Part shown: positions 1 to 41,468 of the stretch, in pieces | How positions within the stretch are numbered: the stretch's first letter is position 1 | How the letters are laid out: each line of letters begins with the position of its first letter | Source: Candidatus Gaiellasilicea maunaloa | Lineage (GTDB): Bacteria; Actinomycetota; Thermoleophilia; Gaiellales; Gaiellaceae | Direction: 5' to 3' | DNA: 41,468 nucleotides | Assembly (NCBI GenBank): GCA_024330215.1 | Contig: JANDLU010000024.1 | Coordinates: 1-41,468 of the forward strand | Made by a program: the position numbers and the translations under genes | The notes under the pieces: model-generated | What the model saw: the letters and a program-made list of their open reading frames with translations, nothing else | What the model was told of the DNA's origin: nothing | The model's database searches: none

Positions 1-331
1 ACGCGAAAACGGTGTCCGCACCGAGGACGAGGTACGGCGCCGCTGCTCGCGCGGCGACGACGCCATCCGCCGAGCCGTGCGGACCCGCCTGCCGCGCCGT
101 CGAGAGCGAGAGGCCGAAGGCCGAGCCGTCGCCGGCGAAGCGCTCGACCTGCTCGGCGAGATAGCCGGTGACGAGCGTCACGTGCGGGCACTCGGCCGCC
201 GCGAGCTCGCGCAGGAGGAGCGCGAGCACGGGCCGGCCGTCGACGGGGAGCAGCGGCTTGGGGAAGTGCCCGGTGAGCGGTCGCAGCCGGCTGCCCACGC
301 CCGCCGCCAGCACGACCGCGGGAAGGCTCAC
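1..331 (-). CDS. Nucleotidyltransferase (sugar-1-phosphate type), 3' end beyond window
   Basis: This is a partial gene reading off the left edge; about 110 codons are visible. It starts with GTG at 331, and that GTG overlaps the TGA stop of the upstream transglutaminase as GTGA, so the two are probably translationally coupled. The N-terminus reads VSLPAVVLAAGVGSRLRPLT, followed by FPKPLLPVDGRPVL. This is the G-x-G-x-R ... KP nucleotide-binding signature of NDP-sugar pyrophosphorylases (ManC/RmlA/MurU-like), which join a sugar 1-phosphate to an NTP. The substrate cannot be told from the visible third of the protein. A MobA-type molybdopterin transferase is less likely because the signature here has the longer sugar-type spacing. 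It is the last visible gene of the codirectional mihF-to-tgpA run. Confidence 0.8.
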   Translation of the reverse strand, partial: MSLPAVVLAAGVGSRLRPLTGHFPKPLLPVDGRPVLALLLRELAAAECPHVTLVTGYLAEQVERFAGDGSAFGLSLSTARQAGPHGSADGVVAARAAAPYLVLGADTVFA

Positions 332-2550
332 GCGCGGAGCGAGCGAAGCGCGACGAAGCCGCGGAGACGCTGCACCCGGGTCAGCCCGCGCCGGATGCGG
401 CGCAGGAGCGCACGCAGCTCTCGACGCGAGCCGACCGCCGCAGCAGCGGCCAGGGCCGGCGGACCGAAACGAGCCTCGCCGACCGCCCGGGAGAACGATC
501 GACCGTCGACGCCGAACTCGGCGCGGACGAGCTCGTGCAGCTCCTCACCGGTCGCGCTCGCGCCGACGGAGATGCCCTGGTCGGCGAGGAAGTCGGCGAG
601 CTCGCGCCGTGCCGCGCCCGCCAACCGGCGCGGGTCGCGCGTCAGGTAGCGGGAACGACGCCAGGCGAGCTTCGCGAGCCCGACTGACACGCCGGCGCCG
701 AGGACGCCCGCGAGCAGGATCCAGATCGTGTTCACCCCGCCGGGAGGCGAGACGGGCCGCCGCCGGGCCTGCCGCTCCCGCAGGGCGTCGAGGCGGTCGA
801 GCTCGCGGGCGCCGCCCGGATCGAGGCCGCCCGCACCCCGGCCGTCGCCGAACGCGATCCCGCTCGCGTCGCCCGCGTTGAACGCGGGCGACGAGGCGCT
901 GTAGTCCGCTGCGAGCTCGCCGCGTCCAGGCGTCGGATCGAACGAGAGCCACCCGAAGCGGGGGAACCAGACCTCGACCCACGTGTGCGCGTTGTGGTCG
1001 GTGACCGTCCAGACGCCGTTGCGGTATTTGCCGCTCGTGAATCCCGCGGCCACTCTGGCCGGAATCCCGAGGAAGCGGAGCATCAGCGCCATCGAGCCGG
1101 CGAACTGCTGGCAGTAGCCGCGGCGCCCGCTGTCGACGAAGTGCGCGAGCGGCGGGACGCCTCCCGTTGGCGGCGGTGGTTGCTCGTCGTAGGTGAATCC
1201 TCCCGTCGTCCGCAGCCACGCCTCGATCGCGACGGCCGCCCCGTAGGGACCGGTCGCGCCGCGAGAGAGCCGCGCCGCCTGCCGGTAGAGGCCCTCGTAG
1301 TCCCAGAGCACGAACTGCCGCTCGTCCTCGAAGAGCGCTGCGACGTCGCGTGCCCGTCCCGGCGTCCCGAACGGCGAGACACGCGTCCGGCCAATCTCGA
1401 GATACCGCTCCAACATCTTCGGATAGACCGGCCGCGATCGCGCGAGCTCGGCCGGCTCCGGCCGCGGCGCGTAGCTCTGCACCTCGTAGGTCTGGCCGCG
1501 CTCGAGTCCTCCGGCAGCTCGCCGGGCAACACCAGCGCCCAGGAAGGAAAGGCGACCGAGCTTCGGCGCCTGGAGGCTGATCGGCTCCGCTGCGGCTACG
1601 AGGGAATCGTCGGCGAGCGCCACGACTTCCACCCTCTGCGTGATCCAGTTGGCAGGATCGTAAGCAGCCCGCGCCAGGAGCGGATTGCGCGGAAGGCGGC
1701 CGTTCGCGACGCCGACCGACGTGATCGAGCGGTTCTCGAGCCAGCGGTCTTCGGTGAACAGGTCGAGCGTCGTCGCGCGCCAGTAGAGGCTCCGCTGCGG
1801 CGCGCGGATCCGCAGGACCACGGTCGGCTTGTCGGGGAAGTCGATCCCGCCGTAGTTCGCGTCCCAGACGTAGTCGACGCCGACCGGCGTGCCGGAGGTC
1901 CGGTACGGATCCCAGCGCTCCCAGGCGAGGACGCCGTCCTTCGCGATCGCGGCCGTGCTCGAGAGCCCGATCGCCGCGACGATCACGACGAGTCCTGCGG
2001 CGAGCGCGGGAGTCGGCCGGGTCAGCCGGAGCGACGCGAGCAGCCAGAGCGCCGCCGCGAGGATCAGCGTCCCGTAGGCGAGGCCGGCGGTGGGCAACAA
2101 GGTCGCGGGCCAGCCGGCGCCGGCGAGCAGGACGAGCACGGCGGGGAGCGGTCGCCGCGAGGCGATCGCAAGCCCGAGCAGGACGCAGAAGCCGAAGCTC
2201 GCGAGCACGAGCACGCCGTGCATCGACGGCGACTCGATCCCCGAGAACGGGACGCGGGTGTCGTAGTAGCCGGCGAAGCCGTCCTCGAAGCTCTCGAGTG
2301 CCGGGGCGAAGAAGCCGCGCCTCGGCCCGCCGTCCGGCTGGGGAGATCCGAACGCGATCCAGGCCGCGACGAGCGCCACCCAGGGGACGGCGACGAGCCG
2401 TGCGGCAAGCGTCGGCAGGAGGGCTGGGACGAGCGCGAGCAGCACGACCCAGAGCCCGTCGATGCCGGCGGCTCGCGGTTCTTCGAGGCGCAGCCAGGCG
2501 AGCCCGACGAGCGCAGCCGGCAGCGAGTAGGCGACGACCGTCCTACCCAT
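328..2550 (-). CDS. TgpA-like membrane transglutaminase (DUF3488/transglutaminase)
   Basis: This is a 740-aa protein. Residues about 1-220 hold several hydrophobic membrane helices (DUF3488-like). An extracytoplasmic papain-like transglutaminase core follows, with Cys480 in RRGYCQQF, His522 in DHNAHTWVEV and Asp538 in FDPTPG forming the catalytic triad. A single membrane helix lies near residues 607-625 and a short cytoplasmic tail follows. The ATG at 2550 is chosen because it overlaps the end of the DUF58 gene by 8 nt (ATGGGTAG); longer in-frame starts lie deep inside that gene. MoxR, DUF58 and TgpA-like proteins are a well-known trio in Actinobacteria and Proteobacteria, with probable roles in envelope protein maturation; the substrate here is unknown. 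Confidence 0.88.
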   Translation of the reverse strand: MGRTVVAYSLPAALVGLAWLRLEEPRAAGIDGLWVVLLALVPALLPTLAARLVAVPWVALVAAWIAFGSPQPDGGPRRGFFAPALESFEDGFAGYYDTRVPFSGIESPSMHGVLVLASFGFCVLLGLAIASRRPLPAVLVLLAGAGWPATLLPTAGLAYGTLILAAALWLLASLRLTRPTPALAAGLVVIVAAIGLSSTAAIAKDGVLAWERWDPYRTSGTPVGVDYVWDANYGGIDFPDKPTVVLRIRAPQRSLYWRATTLDLFTEDRWLENRSITSVGVANGRLPRNPLLARAAYDPANWITQRVEVVALADDSLVAAAEPISLQAPKLGRLSFLGAGVARRAAGGLERGQTYEVQSYAPRPEPAELARSRPVYPKMLERYLEIGRTRVSPFGTPGRARDVAALFEDERQFVLWDYEGLYRQAARLSRGATGPYGAAVAIEAWLRTTGGFTYDEQPPPPTGGVPPLAHFVDSGRRGYCQQFAGSMALMLRFLGIPARVAAGFTSGKYRNGVWTVTDHNAHTWVEVWFPRFGWLSFDPTPGRGELAADYSASSPAFNAGDASGIAFGDGRGAGGLDPGGARELDRLDALRERQARRRPVSPPGGVNTIWILLAGVLGAGVSVGLAKLAWRRSRYLTRDPRRLAGAARRELADFLADQGISVGASATGEELHELVRAEFGVDGRSFSRAVGEARFGPPALAAAAAVGSRRELRALLRRIRRGLTRVQRLRGFVALRSLRA

Positions 2551-3742
2551 GCGCCCTCCGGGCCGCCGAGGTTCCGCCGAGGGCCGCGCGCAGGTCGTCG
2601 CCCCGGCGCACGACCGCAACCGGGATCCCCGCCGTCTGGAGACGCAGCAGCTCCGGCTCGACTGCGGTCGGCCGCCCGGCGAAGCTCGCCGAGTCGATCC
2701 AGACGAGCGAGACGCCATGACTCGCCTGAGCGCGCTGGCCAAGCTTGCGTGCGAGCGCGGGCGTGAGCCGCGCCGTCACGACGACGAGCTCGAGCGAGCG
2801 CGCAGCCGGGCCTCCCTCCCGGGCGAGCAGCTCGACGACCGGCACCGGCGCGCCCGGCTCGGCGGCGGCGAGCGCTTCCAGCGCGGCGAGCCAGTCCCCT
2901 TCCAGCGACGCCACGGGCACGCTCGTGGGCGGCGAGCCGTTCACCGCGAGCACCGCCCGGCGGCCTCGCGCCGCGTGGGTATGCAGGATCGAGCCGGCTG
3001 CGCGCACCGCGACGTCGAAGCTCTCGCCGACGACGCTCGACTCGTCCGCGTCGAGGACGACGGCGATCTCGTCGCGCGGGGAGTCCTCGAGCTCCTTCAC
3101 CATCAGCCGGCCGCGCCTCGCGGTCGACGCCCAGTGCACTTTGCGCAGAGACTCGCCCTCGACGTACTCGCGCACCGAGTGAAGGTCGAAGCCGGAAGGT
3201 CTGCGCAGCAGCAACCGACGGCCGTCCTGCGCATGGGCGCCGCTCTCGGAAAAGAGATCCGCGAGCGCGACGAGGCGCGGATAGACCACGAGCGCGCCAC
3301 CGGCATGGAGCTCGACCTCGCTCCGCGCGAGCCCGAATGGATCCTCGATCGCGGCGGTCGTCTCGTCGACCGCATACCGGCCCCTGGGCACGCGCTCGAG
3401 GACGTAGGTGCCGCGATAGAAGCGCCCGTCGCGCCGCAGCGGCGTCCTCCGGGCGCCGATGCGGGCGACGTGCTCCCGGATCTCGAGCGACGGCGGCGGT
3501 ACCCGCGAGCTCGGGTGCGCCTGGATCGTGACCCAGACGTCGTCTCCTTCGACGTGGGCCCCGCGGCCTGCGCGCCGTTGCAACGCGATCGGCCCGGAGG
3601 CGAGTCGCACCCATGCCCGCGCGGCGAGCGGCGCCAGGACGAGCCCGGTCGCGGCCGGATAGAGCACGTTCGCCCCGAACAGCCAGGCGACACCGTAGGC
3701 GAGCAGCCCGACGGCGAGCGTAAGCCTGCCGCGACGGGTCAC
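2543..3742 (-). CDS. DUF58 domain-containing protein
   Basis: This 399-aa protein starts with GTG at 3742. Two hydrophobic stretches at the N-terminus (residues about 5-45) suggest membrane anchoring. The DUF58 signature is clear around residues 185-215: REYVEGESLRKVHWASTAR followed by MVKELED. The remainder looks like a VWA-like fold, with DADESS probably near the metal site. It lies 24 nt downstream of the MoxR gene and overlaps the transglutaminase gene by 8 nt. Its family is the usual partner of MoxR ATPases, thought to act with them in assembly or maturation of envelope complexes. The exact role is unknown. Confidence 0.85.
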   Translation of the reverse strand: MTRRGRLTLAVGLLAYGVAWLFGANVLYPAATGLVLAPLAARAWVRLASGPIALQRRAGRGAHVEGDDVWVTIQAHPSSRVPPPSLEIREHVARIGARRTPLRRDGRFYRGTYVLERVPRGRYAVDETTAAIEDPFGLARSEVELHAGGALVVYPRLVALADLFSESGAHAQDGRRLLLRRPSGFDLHSVREYVEGESLRKVHWASTARRGRLMVKELEDSPRDEIAVVLDADESSVVGESFDVAVRAAGSILHTHAARGRRAVLAVNGSPPTSVPVASLEGDWLAALEALAAAEPGAPVPVVELLAREGGPAARSLELVVVTARLTPALARKLGQRAQASHGVSLVWIDSASFAGRPTAVEPELLRLQTAGIPVAVVRRGDDLRAALGGTSAARRAHG

Positions 3743-3766
3743 CGCGGCCTCCTCACCGCGAGCACG

Positions 3767-4741
3767 TCATACCGGCACGGGCGTCTGCTCGACCGCCTCC
3801 CGCACGAGCTCGTCGGCGGTCAGGCCGGCGGAGCGAGCCTCCGGCGCGAGGATCAGGCGATGGCTGAGCACGGGGACGGCGATCGCCTTGACGTCGTCCG
3901 GCAACACGTAGTCGCGACCCGCCGAGAGGGCCCTCGCCTTCGCCACGCGCAGGAGCGCGATCCCCGAGCGCGGGCTGGCGCCGAGCGCGAGCCGGGAGCT
4001 GCCACGCGTATGCCGCAGCAGCGCGACGACGTAGCGATTCACGCTCTCCTCGACGAAGATCGAGCGGGCCTCGTCGATCGTGGCCAGCACCTCTTCGGCC
4101 GTTGCGACCGGGCGGAGGGTCTCGAGGGGCGGCGCGGTCGTCTGCTCGGCGAGCATCCGCGCCTCGTCGGCGAGCGGCGGATAGCCGAGCGAGAGGCGCA
4201 TCGTGAACCGGTCGAGCTGGGCCTCGGGGAGCGGATAGGTGCCCTCGTACTCGATCGGGTTCTGCGTCGCGAGCACCATGAACGGGCGCTCGAGCGGATA
4301 GCTCTCGCCGTCGATCGTGACCTGGATCTCCTGCATCGCCTCGAGCAGCGCAGACTGGGTCTTCGGCGAGGCCCGGTTGATCTCGTCCACGAGCAGGACG
4401 TTCGCGAAGACGGGGCCGGCACGGAACTCGAACGCGTTCGCGCGTTGGTTGAAGACGTTGACGCCGGTCACGTCCGAGGGGAGCAGATCCGGGGTGAACT
4501 GCAGGCGCGAGAACTCGAGATCGACAGAGCGGGCCAGCGCCTTCGCGAGCATCGTCTTGCCGACGCCGGGAAAGTCCTCGACGATCAAGTGTCCCTCGGC
4601 GACGAGACAGAGCACGCAGAGCCGCAGCGTCTCCTCGGGGGCATGGACGACGACGGCGATGTTGGCCGCGATCCGGTCGAGCGTCTCGGCGGTCGAGGCC
4701 CGGCCGGAGGGCTCGCCGGCCGGATCCCTACGCGCTTCCAC
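3767..4741 (-). CDS. MoxR family AAA+ ATPase
   Basis: This is a 324-aa cytoplasmic AAA+ ATPase. Walker A is EDFPGVGKT (the actinobacterial MoxR variant with an acidic residue before the P-loop), Walker B is VLLVDEINRASPKTQ, sensor 1 is LATQNP, and a conserved EYEGTYPLPEAQLDRF motif follows. The GTG start at 4741 is preceded by AGGAGG at a 6-nt distance, and its first 14 nt overlap the end of coaBC. MoxR ATPases act as chaperones, often for VWA-containing proteins, which fits the DUF58 gene next in line. The overlap with coaBC makes it the distal part of the mihF-gmk-rpoZ-coaBC transcript. Confidence 0.93.
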   Translation of the reverse strand: MEARRDPAGEPSGRASTAETLDRIAANIAVVVHAPEETLRLCVLCLVAEGHLIVEDFPGVGKTMLAKALARSVDLEFSRLQFTPDLLPSDVTGVNVFNQRANAFEFRAGPVFANVLLVDEINRASPKTQSALLEAMQEIQVTIDGESYPLERPFMVLATQNPIEYEGTYPLPEAQLDRFTMRLSLGYPPLADEARMLAEQTTAPPLETLRPVATAEEVLATIDEARSIFVEESVNRYVVALLRHTRGSSRLALGASPRSGIALLRVAKARALSAGRDYVLPDDVKAIAVPVLSHRLILAPEARSAGLTADELVREAVEQTPVPV

Positions 4742-5972
4742 TGCGGTCCTCCTGCTTGGACTGCTCGAGCAGGCGCTCGACCTCGTCGAGGACGGCTGCC
4801 GCGATCAGCGGCTTCGGGGCGCGCGGAACCGCGCGCTCGCCGGCGCGCGTGATCAGGACGACCTCGTTCTCGTCGGCATCGAATCCGGTCCCCTCGCGGC
4901 TCACGTCGTTGTAGACGACGAGATCGAGGTTCTTGTCGTGGAGCATCGCCCGCTTGCGGTCGAGCCCGGCGGCACCCGTCTCCGCGCCGAAGCCGACGAG
5001 CACCTGACCGTTACGCTCGCGAGCACCGAGGCCGGCGAGCACGTCCGCGGTCGGCTCGAGCACGACCTTCCAGGTCACGGAGTCCTTCGGGCGCTTCGCC
5101 GCCCACGGCTCGACCGGACGGTAGTCGGCGACGGCGGCCGCCATCACGACCACGTCCGCCGCGGCGCTGCGGACATGCGTCTCGCGCTCGACGTCGGCTG
5201 CCGTCGGTGTGTTCACGATCTGGACCCCGTCGGGAGGATCGACGGTCAGATTGGCCGCGAGGAGCGTTACCTTCGCTCCTCGCCGCCTCGCCTCGGCGGC
5301 CAGGGCGACGCCCATCCTCCCGGACGAGCGGTTCCCGAGGAAGCGGACGGAGTCGAGCGGCTCGCGTGTCCCGCCGGCGGTCACGAGCACGTGCTTCCCG
5401 ACGAGCGCGCCACTCACGCCTGACTGCACCGAGTCTTCAGGCGGTCGGGCTTCGAGAGCCGAACCCTCGAGACCTACGAGTGCTTGCGCGACGATCGTCG
5501 CGATCTCGGCCGGCTCGGCCATCCGGCCCGCCCCGACCTCACCCTCGGCGAGCTCGCCCACGCCGGGCTCGACGACGATCGCACCCCGGTCGCGCAGCAC
5601 GTCCACGTTCGCCTGGGTCGCCGGATGCTCCCACATCCGCGTGTTCATCGCCGGGGCGACGACGAGCGGCCCTCGGTGGGCGAGCGCCGCCTCGGTCAAG
5701 ACGTTGTCCGCGAGCCCGTGCGCGAGCTTCGCGAGCGTGTTCGCCGTCAGCGGCGCGATCACGAGCGCGTCGGCGCGCCCGAGATGCGGATACGGATCTG
5801 CGGGCGGCGCGATGCGCGCGAGCGCGTAGAAGGTCTCCGCAGCCACGAAGCGCTCGGCTCCCGGTGTCGGCAGCGGCAGCACCTCGTGCCCGGCGCGGAC
5901 GAGCAGCCGCACGAGCTCGCAGGCCTTGTAGGCCGCGATCCCGCCAGTGATCCCGAGGAGAATCCGCGCCAT
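4728..5972 (-). CDS. coaBC: Bifunctional phosphopantothenoylcysteine decarboxylase/phosphopantothenate-cysteine ligase
   Basis: This 414-aa enzyme carries out two steps of coenzyme A synthesis: cysteine is ligated to 4'-phosphopantothenate (CoaB, C-terminal), and the product is decarboxylated (CoaC, N-terminal, FMN). CoaC shows GITGGIAAYK for flavin binding, His63 in YPHLGRAD and the substrate motif PAMNTRMW with Asn110. CoaB shows VTAGGTREPLDSVRFLGNRS and a later KNLDLVVYND. The ACGD motif that in E. coli carries the reductive cysteine reads AEGE here (Glu143), so that cysteine is absent. The ATG at 5972 lies 48 nt after rpoZ. The order gmk-rpoZ-coaBC is standard for Actinobacteria. Confidence 0.95.
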   Translation of the reverse strand: MARILLGITGGIAAYKACELVRLLVRAGHEVLPLPTPGAERFVAAETFYALARIAPPADPYPHLGRADALVIAPLTANTLAKLAHGLADNVLTEAALAHRGPLVVAPAMNTRMWEHPATQANVDVLRDRGAIVVEPGVGELAEGEVGAGRMAEPAEIATIVAQALVGLEGSALEARPPEDSVQSGVSGALVGKHVLVTAGGTREPLDSVRFLGNRSSGRMGVALAAEARRRGAKVTLLAANLTVDPPDGVQIVNTPTAADVERETHVRSAAADVVVMAAAVADYRPVEPWAAKRPKDSVTWKVVLEPTADVLAGLGARERNGQVLVGFGAETGAAGLDRKRAMLHDKNLDLVVYNDVSREGTGFDADENEVVLITRAGERAVPRAPKPLIAAAVLDEVERLLEQSKQEDRSGSA

Positions 5973-6010
5973 CGCCCCATTGTGCCCGAGACGGGACGGG
6001 GCTCTTCTAG

Positions 6011-6032
6011 AACAAACGCGTCAGCGTTTGTT
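6011..6032 (-). terminator. Perfect hairpin spanning the rpoZ stop codon
   Basis: A 9-bp perfect inverted repeat (AACAAACGC / GCGTTTGTT) surrounds a 4-nt loop that contains the rpoZ TGA. No U-tract follows on the transcript, so it is not a canonical intrinsic terminator. It may trim or stabilise the message between rpoZ and coaBC, or act as a weak terminator. Confidence 0.5.
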
Positions 6033-6269
6033 GTAGGCGTACTTGATCTTGCCCTGGGCGACTTCCTCCAGGGACATCGTCAAGTAGTTCTTCGAGCGCG
6101 ACTCGACGAGCGGCGGCGGCGCTTCCTCGAAGCCCATGCCCTCGCCGAGCTGGTGGTGGTAGTTGTTGATCTGGCGAGCGCGCTTGGCGGAGACGATGAC
6201 GAGCGCATAGCGCGAGTCGACGCCGCCGTTCTCGGTATCCAGCAACTGGTCGATGCGAGGGTGGATCAT
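6021..6269 (-). CDS. rpoZ: RNA polymerase omega subunit
   Basis: This 82-aa protein matches the omega subunit: it starts MIHPRIDQLLD, has SRYALVIVSAKRARQIN and ends in the conserved SLEEVAQGKIKY region. Omega wraps around the beta' C-terminus and helps RNA polymerase assembly. The ATG overlaps the gmk stop (ATGA), so the two genes are probably translationally coupled. Length and position downstream of gmk are typical of Actinobacteria. A perfect hairpin encloses its stop codon. Confidence 0.96.
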   Translation of the reverse strand: MIHPRIDQLLDTENGGVDSRYALVIVSAKRARQINNYHHQLGEGMGFEEAPPPLVESRSKNYLTMSLEEVAQGKIKYAYNKR

Positions 6270-6850
6270 GGTCGGGCCATGGTACCTGCGAGCTGGAGCT
6301 CCCGCTCGACGAGGGCCGCGAGCGCCTCCGTCGCGCGCTCGAGGTTGTCGTTCCGCACCATGTAGCGGAAGCGGTGGGCCTGCTCGAGCTGCCAGCGTGC
6401 GAGCTCGATCCGCTCCCCGATCTCGCCCGAGCTCTCCGTCGCCCGGGCCGCGAGGCGGCGCTCCAGCTCGGGTACGTCGGCGGCGATGAAGAGCGTGACA
6501 CTGCCTTCGACCTGCTCCTGCACGCGCAGCGCACCGTCGATCTCCAGCTCGAGCACGCAGACGCGGCCGTCGTCGGCGATCCGGTCGATCTCGGAGCGAA
6601 GCGTGCCGTAGCGGTGGCCGGAGACGTACTCGACTGCCTCGAGAAACTCGCCCGCCTCGATCCGGTGCACGAACTCCTCCTCTGTGAGGAACAGGTAGTC
6701 GCGCCGATCCTCCTCGTTCGGACGCTGCGCCCGGGTGGTGGCGGAAACGGCCACCTCGAGCTCGGGCAGCCGGTCGAGCAGCTGCTTGATCAGTGTCCCC
6801 TTGCCGGCTCCCGAGGGGCCGGTGATCACGAAGACGGGCGTTCTCGACAA
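6266..6850 (-). CDS. gmk: Guanylate kinase
   Basis: This 194-aa enzyme phosphorylates GMP to GDP with ATP. The P-loop GPSGAGKGT lies at residues 11-19, and the GMP-binding region has SATTRAQRPNEEDRRDYLFL and YGTLRSE; RNDN near the end is also typical. The start is TTG at 6850, giving the expected MSRTPVFVITGPSG beginning; no better start or clear Shine-Dalgarno is visible. The TTG sits in the middle of a perfect 10-bp inverted repeat (6839-6860), which could limit initiation. The gene overlaps rpoZ by 4 nt. Confidence 0.96.
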   Translation of the reverse strand: MSRTPVFVITGPSGAGKGTLIKQLLDRLPELEVAVSATTRAQRPNEEDRRDYLFLTEEEFVHRIEAGEFLEAVEYVSGHRYGTLRSEIDRIADDGRVCVLELEIDGALRVQEQVEGSVTLFIAADVPELERRLAARATESSGEIGERIELARWQLEQAHRFRYMVRNDNLERATEALAALVERELQLAGTMARP

Positions 6851-6860
6851 GTCGAGAACG
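6839..6860 (-). promoter_or_regulatory. Perfect palindrome enclosing the gmk start codon
   Basis: CGTTCTCGAC and its exact reverse complement GTCGAGAACG are separated by only 2 nt. The TTG start codon of gmk lies at the centre. As RNA it is a 10-bp stem with a very tight loop; as DNA it is a 22-bp dyad that a dimeric regulator could bind. Either would control gmk and the coupled rpoZ. It does not match the actinobacterial LexA box, whose half sites face the other way. Confidence 0.6.
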
Positions 6861-6913
6861 CTAGAGGAACCGGCGAGGCGGCAAGGCCGACCGGACCGCC
6901 GACGACACTTGCC

Positions 6914-6940
6914 TAGAGATTCTCGGCACGAGAATCTCTA
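6914..6940 (-). terminator. 12-bp perfect hairpin at the mihF stop codon
   Basis: TAGAGATTCTCG and CGAGAATCTCTA flank a 3-nt loop, and the first three bases of the arm are the mihF stop codon TAG. The stem is strong but the following sequence (GGCAAGTG) is not U-rich. It may protect the 3' end of a processed mihF message or attenuate read-through into gmk, 63 nt further on. Confidence 0.55.
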
Positions 6941-7267
6941 TCTGTTGAAGAGGCCGATGAGCTCGGCCCGCTGGCGCTCGGAGAGGCCGCCCACCGTCTT
7001 CGACTGGCTGATCCGGCACTGATTCAGAAGTCTCGCGGCCTTGACCCGCCCGAACTTCGGCACTGCCATCAGCATGTCGAAGACCTTCGCTGTCGAGACG
7101 TACTCGGGCGGGTCGAGCAGGATCGACTCGATCTGAGCCTCGCCGTCCTTGAGATCCTTCTTCAGCCTGGCGCGCCTGACGCGGATGTCGTTCGCCCGTT
7201 TCAGAGCTTCCATCCGCTGGTCGAGCGACCGCAGAGGAGCCTGGGCCTGCATCTTGGTCGTCACCAT
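6938..7267 (-). CDS. mihF: Actinobacterial integration host factor (mIHF)
   Basis: This 109-aa protein matches the mIHF family, a small nucleoid-associated DNA-binding protein of Actinobacteria not related in sequence to E. coli IHF. Diagnostic parts are LKRANDIRVRRARLKKDLKDG, the run ILLDPPEYVSTAKVFDMLMA and VPKFGRVKAARLLNQCRIS, followed by KTVGGLSERQRAEL. The last two form the helix-two-turn-helix that contacts DNA. The start ATG at 7267 lies only 9 nt downstream of a good -10 box, so its message is nearly leaderless. It heads the mihF-gmk-rpoZ-coaBC run. Confidence 0.94.
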   Translation of the reverse strand: MVTTKMQAQAPLRSLDQRMEALKRANDIRVRRARLKKDLKDGEAQIESILLDPPEYVSTAKVFDMLMAVPKFGRVKAARLLNQCRISQSKTVGGLSERQRAELIGLFNR

Positions 7268-7276
7268 GAGCGCGGG

Positions 7277-7304
7277 ATACTACCAGCCCCGCCGTTGCGG
7301 TCAA
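7277..7304 (-). promoter_or_regulatory. Promoter for mihF-gmk-rpoZ-coaBC
   Basis: On the minus strand TTGACC (7304-7299) and TAGTAT (7282-7277) are separated by 16 nt, close to the housekeeping sigma consensus. The ATG of mihF begins 9 nt after the -10 box, so the expected transcript start leaves a leader of only a few bases. It lies in the 63-nt gap after pyrD and separates the pyr operon from the mihF operon. Confidence 0.65.
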
Positions 7305-7330
7305 GCAGGGTGTTTTTCGGCGATTTGCAG

Positions 7331-8209
7331 CTATTTTCTGAATTCGTTGCCAATTCGGACGACCGATTCTGGCGAGGATCCCAGAGCCATGCGGCGCGCG
7401 GCGAGTGGATGTGCGAGGTTGCGCGCCGCCGCCTCAGCCGCGAGCTCGACGCGGATCCGAGCAGGCGCCTCCGGCTCCGTAAAGAGGAGAGTTCCGAGCG
7501 CGACGGAGCTCGCGCCGGCCGCGATCAGCTCGAGCGCGTCGAGACCCGTGCGGACGCCTCCCATGCCGACGATCGGCAGCTCGACCGCGTTCGCGCAGGC
7601 GTAGACGGCGGCGAGCGCGACGGGCTTCAGCGCCGGGCCGGAATAGCCGCCCCCACCCGTGCCGAGCGTCGGTCGAAGGTTGCGATCGAGCGCCAGTCCG
7701 CGCAGCGTGTTCACGAGTGAGAGCCCGTCGGCGCCGGCGAACTCGACGGCGCGTGCGTGCTCGGCCATGTTCCACGTTGCGGGCGATAGCTTGGCGTAGA
7801 GCGGCAGATCGGTCGCTTCGCGGCAGGCGGCCACGATCTCGATGGCTCCTTCCGGCGCCTCGTCGACGTTCGGGCAGGAGAGGTTTAGCTCGATCGCCGC
7901 GATGCCGTCCTCCCCGTCGAGCGCGGCACACGTCTCGGCGTACTCGCCGACAGAGAAGCCTCCAACGGAAACCCAGATCGGCAGCTCGAGATCCCGCAGA
8001 CGCGGCAGCGTTTGCGCCAGGAAGCGCTCTCGCCCCGGGTTGGCAAGGCCGATCGAGTTGAGCATCCCCGCCCTGGTCTCCGCGATCCGTACGGGCGGGT
8101 TCCCCTCGCGCGGCTCCGGTGTGATCGTCTTCGTCACATAGCCATCGAGGCTTCGTGCAACCTCCGGCGCCGACAGGGCATCGAGGCAGCCGGACGCGTT
8201 CAACAACAT
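7331..8209 (-). CDS. pyrD: Dihydroorotate dehydrogenase, class 1B catalytic subunit
   Basis: This 292-aa FMN protein oxidises dihydroorotate to orotate. Typical elements are the N-terminal NASGC, TPEPREGNPPVRIAET, GMLNSIGLANPG, the catalytic cysteine motif ELNLSCPNV (Cys112, which marks the class 1 enzymes) and the flavin phosphate site IVGMGGVRTG. PyrK lies just upstream, confirming class 1B, which uses NAD+. An in-frame TGA a few codons upstream of the ATG rules out a longer start, so the protein lacks the usual dozen residues before the NASG motif. It is the last gene of the pyr operon, 40 nt after pyrK. Confidence 0.93.
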   Translation of the reverse strand: MLLNASGCLDALSAPEVARSLDGYVTKTITPEPREGNPPVRIAETRAGMLNSIGLANPGRERFLAQTLPRLRDLELPIWVSVGGFSVGEYAETCAALDGEDGIAAIELNLSCPNVDEAPEGAIEIVAACREATDLPLYAKLSPATWNMAEHARAVEFAGADGLSLVNTLRGLALDRNLRPTLGTGGGGYSGPALKPVALAAVYACANAVELPIVGMGGVRTGLDALELIAAGASSVALGTLLFTEPEAPARIRVELAAEAAARNLAHPLAARRMALGSSPESVVRIGNEFRK

Positions 8210-8249
8210 CGGCGGTCACCGGCTGGAACGCCTGTGCGCAAACCACCCG

Positions 8250-9015
8250 TCACGGGCGAACCGACCAAGCCGAATCACCAGCGCGGCCGGCGGGAGCCCT
8301 GGTGCGGCTGGCCGTTCCGGCACGGCGAAGGAGGGGGCTCGTGGGGGAACCATGGGTCCCGCCATGACGAAGGACGGGGCCGTCGACGCAGAGGCGCCGA
8401 AGCTCGCCGTCCAGCTCGACGACGCAGCCGTGGCAGGCGCCGTAGCCGCAGGCCATCGGCGACTCCCAGGCGAGCTGGGCGGTGGGCACGAGCACCCGCA
8501 GCGCCACCAGCATCGGCTCGGGGCCGCACGCGAGGACGTCGTGTCGCTCGTCGGGCAGCAGGGCCGTGACGAACGTCGGCTCGATGCAGACCTCGGCGTC
8601 CGGCAGGAGCGCGGCGGCCTCGGCATGCCACTCGCTGCGGAAGCCGAGGATCGCCGGCGGTCGTCCCTTCCCCGCTCTGGCCAGTCGTTTCGAGAGGAAC
8701 GGGAGCGGTGCGAGCCCGATCCCGCCGCCTACGAGCAACGGCCGCTCGACGGCGAGGTCGAAGCCGTGCCCGAGCGGGCCGAGCAGGTGCAACTCCTCGC
8801 CCTGCTCGAGCTCGCAGAGAGCGCTCGTGCCGGGGCCGATCGGGTCGATCAGAAATGCCAGCTCGGCGCGCGTCGCGAGGCAGAGGCTCATCGGCCGCGG
8901 GAGCACCCGGCCCGGTGCCTCGAGCATGAAGAACTGGCCCGGCTCGCCCGGCTCGCTGTCGCCGCGCTCGAGCCGGAGGAGCGTGTACGGCCCGATCGGC
9001 TCGGCGCCGGCGACC

Positions 9016-9038
<23 letters not shown>
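8250..9038 (-). CDS. pyrK: Dihydroorotate dehydrogenase electron transfer subunit
   Basis: This 262-aa subunit carries FAD and a 2Fe-2S cluster and passes electrons from PyrD to NAD+. The FAD domain shows RPMSLC and [19 protein letters not shown] is the nucleotide-binding glycine motif. The cluster ligands are Cys197, Cys202, Cys205 and Cys217 in CGYGACHGC and CVDG. After residue 223 a 39-residue Arg/Pro/Ser-rich tail follows that the family normally lacks. The ATG at 9038 gives a 23-nt overlap with carB. Confidence 0.92.
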
Positions 9039-12066
<3,028 letters not shown>

Positions 12067-12072
12067 CGCGGT

Positions 12073-12230
12073 GCGTCTCCTGATGACGTTGTCGCGTCGG
12101 TCGCGTCCGCAAAGCGAGCGAGACAAGGACGCAGGGAGCGCCCGTCCTGGTGGCACGGGCGCGACCGAGGCCGCCGGATCGCGACGTCTTTGCGGACACG
12201 AGCGTCCCGGAGGGCGTCGTCAGGAGGCGC
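12073..12230 (-). promoter_or_regulatory. Long stem-loop between carA and carB hiding the carB ribosome binding site
   Basis: The carA-carB spacer is 153 nt, unusually long in an operon where other genes overlap. Its two ends pair: 12215-12230 with 12073-12088 (14 of 16 positions), then 12188-12197 with 12105-12114 (10 of 10). A further 8-bp hairpin (12138-12145 with 12155-12162) lies in the loop. The outer arm on the carB side contains AGGAG (12081-12077), the carB Shine-Dalgarno, while the carA side includes the carA stop codon. Translation of the end of carA could open the stem and release carB. Confidence 0.65.
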
Positions 12231-13278
12231 ACTTGACCTCGTCGAGCCAGCGCTCCAGGATCGGCCAGCCGTCGTGCGGGCCTGGTCCGGCCTCCGGGTG
12301 GAACTGGGCCGAGCGCGCCCGCAGCTCGGGGAAGTCGAAGCCCTCGACGGTTCCGTCGTAGAGCGAGACGTGCGTCGCCTCCCGCGCATCGGTCGGGGCG
12401 ACCGCGAAGCCGTGGTTCTGGCTCGTCACGAGCACACGGCCGGTCGTCCGCTCGAGCACCGGGTGGTTGGCGCCGCGATGGCCGAAGGGAAGCTTGAAGG
12501 TGTCGTGCCCGGTCGCGAGCCCGAGGAGCTGGTGACCGAGGCAGATCCCGAGGATCGGCACTCGCCCGAGCAGCTCCTCGACCGTGCGCACCTCCTCGCG
12601 CAGCGGCTCCGGGTCGCCCGGGCCGTTCGAGAGCACGACGGCATCGTGCTCCGCGAGCTCGTCCGCGCCTGTTGTGTAGGGGTACACCTCCACACGTGCC
12701 CCGGCGGCCGCCAATCGGCGCAGAATCGAGCGCTTGCAGCCGTAGTCCACAACCGCCACCGTCACTCTGGCTTCGCCAGAGTGGTTGGAGAAGAGATACT
12801 GCTCCTTGGTCGAGACTTGGGCGACCAGCGAGCGGCCGTCCATTCTCGGCTGCGCGTGCACGGCGGCCAACGCCTCCTCCTCACCGAGGTCCCCGGCAAC
12901 GGCTACCGCTCGCATGGCGCCGGCGTCGCGAAGCCGCAGCACGAGCGAGCGCGTGTCGATGCCCGTGATCCCGACGATCCCGCGCTCGGCGAGCCAAGCC
13001 GTCCATTCCGGCCCGCGAGCCTCGCGCATCAGAACCGCCTTCGCGTGGGCGCCGGCCGACTCGGAGCGCGACGCGGAAACCCCGTAGTTGCCGATCATCG
13101 GCGCCGTGAAGCAGACGAGCTGCTCGGCGTAGCTCGGATCCGTGACCGTCTCCTGGTACCCGGTCATCGCGGTCGTGAAGACCGCCTCGCCGAACGCGAT
13201 TCCCTCGGCACCGACCGCCTCGCCGCGGAAAACGGTGCCGTCCTCGAGAGCCAAGTAACAGTCTGCTACTTCGCTCAT
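12220..13278 (-). CDS. carA: Carbamoyl-phosphate synthase small subunit (glutaminase)
   Basis: This 352-aa subunit hydrolyses glutamine and feeds ammonia to CarB. The N-terminal domain has FGEAVFTTAMTGYQETVTDP, and the class I amidotransferase domain has the nucleophile Cys246 in GICLGHQ and the pair His327/Glu329 in FHPE. The ATG at 13278 overlaps the pyrC stop (ATGA); in-frame starts further upstream would run through pyrC. Length is a little below the E. coli protein (382) but all domains are present. The last codons pair with the carB ribosome binding site region. Confidence 0.96.
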   Translation of the reverse strand: MSEVADCYLALEDGTVFRGEAVGAEGIAFGEAVFTTAMTGYQETVTDPSYAEQLVCFTAPMIGNYGVSASRSESAGAHAKAVLMREARGPEWTAWLAERGIVGITGIDTRSLVLRLRDAGAMRAVAVAGDLGEEEALAAVHAQPRMDGRSLVAQVSTKEQYLFSNHSGEARVTVAVVDYGCKRSILRRLAAAGARVEVYPYTTGADELAEHDAVVLSNGPGDPEPLREEVRTVEELLGRVPILGICLGHQLLGLATGHDTFKLPFGHRGANHPVLERTTGRVLVTSQNHGFAVAPTDAREATHVSLYDGTVEGFDFPELRARSAQFHPEAGPGPHDGWPILERWLDEVKCAS

Positions 13279-14528
13279 CCGAACACGACCCGGCCGTCGG
13301 CGACCGTCTTCACGACCCGGCCGCGGAGCTTCTGCCCGAGCAGCCACGAGTTGGCCGAGCGCGAGCGGAACCCCCCCTCGGTCACCGTCCATTCCGTCTC
13401 GAGGTCGAGCAGGACGAGGTTGGCGCGCACACCGACCTCGAGCTGCGGCTCCGGGAGCCCGAACGCGCGGGCGGGGCCTGCGGACATCCGCCCGAGCAGG
13501 GTCTCGAGCGAGATCAGGCCCGGCGCGACGAGATGCGTGTGCAGGGCCGCGAAGGCGGTCTCGAGTCCTGTGACGCCGAAAGGGGCCGCCTCGAAGGGGA
13601 CGTCTTTCTCCTCCCGCGAATGGGGGGCGTGGTCGGTGGCGATGCAGGAGATCGTCCCGTCGCGCAGCGCGCCGACGAGCGCCTCCCGGTCGGATGCGCT
13701 CCCGAGCGGCGGGTTCATCTTCGTGTTCGGGTCGAGCGAGCGCACGGCCTCGTCGGTGAGCACGAGATGGTGCGGCGTCACCTCGGCGGTGGCCTCGACG
13801 CCCGCGGCCTGGGCGCGCCGGAGCGCGGTGACCGATCCGCGCGCGGAGAGGTGCATCAGGTGGAGCGGCCGCGCTTCGTGAGCGGCCACGGCGAGATCCC
13901 GCTCGACCATGATGCTCTCGGCGAGCGACGGCCAGCCGCCGATCCCGAGCTCGGCCGAGACGACCCCCTCGTGCATGTGCCCGGCGCGCGAGAGCGAGGG
14001 CTCCTCGCAATGAAGCGCGAGCGGACGGGCCGTGACCTCTGCGTACTGGAGCGCCCGCCGCAGGAGCGCGGCCGAGGCGACCGGCCGGCCGTCGTCCGTG
14101 AAGGCTGCTGCGCCGGCGTCGCCGAGCTCACCAAGCTCGGCCAGGTCCTCACCCGCCATGCCCTTCGAGATCGCCGCCATGAAGCCAACCGGGATCACCG
14201 CCTCGCGGCGCGCCGTCGCCCGCAGCGAGTGGAGCACGGTGGCCGAGTCGACGACCGGGTCGGTGTTCGGCATCGCCAGGATCGCGCAGTAGCCGCCGGC
14301 CGCGGCGGCGGCGGTGCCGCTCGCGATCGTCTCCTCGTCCTCGCGCCCCGGCGTCCGGAGATGGACGTGCGGATCGACGAAGGCGGGCGCGAGCACAGCG
14401 CAGCTCGAGCCGTTCGGCTCGATCTGCGTTATGACCCCTTCGCTGACGGTCACCGTGACGCAACGATCGCCGACGAGACGCCCCTCCAGCGTGAGCGAGT
14501 CGGCGTAGCCGTTTCGGCAGACGAGCAT
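13275..14528 (-). CDS. pyrC: Dihydroorotase (class I)
   Basis: This 417-aa zinc enzyme cyclises carbamoyl aspartate to dihydroorotate. Metal ligands are visible: His54 and His56 in DPHVHLR, aspartates at 145-146 in FTDDG, His173 in LHCEE, His226 in LMHLS and Asp299 in TDHAPH. The aspartate replaces the carboxylated lysine of class II, as is usual for Gram-positive and actinobacterial dihydroorotases. The end has the usual RSANSWLLGQKLRG. The ATG shares one base with the pyrB stop (TAATG), and the gene overlaps carA by 4 nt. Confidence 0.96.
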   Translation of the reverse strand: MLVCRNGYADSLTLEGRLVGDRCVTVTVSEGVITQIEPNGSSCAVLAPAFVDPHVHLRTPGREDEETIASGTAAAAAGGYCAILAMPNTDPVVDSATVLHSLRATARREAVIPVGFMAAISKGMAGEDLAELGELGDAGAAAFTDDGRPVASAALLRRALQYAEVTARPLALHCEEPSLSRAGHMHEGVVSAELGIGGWPSLAESIMVERDLAVAAHEARPLHLMHLSARGSVTALRRAQAAGVEATAEVTPHHLVLTDEAVRSLDPNTKMNPPLGSASDREALVGALRDGTISCIATDHAPHSREEKDVPFEAAPFGVTGLETAFAALHTHLVAPGLISLETLLGRMSAGPARAFGLPEPQLEVGVRANLVLLDLETEWTVTEGGFRSRSANSWLLGQKLRGRVVKTVADGRVVFG

Positions 14529-15487
14529 TACGCCACCGCCGCGATCTCGCCGGCCGGGACGCCCTGGGCGAGCAGGTCGTGGAGCACGGCCATGCGGACG
14601 ACGAGCCCGGAGCGGACCTGCTCGACGACGAGCGAGTCGGACGAGTCGGCGACCCGCGCGTCCAGCTCGACGCCGCGATTGATCGGGCCGGGGTGCATCA
14701 CCTTCTGCCCGGGCCGCAGCCGCTCCGGCGTGATCCCCCAGCGCGCGGTGTACTCGCGCAGGCTCGGCACGTAGTTGGCTCCTGCGAGCATCCGCTCCTT
14801 CTGCATCCGTAGGACGTAGACGATGTCGGCCGGCTCGATCGCCGAGATCTCCGTCGATCGCTCGCAGCCCGGCGACTCGAGCCCGCGAGGGACGAGCGCG
14901 GGTGGGCCGACGAGGGTCACCCGGGCGCCGACGAGCCCGAGCGCCTGGACGAGGGAGCGCGCGACCCGCGAGTGGAGGACGTCGCCGACGATCGCCACGT
15001 GCAACCCCTCGAACCGGCCGAACACCGTCTGACCAAATGTCGTCTGAATCGTGTAGAGGTCGAGCAGGGCCTGGGTCGGATGCTGGTGCGCTCCGTCGCC
15101 GGCGTTGACGACGGTGGCTCCACCGTAGGCGGCGGCGAGCCGCGCAGCGCCGACCTGCGGGTGCCGGACGACGATCGCGGCGGGCTCGTAGGCGGCGAGC
15201 GTCAGCACCGTGTCCTTCAGCGACTCCCCCTTGTCCACCGACGAGCCGGCGGATCGGATCGCCATCGTGTCGGCGGAGAGCCTCCTGGCGGCAAGCTCGA
15301 AGCCGGACGACGTACGGGTCGAGGACTCGTAGAAGAGCGTGATCACGAGCCGGCCGGCGAGCGTCGGCAGCTTTGCCGGTCGATTCTCGGGGGGGACGCC
15401 GTCGAGCGCCCGCGCCGTCTCCAGGATCCGCTCCACGCCGGCCCGGTCGAGGTCTGCGATCGAGAGCAGATGGCGCGGATCACGCAC
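14528..15487 (-). CDS. pyrB: Aspartate carbamoyltransferase catalytic subunit
   Basis: This 319-aa enzyme condenses carbamoyl phosphate and aspartate. Carbamoyl-phosphate binding is shown by YESSTRTSSGFELAA (residues 53-67), the second site by NAGDGAHQHPTQALLDL, and aspartate binding by HPGPINRGVE. The start is GTG at 15487, with GGAGG 6 nt upstream, overlapping the pyrR stop by 8 nt; longer readings lie inside pyrR. No pyrI regulatory subunit is present, so control is probably through PyrR. Confidence 0.96.
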   Translation of the reverse strand: MRDPRHLLSIADLDRAGVERILETARALDGVPPENRPAKLPTLAGRLVITLFYESSTRTSSGFELAARRLSADTMAIRSAGSSVDKGESLKDTVLTLAAYEPAAIVVRHPQVGAARLAAAYGGATVVNAGDGAHQHPTQALLDLYTIQTTFGQTVFGRFEGLHVAIVGDVLHSRVARSLVQALGLVGARVTLVGPPALVPRGLESPGCERSTEISAIEPADIVYVLRMQKERMLAGANYVPSLREYTARWGITPERLRPGQKVMHPGPINRGVELDARVADSSDSLVVEQVRSGLVVRMAVLHDLLAQGVPAGEIAAVA

Positions 15488-16088
15488 GGCTGGCCTCCTC
15501 CGCGACGTTGACGAGGAGGATCCGGTCGACGCCGTCCGTCTCCGTGAGCTGCACCTGGATCCGCTCGCTGCGTGCGGTCGGCAGGTTCTTGCCCACGTAG
15601 TCCGGCCTGATCGGCAGCTCGCGGTGGCCGCGGTCGACGAGGACGGCGAGCTGGACGCGTGCGGGCCGACCGTGGGCGAAGAGCGTCTCGATCGCCGCCC
15701 GGATCGTCCGCCCCGTGTAGAGCACGTCGTCGACGAGGACGCAGGTGGCGCCGGCGAGCGGGAACTCGAGGTCGGTTGCGTGCACGACCGGCTGGCCGGT
15801 TCCGCCGTTTGGCCCGCTGCCCGACCGATCGTCCCGGTGAAAGGTGATGTCGACCGCGCCAAGCGCCACCTCCGCCCCGCTCTGCTCCTCGATCAGCTCC
15901 GCCAGCCGCTCCGCAATCGGGACGCCCCGAGTGTGGATCCCGACGAGGGCCAGCGACTCGAGGTCGTCGTTCCGCTCGATGAGCTCGTGCGCGATCCGGG
16001 AGAGCGTGCGCGCCAGCGCCTCCCGATCCAACAGCGTCTTCTCGGACACCGACGTGCCGACCGGCCGGCTCGGGACGTGTGTGCTCAT
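15480..16088 (-). CDS. pyrR: PyrR regulator / uracil phosphoribosyltransferase
   Basis: This 202-aa protein has the PRPP loop CVLVDDVLYTGRT at about residues 117-129 and the PyrR-typical VDITFHRDD, VGIHTRGVPIA and RPDYVGKNLPT. PyrR binds UMP and then pyr mRNA, reducing expression when pyrimidines are plentiful, and often retains weak UPRTase activity. The ATG at 16088 is chosen because AGGAG lies 5 nt upstream; a GTG at 16094 would fall on the Shine-Dalgarno itself. A loop of 10 extra residues (RSGSGPNGGT) follows FHRDD. It leads the operon and overlaps pyrB by 8 nt. Confidence 0.96.
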   Translation of the reverse strand: MSTHVPSRPVGTSVSEKTLLDREALARTLSRIAHELIERNDDLESLALVGIHTRGVPIAERLAELIEEQSGAEVALGAVDITFHRDDRSGSGPNGGTGQPVVHATDLEFPLAGATCVLVDDVLYTGRTIRAAIETLFAHGRPARVQLAVLVDRGHRELPIRPDYVGKNLPTARSERIQVQLTETDGVDRILLVNVAEEASRA

Positions 16089-16093
16089 CTCCA

Positions 16094-16120
16094 CTCCTTT
16101 CCGGCCTCGCGGGACCGGCT
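16094..16120 (-). promoter_or_regulatory. PyrR-binding RNA loop abutting the pyrR Shine-Dalgarno
   Basis: The pyrR leader reads AAGCCGGUCCCGCGAGGCCG immediately before AAAGGAG. UCCCGCGAGG fits the core of the PyrR recognition consensus ARUCCNGNGAGGYU at every defined position, and it is presented by a short CCGG/CCGG stem as in known PyrR sites. No antiterminator/terminator pair follows; instead the Shine-Dalgarno (16099-16094) is directly adjacent. This is the arrangement described for mycobacterial PyrR, which represses translation. Its presence implies uridine nucleotide feedback on the whole operon. Confidence 0.8.
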
Positions 16121-16206
16121 TAAAGGGTCGGCGGGCAGCATAGCCCTACGGGCGGACGCCCGTCCCACCGACGCACGGCGACGCGTCTTTGCGATCATCG
16201 CCCGGA

Positions 16207-18189
16207 ATGAAGTGGCTCGAACGCGTCCCCGCGTGGGCCGTCCTCACCGGCTTGGTCGCCGCTTCCACCGCGCTGCGGTCGCTCGCGGCCCGGGGGGTCG
16301 ACTCGCCCTGGATCGCCCCCGACGAGATCGTCTACGCACTGCTCGGCCGCTCGCTCTGGGAGAGTGGGGAGCTCTCGATCCTCGGCGCCGACACCGGCTT
16401 CTACAGCCTCCTCTACCCCGCGCTCGTCGGTGGGCCCCTCAGCGTCGCGGACGCCGAGACGGGTCACGCCATCCTCCACATGCTGCAGGCGTTGGTCGTC
16501 TCGTGCACCGCGATTCCCGTCTATCTCTGGGGCCGCCGGTTGATGCGCGCGCCATACGCGCTCGCAGCTGCGACCCTGACGCTCGCCCTGCCTGCACTCG
16601 GCTATTCGGCGCTCGTGATGAGCGAGACGCTCTTCCTTCCCGTCGCGATGCTCGCGCTCTGGTCGCTCGCGCGAACACTCGAGCGCCCCACCGCCGGACG
16701 CCAGGCCGTGCTCGCCCTGGCCGTGACTGCGGCGGTGGTCACGCGACTCCAGGCGCTCGTCTTCGTCCCGGTCTTCGTCACCGCCGTACTCGTCCAGGCG
16801 GCGCTCGATCGCGACCGCTTCGTGCTGCGCCGGTTCGCGCCCGCACTCGGAGTCGTCGCCGTCGCGACGGCCGTGCTCGCGGTGCTCGCGGGCTCGGGCT
16901 CGCTCGGAGCGTATGCCGCGGCCGGCGAGGGCTCGTACGACCTCGGCGCCGCCGCCCGCTTCGTCGGCTATCACGCGGCCGGCGTGATCCTGATCTCGGG
17001 AATCGTGCCGGCGCTCGCGCTGCTCTTACTCTGGCTCACCACCGTCCCGGCGCCGGAGACGCCGCGGGCGCTGCGGGCGTTCCTCGCCGTCACGCTCGCG
17101 TACATCCCCTGGCTCGTGCTCGAGGTGGGCGTCTTTGCCTCGCGCGAGATCGGACATCTGGCCGGTCGCGATCTCGCGACGGCGGCCCCGCTGACGCTGC
17201 TCGGCTTCGCGGTCTGGCTCGACCGGGGGGCGCCGCGACCGCAGCCCCTGACCTCGTTCGTCGCGCTCGCGGCGGCGGCAGGCTTGCTGGTGCTCCCGAT
17301 CCGCCGCCTGGCCGAGATCGACACGATTCACGATACGCTCGAGTTGATCCCGCTCTCCGAGCTCGCCGCCGGCAGCAGGGAGCTCGCTTTCGCGCTGGCC
17401 GTCGCGACGGCGATCGCGCTACTCGTCCTCCTGCCTCGACGCTTCGCCGGTCTGCTTCCACCGGTCGTCCTCGTGGCGCTGGCGTTCACCTCGGTCGTCG
17501 CTGCACGCGAGGCGGAGCGTCAGTCGGGCTTGCGGGAGACCGCGCTCCTCGGCGGGTCGCCGAGCTGGGTGGACGACGCCGGCGTGGATGGAGTGGCGTA
17601 TCTGTACGCGGGCGAGCCGCGCTGGACGGTCGTCTGGCAGCACCTCTACTGGAATCGCTCGATCGACGAGGTCTGGACGCTGGCGGGCAGCACGGTGCCG
17701 GGTCCGCTGCCACAGCAGCCGATCTTCCCTCGCTCGAACGGTCGGATCGCCTCGGCCGAAGGCCCCCTCGATGCGCCGGCCGTGATCGCGCCGACGAACG
17801 TGACGCTCGTCGGCGAGCGGATCGCCGAGATCCGACAGCAGGGTTTGCTCGCCGCCGGCCTCGTGCTCTGGCGGCCCGAGCCCCCGACGCGGGCTGCGAC
17901 CGTCACCACCGGCGTGCTCGCGAATGGGGACATCGTCGACCCCGCGACCATGACGGTGTTCGCCTGCACGGAAGGACGGTTGGAGGCCACGCTCCTCGGC
18001 AAAGCCGGCAATCCGGTCTCACTCCGCCTCGACGGGATCACCCGGCGGGTCGTCGAGGTACCCGGCGGCACCGTCTGGCGCGGCGTCCTCGAGACGAAGC
18101 CCTATGCGACCGAGGACGGGATCTGCGAGTTCGGGATCGCGAGCGAGGGTCTGCTGGGCTCGACCCGACTCGAGTTCGTACGTCGCTAG
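16207..18189 (+). CDS. Membrane glycosyltransferase, GT-C type
   Basis: This 660-aa integral membrane protein has about ten hydrophobic segments in the first 440 residues and a long polar C-terminal part, probably extracytoplasmic. Early in the protein, IAPDEIVYALLGRSLWESG (Asp39-Glu40) resembles the acidic motif in the first external loop of GT-C glycosyltransferases that use lipid-linked sugars (PMT/ArnT-like). Acceptor and donor are unknown. ATG at 16207 is preferred over the TTG at 16189. It diverges from pyrR across 118 nt and ends in a CTAG shared with rnz on the other strand. Confidence 0.72.
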   Translation: MKWLERVPAWAVLTGLVAASTALRSLAARGVDSPWIAPDEIVYALLGRSLWESGELSILGADTGFYSLLYPALVGGPLSVADAETGHAILHMLQALVVSCTAIPVYLWGRRLMRAPYALAAATLTLALPALGYSALVMSETLFLPVAMLALWSLARTLERPTAGRQAVLALAVTAAVVTRLQALVFVPVFVTAVLVQAALDRDRFVLRRFAPALGVVAVATAVLAVLAGSGSLGAYAAAGEGSYDLGAAARFVGYHAAGVILISGIVPALALLLLWLTTVPAPETPRALRAFLAVTLAYIPWLVLEVGVFASREIGHLAGRDLATAAPLTLLGFAVWLDRGAPRPQPLTSFVALAAAAGLLVLPIRRLAEIDTIHDTLELIPLSELAAGSRELAFALAVATAIALLVLLPRRFAGLLPPVVLVALAFTSVVAAREAERQSGLRETALLGGSPSWVDDAGVDGVAYLYAGEPRWTVVWQHLYWNRSIDEVWTLAGSTVPGPLPQQPIFPRSNGRIASAEGPLDAPAVIAPTNVTLVGERIAEIRQQGLLAAGLVLWRPEPPTRAATVTTGVLANGDIVDPATMTVFACTEGRLEATLLGKAGNPVSLRLDGITRRVVEVPGGTVWRGVLETKPYATEDGICEFGIASEGLLGSTRLEFVRR

Positions 18190-19163
18190 CTCGTGGGAGC
18201 CGAGGCGTGTCGCGGCAAACGGGCGCCGCTCTTGACGAGCTCCGGACGCCCCCGCTCGGGAAACGGGATCTCGATCACGTCGAAGTCGCGCGGGACAACC
18301 GTCTCGGGAAAGATCTCGCGCGCCTCGCGCTCGATGTCGCCGGCGGAGTAGCGACTCGAGAGATGGGTGAGCGCGAGCAACCTGACGCCGGAGTCGAGTG
18401 CGATCCGCGCCGCCTCTGCTGCCGTCGAGTGGTCCGTCTCGCGGGCGCGCTCGGCCTCGTCCTCGCAGAAGGTGGCCTCGTGGACGAGCACGTCCGCGCC
18501 TGCGGCCGCGTTTGCGACGCTCCGCGCCGGAGCCGTATCGCCGCTGAGGACGAGTGTGCGCCCGGCGCGGGCGGGGCCGAGCACCTGCTCGGCCGCCACC
18601 ATCCTTCCGTCGGCGAGCGTTACGGGCTCGCCTCGCTGCAGCGCACCTCGCTCCGGTCCGGGCGGGACGCCGAGGTCGTCGGCCGTTGCGACGTCGAAGC
18701 GGCCGGGCCGCTCGTCTTCGACGAGGGCGTAGCCGAGCGCCGAGTACCCGTGGCGCGCGGCGAACGGCTCGAGTCGGTATCCGCTCCGCTCGAGCACGTC
18801 TCCCGGCTCGAGCTCGACGAGCTCGTAGGGATAGGTCAGCCTGCCGAAGATCCGCCGCAGCGAGCGCATCAGCTCTTCGAGGCCGCGTGGGCCGTAGATC
18901 GTCAGCGGCAACTCGCGTCCGCGCAGGGCGAACGTCTTCAGCATCCCGGGCAGGCCGAGGAAATGATCCGCGTGGAAGTGGGTGAGGAAGACCTCGCGCA
19001 GCTCGATGAGGCCGACGTCCGAGCGCAGGAGCTGGCGCTGCGTCCCCTCCGCGCAGTCGAACAGGAGCCGCTCGCCACCGCGCCGGACGAGCGTCGCCGT
19101 GGGCGCGCGCTGGGCGGTGGGCATCGAGCCGGACGTCCCGACGAAGACGACGTCGAGGTCCAT
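18186..19163 (-). CDS. rnz: Ribonuclease Z (tRNA 3' endonuclease)
   Basis: This 325-aa metallo-beta-lactamase fold nuclease matches tRNase Z, which removes 3' trailers from tRNA precursors. It has GTSGSMPT near the N-terminus, DCAEGTQRQL, the metal motif HFHADH (His62, His64, Asp66, His67), SGDTAPA and later LTHLSSRY. Length is typical of the short form. It lies 78 nt downstream of the LysM gene, codirectional. Its TAG stop overlaps the TAG of the facing glycosyltransferase gene. Confidence 0.94.
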   Translation of the reverse strand: MDLDVVFVGTSGSMPTAQRAPTATLVRRGGERLLFDCAEGTQRQLLRSDVGLIELREVFLTHFHADHFLGLPGMLKTFALRGRELPLTIYGPRGLEELMRSLRRIFGRLTYPYELVELEPGDVLERSGYRLEPFAARHGYSALGYALVEDERPGRFDVATADDLGVPPGPERGALQRGEPVTLADGRMVAAEQVLGPARAGRTLVLSGDTAPARSVANAAAGADVLVHEATFCEDEAERARETDHSTAAEAARIALDSGVRLLALTHLSSRYSAGDIEREAREIFPETVVPRDFDVIEIPFPERGRPELVKSGARLPRHASAPTS

Positions 19164-19241
19164 GGCCGAAGTCTAGGCGGCCCCCGCTTGACGAGCGGGC
19201 CCGGAGCGAAGCGACCCTGCTGGGATCCTCGCGCAAGCGAA

Positions 19242-19478
19242 CTACGGCAGGATCAACACCTGCCCCGGCACGATCGTCGTCCCCTCGAGCCCGTTCCGCT
19301 CGCGTAGCTCGTAGACCCCCTCGCGCGGATCGCCGTACCTGCTCGCTGCGATCGACCAGAGCGTGTCGGTCGGCTGCACCATGTAACGCCGCTCCGGTCC
19401 CGAAGCGTCGGAGGAGCGAGCGAACGACGCCCAGAGGAAAAGGGAAACCGCAATGACGAGACTGAGTCGGACGAACAT
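19242..19478 (-). CDS. Small secreted LysM-domain protein
   Basis: This is a 78-aa protein with a hydrophobic N-terminal segment (residues about 3-17), then a single LysM domain: YMVQPTDTLWSIAASRYGDP and GTTIVPGQVLILP. LysM binds N-acetylglucosamine in peptidoglycan. Apart from the anchor and the domain there is nothing else, so it could be a wall-bound tether or an inhibitor. It starts 21 nt after the end of the GH-A hydrolase gene, so the two are probably cotranscribed. Confidence 0.85.
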   Translation of the reverse strand: MFVRLSLVIAVSLFLWASFARSSDASGPERRYMVQPTDTLWSIAASRYGDPREGVYELRERNGLEGTTIVPGQVLILP

Positions 19479-19499
19479 GTGTTCGCCATCAAGAGAGTC

Positions 19500-21104
19500 T
19501 CAGCGCCGGACGACCGCCAGGCGATAGTTCGGCCGCCTGCTCGCCGCACGGGTTGCGAGATTCGTGCAGCGGAAGCCGTCGGCCTCGTACTCGGCCGCAC
19601 GCGACGGCTGGCACGGCTGACCGGGCCGGAAGCCCGCAGCGACCGTGAAGGCCCGACCCTTGAAGACGGAGACGCGATCGGGGTTCAGCGTCGCGGCCAG
19701 CGCGACCGCGAGCACGTAGCGCTTGCGGCCTCTGAGCATCCCTCCCACGGTCAGCTCCCCGCGGCGGTTCGCGATCGCCGAGCCGGCCTTGCCGAGCAGG
19801 CCGACGATCTCGCCGGCAGACGTTCCCGCCGGCACGATCCCGGCCGTGACGGTGACGTCCTCGGCCGCCGTCGGCACGAACGAGAGGTTGCGCAGGCCCG
19901 CTCGCAGGCCGCTCGAAGGCTTGAAGACCACGGCGGCGCCGGCGGGCTCCGCGAGCGGGCGCCAGGTCCGCATGAGCCCCTGGCACTCGCCGCGCGTCTC
20001 GGCGATCGCGGCTGCGACCGCGGCGTTCGAGGCCCGCTCGCTGCCGTCGTTCCGGCGCAGCGCCGCCTGCCAGCCGAGCCGACTCCGCTCGTCGTAATAG
20101 CCGAAGAAGCTGAGTTGCGCCACATCGGGGTCGCAGACGACGTAGCGGACGAGGTCGGCGTAGATCGCCGCCTGGTTCACCTCGCTCGTGACTTGCACGT
20201 TCTCGGCGTCCGTGTAGCCCGGGAGCGTCGACGTGTCGACCTGCCAGCCGACCTCGTCGAGGTAGAGCTCGAGCCCGTTCAGCGTCGTCGGCTGGGCTGT
20301 TCCATCGAACGCATCCCAGAGCGCCTGCTTGATCCGGTGCAGCTCCTGCACGCTCGCGTTCGGCCAGCCGTAGGCGAACGTGAACGGAACCGTGAAGTTG
20401 CTCGGGTTCGGATAAGGGTGGAAGCTGAAGCCGTCCATGATCGGTAACGGCCGCAGGCTGGCGCGGTACCAGGCGCCGAGGGCGGCGAGGAAGTGCACCG
20501 GTGAGGACTTGCCGGCCGCGCCCGGAGCCCGGTCGCCGCGGGGCGAGCTGCCGACTCCGAGCACCGTGATCTCGGGCGAGACCGCCTTGAGAGCGTCGTA
20601 GCCGGCAGCGAGGAACCGGCCGAACTGGGCAGCCGAGAAGATCCGGCCTCCTCCCCCGCCCTGGGGTCGCCAGAACGTGTTCAGGTTCGGCTCGTTGCCG
20701 ACGATGTAGGTCGTCACCTGCGGATACGACCGCGCCAGCGCGTCGAGCCAGCTTGCGAACGCGAGGTGGCTGACGCCGCCGACCTCGAGCTCGCTCGGCG
20801 GGTACGGATACACCGCGAACACGACCTCGATCCCGGCCGCGACCGCCGCCGGCACGGCGACGTCCAGCACCGCTAGGTCGGGAATCGTCAGCGGTTCGCT
20901 CGGCTTCCAGCGCACCGTGATCACGTTCTGCTTCAGGCCGGCGGCCGCCATCTGGGAGAAGAAGACGGCGCCACCGTCGGCCGAGTACTTCCCGGTGTCG
21001 TCGTTCGCGCCGAACCGGACGGTCGCTCCAGCGGTGCCGGCGAGGATCGTGATTGCGAAGAGCGCCGCGCACGCACACGCGAATGCCGCAGTCGTCGTCC
21101 TCAT
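19500..21104 (-). CDS. Secreted clan GH-A glycoside hydrolase-like protein
   Basis: This 534-aa protein has a signal peptide (MRTTTAAFACACAALFAIT, cleaved about residue 27). A TIM-barrel of glycosidase clan GH-A type follows: Glu138 in IVGNEPNLN is at the acid/base position and Glu284 in LYLDEVGW fits the nucleophile position. The C-terminal 150 residues form a separate domain rich in beta strand with four cysteines near the end. The substrate cannot be told. The ATG at 21104 is chosen because it opens the signal peptide; the longer reading adds 27 charged residues. It sits between DUF1611 and LysM genes. Confidence 0.7.
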   Translation of the reverse strand: MRTTTAAFACACAALFAITILAGTAGATVRFGANDDTGKYSADGGAVFFSQMAAAGLKQNVITVRWKPSEPLTIPDLAVLDVAVPAAVAAGIEVVFAVYPYPPSELEVGGVSHLAFASWLDALARSYPQVTTYIVGNEPNLNTFWRPQGGGGGRIFSAAQFGRFLAAGYDALKAVSPEITVLGVGSSPRGDRAPGAAGKSSPVHFLAALGAWYRASLRPLPIMDGFSFHPYPNPSNFTVPFTFAYGWPNASVQELHRIKQALWDAFDGTAQPTTLNGLELYLDEVGWQVDTSTLPGYTDAENVQVTSEVNQAAIYADLVRYVVCDPDVAQLSFFGYYDERSRLGWQAALRRNDGSERASNAAVAAAIAETRGECQGLMRTWRPLAEPAGAAVVFKPSSGLRAGLRNLSFVPTAAEDVTVTAGIVPAGTSAGEIVGLLGKAGSAIANRRGELTVGGMLRGRKRYVLAVALAATLNPDRVSVFKGRAFTVAAGFRPGQPCQPSRAAEYEADGFRCTNLATRAASRRPNYRLAVVRR

Positions 21105-21203
21105 CCGCCCTCGTCCCTTCTCTGCTGAATCCTCGCGCCCACTCTGGGCTGTTCGACGCGCGACAGGAAGAGCCTTTCGACCCAATCGCGCCGGCCGAAA
21201 GTC

Positions 21204-22223
21204 CTAGCGAAGCGCGGCGAGCACCGCGTCGAGGATCCTAGCGGGCGCGAACCGGACCGGATCGTCTGCGGGCAAGCCGGTCTCCGCCTCGGCAGCCCGG
21301 ATCGCCGCACGAGCCTCGTTCTCGTGGAGCAGGCGGGTGTTGAGCGCGACAGCGGCCACTCTCGCACGCCGCGCCGGGAGCGAGATCCGCTCGTGCAGCT
21401 CCACGAGCTGGCGCAGGGGTGGGATCGGCTGCCCGGGATAGCCCTCGATCTCGGTCTGGCCGGCGAGGTGACAGAGGACGAAGACATGCGGCGCCGTCCC
21501 GTGCACGAGCCCAAGCGTGACGCCCGAGTAGGCGGGGTGGATCAGCGACCCCTGACCCTCGACGAAGAGCAGCTCGCCACCCCGTTCGTGCCCCTCGACG
21601 ACGAGACGCTCGCCTGCACCGGCGAGGAAGTCGGAGATGACGGCGTCGACAGCGATCCCCCAGCCCGCAATCGCGATCCCCGTCTGCCCGGTCGGGACGA
21701 ACCGCGAGGCGAGGCCGCGCTCGCGCGCCTCCCGATCGAGCTCCAGCGAGACGGTCATCTTCCCGATCGCGCAGTCCGAGCCGACGGTGAGGACGGTCTG
21801 AACGCGTAGCTCGAGGTTGGTACCGGTCGGGACGTCGAGGCCGGCGGGCGGGCGGCGCAGATCGCGTAGCTCGACGCCGTGCCCGGCAGCGAGAGCCGCC
21901 AGCTCCTCGTCGTCGCCGAGGAACTCGTGGAGCCCGTTCTCGACGTGGAGGCCGCTCGAGATCGCGCTTCGCAGCAGCTCGCGCCAGGCCGGCGGAAAGC
22001 GGCCGCCTTGGGTGGCGACACCGACGAGCGCGGTCGTAGGCTCGAGGCGGAGCGCGTCCTCGACGGTTGCGACGATCGGAATGCCGTTCTCGCTCTCCCC
22101 CACCCGCGTCGAGTCGAGGATCGCGACAACCGGCCGCGTCCCGTAGGCGAGCACGCCGCGCCCGGTCTTGCCGTAGTGCGGATCGCCGGAGCGCCCCTCC
22201 GACAGGATCAGCAGTCGCTCCAT
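21204..22223 (-). CDS. DUF1611 domain-containing protein (possible D-amino-acid/dipeptide-related enzyme)
   Basis: This 339-aa protein shows the DUF1611 layout: an N-terminal Rossmann-like part (GVATQGGRFPPAWRELL, then HVENGLHEFL) and a C-terminal P-loop-like part with VGSDCAIGKMTVSLEL (148-157), FVPTGQTGIAIAG and FVEGQGSLIHPAYSGVTLGL. One DUF1611 member, DgcN, N-acetylates D-glutamate, and family genes commonly neighbour L-Ala-D/L-Glu epimerase genes; such an epimerase lies 3 kb upstream here. The exact reaction is unknown. It starts 9 nt after the anti-sigma gene. Confidence 0.83.
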   Translation of the reverse strand: MERLLILSEGRSGDPHYGKTGRGVLAYGTRPVVAILDSTRVGESENGIPIVATVEDALRLEPTTALVGVATQGGRFPPAWRELLRSAISSGLHVENGLHEFLGDDEELAALAAGHGVELRDLRRPPAGLDVPTGTNLELRVQTVLTVGSDCAIGKMTVSLELDREARERGLASRFVPTGQTGIAIAGWGIAVDAVISDFLAGAGERLVVEGHERGGELLFVEGQGSLIHPAYSGVTLGLVHGTAPHVFVLCHLAGQTEIEGYPGQPIPPLRQLVELHERISLPARRARVAAVALNTRLLHENEARAAIRAAEAETGLPADDPVRFAPARILDAVLAALR

Positions 22224-22232
22224 GCCGTGATC

Positions 22233-22976
22233 CTAGGGTTCGGAGCGCAAGACTTCCGATCCGGTCCGGCGCGGGTCGCCGTCGCCCGGCTCGGCGGTGA
22301 CGCTCAGCACGGGGTACTTGGCGGGATCGACTGCCGCGGCGAAGGTGACGTGGGAGCGGCCATCCTCGTCCGGGTGAAACGTTCCGGCGGAGATCCGGTT
22401 CGGCTCGGCGAGCGTGTCGCCAGGGCCGACGAACCAGAGCTCGTAGAACTCGCCCTTGGGCAGGATCGGTAGCTCGTCGGAGCGGAACTCGATCACGCGT
22501 CCGATTCCCGTCTTGACGACGCGCGCGCTGGCCCCGACCGCGGGATCGCCGGGCGCGCTCAGCGCGGCCCGCACCTCGACCGGGCCGGGATCGCGCGACT
22601 CGTACACCCGTCCGACGAAGAAGGCCCCAACCGCAGCCAGTCCGGTTGCGAGCGCGAATGCTCCGGCGCGACGCACCCACCAGCGTCGTCCCGCATCCCC
22701 CGCCGGCCTGGCCGTCACGACCTCCTCCCCTGCCCGCACGCTCTCGCCGGCCGCCCGTTCGACCGCCGCGAGCGTCCGCACCCGCAGGTCCGCAGGTGGT
22801 TCTACCGCCTCTGCTGCGAAGGCGATCGCGAGGAGCGGCGACAACTGGCCGAGCTCGCGCAGCTCCTCGCGGCACTCGGAGCAGCTCTCGAGGTGCCGCT
22901 CGTACGACTCCCGCTCGGCGGGTTCGAGTCCGCCGAGCACGTAGCCGCCGAGGTCGAGATGCGTGTTCTCAGCCAT
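22233..22976 (-). CDS. RskA-like anti-sigma factor
   Basis: This 247-aa protein has an N-terminal zinc anti-sigma motif, His28-x3-Cys32-x2-Cys35 (RHLESCSECREEL), then a single membrane helix (FALATGLAAVGAFFVG) and an extracytoplasmic C-terminal domain of anti-sigma-K type (GEFYELWFVGPGDTLAEP). It should hold the sigma factor encoded just upstream at the membrane until a signal triggers its proteolysis. The ATG overlaps the sigma stop by 8 nt (ATGGCTGA), giving coupled synthesis. Confidence 0.92.
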   Translation of the reverse strand: MAENTHLDLGGYVLGGLEPAERESYERHLESCSECREELRELGQLSPLLAIAFAAEAVEPPADLRVRTLAAVERAAGESVRAGEEVVTARPAGDAGRRWWVRRAGAFALATGLAAVGAFFVGRVYESRDPGPVEVRAALSAPGDPAVGASARVVKTGIGRVIEFRSDELPILPKGEFYELWFVGPGDTLAEPNRISAGTFHPDEDGRSHVTFAAAVDPAKYPVLSVTAEPGDGDPRRTGSEVLRSEP

Positions 22977-23583
22977 CCGAGTCCCGTTTCGCCAGCTCTG
23001 CCTTCAACGCCCTCAAACCGTAGAGCGTGCGCGACTTGACGGTGCCGAGCGGGAGACCCAGCCGCTCGGCGATCTGCTGCTGGGTCAGATCCTCCCGGTA
23101 GTGGAGCTCGAGCACGCTGCGCTGCTCCTCGCTCAGCGCGTCCAGGGCTTCCCGTAGCTCGAGCCCGAGCACGACGTGCTCGAACTCGTCGCCCGACTCG
23201 AGTTGGTCGCGGCGCGCGAGATCGCGCTCGTCGAGCTCGGCGAGTGGACGCGAGGAAGGGCGCCGATGGAGGTCGACGGCCGCCCGGCGGGCGATCGTAA
23301 AGACGAAGGTCGAAGCGGAGCCGCGCGCCGGATCGAACCGGCCGGCGGAGCGCCAGAGGCGGACGAACGTCTCCTGGACGAGCTCCTCGGCGAGACCCCG
23401 GTCGCCCAGGAGACGCAGGCCGACGCCGTAGAGCCGGGGTGCATAGCGGTCATAGAGCGCGCCGGTCGCCCGCTCCTGGTCACCGGCCGCGAGCTGGAGC
23501 ATCAGCTCCGTCTCTTCCATGCGCCTACGACCGTCGGCTCCGGCCGCCGTGGGAACCGGGGACACTCGCTCTCCACCGGACAT
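22969..23583 (-). CDS. ECF-type RNA polymerase sigma factor (SigK-like)
   Basis: This 204-aa sigma factor has region 2 (ALYDRYAPRLYGVGLRLLG, ELVQETFVRLWRSAGRFD) and region 4 (LSEEQRSVLELHYREDLT, QQQIAERLGLPLGTVKSR) with no region 3, as in ECF sigmas. Pairing with an RskA-like anti-sigma suggests the SigK group. The start is uncertain: ATG at 23583 or ATG at 23520 (MEETELM), and the first 21 residues of the long form are poorly ordered. Probable targets are the neighbouring envelope genes and its own operon, but no promoter consensus is proven here. Confidence 0.92.
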   Translation of the reverse strand: MSGGERVSPVPTAAGADGRRRMEETELMLQLAAGDQERATGALYDRYAPRLYGVGLRLLGDRGLAEELVQETFVRLWRSAGRFDPARGSASTFVFTIARRAAVDLHRRPSSRPLAELDERDLARRDQLESGDEFEHVVLGLELREALDALSEEQRSVLELHYREDLTQQQIAERLGLPLGTVKSRTLYGLRALKAELAKRDSDG

Positions 23584-23601
23584 CGTGTCTGATATCTCTT
23601 C

Positions 23602-23615
23602 GCCGCCGCGGCGGC
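23602..23615. promoter_or_regulatory. 14-bp GC palindrome upstream of the sigma gene
   Basis: GCCGCCGCGGCGGC is a perfect palindrome in the 58-nt gap between the lipoprotein and sigma genes. It may be an operator or simply a GC-rich chance palindrome. No clear -10/-35 pair is visible nearby. Confidence 0.3.
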
Positions 23616-23641
23616 AAACGAGCGCGGCTCGTCTGCGATCG

Positions 23642-24106
23642 TCATCGGGCGCCGCTGAAGTCGAGCGTCTCGATCAACCAGTCGCCGTCGAGCCGCTCGA
23701 GCGTCGCCTTCTGACCAGGCCCGAGACGAGCTGTCGCTCCCGAGCCGTCGACCTCGATCTCCCGCACGCGCACCTGGTTCTGAGCGGCCACGAGCCTTGC
23801 CCCGCCCGCCTGCGCGGCCCGCCGCGCGATCGCGACGCACTCCGTCGAGTCGAGGTCGGGATACGACCGCGTCGCGTACGCGACGAGCTCTGCACGGAAG
23901 GAAGGAGAGACGAGCCCGCAGGCGGTCGCGAAGTCTCGTTCCGAGAGCGCGACGAAATAGCGCTCGACCGTCAGCCGGACGTCCTCCTCGGCGTCGTCCC
24001 CGCCTCCGCAGCCCGCGAGGCAGAGCGCGACGAGCAGCGCCCCGAGACCCGCGAGGACGGGCCTGCGAGAGGCCCGCCCTCGACGCGTTCCGACGGTTCT
24101 AGCGAT
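23642..24106 (-). CDS. Putative lipoprotein with non-standard ATC start
   Basis: An open frame of 154 codons ends at 23642 (TGA). It has a strong lipoprotein signal: basic residues RRGRASRR, a hydrophobic stretch, then CLAGC with the lipid-carrying Cys33. The mature part resembles SnoaL/Lumazine-like small domains (TVERYFVALSERDFATAC, LDGDWLIETLDFSG). No in-frame ATG, GTG or TTG precedes the signal. ATC at 24106 overlaps the upstream TAG as ATCGCTAG, mirroring ATGGGTAG and ATGGCTGA overlaps elsewhere in the window, with GGAAAGG 9 nt upstream. Either ATC initiates or an ATG was lost by mutation or sequencing error. Confidence 0.75.
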   Translation of the reverse strand: MARTVGTRRGRASRRPVLAGLGALLVALCLAGCGGGDDAEEDVRLTVERYFVALSERDFATACGLVSPSFRAELVAYATRSYPDLDSTECVAIARRAAQAGGARLVAAQNQVRVREIEVDGSGATARLGPGQKATLERLDGDWLIETLDFSGAR

Positions 24107-25016
24107 CGTCCGAGCCCTTTCCGGGAGCGGAGCCGACGCACGTGCCGTTGTTCGACACCTTCGCGCCGCGCACGTCCCCGCCGGCGTTGTCGAATACGTT
24201 CACGAGCGCGAGGCAGACCCGGTTCTTGCCGGCGTCGACGCCCGCGCTGGTGCTGCCGGTGACACGGGTGAAGAAGACCGTGCCGGTCGCGTGATCGTCG
24301 AACTCGATCCCCGTACCCGGATCGGGCTGGTTCGCGGTCGACGGGAAGTCACCCGTCATCGGGTTGACGCGACGCCCGGTCGCGTACACCTCGCTGTCCG
24401 AGATCGCGACCCTGGCATTGCCGGTGATCTCGATCCCGTAGTTCACGTTGTGCTCTGCCCGCACGCCCTCGAGCGCGACGCGCGAGTCGCCGTTGATCTG
24501 GAACCCGCTCGTCCAATTCCGGCTCTGGATGTTGCGGATCACGACCTGGCGGTTGGCCGGCGCGTTGACGATGATTCCGGGCTGGCCCTGACGCGGAGTG
24601 CTCCCCGCATCGCCCTGGCGGACGGCGTCCAGGTTGGCCTCCACGCCGGCCGCGGCCTCGAGCGTGACGTTGCCGCTGAGCGTGACCTGCTCGGCGAAGA
24701 GACCGGAGGTCACGACCGTGATCGTGCCGTTGTTGTTGACGCGCGTGGCGGCAGAGCCGGTCGTGTTGGCGCCGTTGATCGTGCCGAAGACACGATCGCC
24801 GTCGTTGTCCTCGGCGGTGCCGATCAGGCCGTCGCCGTCGTAGTCGCCGCACGTGCCCGGAGCGGGCACCGGCGAGAACATCGGGTCGGTGGCGTTGTTG
24901 CAGTTGCCCTCCACGAGCACCGGATGGTTCGCAAAGGCGGCCGGCACCACGAAGAGCGCGGCAGCTGCGGCGAGCGTCGTGATGAGGCCACGACGTGCTG
25001 TCTGCGATCGGAGCAT
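24099..25016 (-). CDS. Secreted right-handed beta-helix-like protein
   Basis: This 305-aa protein has a signal peptide ending near AAFA (residues 1-29). Next come a calcium-binding-like stretch, CGDYDGDGLIGTAEDNDGD, and repeated short beta turns (ANRQVVIRNIQSRNWTSGF, VNYGIEITGNARVAISDS) typical of parallel beta-helix folds. Four cysteines flank the two ends. Catalytic activity is not evident; adhesion or wall-binding is possible. Upstream, GGGGGAAACA precedes the ATG, together with a 16-bp tandem repeat. It overlaps the lipoprotein frame by 8 nt if that begins at ATC. Confidence 0.72.
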   Translation of the reverse strand: MLRSQTARRGLITTLAAAAALFVVPAAFANHPVLVEGNCNNATDPMFSPVPAPGTCGDYDGDGLIGTAEDNDGDRVFGTINGANTTGSAATRVNNNGTITVVTSGLFAEQVTLSGNVTLEAAAGVEANLDAVRQGDAGSTPRQGQPGIIVNAPANRQVVIRNIQSRNWTSGFQINGDSRVALEGVRAEHNVNYGIEITGNARVAISDSEVYATGRRVNPMTGDFPSTANQPDPGTGIEFDDHATGTVFFTRVTGSTSAGVDAGKNRVCLALVNVFDNAGGDVRGAKVSNNGTCVGSAPGKGSDDR

Positions 25017-25028
25017 TGTTTCCCCCTG

Positions 25029-25060
25029 TCGTCGTTACTTCGGGTCGTCGTTACTTCGGA
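25029..25060 (-). repeat. Two-copy 16-bp tandem repeat upstream of the beta-helix gene
   Basis: TCGTCGTTACTTCGGG is followed directly by TCGTCGTTACTTCGGA (plus strand). On the minus strand this is a direct repeat of CCGAAGTAACGACGA ending 12 nt before the beta-helix ATG. It sits where a promoter or leader would lie. Confidence 0.85.
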
Positions 25061-25265
25061 CTCTGGGGATTCGGGAGCGACCGCCGCAAAGGTTCAGTCG
25101 TGTCGATTTCCTTACAGATGGACGGCGTCCGGGTGGGGCCGGCGGCCGCAGTCGCCGACCCCACCGGGGAATCGAGGGTTGGCGGCCGGAGTCGCCAGGC
25201 CCCCGCACGCCGGCCCGGACGAGCCGGAACCAGCGAAAGAGATTCGACCGGAAGGCGGAAAAGGT
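25061..25265. other. Intergenic region with 16-bp and 10-bp direct repeats
   Basis: No gene is seen. Two near-identical 16-mers lie 40 bp apart: GGCGGCCGCAGTCGCC at 25141 and GGCGGCCGGAGTCGCC at 25181. The block AAAGGTTCAG occurs at 25088 and again at the end of the epimerase gene (about 25261). This suggests a small local duplication; any promoter for the beta-helix operon must lie here or in the 16-bp repeat. Confidence 0.6.
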
Positions 25266-26282
25266 TCAGCCGCGCGCGTGGACGCCGAGCCCCGGCTCCT
25301 CCGACGGCACCTGGACCCCGTCGCCGAAGACCACTCCCGGCCACGGATCTTCCGTGAGCAGCAGATTGCCGTCGAGGTCGACGTGATCGCAGAGCGGCGC
25401 GACCGCGCAGCCGGCGGCGATCCCGAGCCCCGACTCGATCATGCAGCCGAGCATGACGCCGAGGCCGAGCGCGCGTGCGGCGTGAACCATCCGGATTGCC
25501 TCCCGGATCCCGCCCGACTTCGCGAGCTTGATGTTGATCCCGTGGGCGATCTCTGCGCACGCGGCGACGCTGTCGAGCCGGTGGCAATCCTCGTCGACGT
25601 AGATCGGGAGCGGCGAGCGCTCCTTCAGCGTCCGCCCGCTCTCGTCGCCCGCCTTCAGCGGCTGCTCGCAGTATTCGACGCCGAGCTCGGCGAGCTGCGG
25701 TAGGGCGTCGAGCGCCTCCTCGAGCGACCACCACTCGTTGATGTCGACCATCAGCGGCAGGTCGGTGACGCCGCGCACCGCGCGGACCCGCTCGACGTCG
25801 AGACCGTCGCCGCCGCCGAGCTTCAGCTTCAGGCGGCCGAAGCGGGCCGCGGCCTTGTCGGCCCGACGCGCCATGTCGTCGGGGTCGCCGAGCCAGACCG
25901 TCCTGGAGGTCGGCGGCCCGACGCGCGGCAGGCCGAGTAGGCGCCACACCGGAACGCCGAGCAGCTTCCCCTGGAGATCGTGGAGCGCCCCATCGAGCGC
26001 GGCCTTCGCCGCATTGTGACCGGGCGTCTCGCCGAGCCGCACCTCGATCGTCTCGAGCGCGAAGGGGTCGTCTCCGACCGCCGCCGCTCCCGGTCCCTCG
26101 AGGAAGGCGACCGCGGCGCTCGGCGTCTCCTCGTATCGGTCGAGCGGTGCCGCCTCGCCGTGGCCGACGAGACCGCCGTGCCGGAGCTCGACCTGCACGA
26201 CCTCCTCCTCGTCGCGCGATTCGCGCGAGATCACGAACGTCTCCGCGAGCCTCAGGGTCAGGATCTCCGTCGAGAGCTGCAC
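25266..26282 (-). CDS. Enolase-superfamily dipeptide epimerase (L-Ala-D/L-Glu type)
   Basis: This 338-aa enzyme has the muconate-lactonising/dipeptide-epimerase pattern: catalytic lysine pair in RLKLKLG (Lys152, Lys154), metal ligands Asp180 (VDINEWW), Glu206 (YCEQPL) and Asp230 (YVDED), and the second acid/base lysine region NIKLAKSGGI. The DLDG motif near residue 305 is typical for dipeptide epimerases. Such enzymes recycle muropeptide dipeptides. It is codirectional with the beta-helix to RNase Z genes but separated by 249 nt. Confidence 0.88.
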   Translation of the reverse strand: MQLSTEILTLRLAETFVISRESRDEEEVVQVELRHGGLVGHGEAAPLDRYEETPSAAVAFLEGPGAAAVGDDPFALETIEVRLGETPGHNAAKAALDGALHDLQGKLLGVPVWRLLGLPRVGPPTSRTVWLGDPDDMARRADKAAARFGRLKLKLGGGDGLDVERVRAVRGVTDLPLMVDINEWWSLEEALDALPQLAELGVEYCEQPLKAGDESGRTLKERSPLPIYVDEDCHRLDSVAACAEIAHGINIKLAKSGGIREAIRMVHAARALGLGVMLGCMIESGLGIAAGCAVAPLCDHVDLDGNLLLTEDPWPGVVFGDGVQVPSEEPGLGVHARG

Positions 26283-26321
26283 CCGCCAACCCTAGCGCCG
26301 CGGCTACACTCCTCTCCCCTG

Positions 26322-26394
<73 letters not shown>

Positions 26395-26419
26395 CTGGAC
26401 GGAGTGTTCCCTGTTTCGG

Positions 26420-26725
26420 TTAGGCAACCCAGCGCGCGTCGGCGAGCTGGTCGCTGTAATGCCCGGTCGCGAGGTACGCACGGAGACGCCGGCCCTCGGC
26501 GAGCGGCCGTATCTTCGCGACAGCCTTGGCCGGCGTGTCGGCCTCCGTCGCATAGACCTGCCGGTAGTCGGGTGCGTCCGGATCGGCATCCGGATCGGTT
26601 GCGAACACGAGGAAACCGCGGCGGCGGATTCGCCGGTTGTTGACCTCGTCGACTCGCGCGCGCTCTACCTCGAGCTCGCGCGCCCAGGCCGCGAGGTCGA
26701 TCTGCTCTCCCGGTTCAGTCGCCAT
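26420..26725 (-). CDS. Unidentified 101-aa protein at the end of the Res/Mod operon
   Basis: I do not recognise this family. The start ATG at 26725 overlaps the res stop by 11 nt, so translation is probably coupled. It is hydrophilic, with a helical, charged first half (LAAWARELEVERARVDEVNN) and an acidic turn (TDPDADPDAPD); GFLVFATDPDAD and YLATGHYSDQL suggest a small alpha/beta fold. No metal or catalytic motif is evident. Context suggests an accessory role with the restriction enzyme. Confidence 0.7.
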   Translation of the reverse strand: MATEPGEQIDLAAWARELEVERARVDEVNNRRIRRRGFLVFATDPDADPDAPDYRQVYATEADTPAKAVAKIRPLAEGRRLRAYLATGHYSDQLADARWVA

Positions 26726-29291
26726 CTTCAAGAGTGTCCGGATCACCTTCCCGCGCGTCAAGGTACCGACACAGAGTTGACACACTTTCGCCGGTGAATT
26801 GATCGAAAGCGGCCTGCGGCACCTTCCGATACGACCACGAACGGCCCGACAGCCGGCTCGCGTCGCGGCACCAGCGGCGCGCGCGCCGATCCTTCAGAGC
26901 AACGTCCAGATCCTCCATGCCCTTCGTCTCCAGCACGAGGCAAGTGTCGTCCTTCAGTTGGACTACGAAGTCGGGGTAGTAGTAGCGCAGCGCGCCCGAG
27001 CGCGAGATGTACTCGAGCGCGAACCGGCTGTTCAATGTCAGCTTGGCGAAGGCCGCGACATCGGTCGCGCGATCGAGGAACCCCGCGAATCGCTGCTCGA
27101 GCGAGTTGTCGACCGGCGTCAGGTTGAAGATCGTCCGCTTGGCATCCAGGGTGGCGCGAGACCACGGGAACGCCGGCGTCTCGGAGAGCCGGACCGCGCT
27201 CTCGGTGATCGTCGCCTCGCGCTCCTCGATCGCGAGCTCGCGGATCGCCCTCTGGAACGCGCCGATCACGAGCTGCTGCGCGTCGTTCTCGGCCAGCCTT
27301 CTCAGAACGATCTTGTCGGCGAGGTCGACCGACCGATCGAAGACGCGGTTGGCCAGGTAGTCGCGAACGAGCGGAGCCAGCGTGGCGAACGATCCCGCCA
27401 GCCCGCCCACCCCGCCGGCCTTGGCGACGCTCTGCGTGTACCAGGTCAGCACACCCGATGGGTCCTCCGGGTAGGGCACGAGGAACCGGTCCCGCTCGAC
27501 CTCGACCTTGTCGATCAGGTGCATTCCTCGGTAGTGGATGTACTCGTCCGGGGCGACGTCAGGGACGGCGAGTGGGTTCGGCGCGTCGGCCACGTCCTCG
27601 GCCTTCAGGCGCGCGAGCGGCGAGTCAGCGCGCGCCAGCGTCCAGGTGAGCTGCGGGATCGAGATGTCGTAGGCCCGCTTCGACTCGTCGGCGAAGATCG
27701 TGACCGCACCCGGCTCGATCTTGTCCGCATCCTCCCGCTCGACCACGAGACCGCCGTCGAGCTGGGCGCTCCACAGATCGCGAAAGGCGTCGTGCTCGAT
27801 CACGACGACGCGCTCGTCGAAGCCGGAGCCGGGCGGCGTCATCCGTCGGAGGCCGCGTCCGAGCGCCTGCTCGGGGAGGATCTTCGCCTTCGCTGTGAGG
27901 CTCCGGAGCGTCACGACCACGCAGGCGTTGCGGACGTCCCAGCCCTCGCGGAGCATCAGCACGCTGACGATGCAGCGGACGTTCGAGTCCGGCCCGTCGA
28001 TCTCCCGTGCCGCCCTGCGCGCGATGTCGAGATCCGCCTTCGTGATCTCGCCCGCCTGGTTCGTGTGGATCACGAGCAGCCGATCGCCGGCGAAGTCGGA
28101 TACCTGCTTGAGGTAGTCGCCGACCTCGTCGGCCGCCTGCGTGTTCTCGCACATGACGAACAGCACCGGCCGTTTCCCGGACGGCGACAGCGTCTCGTGG
28201 AACTTCCGCCAGCGGCCGACGGCCACGTCCAGCCACTGCCGGTAGCGCTGCGCGGCCGAGTCGCCTAGCTCGACCGAGGCGCCGGTGACCTCGCCGATCA
28301 GAGGCGTCTTCACGATCCCGTCGTCCACCGCCTGCTTGAGCGGGTAGTCGACGACGACGTGCCGGAAGATCCGGCCGTCCTGGTACTTCGGCGTCGCCGA
28401 GAAGTCGAGCTGGGAGACCACGCCCCCGCCCCGTTCCGACAGCGTTGCGTGCAGCCGCTCGATCGTCTCGTTCCACTTCAGCTTCTCCGACCAGACGTGG
28501 TGGGCCTCGTCGTTGACGACGAGCAGCCGGTCGTGAGCCGCGATCCGGTCGAAGAGCTCCTCGGCGGATGCAGCATCCACGTCCCTGTTCACGCGCGGCC
28601 CCAGCATCGCCTCGACGGGGTTCGGCGCCGCGCCGCCCTTCCTCGCCGACGCCTCGTAGAGCCGGTGCACGTTCGTCAGGTAGAGGACGCCCCGCGTCGT
28701 CACGGGCGCCGGATCGTCCTGGAGCAGGACGGTCAGATCCCAGTCCTCCTCCCACTCCGGCGGCACGAGCGGGTCGTGCCGGAAGGTGGCGCAGTCGCCG
28801 AAGTCGACCTTCAGGCGCTCGAACACGATCACGTTGGGAGCGATCAGCAGGAACGCCGTTGCGAGCGGCGATTCTGGCTCGAAGAGCTTGTGGAAGTACG
28901 ACCAGACGATGCACAGGCTCATCGCCATCGTCTTGCCGGAGCCCGTCGCCATCTTGAAGGCGAGCCGTGGCCGCTTCGTCTCGGCCGGATCGATCAGGAT
29001 CCCTTGCGTCGCGTAGTCGAGCAGGTCGCGAAACGAACGGACACGCTCGATCTCGGTCAGGTAGATGAACGTCTCGACGGCCTCGCGCTGGCAGAAGTAG
29101 AAGCGGAACGGCAGCCCGTCCGCGCGCCGGTGCTCGTCGTCGAACCAGAAGCCGAGGAGGCGCCTCGTCGTCGGGCTCGCGCCGGAATAGCCGTTCGCCC
29201 TCCAGGCGTTGACGGCGGCGCGGACGCCGTCGACGAGGTGCGTCCCGTCGCTCGCCGCGCGGCGCTCGGGAACCTCGTAGGGATCGCTCAC
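26715..29291 (-). CDS. Type III-like restriction enzyme Res subunit (helicase-nuclease)
   Basis: This 858-aa protein is a superfamily 2 helicase fused to a nuclease. It has Walker A ATGSGKT (115-121), DEAH (261-264), SATPKYQDGR (motif III), then RCIVSVLMLREGWDVRN and QALGRGLRR as motifs V and VI. At the C-terminus, a PD-x13-ExK nuclease site is visible: Asp774 in YYYPDFVV, Glu788 and Lys790 in LETKG. This matches Type III Res. GTG at 29291 overlaps the mod stop (GTGA); a much longer in-frame reading would run into mod. The first 110 residues lack the usual Q-motif spacing but look intact. Confidence 0.93.
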   Translation of the reverse strand: MSDPYEVPERRAASDGTHLVDGVRAAVNAWRANGYSGASPTTRRLLGFWFDDEHRRADGLPFRFYFCQREAVETFIYLTEIERVRSFRDLLDYATQGILIDPAETKRPRLAFKMATGSGKTMAMSLCIVWSYFHKLFEPESPLATAFLLIAPNVIVFERLKVDFGDCATFRHDPLVPPEWEEDWDLTVLLQDDPAPVTTRGVLYLTNVHRLYEASARKGGAAPNPVEAMLGPRVNRDVDAASAEELFDRIAAHDRLLVVNDEAHHVWSEKLKWNETIERLHATLSERGGGVVSQLDFSATPKYQDGRIFRHVVVDYPLKQAVDDGIVKTPLIGEVTGASVELGDSAAQRYRQWLDVAVGRWRKFHETLSPSGKRPVLFVMCENTQAADEVGDYLKQVSDFAGDRLLVIHTNQAGEITKADLDIARRAAREIDGPDSNVRCIVSVLMLREGWDVRNACVVVTLRSLTAKAKILPEQALGRGLRRMTPPGSGFDERVVVIEHDAFRDLWSAQLDGGLVVEREDADKIEPGAVTIFADESKRAYDISIPQLTWTLARADSPLARLKAEDVADAPNPLAVPDVAPDEYIHYRGMHLIDKVEVERDRFLVPYPEDPSGVLTWYTQSVAKAGGVGGLAGSFATLAPLVRDYLANRVFDRSVDLADKIVLRRLAENDAQQLVIGAFQRAIRELAIEEREATITESAVRLSETPAFPWSRATLDAKRTIFNLTPVDNSLEQRFAGFLDRATDVAAFAKLTLNSRFALEYISRSGALRYYYPDFVVQLKDDTCLVLETKGMEDLDVALKDRRARRWCRDASRLSGRSWSYRKVPQAAFDQFTGESVSTLCRYLDAREGDPDTLEDGD

Positions 29292-31123
29292 TTGATCGTG
29301 ACTTCGGCGAGCTTCGTCGTGTCGTTCCCGAAGATGTCGATCACCTTGACGACGATCGCGTAGCGGCCCGCCGCGGGGTACTCGTGCCAGCCGCTCTCGG
29401 TGGCGAGCGCCGGCTCCGCGCGCGTGCGGTAGGCCTGCCACTGGTTGTGGAAGACGCCGTCGCGGTGGTCGAAGTCGATCGACCAGTAGTCGATCAGGTC
29501 GGCGTAGCGGGTGATCCGCTCGCGCACTGCCGTCGGGATCAAATCCTCGCTCGGGATCGCGAAGTCCTTCAGCACGACCTTCGCTTCGAGCCCCTGCCGC
29601 CGCACGTCCAGATCGAGGTGCGCGAGCTCGAAGAAGCGGATCGCGTCGGCGTCCTGCACCTGCCGCTCCATCACCTCGCGCGGGATCTGGAGCGGGCGCA
29701 GGTCGAGGCCGCGGCGACGCGCGCGCTCGCCGATCGTGTCGTGGAGGCCCATCTCCCACTCCCAGCCGAGCAGGTCGCACGACTCGATCCCGTTGTCGGC
29801 GAGCTCGTCCATTACCTCCTCGGCCTCGTCGATCGTCACCGGCGCATCGGTCGCGCCGACGTGCACCATTCGACCCGCCTTCCGTCCGTGCAGGTGCTGG
29901 AACCCCTCGACCGGCTCGGCACGGTAGAAGGCGAGGATCGTGTCGAGGTAGCCGCGCAGGGCGCCGTTGCCCGTGTCCTGCCGCCAGCGCTGGCGCTCGT
30001 AGGCGCCGAGGTTCTTGATCTCGAACGGCCGGCAGTCGGGGATGTTGAGGAGGCGCTTGCGCGTGGTGTGGATGGCGAAGCGGCCGAGGTCGCAGGCGAT
30101 CCAACGGCGCCCGAGCTTCTCGGCGACCGCCGCGGTCGTACCAGAGCCGACAAAGAAGTCAGCGACAAGATCGCCCTCATTTGACGATGCCTTGATGGCC
30201 CGCTCAAGAAGGCGCTCGGGTTTCTGCGTCTTGTACTCAGTACGTTCGTGCGCCGACTGATTCACGATGTCGATCTTCCAATAGTCGTGCGGCGCGAAGC
30301 CCTTTCCGAGGTACTCACGCACGACGAGATGAGGATGTGTGATCTCCCACTCAGGGTCAACATCCTTCGCGGACCGGATAGGACTCCCGGTAATTCCGCG
30401 TCCCGAGAGGCGGTAGTAGCCAACCTCGTCCTGGTGTTTGTACTTCTTCACCGTCGCCTCCGAATAGGGCTCCAGCACACCCTCGACATCCCAGTTGAAG
30501 ACCTGCCGATCTGGGTTCTTCGAGTAGACCAACAGGTCGTGATGCTTTCGATTCCACATCCGCTTGGAGAACTGTCGCGTCGAGTAGCACCACACGACGT
30601 TGTTCATAAAGTTGGATGACCCAAATATTTCGTCCAGCATCAACTTCACGTAGTGGCACATCCGCCAATCGAGGTGGACGTAGATCGTTCCGTCGTCCGC
30701 CAGGAGCTCGCGCAACAGAGTAAGCCGCTCGTAGATCATCGAGAGGTAGCTGTCGACTCCGCGTCCCCATGTGTCGCGATACGCGTACTCCTCAAGGATT
30801 GACGGCTCCTTGAGGATGTCGGTGTCCAAATCTCCGACGCGCACACTCACTGAGAAGTCGTCGCCTGTAGCGAATGGCGGGTCGATGTAGATCAGCTTGA
30901 TCTGCCCCGCGAACTCCTTCAGCAGGCTGCTCATCACGAGCTTGTTGTCGCCCCAGATGAGCTGGTTCCGCCAGGTCTGGTCCTGCTCCCCGGCGCCGAG
31001 GAGCGAGCCCTCGTCGCGCTGGCGGGTCGCTCGCGACTCGTTGATCGTCTCCACGGTCTGGAAGGGCAGGCTGACCCGCTCGACTTGCGTCGGCTTCCCG
31101 TCCCACTCGAGGCGCACGCTCAT
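29288..31123 (-). CDS. Type III-like DNA adenine methyltransferase Mod subunit
   Basis: This 611-aa methyltransferase has motif order IV then I, the beta class: IYIDPPF (Asp81-Phe84) and later FFVGSGTTAAVAEKLG (324-330) for AdoMet. Between them (84-324) lies the target recognition domain. It precedes res with a 4-nt overlap and the pair forms one operon, modifying and, with Res, cutting unmodified DNA. Motif IV is DPPF rather than DPPY. A long C-terminal domain (residues 380-611) is also present. The middle is less GC-rich than the ends. Confidence 0.93.
   Translation of the reverse strand: MSVRLEWDGKPTQVERVSLPFQTVETINESRATRQRDEGSLLGAGEQDQTWRNQLIWGDNKLVMSSLLKEFAGQIKLIYIDPPFATGDDFSVSVRVGDLDTDILKEPSILEEYAYRDTWGRGVDSYLSMIYERLTLLRELLADDGTIYVHLDWRMCHYVKLMLDEIFGSSNFMNNVVWCYSTRQFSKRMWNRKHHDLLVYSKNPDRQVFNWDVEGVLEPYSEATVKKYKHQDEVGYYRLSGRGITGSPIRSAKDVDPEWEITHPHLVVREYLGKGFAPHDYWKIDIVNQSAHERTEYKTQKPERLLERAIKASSNEGDLVADFFVGSGTTAAVAEKLGRRWIACDLGRFAIHTTRKRLLNIPDCRPFEIKNLGAYERQRWRQDTGNGALRGYLDTILAFYRAEPVEGFQHLHGRKAGRMVHVGATDAPVTIDEAEEVMDELADNGIESCDLLGWEWEMGLHDTIGERARRRGLDLRPLQIPREVMERQVQDADAIRFFELAHLDLDVRRQGLEAKVVLKDFAIPSEDLIPTAVRERITRYADLIDYWSIDFDHRDGVFHNQWQAYRTRAEPALATESGWHEYPAAGRYAIVVKVIDIFGNDTTKLAEVTIK
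30170..30872 (-). other. Lower-GC target-recognition segment of mod
   Basis: By hand count, 30181-30900 is about 55-56% GC, dropping to about 42% at 30601-30660, while flanking coding DNA is about 65-75%. The limits coincide with the DPPF and FVGSGTT motifs, so the change covers exactly the specificity domain. This is what recombinational replacement of a Type III target recognition domain would leave. Confidence 0.65.
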
Positions 31124-31130
31124 GCGGCGA

Positions 31131-31685
31131 TTATCGCGGCGCGCGCGGACGACCCTCGGGCGGCTCCTCCCACACCGCCTCTAGCCCGGTCACCTCGAAG
31201 GTCGAGTCGGGTCTGAGAGCATCCAGGAAGACCGCGAGCGCGGTCCCTCCATTCGCGGCCGAAGGCGCGAGGATTGCCTCGACGCTGATCGAGTGCGCCG
31301 CGACTCCGATCGCCTGACACGCACTCAGGTCGTCGCTTCGAAGCTCGCGATCGCCGAGGCCGATCGTGCGGCGAGCCTCGTCGCCGCGAAGGTCGAGAAC
31401 CGCGAGCAGATCCACCCGGAGCCGGTAGAGCTCGCGGGGCAGGAAGCCCTGAGCCGCGACGCCCTGCCGGCGGGCCAGTCGGTGAAACTCATCGACGACG
31501 GTCTGGACGTCGAGACCGCAGTAGACGACTGCGAAGCTGTCGGGTGGATTCCAGCGTCCACCGAAGATCCGGGCGCCACGACCCGACCGCGCCTCGCGCC
31601 CCGCAGCGACGTGTCGGAAAACCTCTCCACGAAAGTGCCCGACGCCGAGCTCGTCGATGGCCGCGACGAGCGACGGGAGCGACAC
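31131..31685 (-). CDS. RES-domain toxin (NAD-consuming family)
   Basis: This 184-aa protein has the RES fold: Arg24 (FRHV), GGRWNPP with Arg44, Tyr55, Glu66 in VVDEFHRLAR, and Ser142 in APSAANGG. These match the Arg-Glu-Ser residues for which the domain is named. Characterised RES toxins (MbcT-like) break down NAD+. GTG at 31685 follows the antitoxin stop by 3 nt, so the pair is coupled. It ends 7 nt before mod, in the same direction, so toxin, antitoxin, mod and res could share a transcript. Confidence 0.88.
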   Translation of the reverse strand: MSLPSLVAAIDELGVGHFRGEVFRHVAAGREARSGRGARIFGGRWNPPDSFAVVYCGLDVQTVVDEFHRLARRQGVAAQGFLPRELYRLRVDLLAVLDLRGDEARRTIGLGDRELRSDDLSACQAIGVAAHSISVEAILAPSAANGGTALAVFLDALRPDSTFEVTGLEAVWEEPPEGRPRAPR

Positions 31686-31688
31686 GGG

Positions 31689-32021
31689 CTAGACGAAGAC
31701 GCCGTCGGCCATCGCGTCGATCGCGCCGAGGACAGGCCTGAAGTTTCCGCCACGCAGGAGATCAACCGGCTTGTGATGGTCGAGCGATGGGTTCGGCGTA
31801 AAGAGCCAGTCGTGCGCAACTCGCGGTCTCAGGGTTTCCGAAAGCAGGTCCAGCACGGCGATGAGCTCCAGCAGGCGCTCGCGGGCGTCTGGTCGCGGTG
31901 CAGCAGACTCGTTCAGCCAGCGCGCCACCGTTCTCGGGCTCGTTTCGAGTACGCGTGCGAGATCGCCGCCGTCGAGCTCCACTCGCATCGCCGCCTGCTC
32001 CAGGCGCTCCGTAATGGTCAC
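31689..32021 (-). CDS. Xre/MbcA/ParS-like antitoxin
   Basis: This 110-aa protein has an N-terminal helix-turn-helix-like part (ARVLETSPRTVARWL) and the MbcA/ParS/Xre toxin-binding domain at the end (FTPNPSLDHHKPVDLLRGGN, then AIDAMADGVFV). The GTG at 32021 has AGGAGG 6 nt upstream and is preferred to a distal in-frame start. It should neutralise the RES toxin and repress its own promoter. Only 49 nt separate it from the divergent gene at 32071. Confidence 0.88.
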   Translation of the reverse strand: MTITERLEQAAMRVELDGGDLARVLETSPRTVARWLNESAAPRPDARERLLELIAVLDLLSETLRPRVAHDWLFTPNPSLDHHKPVDLLRGGNFRPVLGAIDAMADGVFV

Positions 32022-32070
32022 GTTCCGCCTCCTCTTTGTCGTCCGGCCGCCGCCTGTACTGTCAGACACT
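32022..32070. promoter_or_regulatory. Compact divergent promoter region
   Basis: This 49-nt gap holds the antitoxin ribosome binding site (32028-32033) and, for the plus strand, a weak TTGTCG (32036) and TACTGT (32057) pair with 15-nt spacing. The predicted plus-strand transcript start falls at or next to the ATG at 32071, consistent with a leaderless message. The antitoxin probably regulates both directions. Confidence 0.4.
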
Positions 32071-33289
32071 ATGGCACGACTGGTGGATGTCACGGGATTC
32101 CTTCCGCGCGTCACTGTGCGCGATGGCCGCGCGATCGAGCAGGCACTTGCGGGACATACGCTCTTCCAGCCCGGCGTCGAGCTCGCTGGGGCCGTCGTGG
32201 AGGCGTCGTTCGCCTATGGCGACCCACCTCTGCTTCGACGGCTCGCGGATAAGGGCGTTCCGCGCCTGATCGACCCGCAGACACTGCGGTTCAGCACCGA
32301 CGCCTACCTCGAGGTCGAGGCGATCGCAGGGCTTCCGTACGCCCCGTCAGCGCCCTTCTCGGCGGAGTCGTTGAGAGGCGATGCGGGCGACGAACTCGTC
32401 GAAGGCGTTCTCCGTTTCGAGGACAACCACGGGGCGACGGACTATCTCTCGCCGATGGTTCCCGTGCCCGACCGTGACCTCGAACGGTGGGTCGATGCGC
32501 ACGAGTACGTCCTCCGAGCCGCGGCTCGCGCGAACGGCGCCCGCGACCTCCCGCGTAAGCCGCTCATCGCATCGCTCTCGCCAGGTAACAAGGCGATGCG
32601 CGACCCCGGCCTGCTGATACGACGCTCTCAGCGACCTTCCGCTCGACGGCGTCTACGTTCAGCCGCTCTTGCTCTCGCCGACGCGCGACAGAGTCGACAA
32701 GCCAGTTGCGTACGTCCGCTTCCTCCTGGCTGCCCAGCGGATCGGGATTCCGGTGCTCGCCGGGCGGGTGGGCGCATTCGGCCTGATCCTCGAAGCGCTG
32801 GGAATCGCGATGTTCGACTCTGGACTTGGTCAGGCAGAGGGGTTCAACCTCGCTTCCCTCAACCGGCGTAAGACGGTGCGAGGCGATTCATCGAGTGCTC
32901 CCCAGGGGAGCCGCCGGATCTACCTGCGACCGCTCAAGACCACGCTTCCGAGTGGGATGGTCGAGAGAATCCTCGGTGAGCGCGGGCTTCGCTCGAGCTT
33001 CGCGTGCGCGCTCGAGTGCTGTCGCTGGCGGGATCAACAGGATCTCGGTGAACGCTGCCGCGAGCACTACCTGCGCGTACGGCAGGACGAGGTTGCTCAA
33101 GTCGGACGCCAGCCAACCAGCTCAATGCGGCTCTCAGACCTCCACAACGATCTAACGGAGGCGCGTGAGCTCGCCCTGGTGGTCGTACGGACGCTTCGAC
33201 ACCGAGGTCACGAACCTCCGCGCTTCGATCACCTGGATCGCTGGCTCGCCGTGATCGCGACAGTGACCGAGTTGGCTGCCGCTGCCTGA
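32071..33289 (+). pseudogene. Frameshifted gene of unknown function
   Basis: The first frame runs from ATG 32071 (MARLVDVTGFLPRVTVRD) to about LLI at 32619, and the second continues from there as DALSDLPLDGVYVQPL and ends at 33289. Removing the A at 32619 restores LLIDALSDLPLD and one continuous reading frame of about 405 codons. The region after the break, PVLAGRVGAFGLILEALGI, looks like a conserved alpha/beta barrel-like core. I do not recognise the family. It may be a recent inactivation or a sequencing error. It diverges from the antitoxin gene within the island. Confidence 0.75.
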
Positions 33290-33313
33290 TCTGACGTCGC
33301 TACCGTCTCGGAG

Positions 33314-34594
33314 GTGAGCGGCTACCTCCGTAGCTTGAACCCGCGCCTGCCCCGCTCCGTCCAGATCCTCCAGCTCGGCGGGCTCGCGAACGCGATCGGC
33401 AACGGGCTCGTACTGCCGTTCGCGTTCATCTACCTGCACAACGTGCGCGGGTTCTCGCTCGGGCTCGCCGGGCTGATCCTGGGGACGAACGCCGCGGTCA
33501 GCCTGATCGCCGGACCGCTCTCCGGTCCGCTCGTCGACCGCTTTGGCGGGAAGAGGATGCTCGCGGTCGCGCTCGGCTTCCTCATGCTCGGGTTCGGCGG
33601 CTACGCCTTCGTCGAGTCGCCCTGGCACGGGTTCCTCGCGAGCGCGATCACGGGAATCGGAAACGGACTCTTCTGGCCGGCGCAATCGACCTTGATCGCC
33701 GGCCTGACGCCGCCGGAGCGACGGCCGGCCGCGTTCGCGATGCAGCGCGTCGTGATGAACCTCGGGATCGGGATCGGCGGGCTCGCAGGCGGCTTCCTCG
33801 CCGCGACGAGCTTCCGCATCCTCTTTCTCGCGGACGCGCTCACGTTCGTCGCGTATGCGGGTGTTCTGCTCGCCTTCGTGCCCGAGCCGAGGCCGCTCAG
33901 GCGCCGAGCAGGAGAGCAGGCGGGCACCTACCGCGACGTCCTGCGACACCGCGTCTTCATGGGTTTCATGGCCCTCAACGCCGCCTTCATCGCCGCCGGG
34001 ATCGCCCAGATCGAGCTGATCGCGCCGTACGGCAAGAACGAGGCCGGGCTCGGCGAGCGCTGGATCGGCGGGATCTTCGCCGTCAACACGCTCGTGATCG
34101 TGCTCGCGCAGCTCCCGATCGCACGGCTCGCCGAGGGCCGGCGCCGGATGGGCGTGCTCGCCGTGATGGGCGTCACCTGGGCTGCGTCGTGGCTGCTCGT
34201 TCCAGTCGCAGGCCTCTGGCTCGCCGGGTTCGCGGCCTTCGCCGTGATCGCCCTCGCCGTCGCGGTCTTCGGGATCGGCGAGTGCCTGCACGGCGCGGTC
34301 CAGGCGCCGCTCGTAGCCGATCTCGCCGATCATCGGCTGCTTGGCCGCTACATGGCGATGTCGGCATTCTCGTGGCAGGTCGGCTTCACGATCGGGCCGC
34401 CGGTGGGCGGCCTCCTGCTCTCGATCTCACCGACGGGCCTCTGGATCTTCTCCGCAGCCGTCTGCCTCGTCGCGGGCGCCGGCGCACTCGTCCTCGAGCG
34501 GGCGCTGCCGCCGAACGTCCGACTCACGCCGGTCGGTCACCGAGCCGAGCCCGACGCACCTGGACCGATTGCAGCGCCGGTCCGCGCGCGCTGA
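33314..34594 (+). CDS. Major facilitator superfamily transporter
   Basis: This 426-aa protein has about 12 membrane helices and the MFS motif between helices 2 and 3 (GPLVDRFGGKRM). In helices 4 and 5, GIGNGLFWPAQSTLIAG resembles drug exporters. The substrate is unknown. The start is GTG at 33314, with GGAG immediately before it; a downstream TTG is possible. The sequence is high-GC and housekeeping-like, so the island ends before it. Confidence 0.87.
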   Translation: MSGYLRSLNPRLPRSVQILQLGGLANAIGNGLVLPFAFIYLHNVRGFSLGLAGLILGTNAAVSLIAGPLSGPLVDRFGGKRMLAVALGFLMLGFGGYAFVESPWHGFLASAITGIGNGLFWPAQSTLIAGLTPPERRPAAFAMQRVVMNLGIGIGGLAGGFLAATSFRILFLADALTFVAYAGVLLAFVPEPRPLRRRAGEQAGTYRDVLRHRVFMGFMALNAAFIAAGIAQIELIAPYGKNEAGLGERWIGGIFAVNTLVIVLAQLPIARLAEGRRRMGVLAVMGVTWAASWLLVPVAGLWLAGFAAFAVIALAVAVFGIGECLHGAVQAPLVADLADHRLLGRYMAMSAFSWQVGFTIGPPVGGLLLSISPTGLWIFSAAVCLVAGAGALVLERALPPNVRLTPVGHRAEPDAPGPIAAPVRAR

Positions 34595-34662
34595 GGAAGA
34601 ATTCCGGGCGCGGGCTAGAATCCCGAGCGTGATGCTGTCGACCGACGAGCCACTCAGACCGT

Positions 34663-35643
34663 ATGCCCAGCTTGCCCCGCATCCGGCGGACCCGGCCAGG
34701 CACGGCTCCGGTCGTCGCGCGCGCTGAGCGAGCGCCGCTCGAGCTCGCCACTGCCGGCCTGACCTGGATCCACCTCGACCGGCCGCATCCGGCCGCGACC
34801 GACGCCCTCTCCGACCGTTTCGGCTGGCACGCTCTCGACGTCGAGGACGTGCTCTCGAAGCGGCAGCGGCCGAAGGTCGACGAGTACCCGGAGTACCTCT
34901 TCGCCGTGCTCCACTTCCCGGTCTACGACAAGGCGATCCAGCGGCTGAACGCGGCCGAGCTCGATGTCTTCCTCGGGCCGGACTACCTGGTGACGCTGCC
35001 GAACGTGGAGCTCCTGCCGGTGACGCGCCTCTTCCGCCGCTGCGAGGAGGACGAGGCGCTGCGCGCCGATCTCTTCGCCAAGGGGTCGGGTCGCCTGCTC
35101 TACGAGGTGCTCGACGATCTCTTCGACTACTGCTTCCCGATCCTCGACAAGATCGGGCACAAGCTCGACACGGTCGAGGATGCGATGTTCGAGGAGCGCG
35201 CCGAGGACGTCGTCCGCGACATCTCGAACGTGAAGCAGGAGATCATCTCCTACCGCAAGATCATCAAGCCGGAGCGCTCGACGCTGCGGCTGCTCGAGCG
35301 TCGCGTCGAGCGGTTCCTGCCCGAGGAGCTCGATCTCTACTTCGACGACGTCGTCGACGCGGCCGAGCGGATCTGGGACCTCCTCGACAACTACAAGGAG
35401 GTCGTCGAGGCGCTCGAGGACACGAACGAGTCCGTGATCTCGCACCGCCAGAACGACGTGCTCCGCGTACTCACCGTTTTCAGCGCCGTCGTCCTCCCGC
35501 TGACCCTGATCACCGGGATCTTCGGGATGAACGTCGCCTTCCCGGGGAACGGCAGCGCCGAGGCGTTCTGGGTCGTTGTCGGGACGATGATCGCCGTCAT
35601 GCTCGCCCTGCTTGGCTTCTTCCGGTACAAGCGCTGGCTTTGA
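34663..35643 (+). CDS. corA: CorA family magnesium/cobalt transporter
   Basis: This 326-aa protein has a cytoplasmic alpha/beta and long-helix domain (LDTVEDAMFEERAEDVVRDI), then two C-terminal membrane helices. The pore signature Gly288-Met289-Asn290 is in TGIFGMNVAFPG, and the tail is basic (FFRYKRWL). It forms a pentameric Mg2+ (or Co2+/Ni2+) channel. The ATG at 34663 is the most plausible start although no clear ribosome binding site precedes it. Confidence 0.93.
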   Translation: MPSLPRIRRTRPGTAPVVARAERAPLELATAGLTWIHLDRPHPAATDALSDRFGWHALDVEDVLSKRQRPKVDEYPEYLFAVLHFPVYDKAIQRLNAAELDVFLGPDYLVTLPNVELLPVTRLFRRCEEDEALRADLFAKGSGRLLYEVLDDLFDYCFPILDKIGHKLDTVEDAMFEERAEDVVRDISNVKQEIISYRKIIKPERSTLRLLERRVERFLPEELDLYFDDVVDAAERIWDLLDNYKEVVEALEDTNESVISHRQNDVLRVLTVFSAVVLPLTLITGIFGMNVAFPGNGSAEAFWVVVGTMIAVMLALLGFFRYKRWL

Positions 35644-35759
35644 GAACTCGGTGGAGGGGTCGACGACCGGCGGCGAGCCGTCGTGCGGCCGCGAGGGGGC
35701 CAGCCGAGCGGTTTGTCGATCCCGACGCCCGTCGTTCGTCGCACCGATGAGTTTCGCAT

Positions 35760-35788
35760 CGCCGATCGGTCTGAAAGAGTGATCGGCG
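35760..35788 (+). promoter_or_regulatory. 8-bp hairpin upstream of the beta-propeller gene
   Basis: CGCCGATC and GATCGGCG flank a 13-nt loop in the 172-nt gap between corA and the propeller gene, about 30 nt before the next start. Not followed by a U-tract, so it is more likely a leader element or operator than a terminator. Confidence 0.35.
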
Positions 35789-35815
35789 GACCGCGCCGCT
35801 ACCGGAGGTGAATCG

Positions 35816-36892
35816 ATGTCGAAGACGCTCGTGATGGTCGGGACCCGCAAGGGCTGCTTCCTGCTCGAGAGCGACGAGCAGCGCCGCGACTGGGAACTTC
35901 GCGGTCCCTTCTGCGAAGGGTGGCCGATCTACCACGCCATCCACGACGCCGAGACCGGCGCGATCTACGCGGCCGGCGCGAGCGAATGGCACGGCGCGAG
36001 CATCTGGCGCAGCCTCGATCGCGGCGAGACCTGGGCGCAGTCGAGCGAGGGGCTGGAATACAGCGACTCCGGGCTCAAGCTCTCGAAGGTCTCGGGCCTG
36101 ACTGCAGCTCACGGCCGGCTCTTCGCCGGGGCGGAGATGCCCGGCATCTTCGAGAGCGGAGACGGCGGCCAGACGTGGAAGCTCCTGAGCACGCTCGAGG
36201 GCCAGCCGGGCAGCGAGTCGTGGAACGATCCGGCGAACCAGCCGCCGGGACACCTCGGCATCCCCGCGATCCTGCCGCATCCCGACGACCCGTCCCGCTA
36301 CTGGGCGATCGTCCAGGGCGAGGGCATCTTCGAGACGACGGACGACGGCACCTCCTGGACGCCCCGGAACCGGGGGCTGCGTGCGGACTGGCCGATCGAG
36401 AATCCCGAGGTCGGCTACTGCGTCCACAAGCTCGTGATGTCGCCGGTCGACAACGACCGGCTCTACCAGCAGAACCACGTCGGCATGCATCGCAGCGACG
36501 ACGCCGGCGTGTCGTGGACGGAGATCACCGAGGGCCTGCCGACGGAGTTCGGCTTCGCGGCCGGCGCGCATCCGCACGATCGCGACACGTTCTACGTGAT
36601 CCCGCTCGACCCCGGCCACGGACGCTGTATGCCCGAGGGTCGCGCGGCGGTGTGGCGGACGTCCGATGCGGGCTCGAGCTGGCAGCGGCTCGACGACGGC
36701 CTTCCCCAGGAGGACGCGCACGTGGGCGTCCTGCGCGAGGGAATGGCGATCGATGGGCACGAGGTGCCGGGCGTGTACTTCGGCACGAGCACGGGCCAGC
36801 TCTTCGCGAGCGCCGACGAGGGCAGGAGCTGGAGTGAGATCGCGAGCTACCTGCCGGGCATCGCCTCGGTCGAGGTCGCGATCGTCGACTGA
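35816..36892 (+). CDS. Asp-box (BNR) beta-propeller protein
   Basis: This 358-aa protein has six Asp-box repeats, S/T-x-D-x-G-x-S/T-W: SLDRGETW, SGDGGQTW, TTDDGTSW, SDDAGVSW, TSDAGSSW and SADEGRSW. These cap blades of a sialidase-like propeller. No signal peptide is seen, so it may be cytoplasmic; sialidase catalytic residues (the arginine triad) are not evident. It has a good ribosome binding site (GGAGG, 7 nt before the ATG). Its stop shares a base with the next gene start, a MoaD/ThiS-like protein, so the two are coupled. Confidence 0.85.
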   Translation: MSKTLVMVGTRKGCFLLESDEQRRDWELRGPFCEGWPIYHAIHDAETGAIYAAGASEWHGASIWRSLDRGETWAQSSEGLEYSDSGLKLSKVSGLTAAHGRLFAGAEMPGIFESGDGGQTWKLLSTLEGQPGSESWNDPANQPPGHLGIPAILPHPDDPSRYWAIVQGEGIFETTDDGTSWTPRNRGLRADWPIENPEVGYCVHKLVMSPVDNDRLYQQNHVGMHRSDDAGVSWTEITEGLPTEFGFAAGAHPHDRDTFYVIPLDPGHGRCMPEGRAAVWRTSDAGSSWQRLDDGLPQEDAHVGVLREGMAIDGHEVPGVYFGTSTGQLFASADEGRSWSEIASYLPGIASVEVAIVD

Positions 36893-37155
36893 TGGCTGAG
36901 CTCTATCTCCCCTCGACGCTGCGGCCGCTCTTCGCGGGGCTGCCGCGCCACCTCGAGCTCGACGCGTCGAGCGTCGACGAGGCGCTCGACCGCCTGGAGG
37001 AGCGCTGGCCAGGGCTGCGGGACCGGCTCTGCGAGCCTGGACCGGTCCTGCGCCGGCATATCCACGTCTACGTCGACCGCGAGCGCGCGGCGCTGGAGAC
37101 TGCGCTCGAGGCGCGCTCGCGGGTCGACGTGATCGCCGCGATCAGCGGCGGCTGA
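36892..37155 (+). CDS. MoaD/ThiS-like ubiquitin-fold protein
   Basis: This 87-aa protein has the size, fold pattern and C-terminal Gly-Gly (DVIAAISGG, residues 86-87) of MoaD/ThiS sulfur carriers, whose terminal carboxylate is adenylated and thiocarboxylated. VDEALDRLEERWPGLRDRL is the conserved helix; HIHVYVDRE is the central strand. No ThiF/MoeB activator or molybdopterin/thiazole gene is near. The TGATG overlap with the propeller gene suggests they act together. Confidence 0.85.
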   Translation: MAELYLPSTLRPLFAGLPRHLELDASSVDEALDRLEERWPGLRDRLCEPGPVLRRHIHVYVDRERAALETALEARSRVDVIAAISGG

Positions 37156-37458
37156 GCCCGAGCCGCGTCGGACTCCGGCCGAGACGCCCTACCACCTCGG
37201 GGCACGTTTGTAAGCGTTTCGCGAAAACGCGCAAGAGCCTTTCGCCTCCGCATCTATATAAGTGGGCGCGCCCCGAGGGTGCGGATTCCCCGAACACGAT
37301 CGTCGGACCACGAGCGCCCAGGGGGCGGGCAACTCGGGCGGCACGGTCGCTGGGCGCGCCCATAGGTCACACTCTAGTGGGCGCGCGAAGCGGCGGGCGG
37401 TGGGGAGCTCCCACCACGGGCGAATGGGCACGAGGGAACCGCGATAGGCTCCGGCTCG
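37156..37458 (+). promoter_or_regulatory. Intergenic region with repeated TGGGCGCGC elements
   Basis: This 303-nt gene-free stretch holds a hairpin GCGTTT/AAACGC (37214-37230), an AT-rich TATATA (37255-37260) in an otherwise GC-rich context, and three copies of TGGGCGCGC: 37263-37273, 37351-37362 (a full palindrome TGGGCGCGCCCA) and 37378-37387. The first and third share AGTGGGCGCGC. It is probably the regulatory region of the HerA-like ATPase operon. No -35 box is clear. Confidence 0.5.
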
Positions 37459-39789
37459 ATGGCCGCCGCAGGGTTCCGGCTGGGTGCGACCGACGCCGGC
37501 GAGCCGCTGGTGCTCGAGCCGCGCGACCTGACGACGCACGGCGTGATCGTCGGGATGACCGGGTCCGGGAAGACGGGACTCGGCCTCGTGCTCCTCGAGG
37601 AGGCGCTCTCCGCCGGCATTCCCGTGCTCGCGCTCGACCCGAAGGGCGACCTCGGCAATCTGCTGCTGACGTTTCCCGAGCTCGACGCCGCCAGCTTCCA
37701 GCCGTGGGTGAACGAGTCCGACACCCGCGAGGCCGGGCTCTCGCTCGAGGAATACGCGGCGAAGGTCGCCGGCGAGTGGAGAGAGGGGCTCGCGGCGTCG
37801 GGGATCGGGCCCGAGCGGATCCGGGCCTTGCGCGACACGGCGGAGCTCACCGTCTACACGCCCGGCTCGAGCGCCGGCGTGCCCCTGAACCTGATCGGCT
37901 CGCTGCGAGCGCCCGCGCTCTCGTGGGAGACGGACGCCGAGACGCTCCGGGATGAGATCGAAGGCACCGTGACGAGCCTGCTCGGGCTCGTCGGGATCGC
38001 GGCCGATCCGCTCTCGAGCCGCGAGCACGTGCTGCTCTCGAACCTCGTCGAGCACGCCTGGCGAGCCGGCCGCGACCTCGATCTCGGCACGCTGATCGGC
38101 GAGATCCAGTCGCCGCCGCTTCGCAAGCTCGGCGTCTTCGAGCTCGACGCCTTCTTCCCGCCGAGCGCGCGCACCGAGCTGGCGCTGAAGCTGAACGCGC
38201 TCGTCGCCTCGCCCTCGTTCGCGATCTGGGGCGAAGGCGCCGCCCTCGACCCCGCCGAGCTGCTCGGCTCGCTTGGGAGCCCGCGAGCCGCGATCGTCTA
38301 CCTGGCGCACCTCTCGGAGGAGGAGCGGCAGTTCGTCGTCACGCTGATCCTCTCGAAGGTCGTCACCTGGATGCGCGGCCTCTCCGGGACGAGCGACCTG
38401 CGCGCACTCGTCTACATGGACGAGGTCTTCGGCTTCGTGCCGCCCACGGCCGTCCCTCCCGCGAAGAAGCCGATCCTGACGATCCTCAAGCAGGCGCGGG
38501 CGTACGGCGTCGGGATGGTGCTCGCGACCCAGAATCCGGTCGATCTCGACTACAAGGCGATGTCGAACGCCGCGACGTGGCTCGTCGGGCGGCTCCAGAC
38601 CGAGCGCGACAAGGAGCGCGTGCTCGAGGGACTGAAGTCGGCCGCAGGCGACACGGACGTCCGCAGCCTCGACGAGACGATCGGCGCGCTCGAGAAGCGC
38701 CAGTTCCTGCTCGTCAGCGCCCACGAGCCGAAACCGATCGTCTTCTCGACCCGCTGGGCGATGTCGTACCTCCGTGGGCCGCTGACGAAGGAGCAGATCG
38801 GGCTCCTGATGCGAGGTCGCGAGCGACCGGCGGCGGCCGTACCCGGCCCCATGGCCGACGTGACACCGCCGATCCACCCCGATGCCGGCCTCTACGTCCA
38901 CCCGGCGGCGCCCTGGCTCGCCCAGGTGGGCGGCGTCCCGAACGGCACCCGGCTGCGCCCGTTCCTGGCCGCGCGGCTCACTCTCCGTTTCGACGACGCA
39001 ACCGCCGACATCGATACGAGCCAGGAGTGGGAAGCTCTGTACGGCCCTCTCGACACCGGCTTCGATCTCGACAGCGAGGTCGCCGTCGACTACGACGACC
39101 GCGACTTCGTCCCCACCCCACCCGCCGATGCAACGTACGCCGAGGCACCCGCCGACCTCGGCGGGGAGTCGTTCCTCCGCGATGCCCGGGTCGCGATTCA
39201 GCGGCGCGTCGTCGACGCGCAGTCGCTGACCGTCTTTCGCAACCGGGCACTGAAGCTCTACTCGCGCCCCGGCGAGAGTCGCGAGGCCTTTGCAACCCGG
39301 GCAGACGAGGCCGCCCAAACGGAGGCCGACCGCGAGGCAGCGAAGATCCGCGACCGGCTCGAGGCGAAGCGCGAACGGCTGGAGGCGGCGCTCGAGACCG
39401 CCCGCCGGCGGGCAGAGGAGCTCGGGGCGGATCAGCAGTCGCGAACCGCGACCGAGCTGCTCGCGGGCGCCGGCACCGTCCTCAGCGTCCTCCTCGGCGG
39501 CCGGGGCCGCGCACGCACGATCGCCCGCGCCGGCAGCGCGATCGGGACGGCCGCCTCCCGCCGTGGAATGACCTCGCGGGCGGCCGAGCGCAAGCGGACG
39601 GCCGAGGCGAAAGCCGCCGCAACCGAGCAGACCCTGGAGGAGCTCGAGCAGGAGATCATCGATGAGGTAGCCGAGATCGACGCCGAGTGGGCCGAGAAGG
39701 CCGACGAGCTCGACGAGGTCGAGATCAGGCTCGAGGCGTCGGACGTGCGCGTCGTCGAGCTGAGCCTCGTCTGGGTCTCGACCGCCTGA
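37459..39789 (+). CDS. HerA/FtsK-like ATPase with C-terminal coiled coil
   Basis: This 776-aa protein has Walker A GMTGSGKT (32-39) and Walker B ALVYMDEVFGF (Asp321-Glu322), with DPKGDLGNLL after the first and VLATQNPVDLDYK after the second; the spacing fits the HerA/VirB4/FtsK superfamily of hexameric DNA pumps (DUF87-like). Residues from about 610 to 690 and 720 to 760 are strongly charged coiled coil, with a GAGTVLSVLLGG hydrophobic segment between them that may contact membrane. No NurA partner is next to it; instead the next genes are an SNase-like lipoprotein and a patatin. Confidence 0.83.
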   Translation: MAAAGFRLGATDAGEPLVLEPRDLTTHGVIVGMTGSGKTGLGLVLLEEALSAGIPVLALDPKGDLGNLLLTFPELDAASFQPWVNESDTREAGLSLEEYAAKVAGEWREGLAASGIGPERIRALRDTAELTVYTPGSSAGVPLNLIGSLRAPALSWETDAETLRDEIEGTVTSLLGLVGIAADPLSSREHVLLSNLVEHAWRAGRDLDLGTLIGEIQSPPLRKLGVFELDAFFPPSARTELALKLNALVASPSFAIWGEGAALDPAELLGSLGSPRAAIVYLAHLSEEERQFVVTLILSKVVTWMRGLSGTSDLRALVYMDEVFGFVPPTAVPPAKKPILTILKQARAYGVGMVLATQNPVDLDYKAMSNAATWLVGRLQTERDKERVLEGLKSAAGDTDVRSLDETIGALEKRQFLLVSAHEPKPIVFSTRWAMSYLRGPLTKEQIGLLMRGRERPAAAVPGPMADVTPPIHPDAGLYVHPAAPWLAQVGGVPNGTRLRPFLAARLTLRFDDATADIDTSQEWEALYGPLDTGFDLDSEVAVDYDDRDFVPTPPADATYAEAPADLGGESFLRDARVAIQRRVVDAQSLTVFRNRALKLYSRPGESREAFATRADEAAQTEADREAAKIRDRLEAKRERLEAALETARRRAEELGADQQSRTATELLAGAGTVLSVLLGGRGRARTIARAGSAIGTAASRRGMTSRAAERKRTAEAKAAATEQTLEELEQEIIDEVAEIDAEWAEKADELDEVEIRLEASDVRVVELSLVWVSTA

Positions 39790-40298
39790 GCCGTGCGAGC
39801 GCGCTCGCCGCGGGCGTCCTGCTCTCCGCCTGTGCCGAGACAGGCTCGGAACCCGCTGTCGCGCCGGAGTCCGGCCGGGTCGCGCTGATCTCGGACGGCG
39901 ACACACTGCGGCTCGCGGATGGGCGACGGGTCCGGCTCGTCCAGATCGATGCGCCCGAGCGCGAGGTGGAGTGCTTTGGGAGCGCCGCCGCGGAGACGCT
40001 CGCGAGCCTGGCCCCTGTCGGCTCGTCGATCGAGCTGGAGCGCGACCCGACGCTCGATGAGCGCGACCGGAACGGGCGGCTCCTCCGCTACGTCCGCGTG
40101 GACGGCCTGGACCTCAACCTCGAGCTCGTGCGGCTGGGGGCGGCCGCGCCCTATTTCTACCGCGGCGCCCGCGGAGCTCGTGCGGAAGCACTGCTCGAGG
40201 CCGCCGAGAAGGCGCGTGCCGCACGGCGCGGCCTCTGGGCAGCATGCCCCGCGACCCTGCTCGCGCCGACGCGCCAGATCGCAGCCGGACCGCCCTGA
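39786..40298 (+). CDS. SNase-type nuclease lipoprotein, probable CTG start
   Basis: This 170-aa protein begins with a lipoprotein signal (MSRASALAAGVLLSAC, lipidated Cys16) when CTG at 39786 is taken as start; that CTG overlaps the preceding stop as CTGA. Otherwise the nearest start is a GTG 33 codons upstream, inside the ATPase gene. The nuclease domain shows DGDTLRL, RLVQIDAPERE and DERDRNGRLLRY, with arginines and a glutamate placed as in the staphylococcal nuclease active site, and Ca2+-ligand-like aspartates. It should be exported and tethered to the membrane. Confidence 0.82.
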   Translation: MSRASALAAGVLLSACAETGSEPAVAPESGRVALISDGDTLRLADGRRVRLVQIDAPEREVECFGSAAAETLASLAPVGSSIELERDPTLDERDRNGRLLRYVRVDGLDLNLELVRLGAAAPYFYRGARGARAEALLEAAEKARAARRGLWAACPATLLAPTRQIAAGPP

Positions 40299-40388
40299 CA
40301 CCGTTGCACGACCAGCCCGCGAAGCGCAGAATGAGTCGGACCCGACACAGCGGCGGTGCGGCCCGCCCGGAACGAGGAGGAACCCCGG

Positions 40389-41468
40389 ATGGCCGAACCA
40401 GCAACGGACTACTCGAAGCACGTCGACCTCGTCTTCGAGGGCGGCGGCGTCAAGGGAATCGGTCTCGCCGGAGCCGTCGAGACCCTCGAGCAGCGGGGCT
40501 ACAAGCCCCAGAACGTCGCCGGCACCTCGGCGGGAGCGATCAGCGCCTCGCTCCTCGCCGCCGGCTACTCGGCCGAGGAGCTGAAGGAGATCATCATCGG
40601 CCTCGACTACCGCCAGTTCCAGGACAAGGCGTGGGAGGACAAGGTGCCGCTGATCGAGCGCTCGCTGAGCATCCTGCTCGACCTCGGCCTGTACGAGGGC
40701 AGCCGCTTCCACGAGTGGATCCGCGACCTTCTCGCCGCCAAGGGCGTGCACACGTTCGGCGACCTGGTTCATCCCGACTTCGCCGAGGATCCCAAGTTCC
40801 GCTCACGGCTTCAGGTCGTCGCCTCCGACGTGACCGCGCACGAGCTACTCGTGCTCCCGCGTGACGCCAGGAAGCTCGGGATCGAGCCGGATGACCTCGA
40901 GGTCGCGCTCGCCGTGCGAATGAGCATGAGCATCCCGATCTTCTTCGAGCCCGTCCTCCACGAGAACCCGGAGACGGGCGACACGCACATCATCGTCGAC
41001 GGCGGGATGCTCTCGAACTTCCCGGTCTGGCTCTTCGACTGCGAGGACGGACTCCCGGACTGGCCGACCTTCGGGATGCTGCTCGTGGAGCCGAAGCCGT
41101 CGGTCTCCGTCGCAGAGCGACTGCCGCAGCCGAAGCGGCGCAAGGATCACGGCCACGGGCCCAAGGCCGTCGTCGACTACGTCAAGTCGCTCGCCCAGAC
41201 GATGATGGAGGCGCACGACCGGCTCTACGTCGAACAGTCGACGTACGCGCGGACGATCCCGATTCCGACGCTCGGAGTCGGAACGACGCAGTTCGACCTC
41301 CCGCCCGACCGGGCGCTCGCGCTCTACGGCTCGGGTCGCGACGCGGCCGACAAGTTCCTCGAATCGTGGGACTTCGAGGCGTACATCGCCGAGTACCGGA
41401 GCGGCAAGAGTCACTCCCGGCGAGATGCGCTCGTCGCGACGCTGGAGCGCGCGGCGCCGATCGTCTAG
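40389..41468 (+). CDS. Patatin-like phospholipase
   Basis: This 359-aa protein has a glycine-rich oxyanion motif GGGVKG (18-23), the nucleophile Ser47 in GTSAG, and Asp204 in VDGGMLSNFPVW, a complete Ser-Asp patatin dyad. The ATG at 40389 is preceded by GAGGAGG at a suitable distance. The end at the last base of the window coincides with its stop codon TAG. It may hydrolyse phospholipids in the cytoplasm or at the membrane. It follows the nuclease gene by 90 nt on the same strand. Confidence 0.92.
   Translation: MAEPATDYSKHVDLVFEGGGVKGIGLAGAVETLEQRGYKPQNVAGTSAGAISASLLAAGYSAEELKEIIIGLDYRQFQDKAWEDKVPLIERSLSILLDLGLYEGSRFHEWIRDLLAAKGVHTFGDLVHPDFAEDPKFRSRLQVVASDVTAHELLVLPRDARKLGIEPDDLEVALAVRMSMSIPIFFEPVLHENPETGDTHIIVDGGMLSNFPVWLFDCEDGLPDWPTFGMLLVEPKPSVSVAERLPQPKRRKDHGHGPKAVVDYVKSLAQTMMEAHDRLYVEQSTYARTIPIPTLGVGTTQFDLPPDRALALYGSGRDAADKFLESWDFEAYIAEYRSGKSHSRRDALVATLERAAPIV

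Follow-up and report, generated by a model that had tools for sequence, protein, structure and literature searches.

A perfect palindrome over the gmk start codon and a predicted leaderless-type gmk promoter in Candidatus Gaiellasilicea maunaloa

Introduction

Hairpins that occlude start codons are known as a general kind of element. The locus described here resembles them in that a stable stem includes the start codon of gmk, and differs from them in that the predicted transcription start comes after the 5' arm of the stem, which would restrict folding to a read-through RNA. It was found in a contig of 41,468 nt (JANDLU010000024.1, assembly GCA_024330215.1) from Candidatus Gaiellasilicea maunaloa, a member of the order Gaiellales in the class Thermoleophilia; this whole stretch of DNA is referred to below as the window.

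The minus-strand gene order at the locus is mihF, gmk, rpoZ and coaBC (4728-5972; Table 1). The order mihF, gmk, rpoZ is shared with Mycobacterium tuberculosis, in which, according to PMC6155035, a deletion of mihF was polar on gmk and rpoZ, both of which had to be supplied. A transcription start identified there for M. tuberculosis mihF has a -10 motif similar to that found here. In the present genome the 87-nt spacer that separates mihF from gmk carries two dyads and, by prediction, a promoter for gmk.

Leaderless genes of Actinobacteria carry a TANNNT box about 12 nt before the start (PMC3160421 and PMC3898074), and in mycobacteria leaderless translation proceeds from ATG and GTG only, not from TTG (PMC4633059). 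The gmk gene studied here is like these genes in the letters and spacing of its box, in its high-GC actinobacterial host and, by reading, in having no Shine-Dalgarno-like stretch just ahead of the start. It is unlike them in that it starts with TTG, against the mycobacterial rule (PMC4633059), and in that this start lies under a perfect dyad.

Table 1 Features of the mihF-gmk-rpoZ locus and of the window copy of the repeat family
Feature	Position	Strand	Description or basis
mihF promoter-like site	7277..7304	-	TTGACC, 16 nt, TAGTAT; ends 9 nt before mihF ATG
mihF, actinobacterial integration host factor	6938..7267	-	NF041260, 77.7 bits, cut-off 60
Second perfect dyad	6914..6940	-	12-bp arms, 3-nt loop; begins with mihF stop TAG 6938-6940; no T-run
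Third spacer hairpin, predicted on read-through RNA	6880..6913	-	GGCAAG...CUUGCC; fold of 6800-6945
TANNNT box TAGCGT, predicted gmk -10 element	6858..6863	-	7 nt before TTG; boxes of relatives, own-genome spacing peak
Perfect 24-bp dyad	6838..6861	.	11-bp arms, 2-nt centre; minus-strand letters GCGTTCTCGAC-TT-GTCGAGAACGC
gmk TTG start codon, at dyad centre	6848..6850	-	Reading frame; alignment with starts of relatives
gmk, guanylate kinase	6266..6850	-	TIGR03263, 175.1 bits, cut-off 160.45
rpoZ, RNA polymerase omega subunit	6021..6269	-	Family match; start overlaps gmk stop by 4 nt
Hairpin around rpoZ stop	6007..6036	-	TGA in loop; arms 92% complementary over 13 nt
Window copy of repeat family	12046-12252 by model; folded 12060-12232	-	E 3.6e-15 with model from 14 copies

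Results and discussion

Dyad geometry and the gmk start codon

A sequence-only reading of the locus had placed an inverted repeat with 10-bp arms and a 2-nt centre at 6839-6860 and the gmk TTG at its middle. Both placements are exact, and perfect pairing extends by one pair on each side; the dyad centre (6849.5) is 0.5 nt off the middle base of the TTG, which is the first start codon offered by the minus-strand gmk frame. Among 12 relatives with an in-frame start (ATG, GTG or TTG) behind a TANNNT box, 11 have the start in the same column as our TTG and the twelfth (G051) has it one codon earlier, with columns extrapolated without gaps from tblastn matches, and this agreement supports the TTG as the true gmk start. 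The next in-frame candidate, GTG 6827-6829, was rejected by reading, as a start there would remove part of the strand that precedes the P-loop, and no box lies ahead of it.

The window contains six perfect dyads with arms of at least 10 bp and loops of at most 12 nt, against a mean of 2.7 and a maximum of 6 in 30 first-order Markov copies, and three with arms of at least 11 bp and loops of at most 3 nt, against 0.4 and a maximum of 2. One of these three strong dyads (867-893; 13-bp arms, 1-nt centre, perfect) lies within a called gene frame. With the gmk regions of relatives as background, the chance that a particular start codon has an equally good dyad centred within 2.5 nt of it is p ~0.0007, which comes to about 2% for all 27 called genes of the window. 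The gmk-start dyad is unusual, though by itself not compelling.

A predicted leaderless-type gmk promoter

Homologues of gmk were found in 107 of the 129 genomes of the order, and the mihF-gmk junction was compared in 102 genomes, our own included; G018, G031, G048 and G124 were left out due to gmk matches that were broken, late-starting or near a contig end, and G049 due to the lack of mihF on its locus. Of the 102 gaps between the two genes, 69 measure up to 20 nt, one measures 21-29 nt and 32 measure at least 30 nt. A TANNNT box lies 6-9 nt before an in-frame gmk start in 13 of these 32 wide-gap genomes, including ours, and in none of the 70 with a smaller gap; all 13 have a gap of at least 36 nt. 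Ten control motifs reached the in-frame placement in 0-4 genomes. Three more genomes (G087, G096 and G097) have the box before a short leader open reading frame in another frame, and the third frame gave none. In these 13 of 32 genomes gmk thus appears, from box and spacing, to have a leaderless-type promoter of its own, which is a firmer result than the dyad.

The spacing recurs elsewhere in the same genome. Over 237 kb (the window plus 20 further stretches) with 158 called genes, TANNNT lies 6-10 nt before 20 of 113 ATG and 11 of 165 GTG candidate codons, against 4 of 193 CTG, 1 of 162 ATC and 5 of 279 GTC comparison codons; the gene calls are rough (stop-to-stop frames of 150 codons or more, chosen by codon-position G+C) and the starts are candidates rather than annotated. 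Given this enrichment before ATG and GTG, promoters of the leaderless type appear to be in use in this genome. For TTG, with a box before 2 of 44 codons and gmk itself as one of the two, an enrichment is not clear.

We consider it probable that gmk has its own promoter, with TAGCGT as the predicted -10 box. A comparable promoter-like site precedes mihF and ends 9 nt short of its ATG. The position of this box would put the transcription start at the start codon, and the mRNA would have no leader or, possibly, one of two or three bases. The gmk start is TTG, whereas leaderless translation of the mycobacterial type starts from ATG or GTG, and a leaderless UUG start, if true, would break the rule found in mycobacteria. 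One relative, G075, likewise has a box (TAGGCT) 7 nt before a TTG.

Two further arrangements were observed at the junction. The out-of-frame boxes of G097, G087 and G096 (loci L025, L108 and L110) lie 8 nt before the ATG of a 12-codon open reading frame between mihF and gmk, whose TGA overlaps the gmk GTG by reading (GTGA); a leaderless leader peptide coupled to gmk is possible there. At L013, L016 and L019, mihF and gmk overlap or nearly touch, and the sole upstream start in the gmk frame is, by reading, a TTG within the end of mihF, right after an in-frame TGA.

Conservation and copies of the dyad

The dyad itself is absent from all 101 other mihF-gmk junctions of the order, contrary to the conservation that the sequence-only reading had made a check of its proposal. 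None of them has a perfect inverted repeat with arms longer than 7 bp (loop at most 6 nt, -25 to +28 of the aligned gmk start), and their closest 24-base match to the dyad has 9 mismatches. Since gmk was not found in G064, the only other genome of the genus, this comparison is one without a same-genus member. Among the genomes examined the dyad is peculiar to this one. The second check, for the same dyad elsewhere in the genome, gave no other promoter copy: with at most 2 mismatches, the pattern TTCTCGAC-NN-GTCGAGAA has one further genome match, the palindrome TCCTCGACGTGTCGAGGA at 2 mismatches, and a control pattern has none. TCCTCGACGTGTCGAGGA sits within a 597-codon frame, presumably a histidine kinase from its motifs.

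These results weigh against an operator function of the dyad, in which a dimeric repressor bound to it would block the gmk promoter. Its size, its perfect symmetry and its position over the -10 box and start site are what such an operator would have. The genome offers no second site with at most 2 mismatches save the one in a coding frame, the relatives have no counterpart before their gmk, and no classical dimeric regulator is among the six neighbouring proteins examined, which comprise enzymes, omega and mIHF. With symmetry and position as its support, a single-copy operator is unlikely.

The same absences favour a reading in which the palindrome has no function and arose on the gmk promoter by chance or mutation, for example by template-switch correction of a near-palindrome. 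This genome is rich in perfect dyads (28 in the 237 kb with arms of at least 10 bp and loops of at most 10 nt, against 8-20 in five simulated sets), of which 15 lie inside called open frames and 13 outside, and an equally good start-centred dyad is expected about once per 1400 genes, which amounts to a few per whole genome. Set against this are the two perfect dyads of 11 and 12 bp within 103 nt, which share TTCTCG/CGAGAA, and a two-dyad spacer of a width missing from 70 of the 102 junctions. Moreover, the next best start-centred dyad (p ~0.007; 9 of 12 pairs by our own count) belongs to G075, which is the other TTG-start genome among the 13 with a box. A functionless palindrome is about as likely as the hairpin on read-through RNA that we set out below, and the operator is unlikely. 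On present evidence the dyad is a single palindrome that is not conserved, and of modest interest.

Partial start-centred dyads also occur in G072 and G074 (p 0.07 each) and at a locus of the class outside the order (L172, 0.063, same score). Symmetry was scored over the 13 genomes of the order and three leaderless-type starts among 40 class genomes outside it, these 40 being part of about 50 or more gmk matches listed and one of the three starts (L169) being doubtful, with a 4-nt gap. The combined Fisher p is 0.0099 with our own genome and 0.11 for the 15 other leaderless-type starts, whose mean score is 4.33 against 3.17-4.20 at 20 shifted positions. As a recurring theme, start-centred symmetry is suggested by G075 and overall not established. 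A literature search for a palindrome over gmk returned no prior description among the matches listed, as judged from titles and abstract openings.

A hairpin on read-through RNA

Folded as RNA, the dyad gives a hairpin of -15.1 kcal/mol whose loop, CUUG, contains the start codon. The dyad overlaps the last four bases of the TAGCGT box, the spacer, the likely transcription start, the start codon and the next codons. The stem over the start, which the sequence-only reading had proposed as a block to initiation, is stable, though it would be confined to mihF read-through RNA, since an RNA from the predicted gmk promoter does not contain the 5' arm, and its opening cost is not exceptional. Opening the gmk start is computed to take 19.4 kcal/mol on read-through RNA and 0.4 on an RNA starting at the TTG. 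The difference between the two is the largest of 13 genomes; the read-through cost is the third, with the 12 relatives, none of which has the perfect dyad, at 13.5-22.0. Local stability at the gmk start (-16.1) falls barely within what 27 other leaderless-like starts in the genome show (-16.2 to -1.9). The fold of the spacer plus its flanks (6800-6945) is unusually stable, at -71.9 kcal/mol (z -4.8 relative to shuffled sequences). In these folding models the dyad sharpens the contrast between the two RNAs, yet is unnecessary for occlusion in such G+C-rich sequence.

Our preferred account, which joins the predicted gmk promoter with this hairpin, is as follows. Transcription of gmk would start at its own promoter, and this transcript would have an open start. 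The dyad, if active, would act on RNA: transcripts reading through from mihF would carry both arms, and their gmk start would be folded into the hairpin. A joint effect on GMP kinase and omega, also foreseen in the earlier reading, is plausible because gmk and rpoZ overlap by 4 nt; through this putative coupling the gmk promoter would account for most of the synthesis of both, and mihF read-through for little of it. We offer the account as a whole tentatively. Against it stand the missing dyad at 101 junctions, the third place of the read-through cost, the TTG start and the symmetry p of 0.11. Its strong form, a promoter-choice insulator in which a gene is translated from its own leaderless-type UUG transcript and not from read-through RNA, is rather doubtful; if true, it would mean that two mRNAs of one gene differ in translatability. 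If the read-through hairpin works, a very small device would make a nucleotide kinase and the omega subunit of RNA polymerase independent of the upstream mihF transcript, and leaderless UUG initiation would become testable in Thermoleophilia.

Other hairpins of the locus

The second perfect dyad, at the mihF stop, has the sequence TTCTCG/CGAGAA in common with the gmk-start dyad, and a fold of the whole mihF-gmk spacer retains both hairpins. An antiterminator-like pairing of the two dyads through these letters was rejected, as it yields 6-7 pairs by eye against 11-12 within each hairpin. Of the parts of an intrinsic terminator, the mihF-stop dyad has the stem but no T-run; no terminator-like site was called on the minus strand between 5900 and 7500. 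G065, a genome of another genus, shows a matching arrangement at the mihF stop (TAG first, 12-bp arms, 3-nt loop, TTCTCG core), and by reading a purine-rich stretch and the gmk GTG follow soon after the hairpin. Perfect arms of at least 8 bp within 60 nt of the mihF stop occur only in our genome and in G065 among the 32 wide-gap genomes. Because a T-run is absent and the gmk stretch and GTG of G065 follow the hairpin, a terminator and a 3'-end or intercistronic hairpin are equally likely. With at most 3 mismatches the pattern of the mihF-stop dyad occurs at 28 further places in the genome (two at 2 mismatches, the rest at 3), against 6 for a reversed control pattern, and a weak family around this dyad is possible.

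Downstream, the rpoZ stop lies in a hairpin also at L005 and, by its sequence, at L029. In our genome CACAAT follows this hairpin 6 nt before the coaBC ATG (5972-6036), and GGCACAAT or GGCATCAT recurs 6-7 nt before coaBC in several relatives among the matches listed. The CACAAT site is perhaps another leaderless-type promoter.

A structured repeat family

Counting palindromes also brought up a repeat family of about 170 nt that forms one long imperfect hairpin and looks more interesting, and more deserving of study, than the gmk-start dyad. An apical hairpin, bounded by the constant blocks GTCCTCAGTCGC and CTCCCTGCGTCC, varies in its letters while its pairing is kept: in 14 aligned copies, 8 of its 10 pairs are changed on both sides and 96.4% of cells are paired. 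Across the whole element 17 of 27 predicted pairs have changes on both sides, and the covariation score is 0.433 (shuffles, 0.134; slid partners, 0.046-0.097), a value favoured by the derivation of the structure from the same alignment. Two copies fold with z -5.5 and -6.7, and the window copy with z -4.3.

Exact matches to the repeat pattern number 14 in our genome (L204-L217, two of them also in L193 and L201) and none for the reversed control pattern. The repeat is present in 69 of the 129 genomes of the order, our own included; a slightly looser pattern, run on 396 genomes from across the phylum, hit six, all of them among the 38 of this class. One copy (L005) sits in the mihF-gmk gap of G067. 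Rfam gave no match at the gathering score in any of the 8 loci searched out of the 14 of our genome, and around the window copy a single match, mir-1842, far below it (19.9 of 81 bits). A literature search on the repeat family gave no description among the matches listed.

In the outer 3' arm of the window copy AGGAG is paired with CTCCT at the preceding stop codon, and because of this predicted pairing the element may control translation. The window copy fills the gap before a large gene that we take to be carB. The presumed carB frame extends without a stop as far as a GTG at 12156 within the element (12050-12156), and a CTG precedes PRRADLRS, presumably its first conserved residues, so that carB may start at this CTG or another rare codon.

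Follow-up and report, generated by a model that had tools for sequence, protein, structure and literature searches.

An Asp-box beta-propeller and a ubiquitin-like protein ending in Gly-Gly form a conserved gene pair and a candidate sulfur carrier-partner system

The stretch of DNA analysed here, called the window throughout, comprises 41,468 nucleotides and is contig C117 of a 3.85-Mb assembly that is 97% complete. Two genes on its plus strand, one for a beta-propeller and one for a small ubiquitin-like protein (Ubl), are the subject of this report (Table 1). An earlier note, made from the letters of the window, had described an Asp-box propeller coupled to a MoaD/ThiS-like protein, a base shared by the two genes in a TGATG, and a Gly-Gly end on the small protein. 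All three observations are borne out. Both open reading frames are in place and exceed the Pfam cut-offs, the propeller with 55.7 bits for Sortilin-Vps10 (cut-off 33) and 30.3 bits for BNR/Asp-box (cut-off 27), and the Ubl with 26.3 bits for ThiS (PF02597; curated cut-off 22.5); the shared base and the two terminal glycine codons are likewise present. The overlap suggests that translation of the two genes is coupled. NCBIfam gave sub-threshold matches only, to the F510_1955 glycosylhydrolase model for the propeller and to SAMP1 for the Ubl. PADLOC matched neither protein, and a role of the pair in defence was set aside on this ground; the pair was also unmatched in the viral contigs searched. 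The minus strand of the window further carries a RES-domain protein (31131–32114) with an Xre/MbcA/ParS-type antitoxin upstream, probably a toxin-antitoxin pair, and a type III-like DNA methyltransferase followed by a helicase-like ORF (26715–31123), probably a type III restriction-modification system.

Table 1. Features of the propeller-Ubl gene pair, in positions of the window.
Feature	Positions	Strand	Remarks
Likely ribosome-binding site of the propeller gene, GGAGGTG	35804–35810	+	Read directly; 5 nt 5' of the ATG at 35816
Asp-box (BNR) seven-bladed beta-propeller, 358 aa, without signal peptide	35816–36892	+	Pfam, 3b7f, AlphaFold2 model
K12 codon	35849–35851	+	Conserved in 107 of 108 relatives; lies in the first loop 2-3, probably on the top face
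Q219-N220-H221 codons	36470–36478	+	Q219 and H221 present in all 108 relatives but in no outgroup Asp-box propeller
R307 codon	36734–36736	+	Kept in 108 of 108 relatives
TGATG, overlap of propeller stop and Ubl start by one base (36892)	36890–36894	+	
ThiS/MoaD-fold ubiquitin-like protein, 87 aa, probable sulfur carrier, ends in ISGG	36892–37155	+	Pfam ThiS, CysO profile match
GGC GGC, last two sense codons of the Ubl (C-terminal Gly-Gly)	37147–37152	+	

The only close solved relative of the propeller is 3b7f (Reut_B4987 of Ralstonia eutropha), found at E = 4e-118 with the family profile and at E = 2e-60 with the window protein alone. It is also the best fold match of an AlphaFold2 model of the window propeller (pLDDT 86; TM 0.88/0.86, 36% identity). 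Its function is listed as 'Not known' (PMC2716378). The invariant or near-invariant positions other than glycines in 108 sequences include T10, K12, W136, H204, Q219, H221, R226, F245, P263 and R307, plus Asp-box residues. Acidic positions conserved above 90% in these sequences are the Asp-box aspartates 68, 116, 176, 229 and 334, and a mixed D/E/G position, 274, reaches 90%. Twelve outgroup propellers without a Ubl keep W136, H204 and the Asp-boxes; Q219, H221 and the FGF motif occur in none of them, and K12 and R307 in two each. When residues are placed by loop position on the predicted strands, loop 2-3 would hold K12 and Q219/H221, and inner strands would begin at or close to H204, F245 and R307, which puts all of these residues on the top face. 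This was the functional face of the Asp-box propellers known in 2009, and its loop 2-3 bears the catalytic residues of glycosidases; the Asp-boxes are structural and lie opposite the active-site face in Asp-box glycosidases (PMC2716378). No signal peptide was found, and in most relatives the propeller begins within ∼10 residues of the Met. The catalytic carboxylates of GH33 sialidases and GH74 xyloglucanases are not conserved, the near-invariant acids being the Asp-box aspartates. We rejected a sialidase on these two grounds; to judge from its sequence the propeller is probably a cytosolic protein, and it is unlikely to act as a sialidase or as any other two-carboxylate glycosidase.

For the Ubl, the closest solved match of the profile of pair Ubls is CysO of M. 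tuberculosis (3dwg, 6e-16), and SAMP1 structures are matched at 3e-9. The nearest NCBIfam model, NF041918 for SAMP1, scores 33.1 bits, which is below its equivalog cut-off of 60 bits. The idea of a carrier had been made to depend on conservation of the Gly-Gly in orthologues. We scored 87 pairs, excluding one pair cut by a contig end and entering the window's own pair, which is listed twice, once. The Gly-Gly is conserved in 86 of the 87, internal Gly-Gly of fusions included, so the idea stands on this point: it forms the exact end in 56, is followed by 1–25 residues in 18 and lies within an in-frame fusion in 12. The one pair without it, from Nonomuraea (L029, 4081–4392), has a Ubl ending in VLPALA and is the sole such case seen.

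The genome survey for this gene pair that the earlier note had proposed covered 296 genomes across the phylum, presumably Actinomycetota since the g80 genomes group with Streptomyces on the propeller tree; 91 of them have a propeller match at 1e-20, and the flanks of 85 matches were read. A same-strand Ubl within ∼75 bp, in either gene order, accompanies 62 of the 75 strong (full-length) propellers versus none of the 10 weak, distant Asp-box ones (Fisher p ∼4e-7). At random, linkage would be expected in roughly 0.2%, assuming ∼4 ThiS-type genes in 3,500. Among relatives or copies whose propeller is at least 68% identical, the Ubl is directly downstream in 12 of 12. The propeller search matched 38 of 61 close relatives, a number that includes distant Asp-box propellers. 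Coverage of Proteobacteria was by plasmid records only. There the pair, with the Ubl first, is found on plasmids or secondary replicons of Pseudomonas aeruginosa, Mitsuaria and Burkholderia stagnalis and, by position, of other Burkholderia, Paraburkholderia and Cupriavidus; nine of ten plasmid-borne relatives of the Pseudomonas Ubl adjoin a propeller match, again judged by position. Three Rhodobacterales propellers have no adjoining Ubl that is annotated or found by profile. The propeller-Ubl pairing is real, old and beyond chance.

The strong propellers without an adjoining Ubl (13 of 75) belong to the Streptomyces group and to one other family, f46. These propellers, notably those of the Streptomyces group, still keep the invariant residues, and their genomes encode CysO and a threonine-synthase-linked Ubl elsewhere; it is possible that these propellers use a borrowed carrier. 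A dedicated orphan Ubl was sought in Streptomyces and in f46 and rejected, the best-scoring Ubls adjoining threonine synthase or lying near JAMM genes. A ThiS-type Ubl ending in AVAGG is present in Streptomyces-like genomes (L254–L261) and in family f46 (L248–L253); in those read in detail (L248, L253, L254, L256) it adjoins a threonine-synthase-like gene, with a groEL gene also near in L253, L254 and L256.

When neighbours were clustered around the pair in 40 genomes, no other family recurred, the rest consisting of propeller shadow frames or of small sets peculiar to a lineage. Since nothing else is conserved beside the pair, the functional unit appears to be the two proteins, and a linked biosynthetic pathway was rejected on the same result. 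The ergothioneine genes egtB/egtD adjoin the propeller in one Rhodobacter plasmid only. Streptomyces propeller neighbours, read by eye, are a uracil-DNA glycosylase, a sugar-kinase-like and a lactonase-like protein and give no functional hint. As to the possibility that the pair is confined to one lineage and has unrelated neighbours, the second half holds and the first does not, the pair occurring in Actinomycetota, Pseudomonas and Burkholderia.

The arrangement of the Ubl (after, before, fused or none), traced on a tree of 107 propellers, needs 10 changes versus 46 for shuffled labels; the state 'fused' needs 5 changes, two of them forced by starred branches, and 'none' needs 4. Although the arrangement changed about ten times on the tree, the linkage has mostly persisted through these changes of gene order. 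The 12 in-frame fusions have the layout Ubl...SGG-linker-propeller. Both domains are confirmed by Pfam in one of them (L081), and the junction is only a few residues in several, e.g., AISGG-SDDTAELLVGT. A C-terminal glycine must be free to be activated. In M. tuberculosis the fused MoaX is cut after its Gly-Gly, with Gly82 and Ser83 on either side of the cut, a step required for activity (PMC4326299), DRJAMM of Deinococcus cleaves MoaD-MoaE (PMC8832034), and JAB processing was proposed by Iyer and colleagues for fused ThiS/MoaD proteins generally (PMC1779556). Tails are also seen on CysO-type Ubls of Streptomyces (L267, L270–L273), which have two residues after the Gly-Gly (AVAGGMA, AVAGGMS) and are encoded near JAMM genes. 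The sequences suggest that tails may be routinely removed from CysO-type Ubls encoded near JAMM genes.

JAMM genes are found in 72 of 74 surveyed genomes that carry the propeller. In a sample of 198 genomes, at a stricter threshold, they are present in 55 of 57 carriers versus 69 of 141 others, a difference confounded by ancestry, and in all 22 genomes with a tailed or fused Ubl (22, 55 and 69 being hand counts). JAMM is missing from just two paired genomes of this sample, and in both the Ubl ends exactly in Gly-Gly. The search for E1-like partners, also suggested beforehand, found ThiF in 73 of the 74 genomes, mostly away from the pair; among the matches listed, only one of the 61 paired genomes has it at most 10 kb from the pair. 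A JAMM gene directly adjoins the ThiF gene in a number of surveyed genomes.

The absence of ThiF/MoeB or cofactor genes remarked upon in the earlier note is true of the locus, where none was recognised among the ORFs listed around the pair, but not of the genome. Its single ThiF match, a rhodanese-ThiF E1, is on contig C121. In the compact cluster there (L030, 4136–6981, minus) it is followed, in this order, by a CysO-like Ubl ending in AMAGGS, a PLP cysteine-synthase-like enzyme and a JAMM/Prok-JAB peptidase. Besides three ThiS-profile matches the genome has a fourth Ubl, adjoining a second propeller on contig C144, and hence two propeller-Ubl pairs (C117, C144). In the second pair (L032, 2808–4099, minus) the propeller is 42% identical to that of the window and the Ubl ends in AIAGG. 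Contig C123 encodes MoaD and MoaE fused in frame, with PPVSGG inside the chain (L031, 3913–4596, minus; Pfam ThiS 61.7, MoaE 135.5 bits). With both parts in one chain around this motif, the genome probably already processes a fused carrier. By its gene content, machinery suited to activating the Ubl is present elsewhere in the genome, and probably the means of exposing its Gly-Gly too. The mycobacterial MoeZR sulfurates MoaD1, MoaD2 and CysO, one E1 serving several carriers in trans (PMC3227635), and an Amycolatopsis 2-thiosugar synthase (BexX) borrows sulfur carriers, as cited in PMC11323500. Activation in trans is therefore realistic.

Taken together, we consider it on balance probable that the propeller has in the Ubl a dedicated sulfur carrier, which docks on it by its tail and shares the E1 and JAMM, acting in trans, with other carriers. 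Overlapping genes encode the two proteins side by side. Tailed and fused variants would be cut after the Gly-Gly by a peptidase, most likely the JAMM of the genome, following the MoaD-MoaE precedent. The shared rhodanese-ThiF, encoded elsewhere and present, would then adenylate the C-terminal glycine and convert it to a thiocarboxylate. To judge from conservation, the Gly-Gly tail would dock near K12, Q219, H221, F245 and R307, on the top face of the propeller or in its central channel, and there the sulfur would be handed to a small-molecule acceptor. The propeller would take the place of MoaE, ThiG or CysM in known systems. For this account count the Ubl linkage, the fusions, the Gly-Gly retention, the likeness to CysO and the rhodanese domain of the E1, which marks the sulfur-donating type; the family-specific invariant residues, largely absent from Ubl-less Asp-box propellers; and the MoaX and DRJAMM precedents, together with the MoaD-MoaE fusion of the genome itself and JAMM in all sampled genomes with tailed or fused Ubls; and ThiF and JAMM in nearly all of the 74 propeller carriers. 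Against it count the lack of a biosynthetic gene conserved beside the pair, the 13 of 75 propellers without Ubl and the Nonomuraea pair without Gly-Gly.

That the propeller is the protein the little carrier works with is very probable. A more specific version, a serious possibility a little short of probable, is that it is the sulfur-accepting enzyme of an undescribed pathway of Actinomycetota and Proteobacteria; the thiocarboxylate of the Ubl would enter the channel and its sulfur pass to a metabolite, and the single-chain forms of some lineages would need cutting after the Gly-Gly. The propeller had been proposed as a partner or a target for modification: linkage and fusions support functional coupling, and a role as partner or acceptor is more economical than modification. 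Of the uncharacterised conjugation or sulfur-transfer system that had been envisaged, a sulfur-transfer or conjugation partnership is probable; there is no need to postulate an entirely new conjugation system, since one E1 acting in trans on several carriers is known biology (PMC3227635). The simplest account of these sequences would be a carrier paired with an acceptor of a new kind.

The Ubl might instead be a protein modifier like SAMPs and the Ubls of T. kodakarensis, its Gly-Gly being joined to lysines of its targets; the propeller would then be one of these targets, an adaptor or a reader. We regard this as unlikely, though it stays in consideration because archaeal Ubls do both: those of T. 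kodakarensis serve sulfur transfer and conjugation (PMC11323500). The weak similarity to SAMP1 in score and structure profile fits conjugation, as do the adjoining JAMM and ThiF genes of several genomes and the frequent use of propellers as interaction platforms, but the Ubl falls short of the SAMP1 equivalog cut-off, E1, E2 and E3 are unlinked to the pair (among the matches listed, ThiF is less than 10 kb away in a single genome), and the E1 of the genome bears a rhodanese domain, a mark of sulfur donation. Still less probable is a non-catalytic pair, in which the Ubl would serve the propeller as a structural or regulatory subunit, its Gly-Gly being a fold or docking feature without chemistry. 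The 18 tails and 12 in-frame fusions would be harmless if the C-terminus were never activated, and one pair has lost the Gly-Gly; however, all other scored pairs retain it despite great divergence, CysO proteins encoded near JAMM genes are tailed as well, and processing of carrier fusions is known (PMC4326299, PMC8832034). A glycoside hydrolase with the Ubl as an unrelated hitch-hiker, in line with the database annotation (sialidase family/exo-alpha-sialidase) and a fold common to GH74 and sialidases, is very improbable given the missing signal peptide and the start of the propeller a few residues after the Met in most relatives, conserved acids that are structural Asp-box aspartates on the face opposite the active site (PMC2716378), and a Ubl linkage that outlasts rearrangement.

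Under the preferred reading, that of a sulfur carrier and its partner, a widespread and probably misnamed propeller family, annotated as sialidase and with one crystal structure without function, gains a functional lead in its ubiquitin-like sulfur carrier. If this is true, the few known thiocarboxylate acceptors are joined by a new type of protein, and a sulfur-containing product is implied. The natural fusions and tails predict JAMM cleavage after the Gly-Gly.

In the papers searched we found no description of a propeller-Ubl pair, the Ubl surveys among them mention no BNR or sialidase partner, and no Ubl link of 3b7f is reported. Bacterial Ubl-conjugation operons differ in having E1, E2 and JAB beside the Ubl, whereas no such conserved neighbour surrounds the pair in 40 genomes. 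The archaeal modifier SAMP1 shares the beta-grasp fold and the Gly-Gly end, but the Ubl scores 33 bits against the cut-off of 60. YCF48 and sortilin, peptide-binding Asp-box propellers, are of the same fold class, and the YCF48-D1 peptide and sortilin-neurotensin structures are among the fold matches; however, the resemblance is at the level of fold only, sortilin has ten blades, and neither has a Ubl. The protein of 3b7f is a member of the propeller family by full-length sequence and fold match. BexX, a ThiG relative, is an enzyme outside thiamine, molybdopterin and cysteine synthesis that uses ThiS/MoaD/CysO-type carriers activated by the E1 of the cell; its carriers are borrowed, whereas in the propeller-Ubl pair the gene for the carrier accompanies that for the partner. 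CysO-CysM-Mec, which makes cysteine from a thiocarboxylated carrier, includes the closest solved Ubl, and a trans-shared activating enzyme is known in MoeZR (PMC3227635); unlike CysM, the partner here is not a PLP enzyme, and the genome has its separate CysO-CysM-JAMM-E1 cluster. By Pfam, profile and fold match the partner is an Asp-box propeller without homology to MoaE, ThiG or CysM, and it shows the stable linkage or fusion to its Ubl (62 of 75 linked, 12 fusions) that marks a carrier and its acceptor. Compared with MoaD-MoaE, the MPT synthase (fused as MoaX of M. tuberculosis and DR2607 of Deinococcus), the pair has a propeller in place of MoaE and no molybdopterin genes alongside, and cleavage is here a prediction; what the two have in common is a small ThiS-fold Gly-Gly carrier that adjoins a larger partner or is fused to its N-terminus, with an internal Gly-Gly in the fusions and a JAMM peptidase available.
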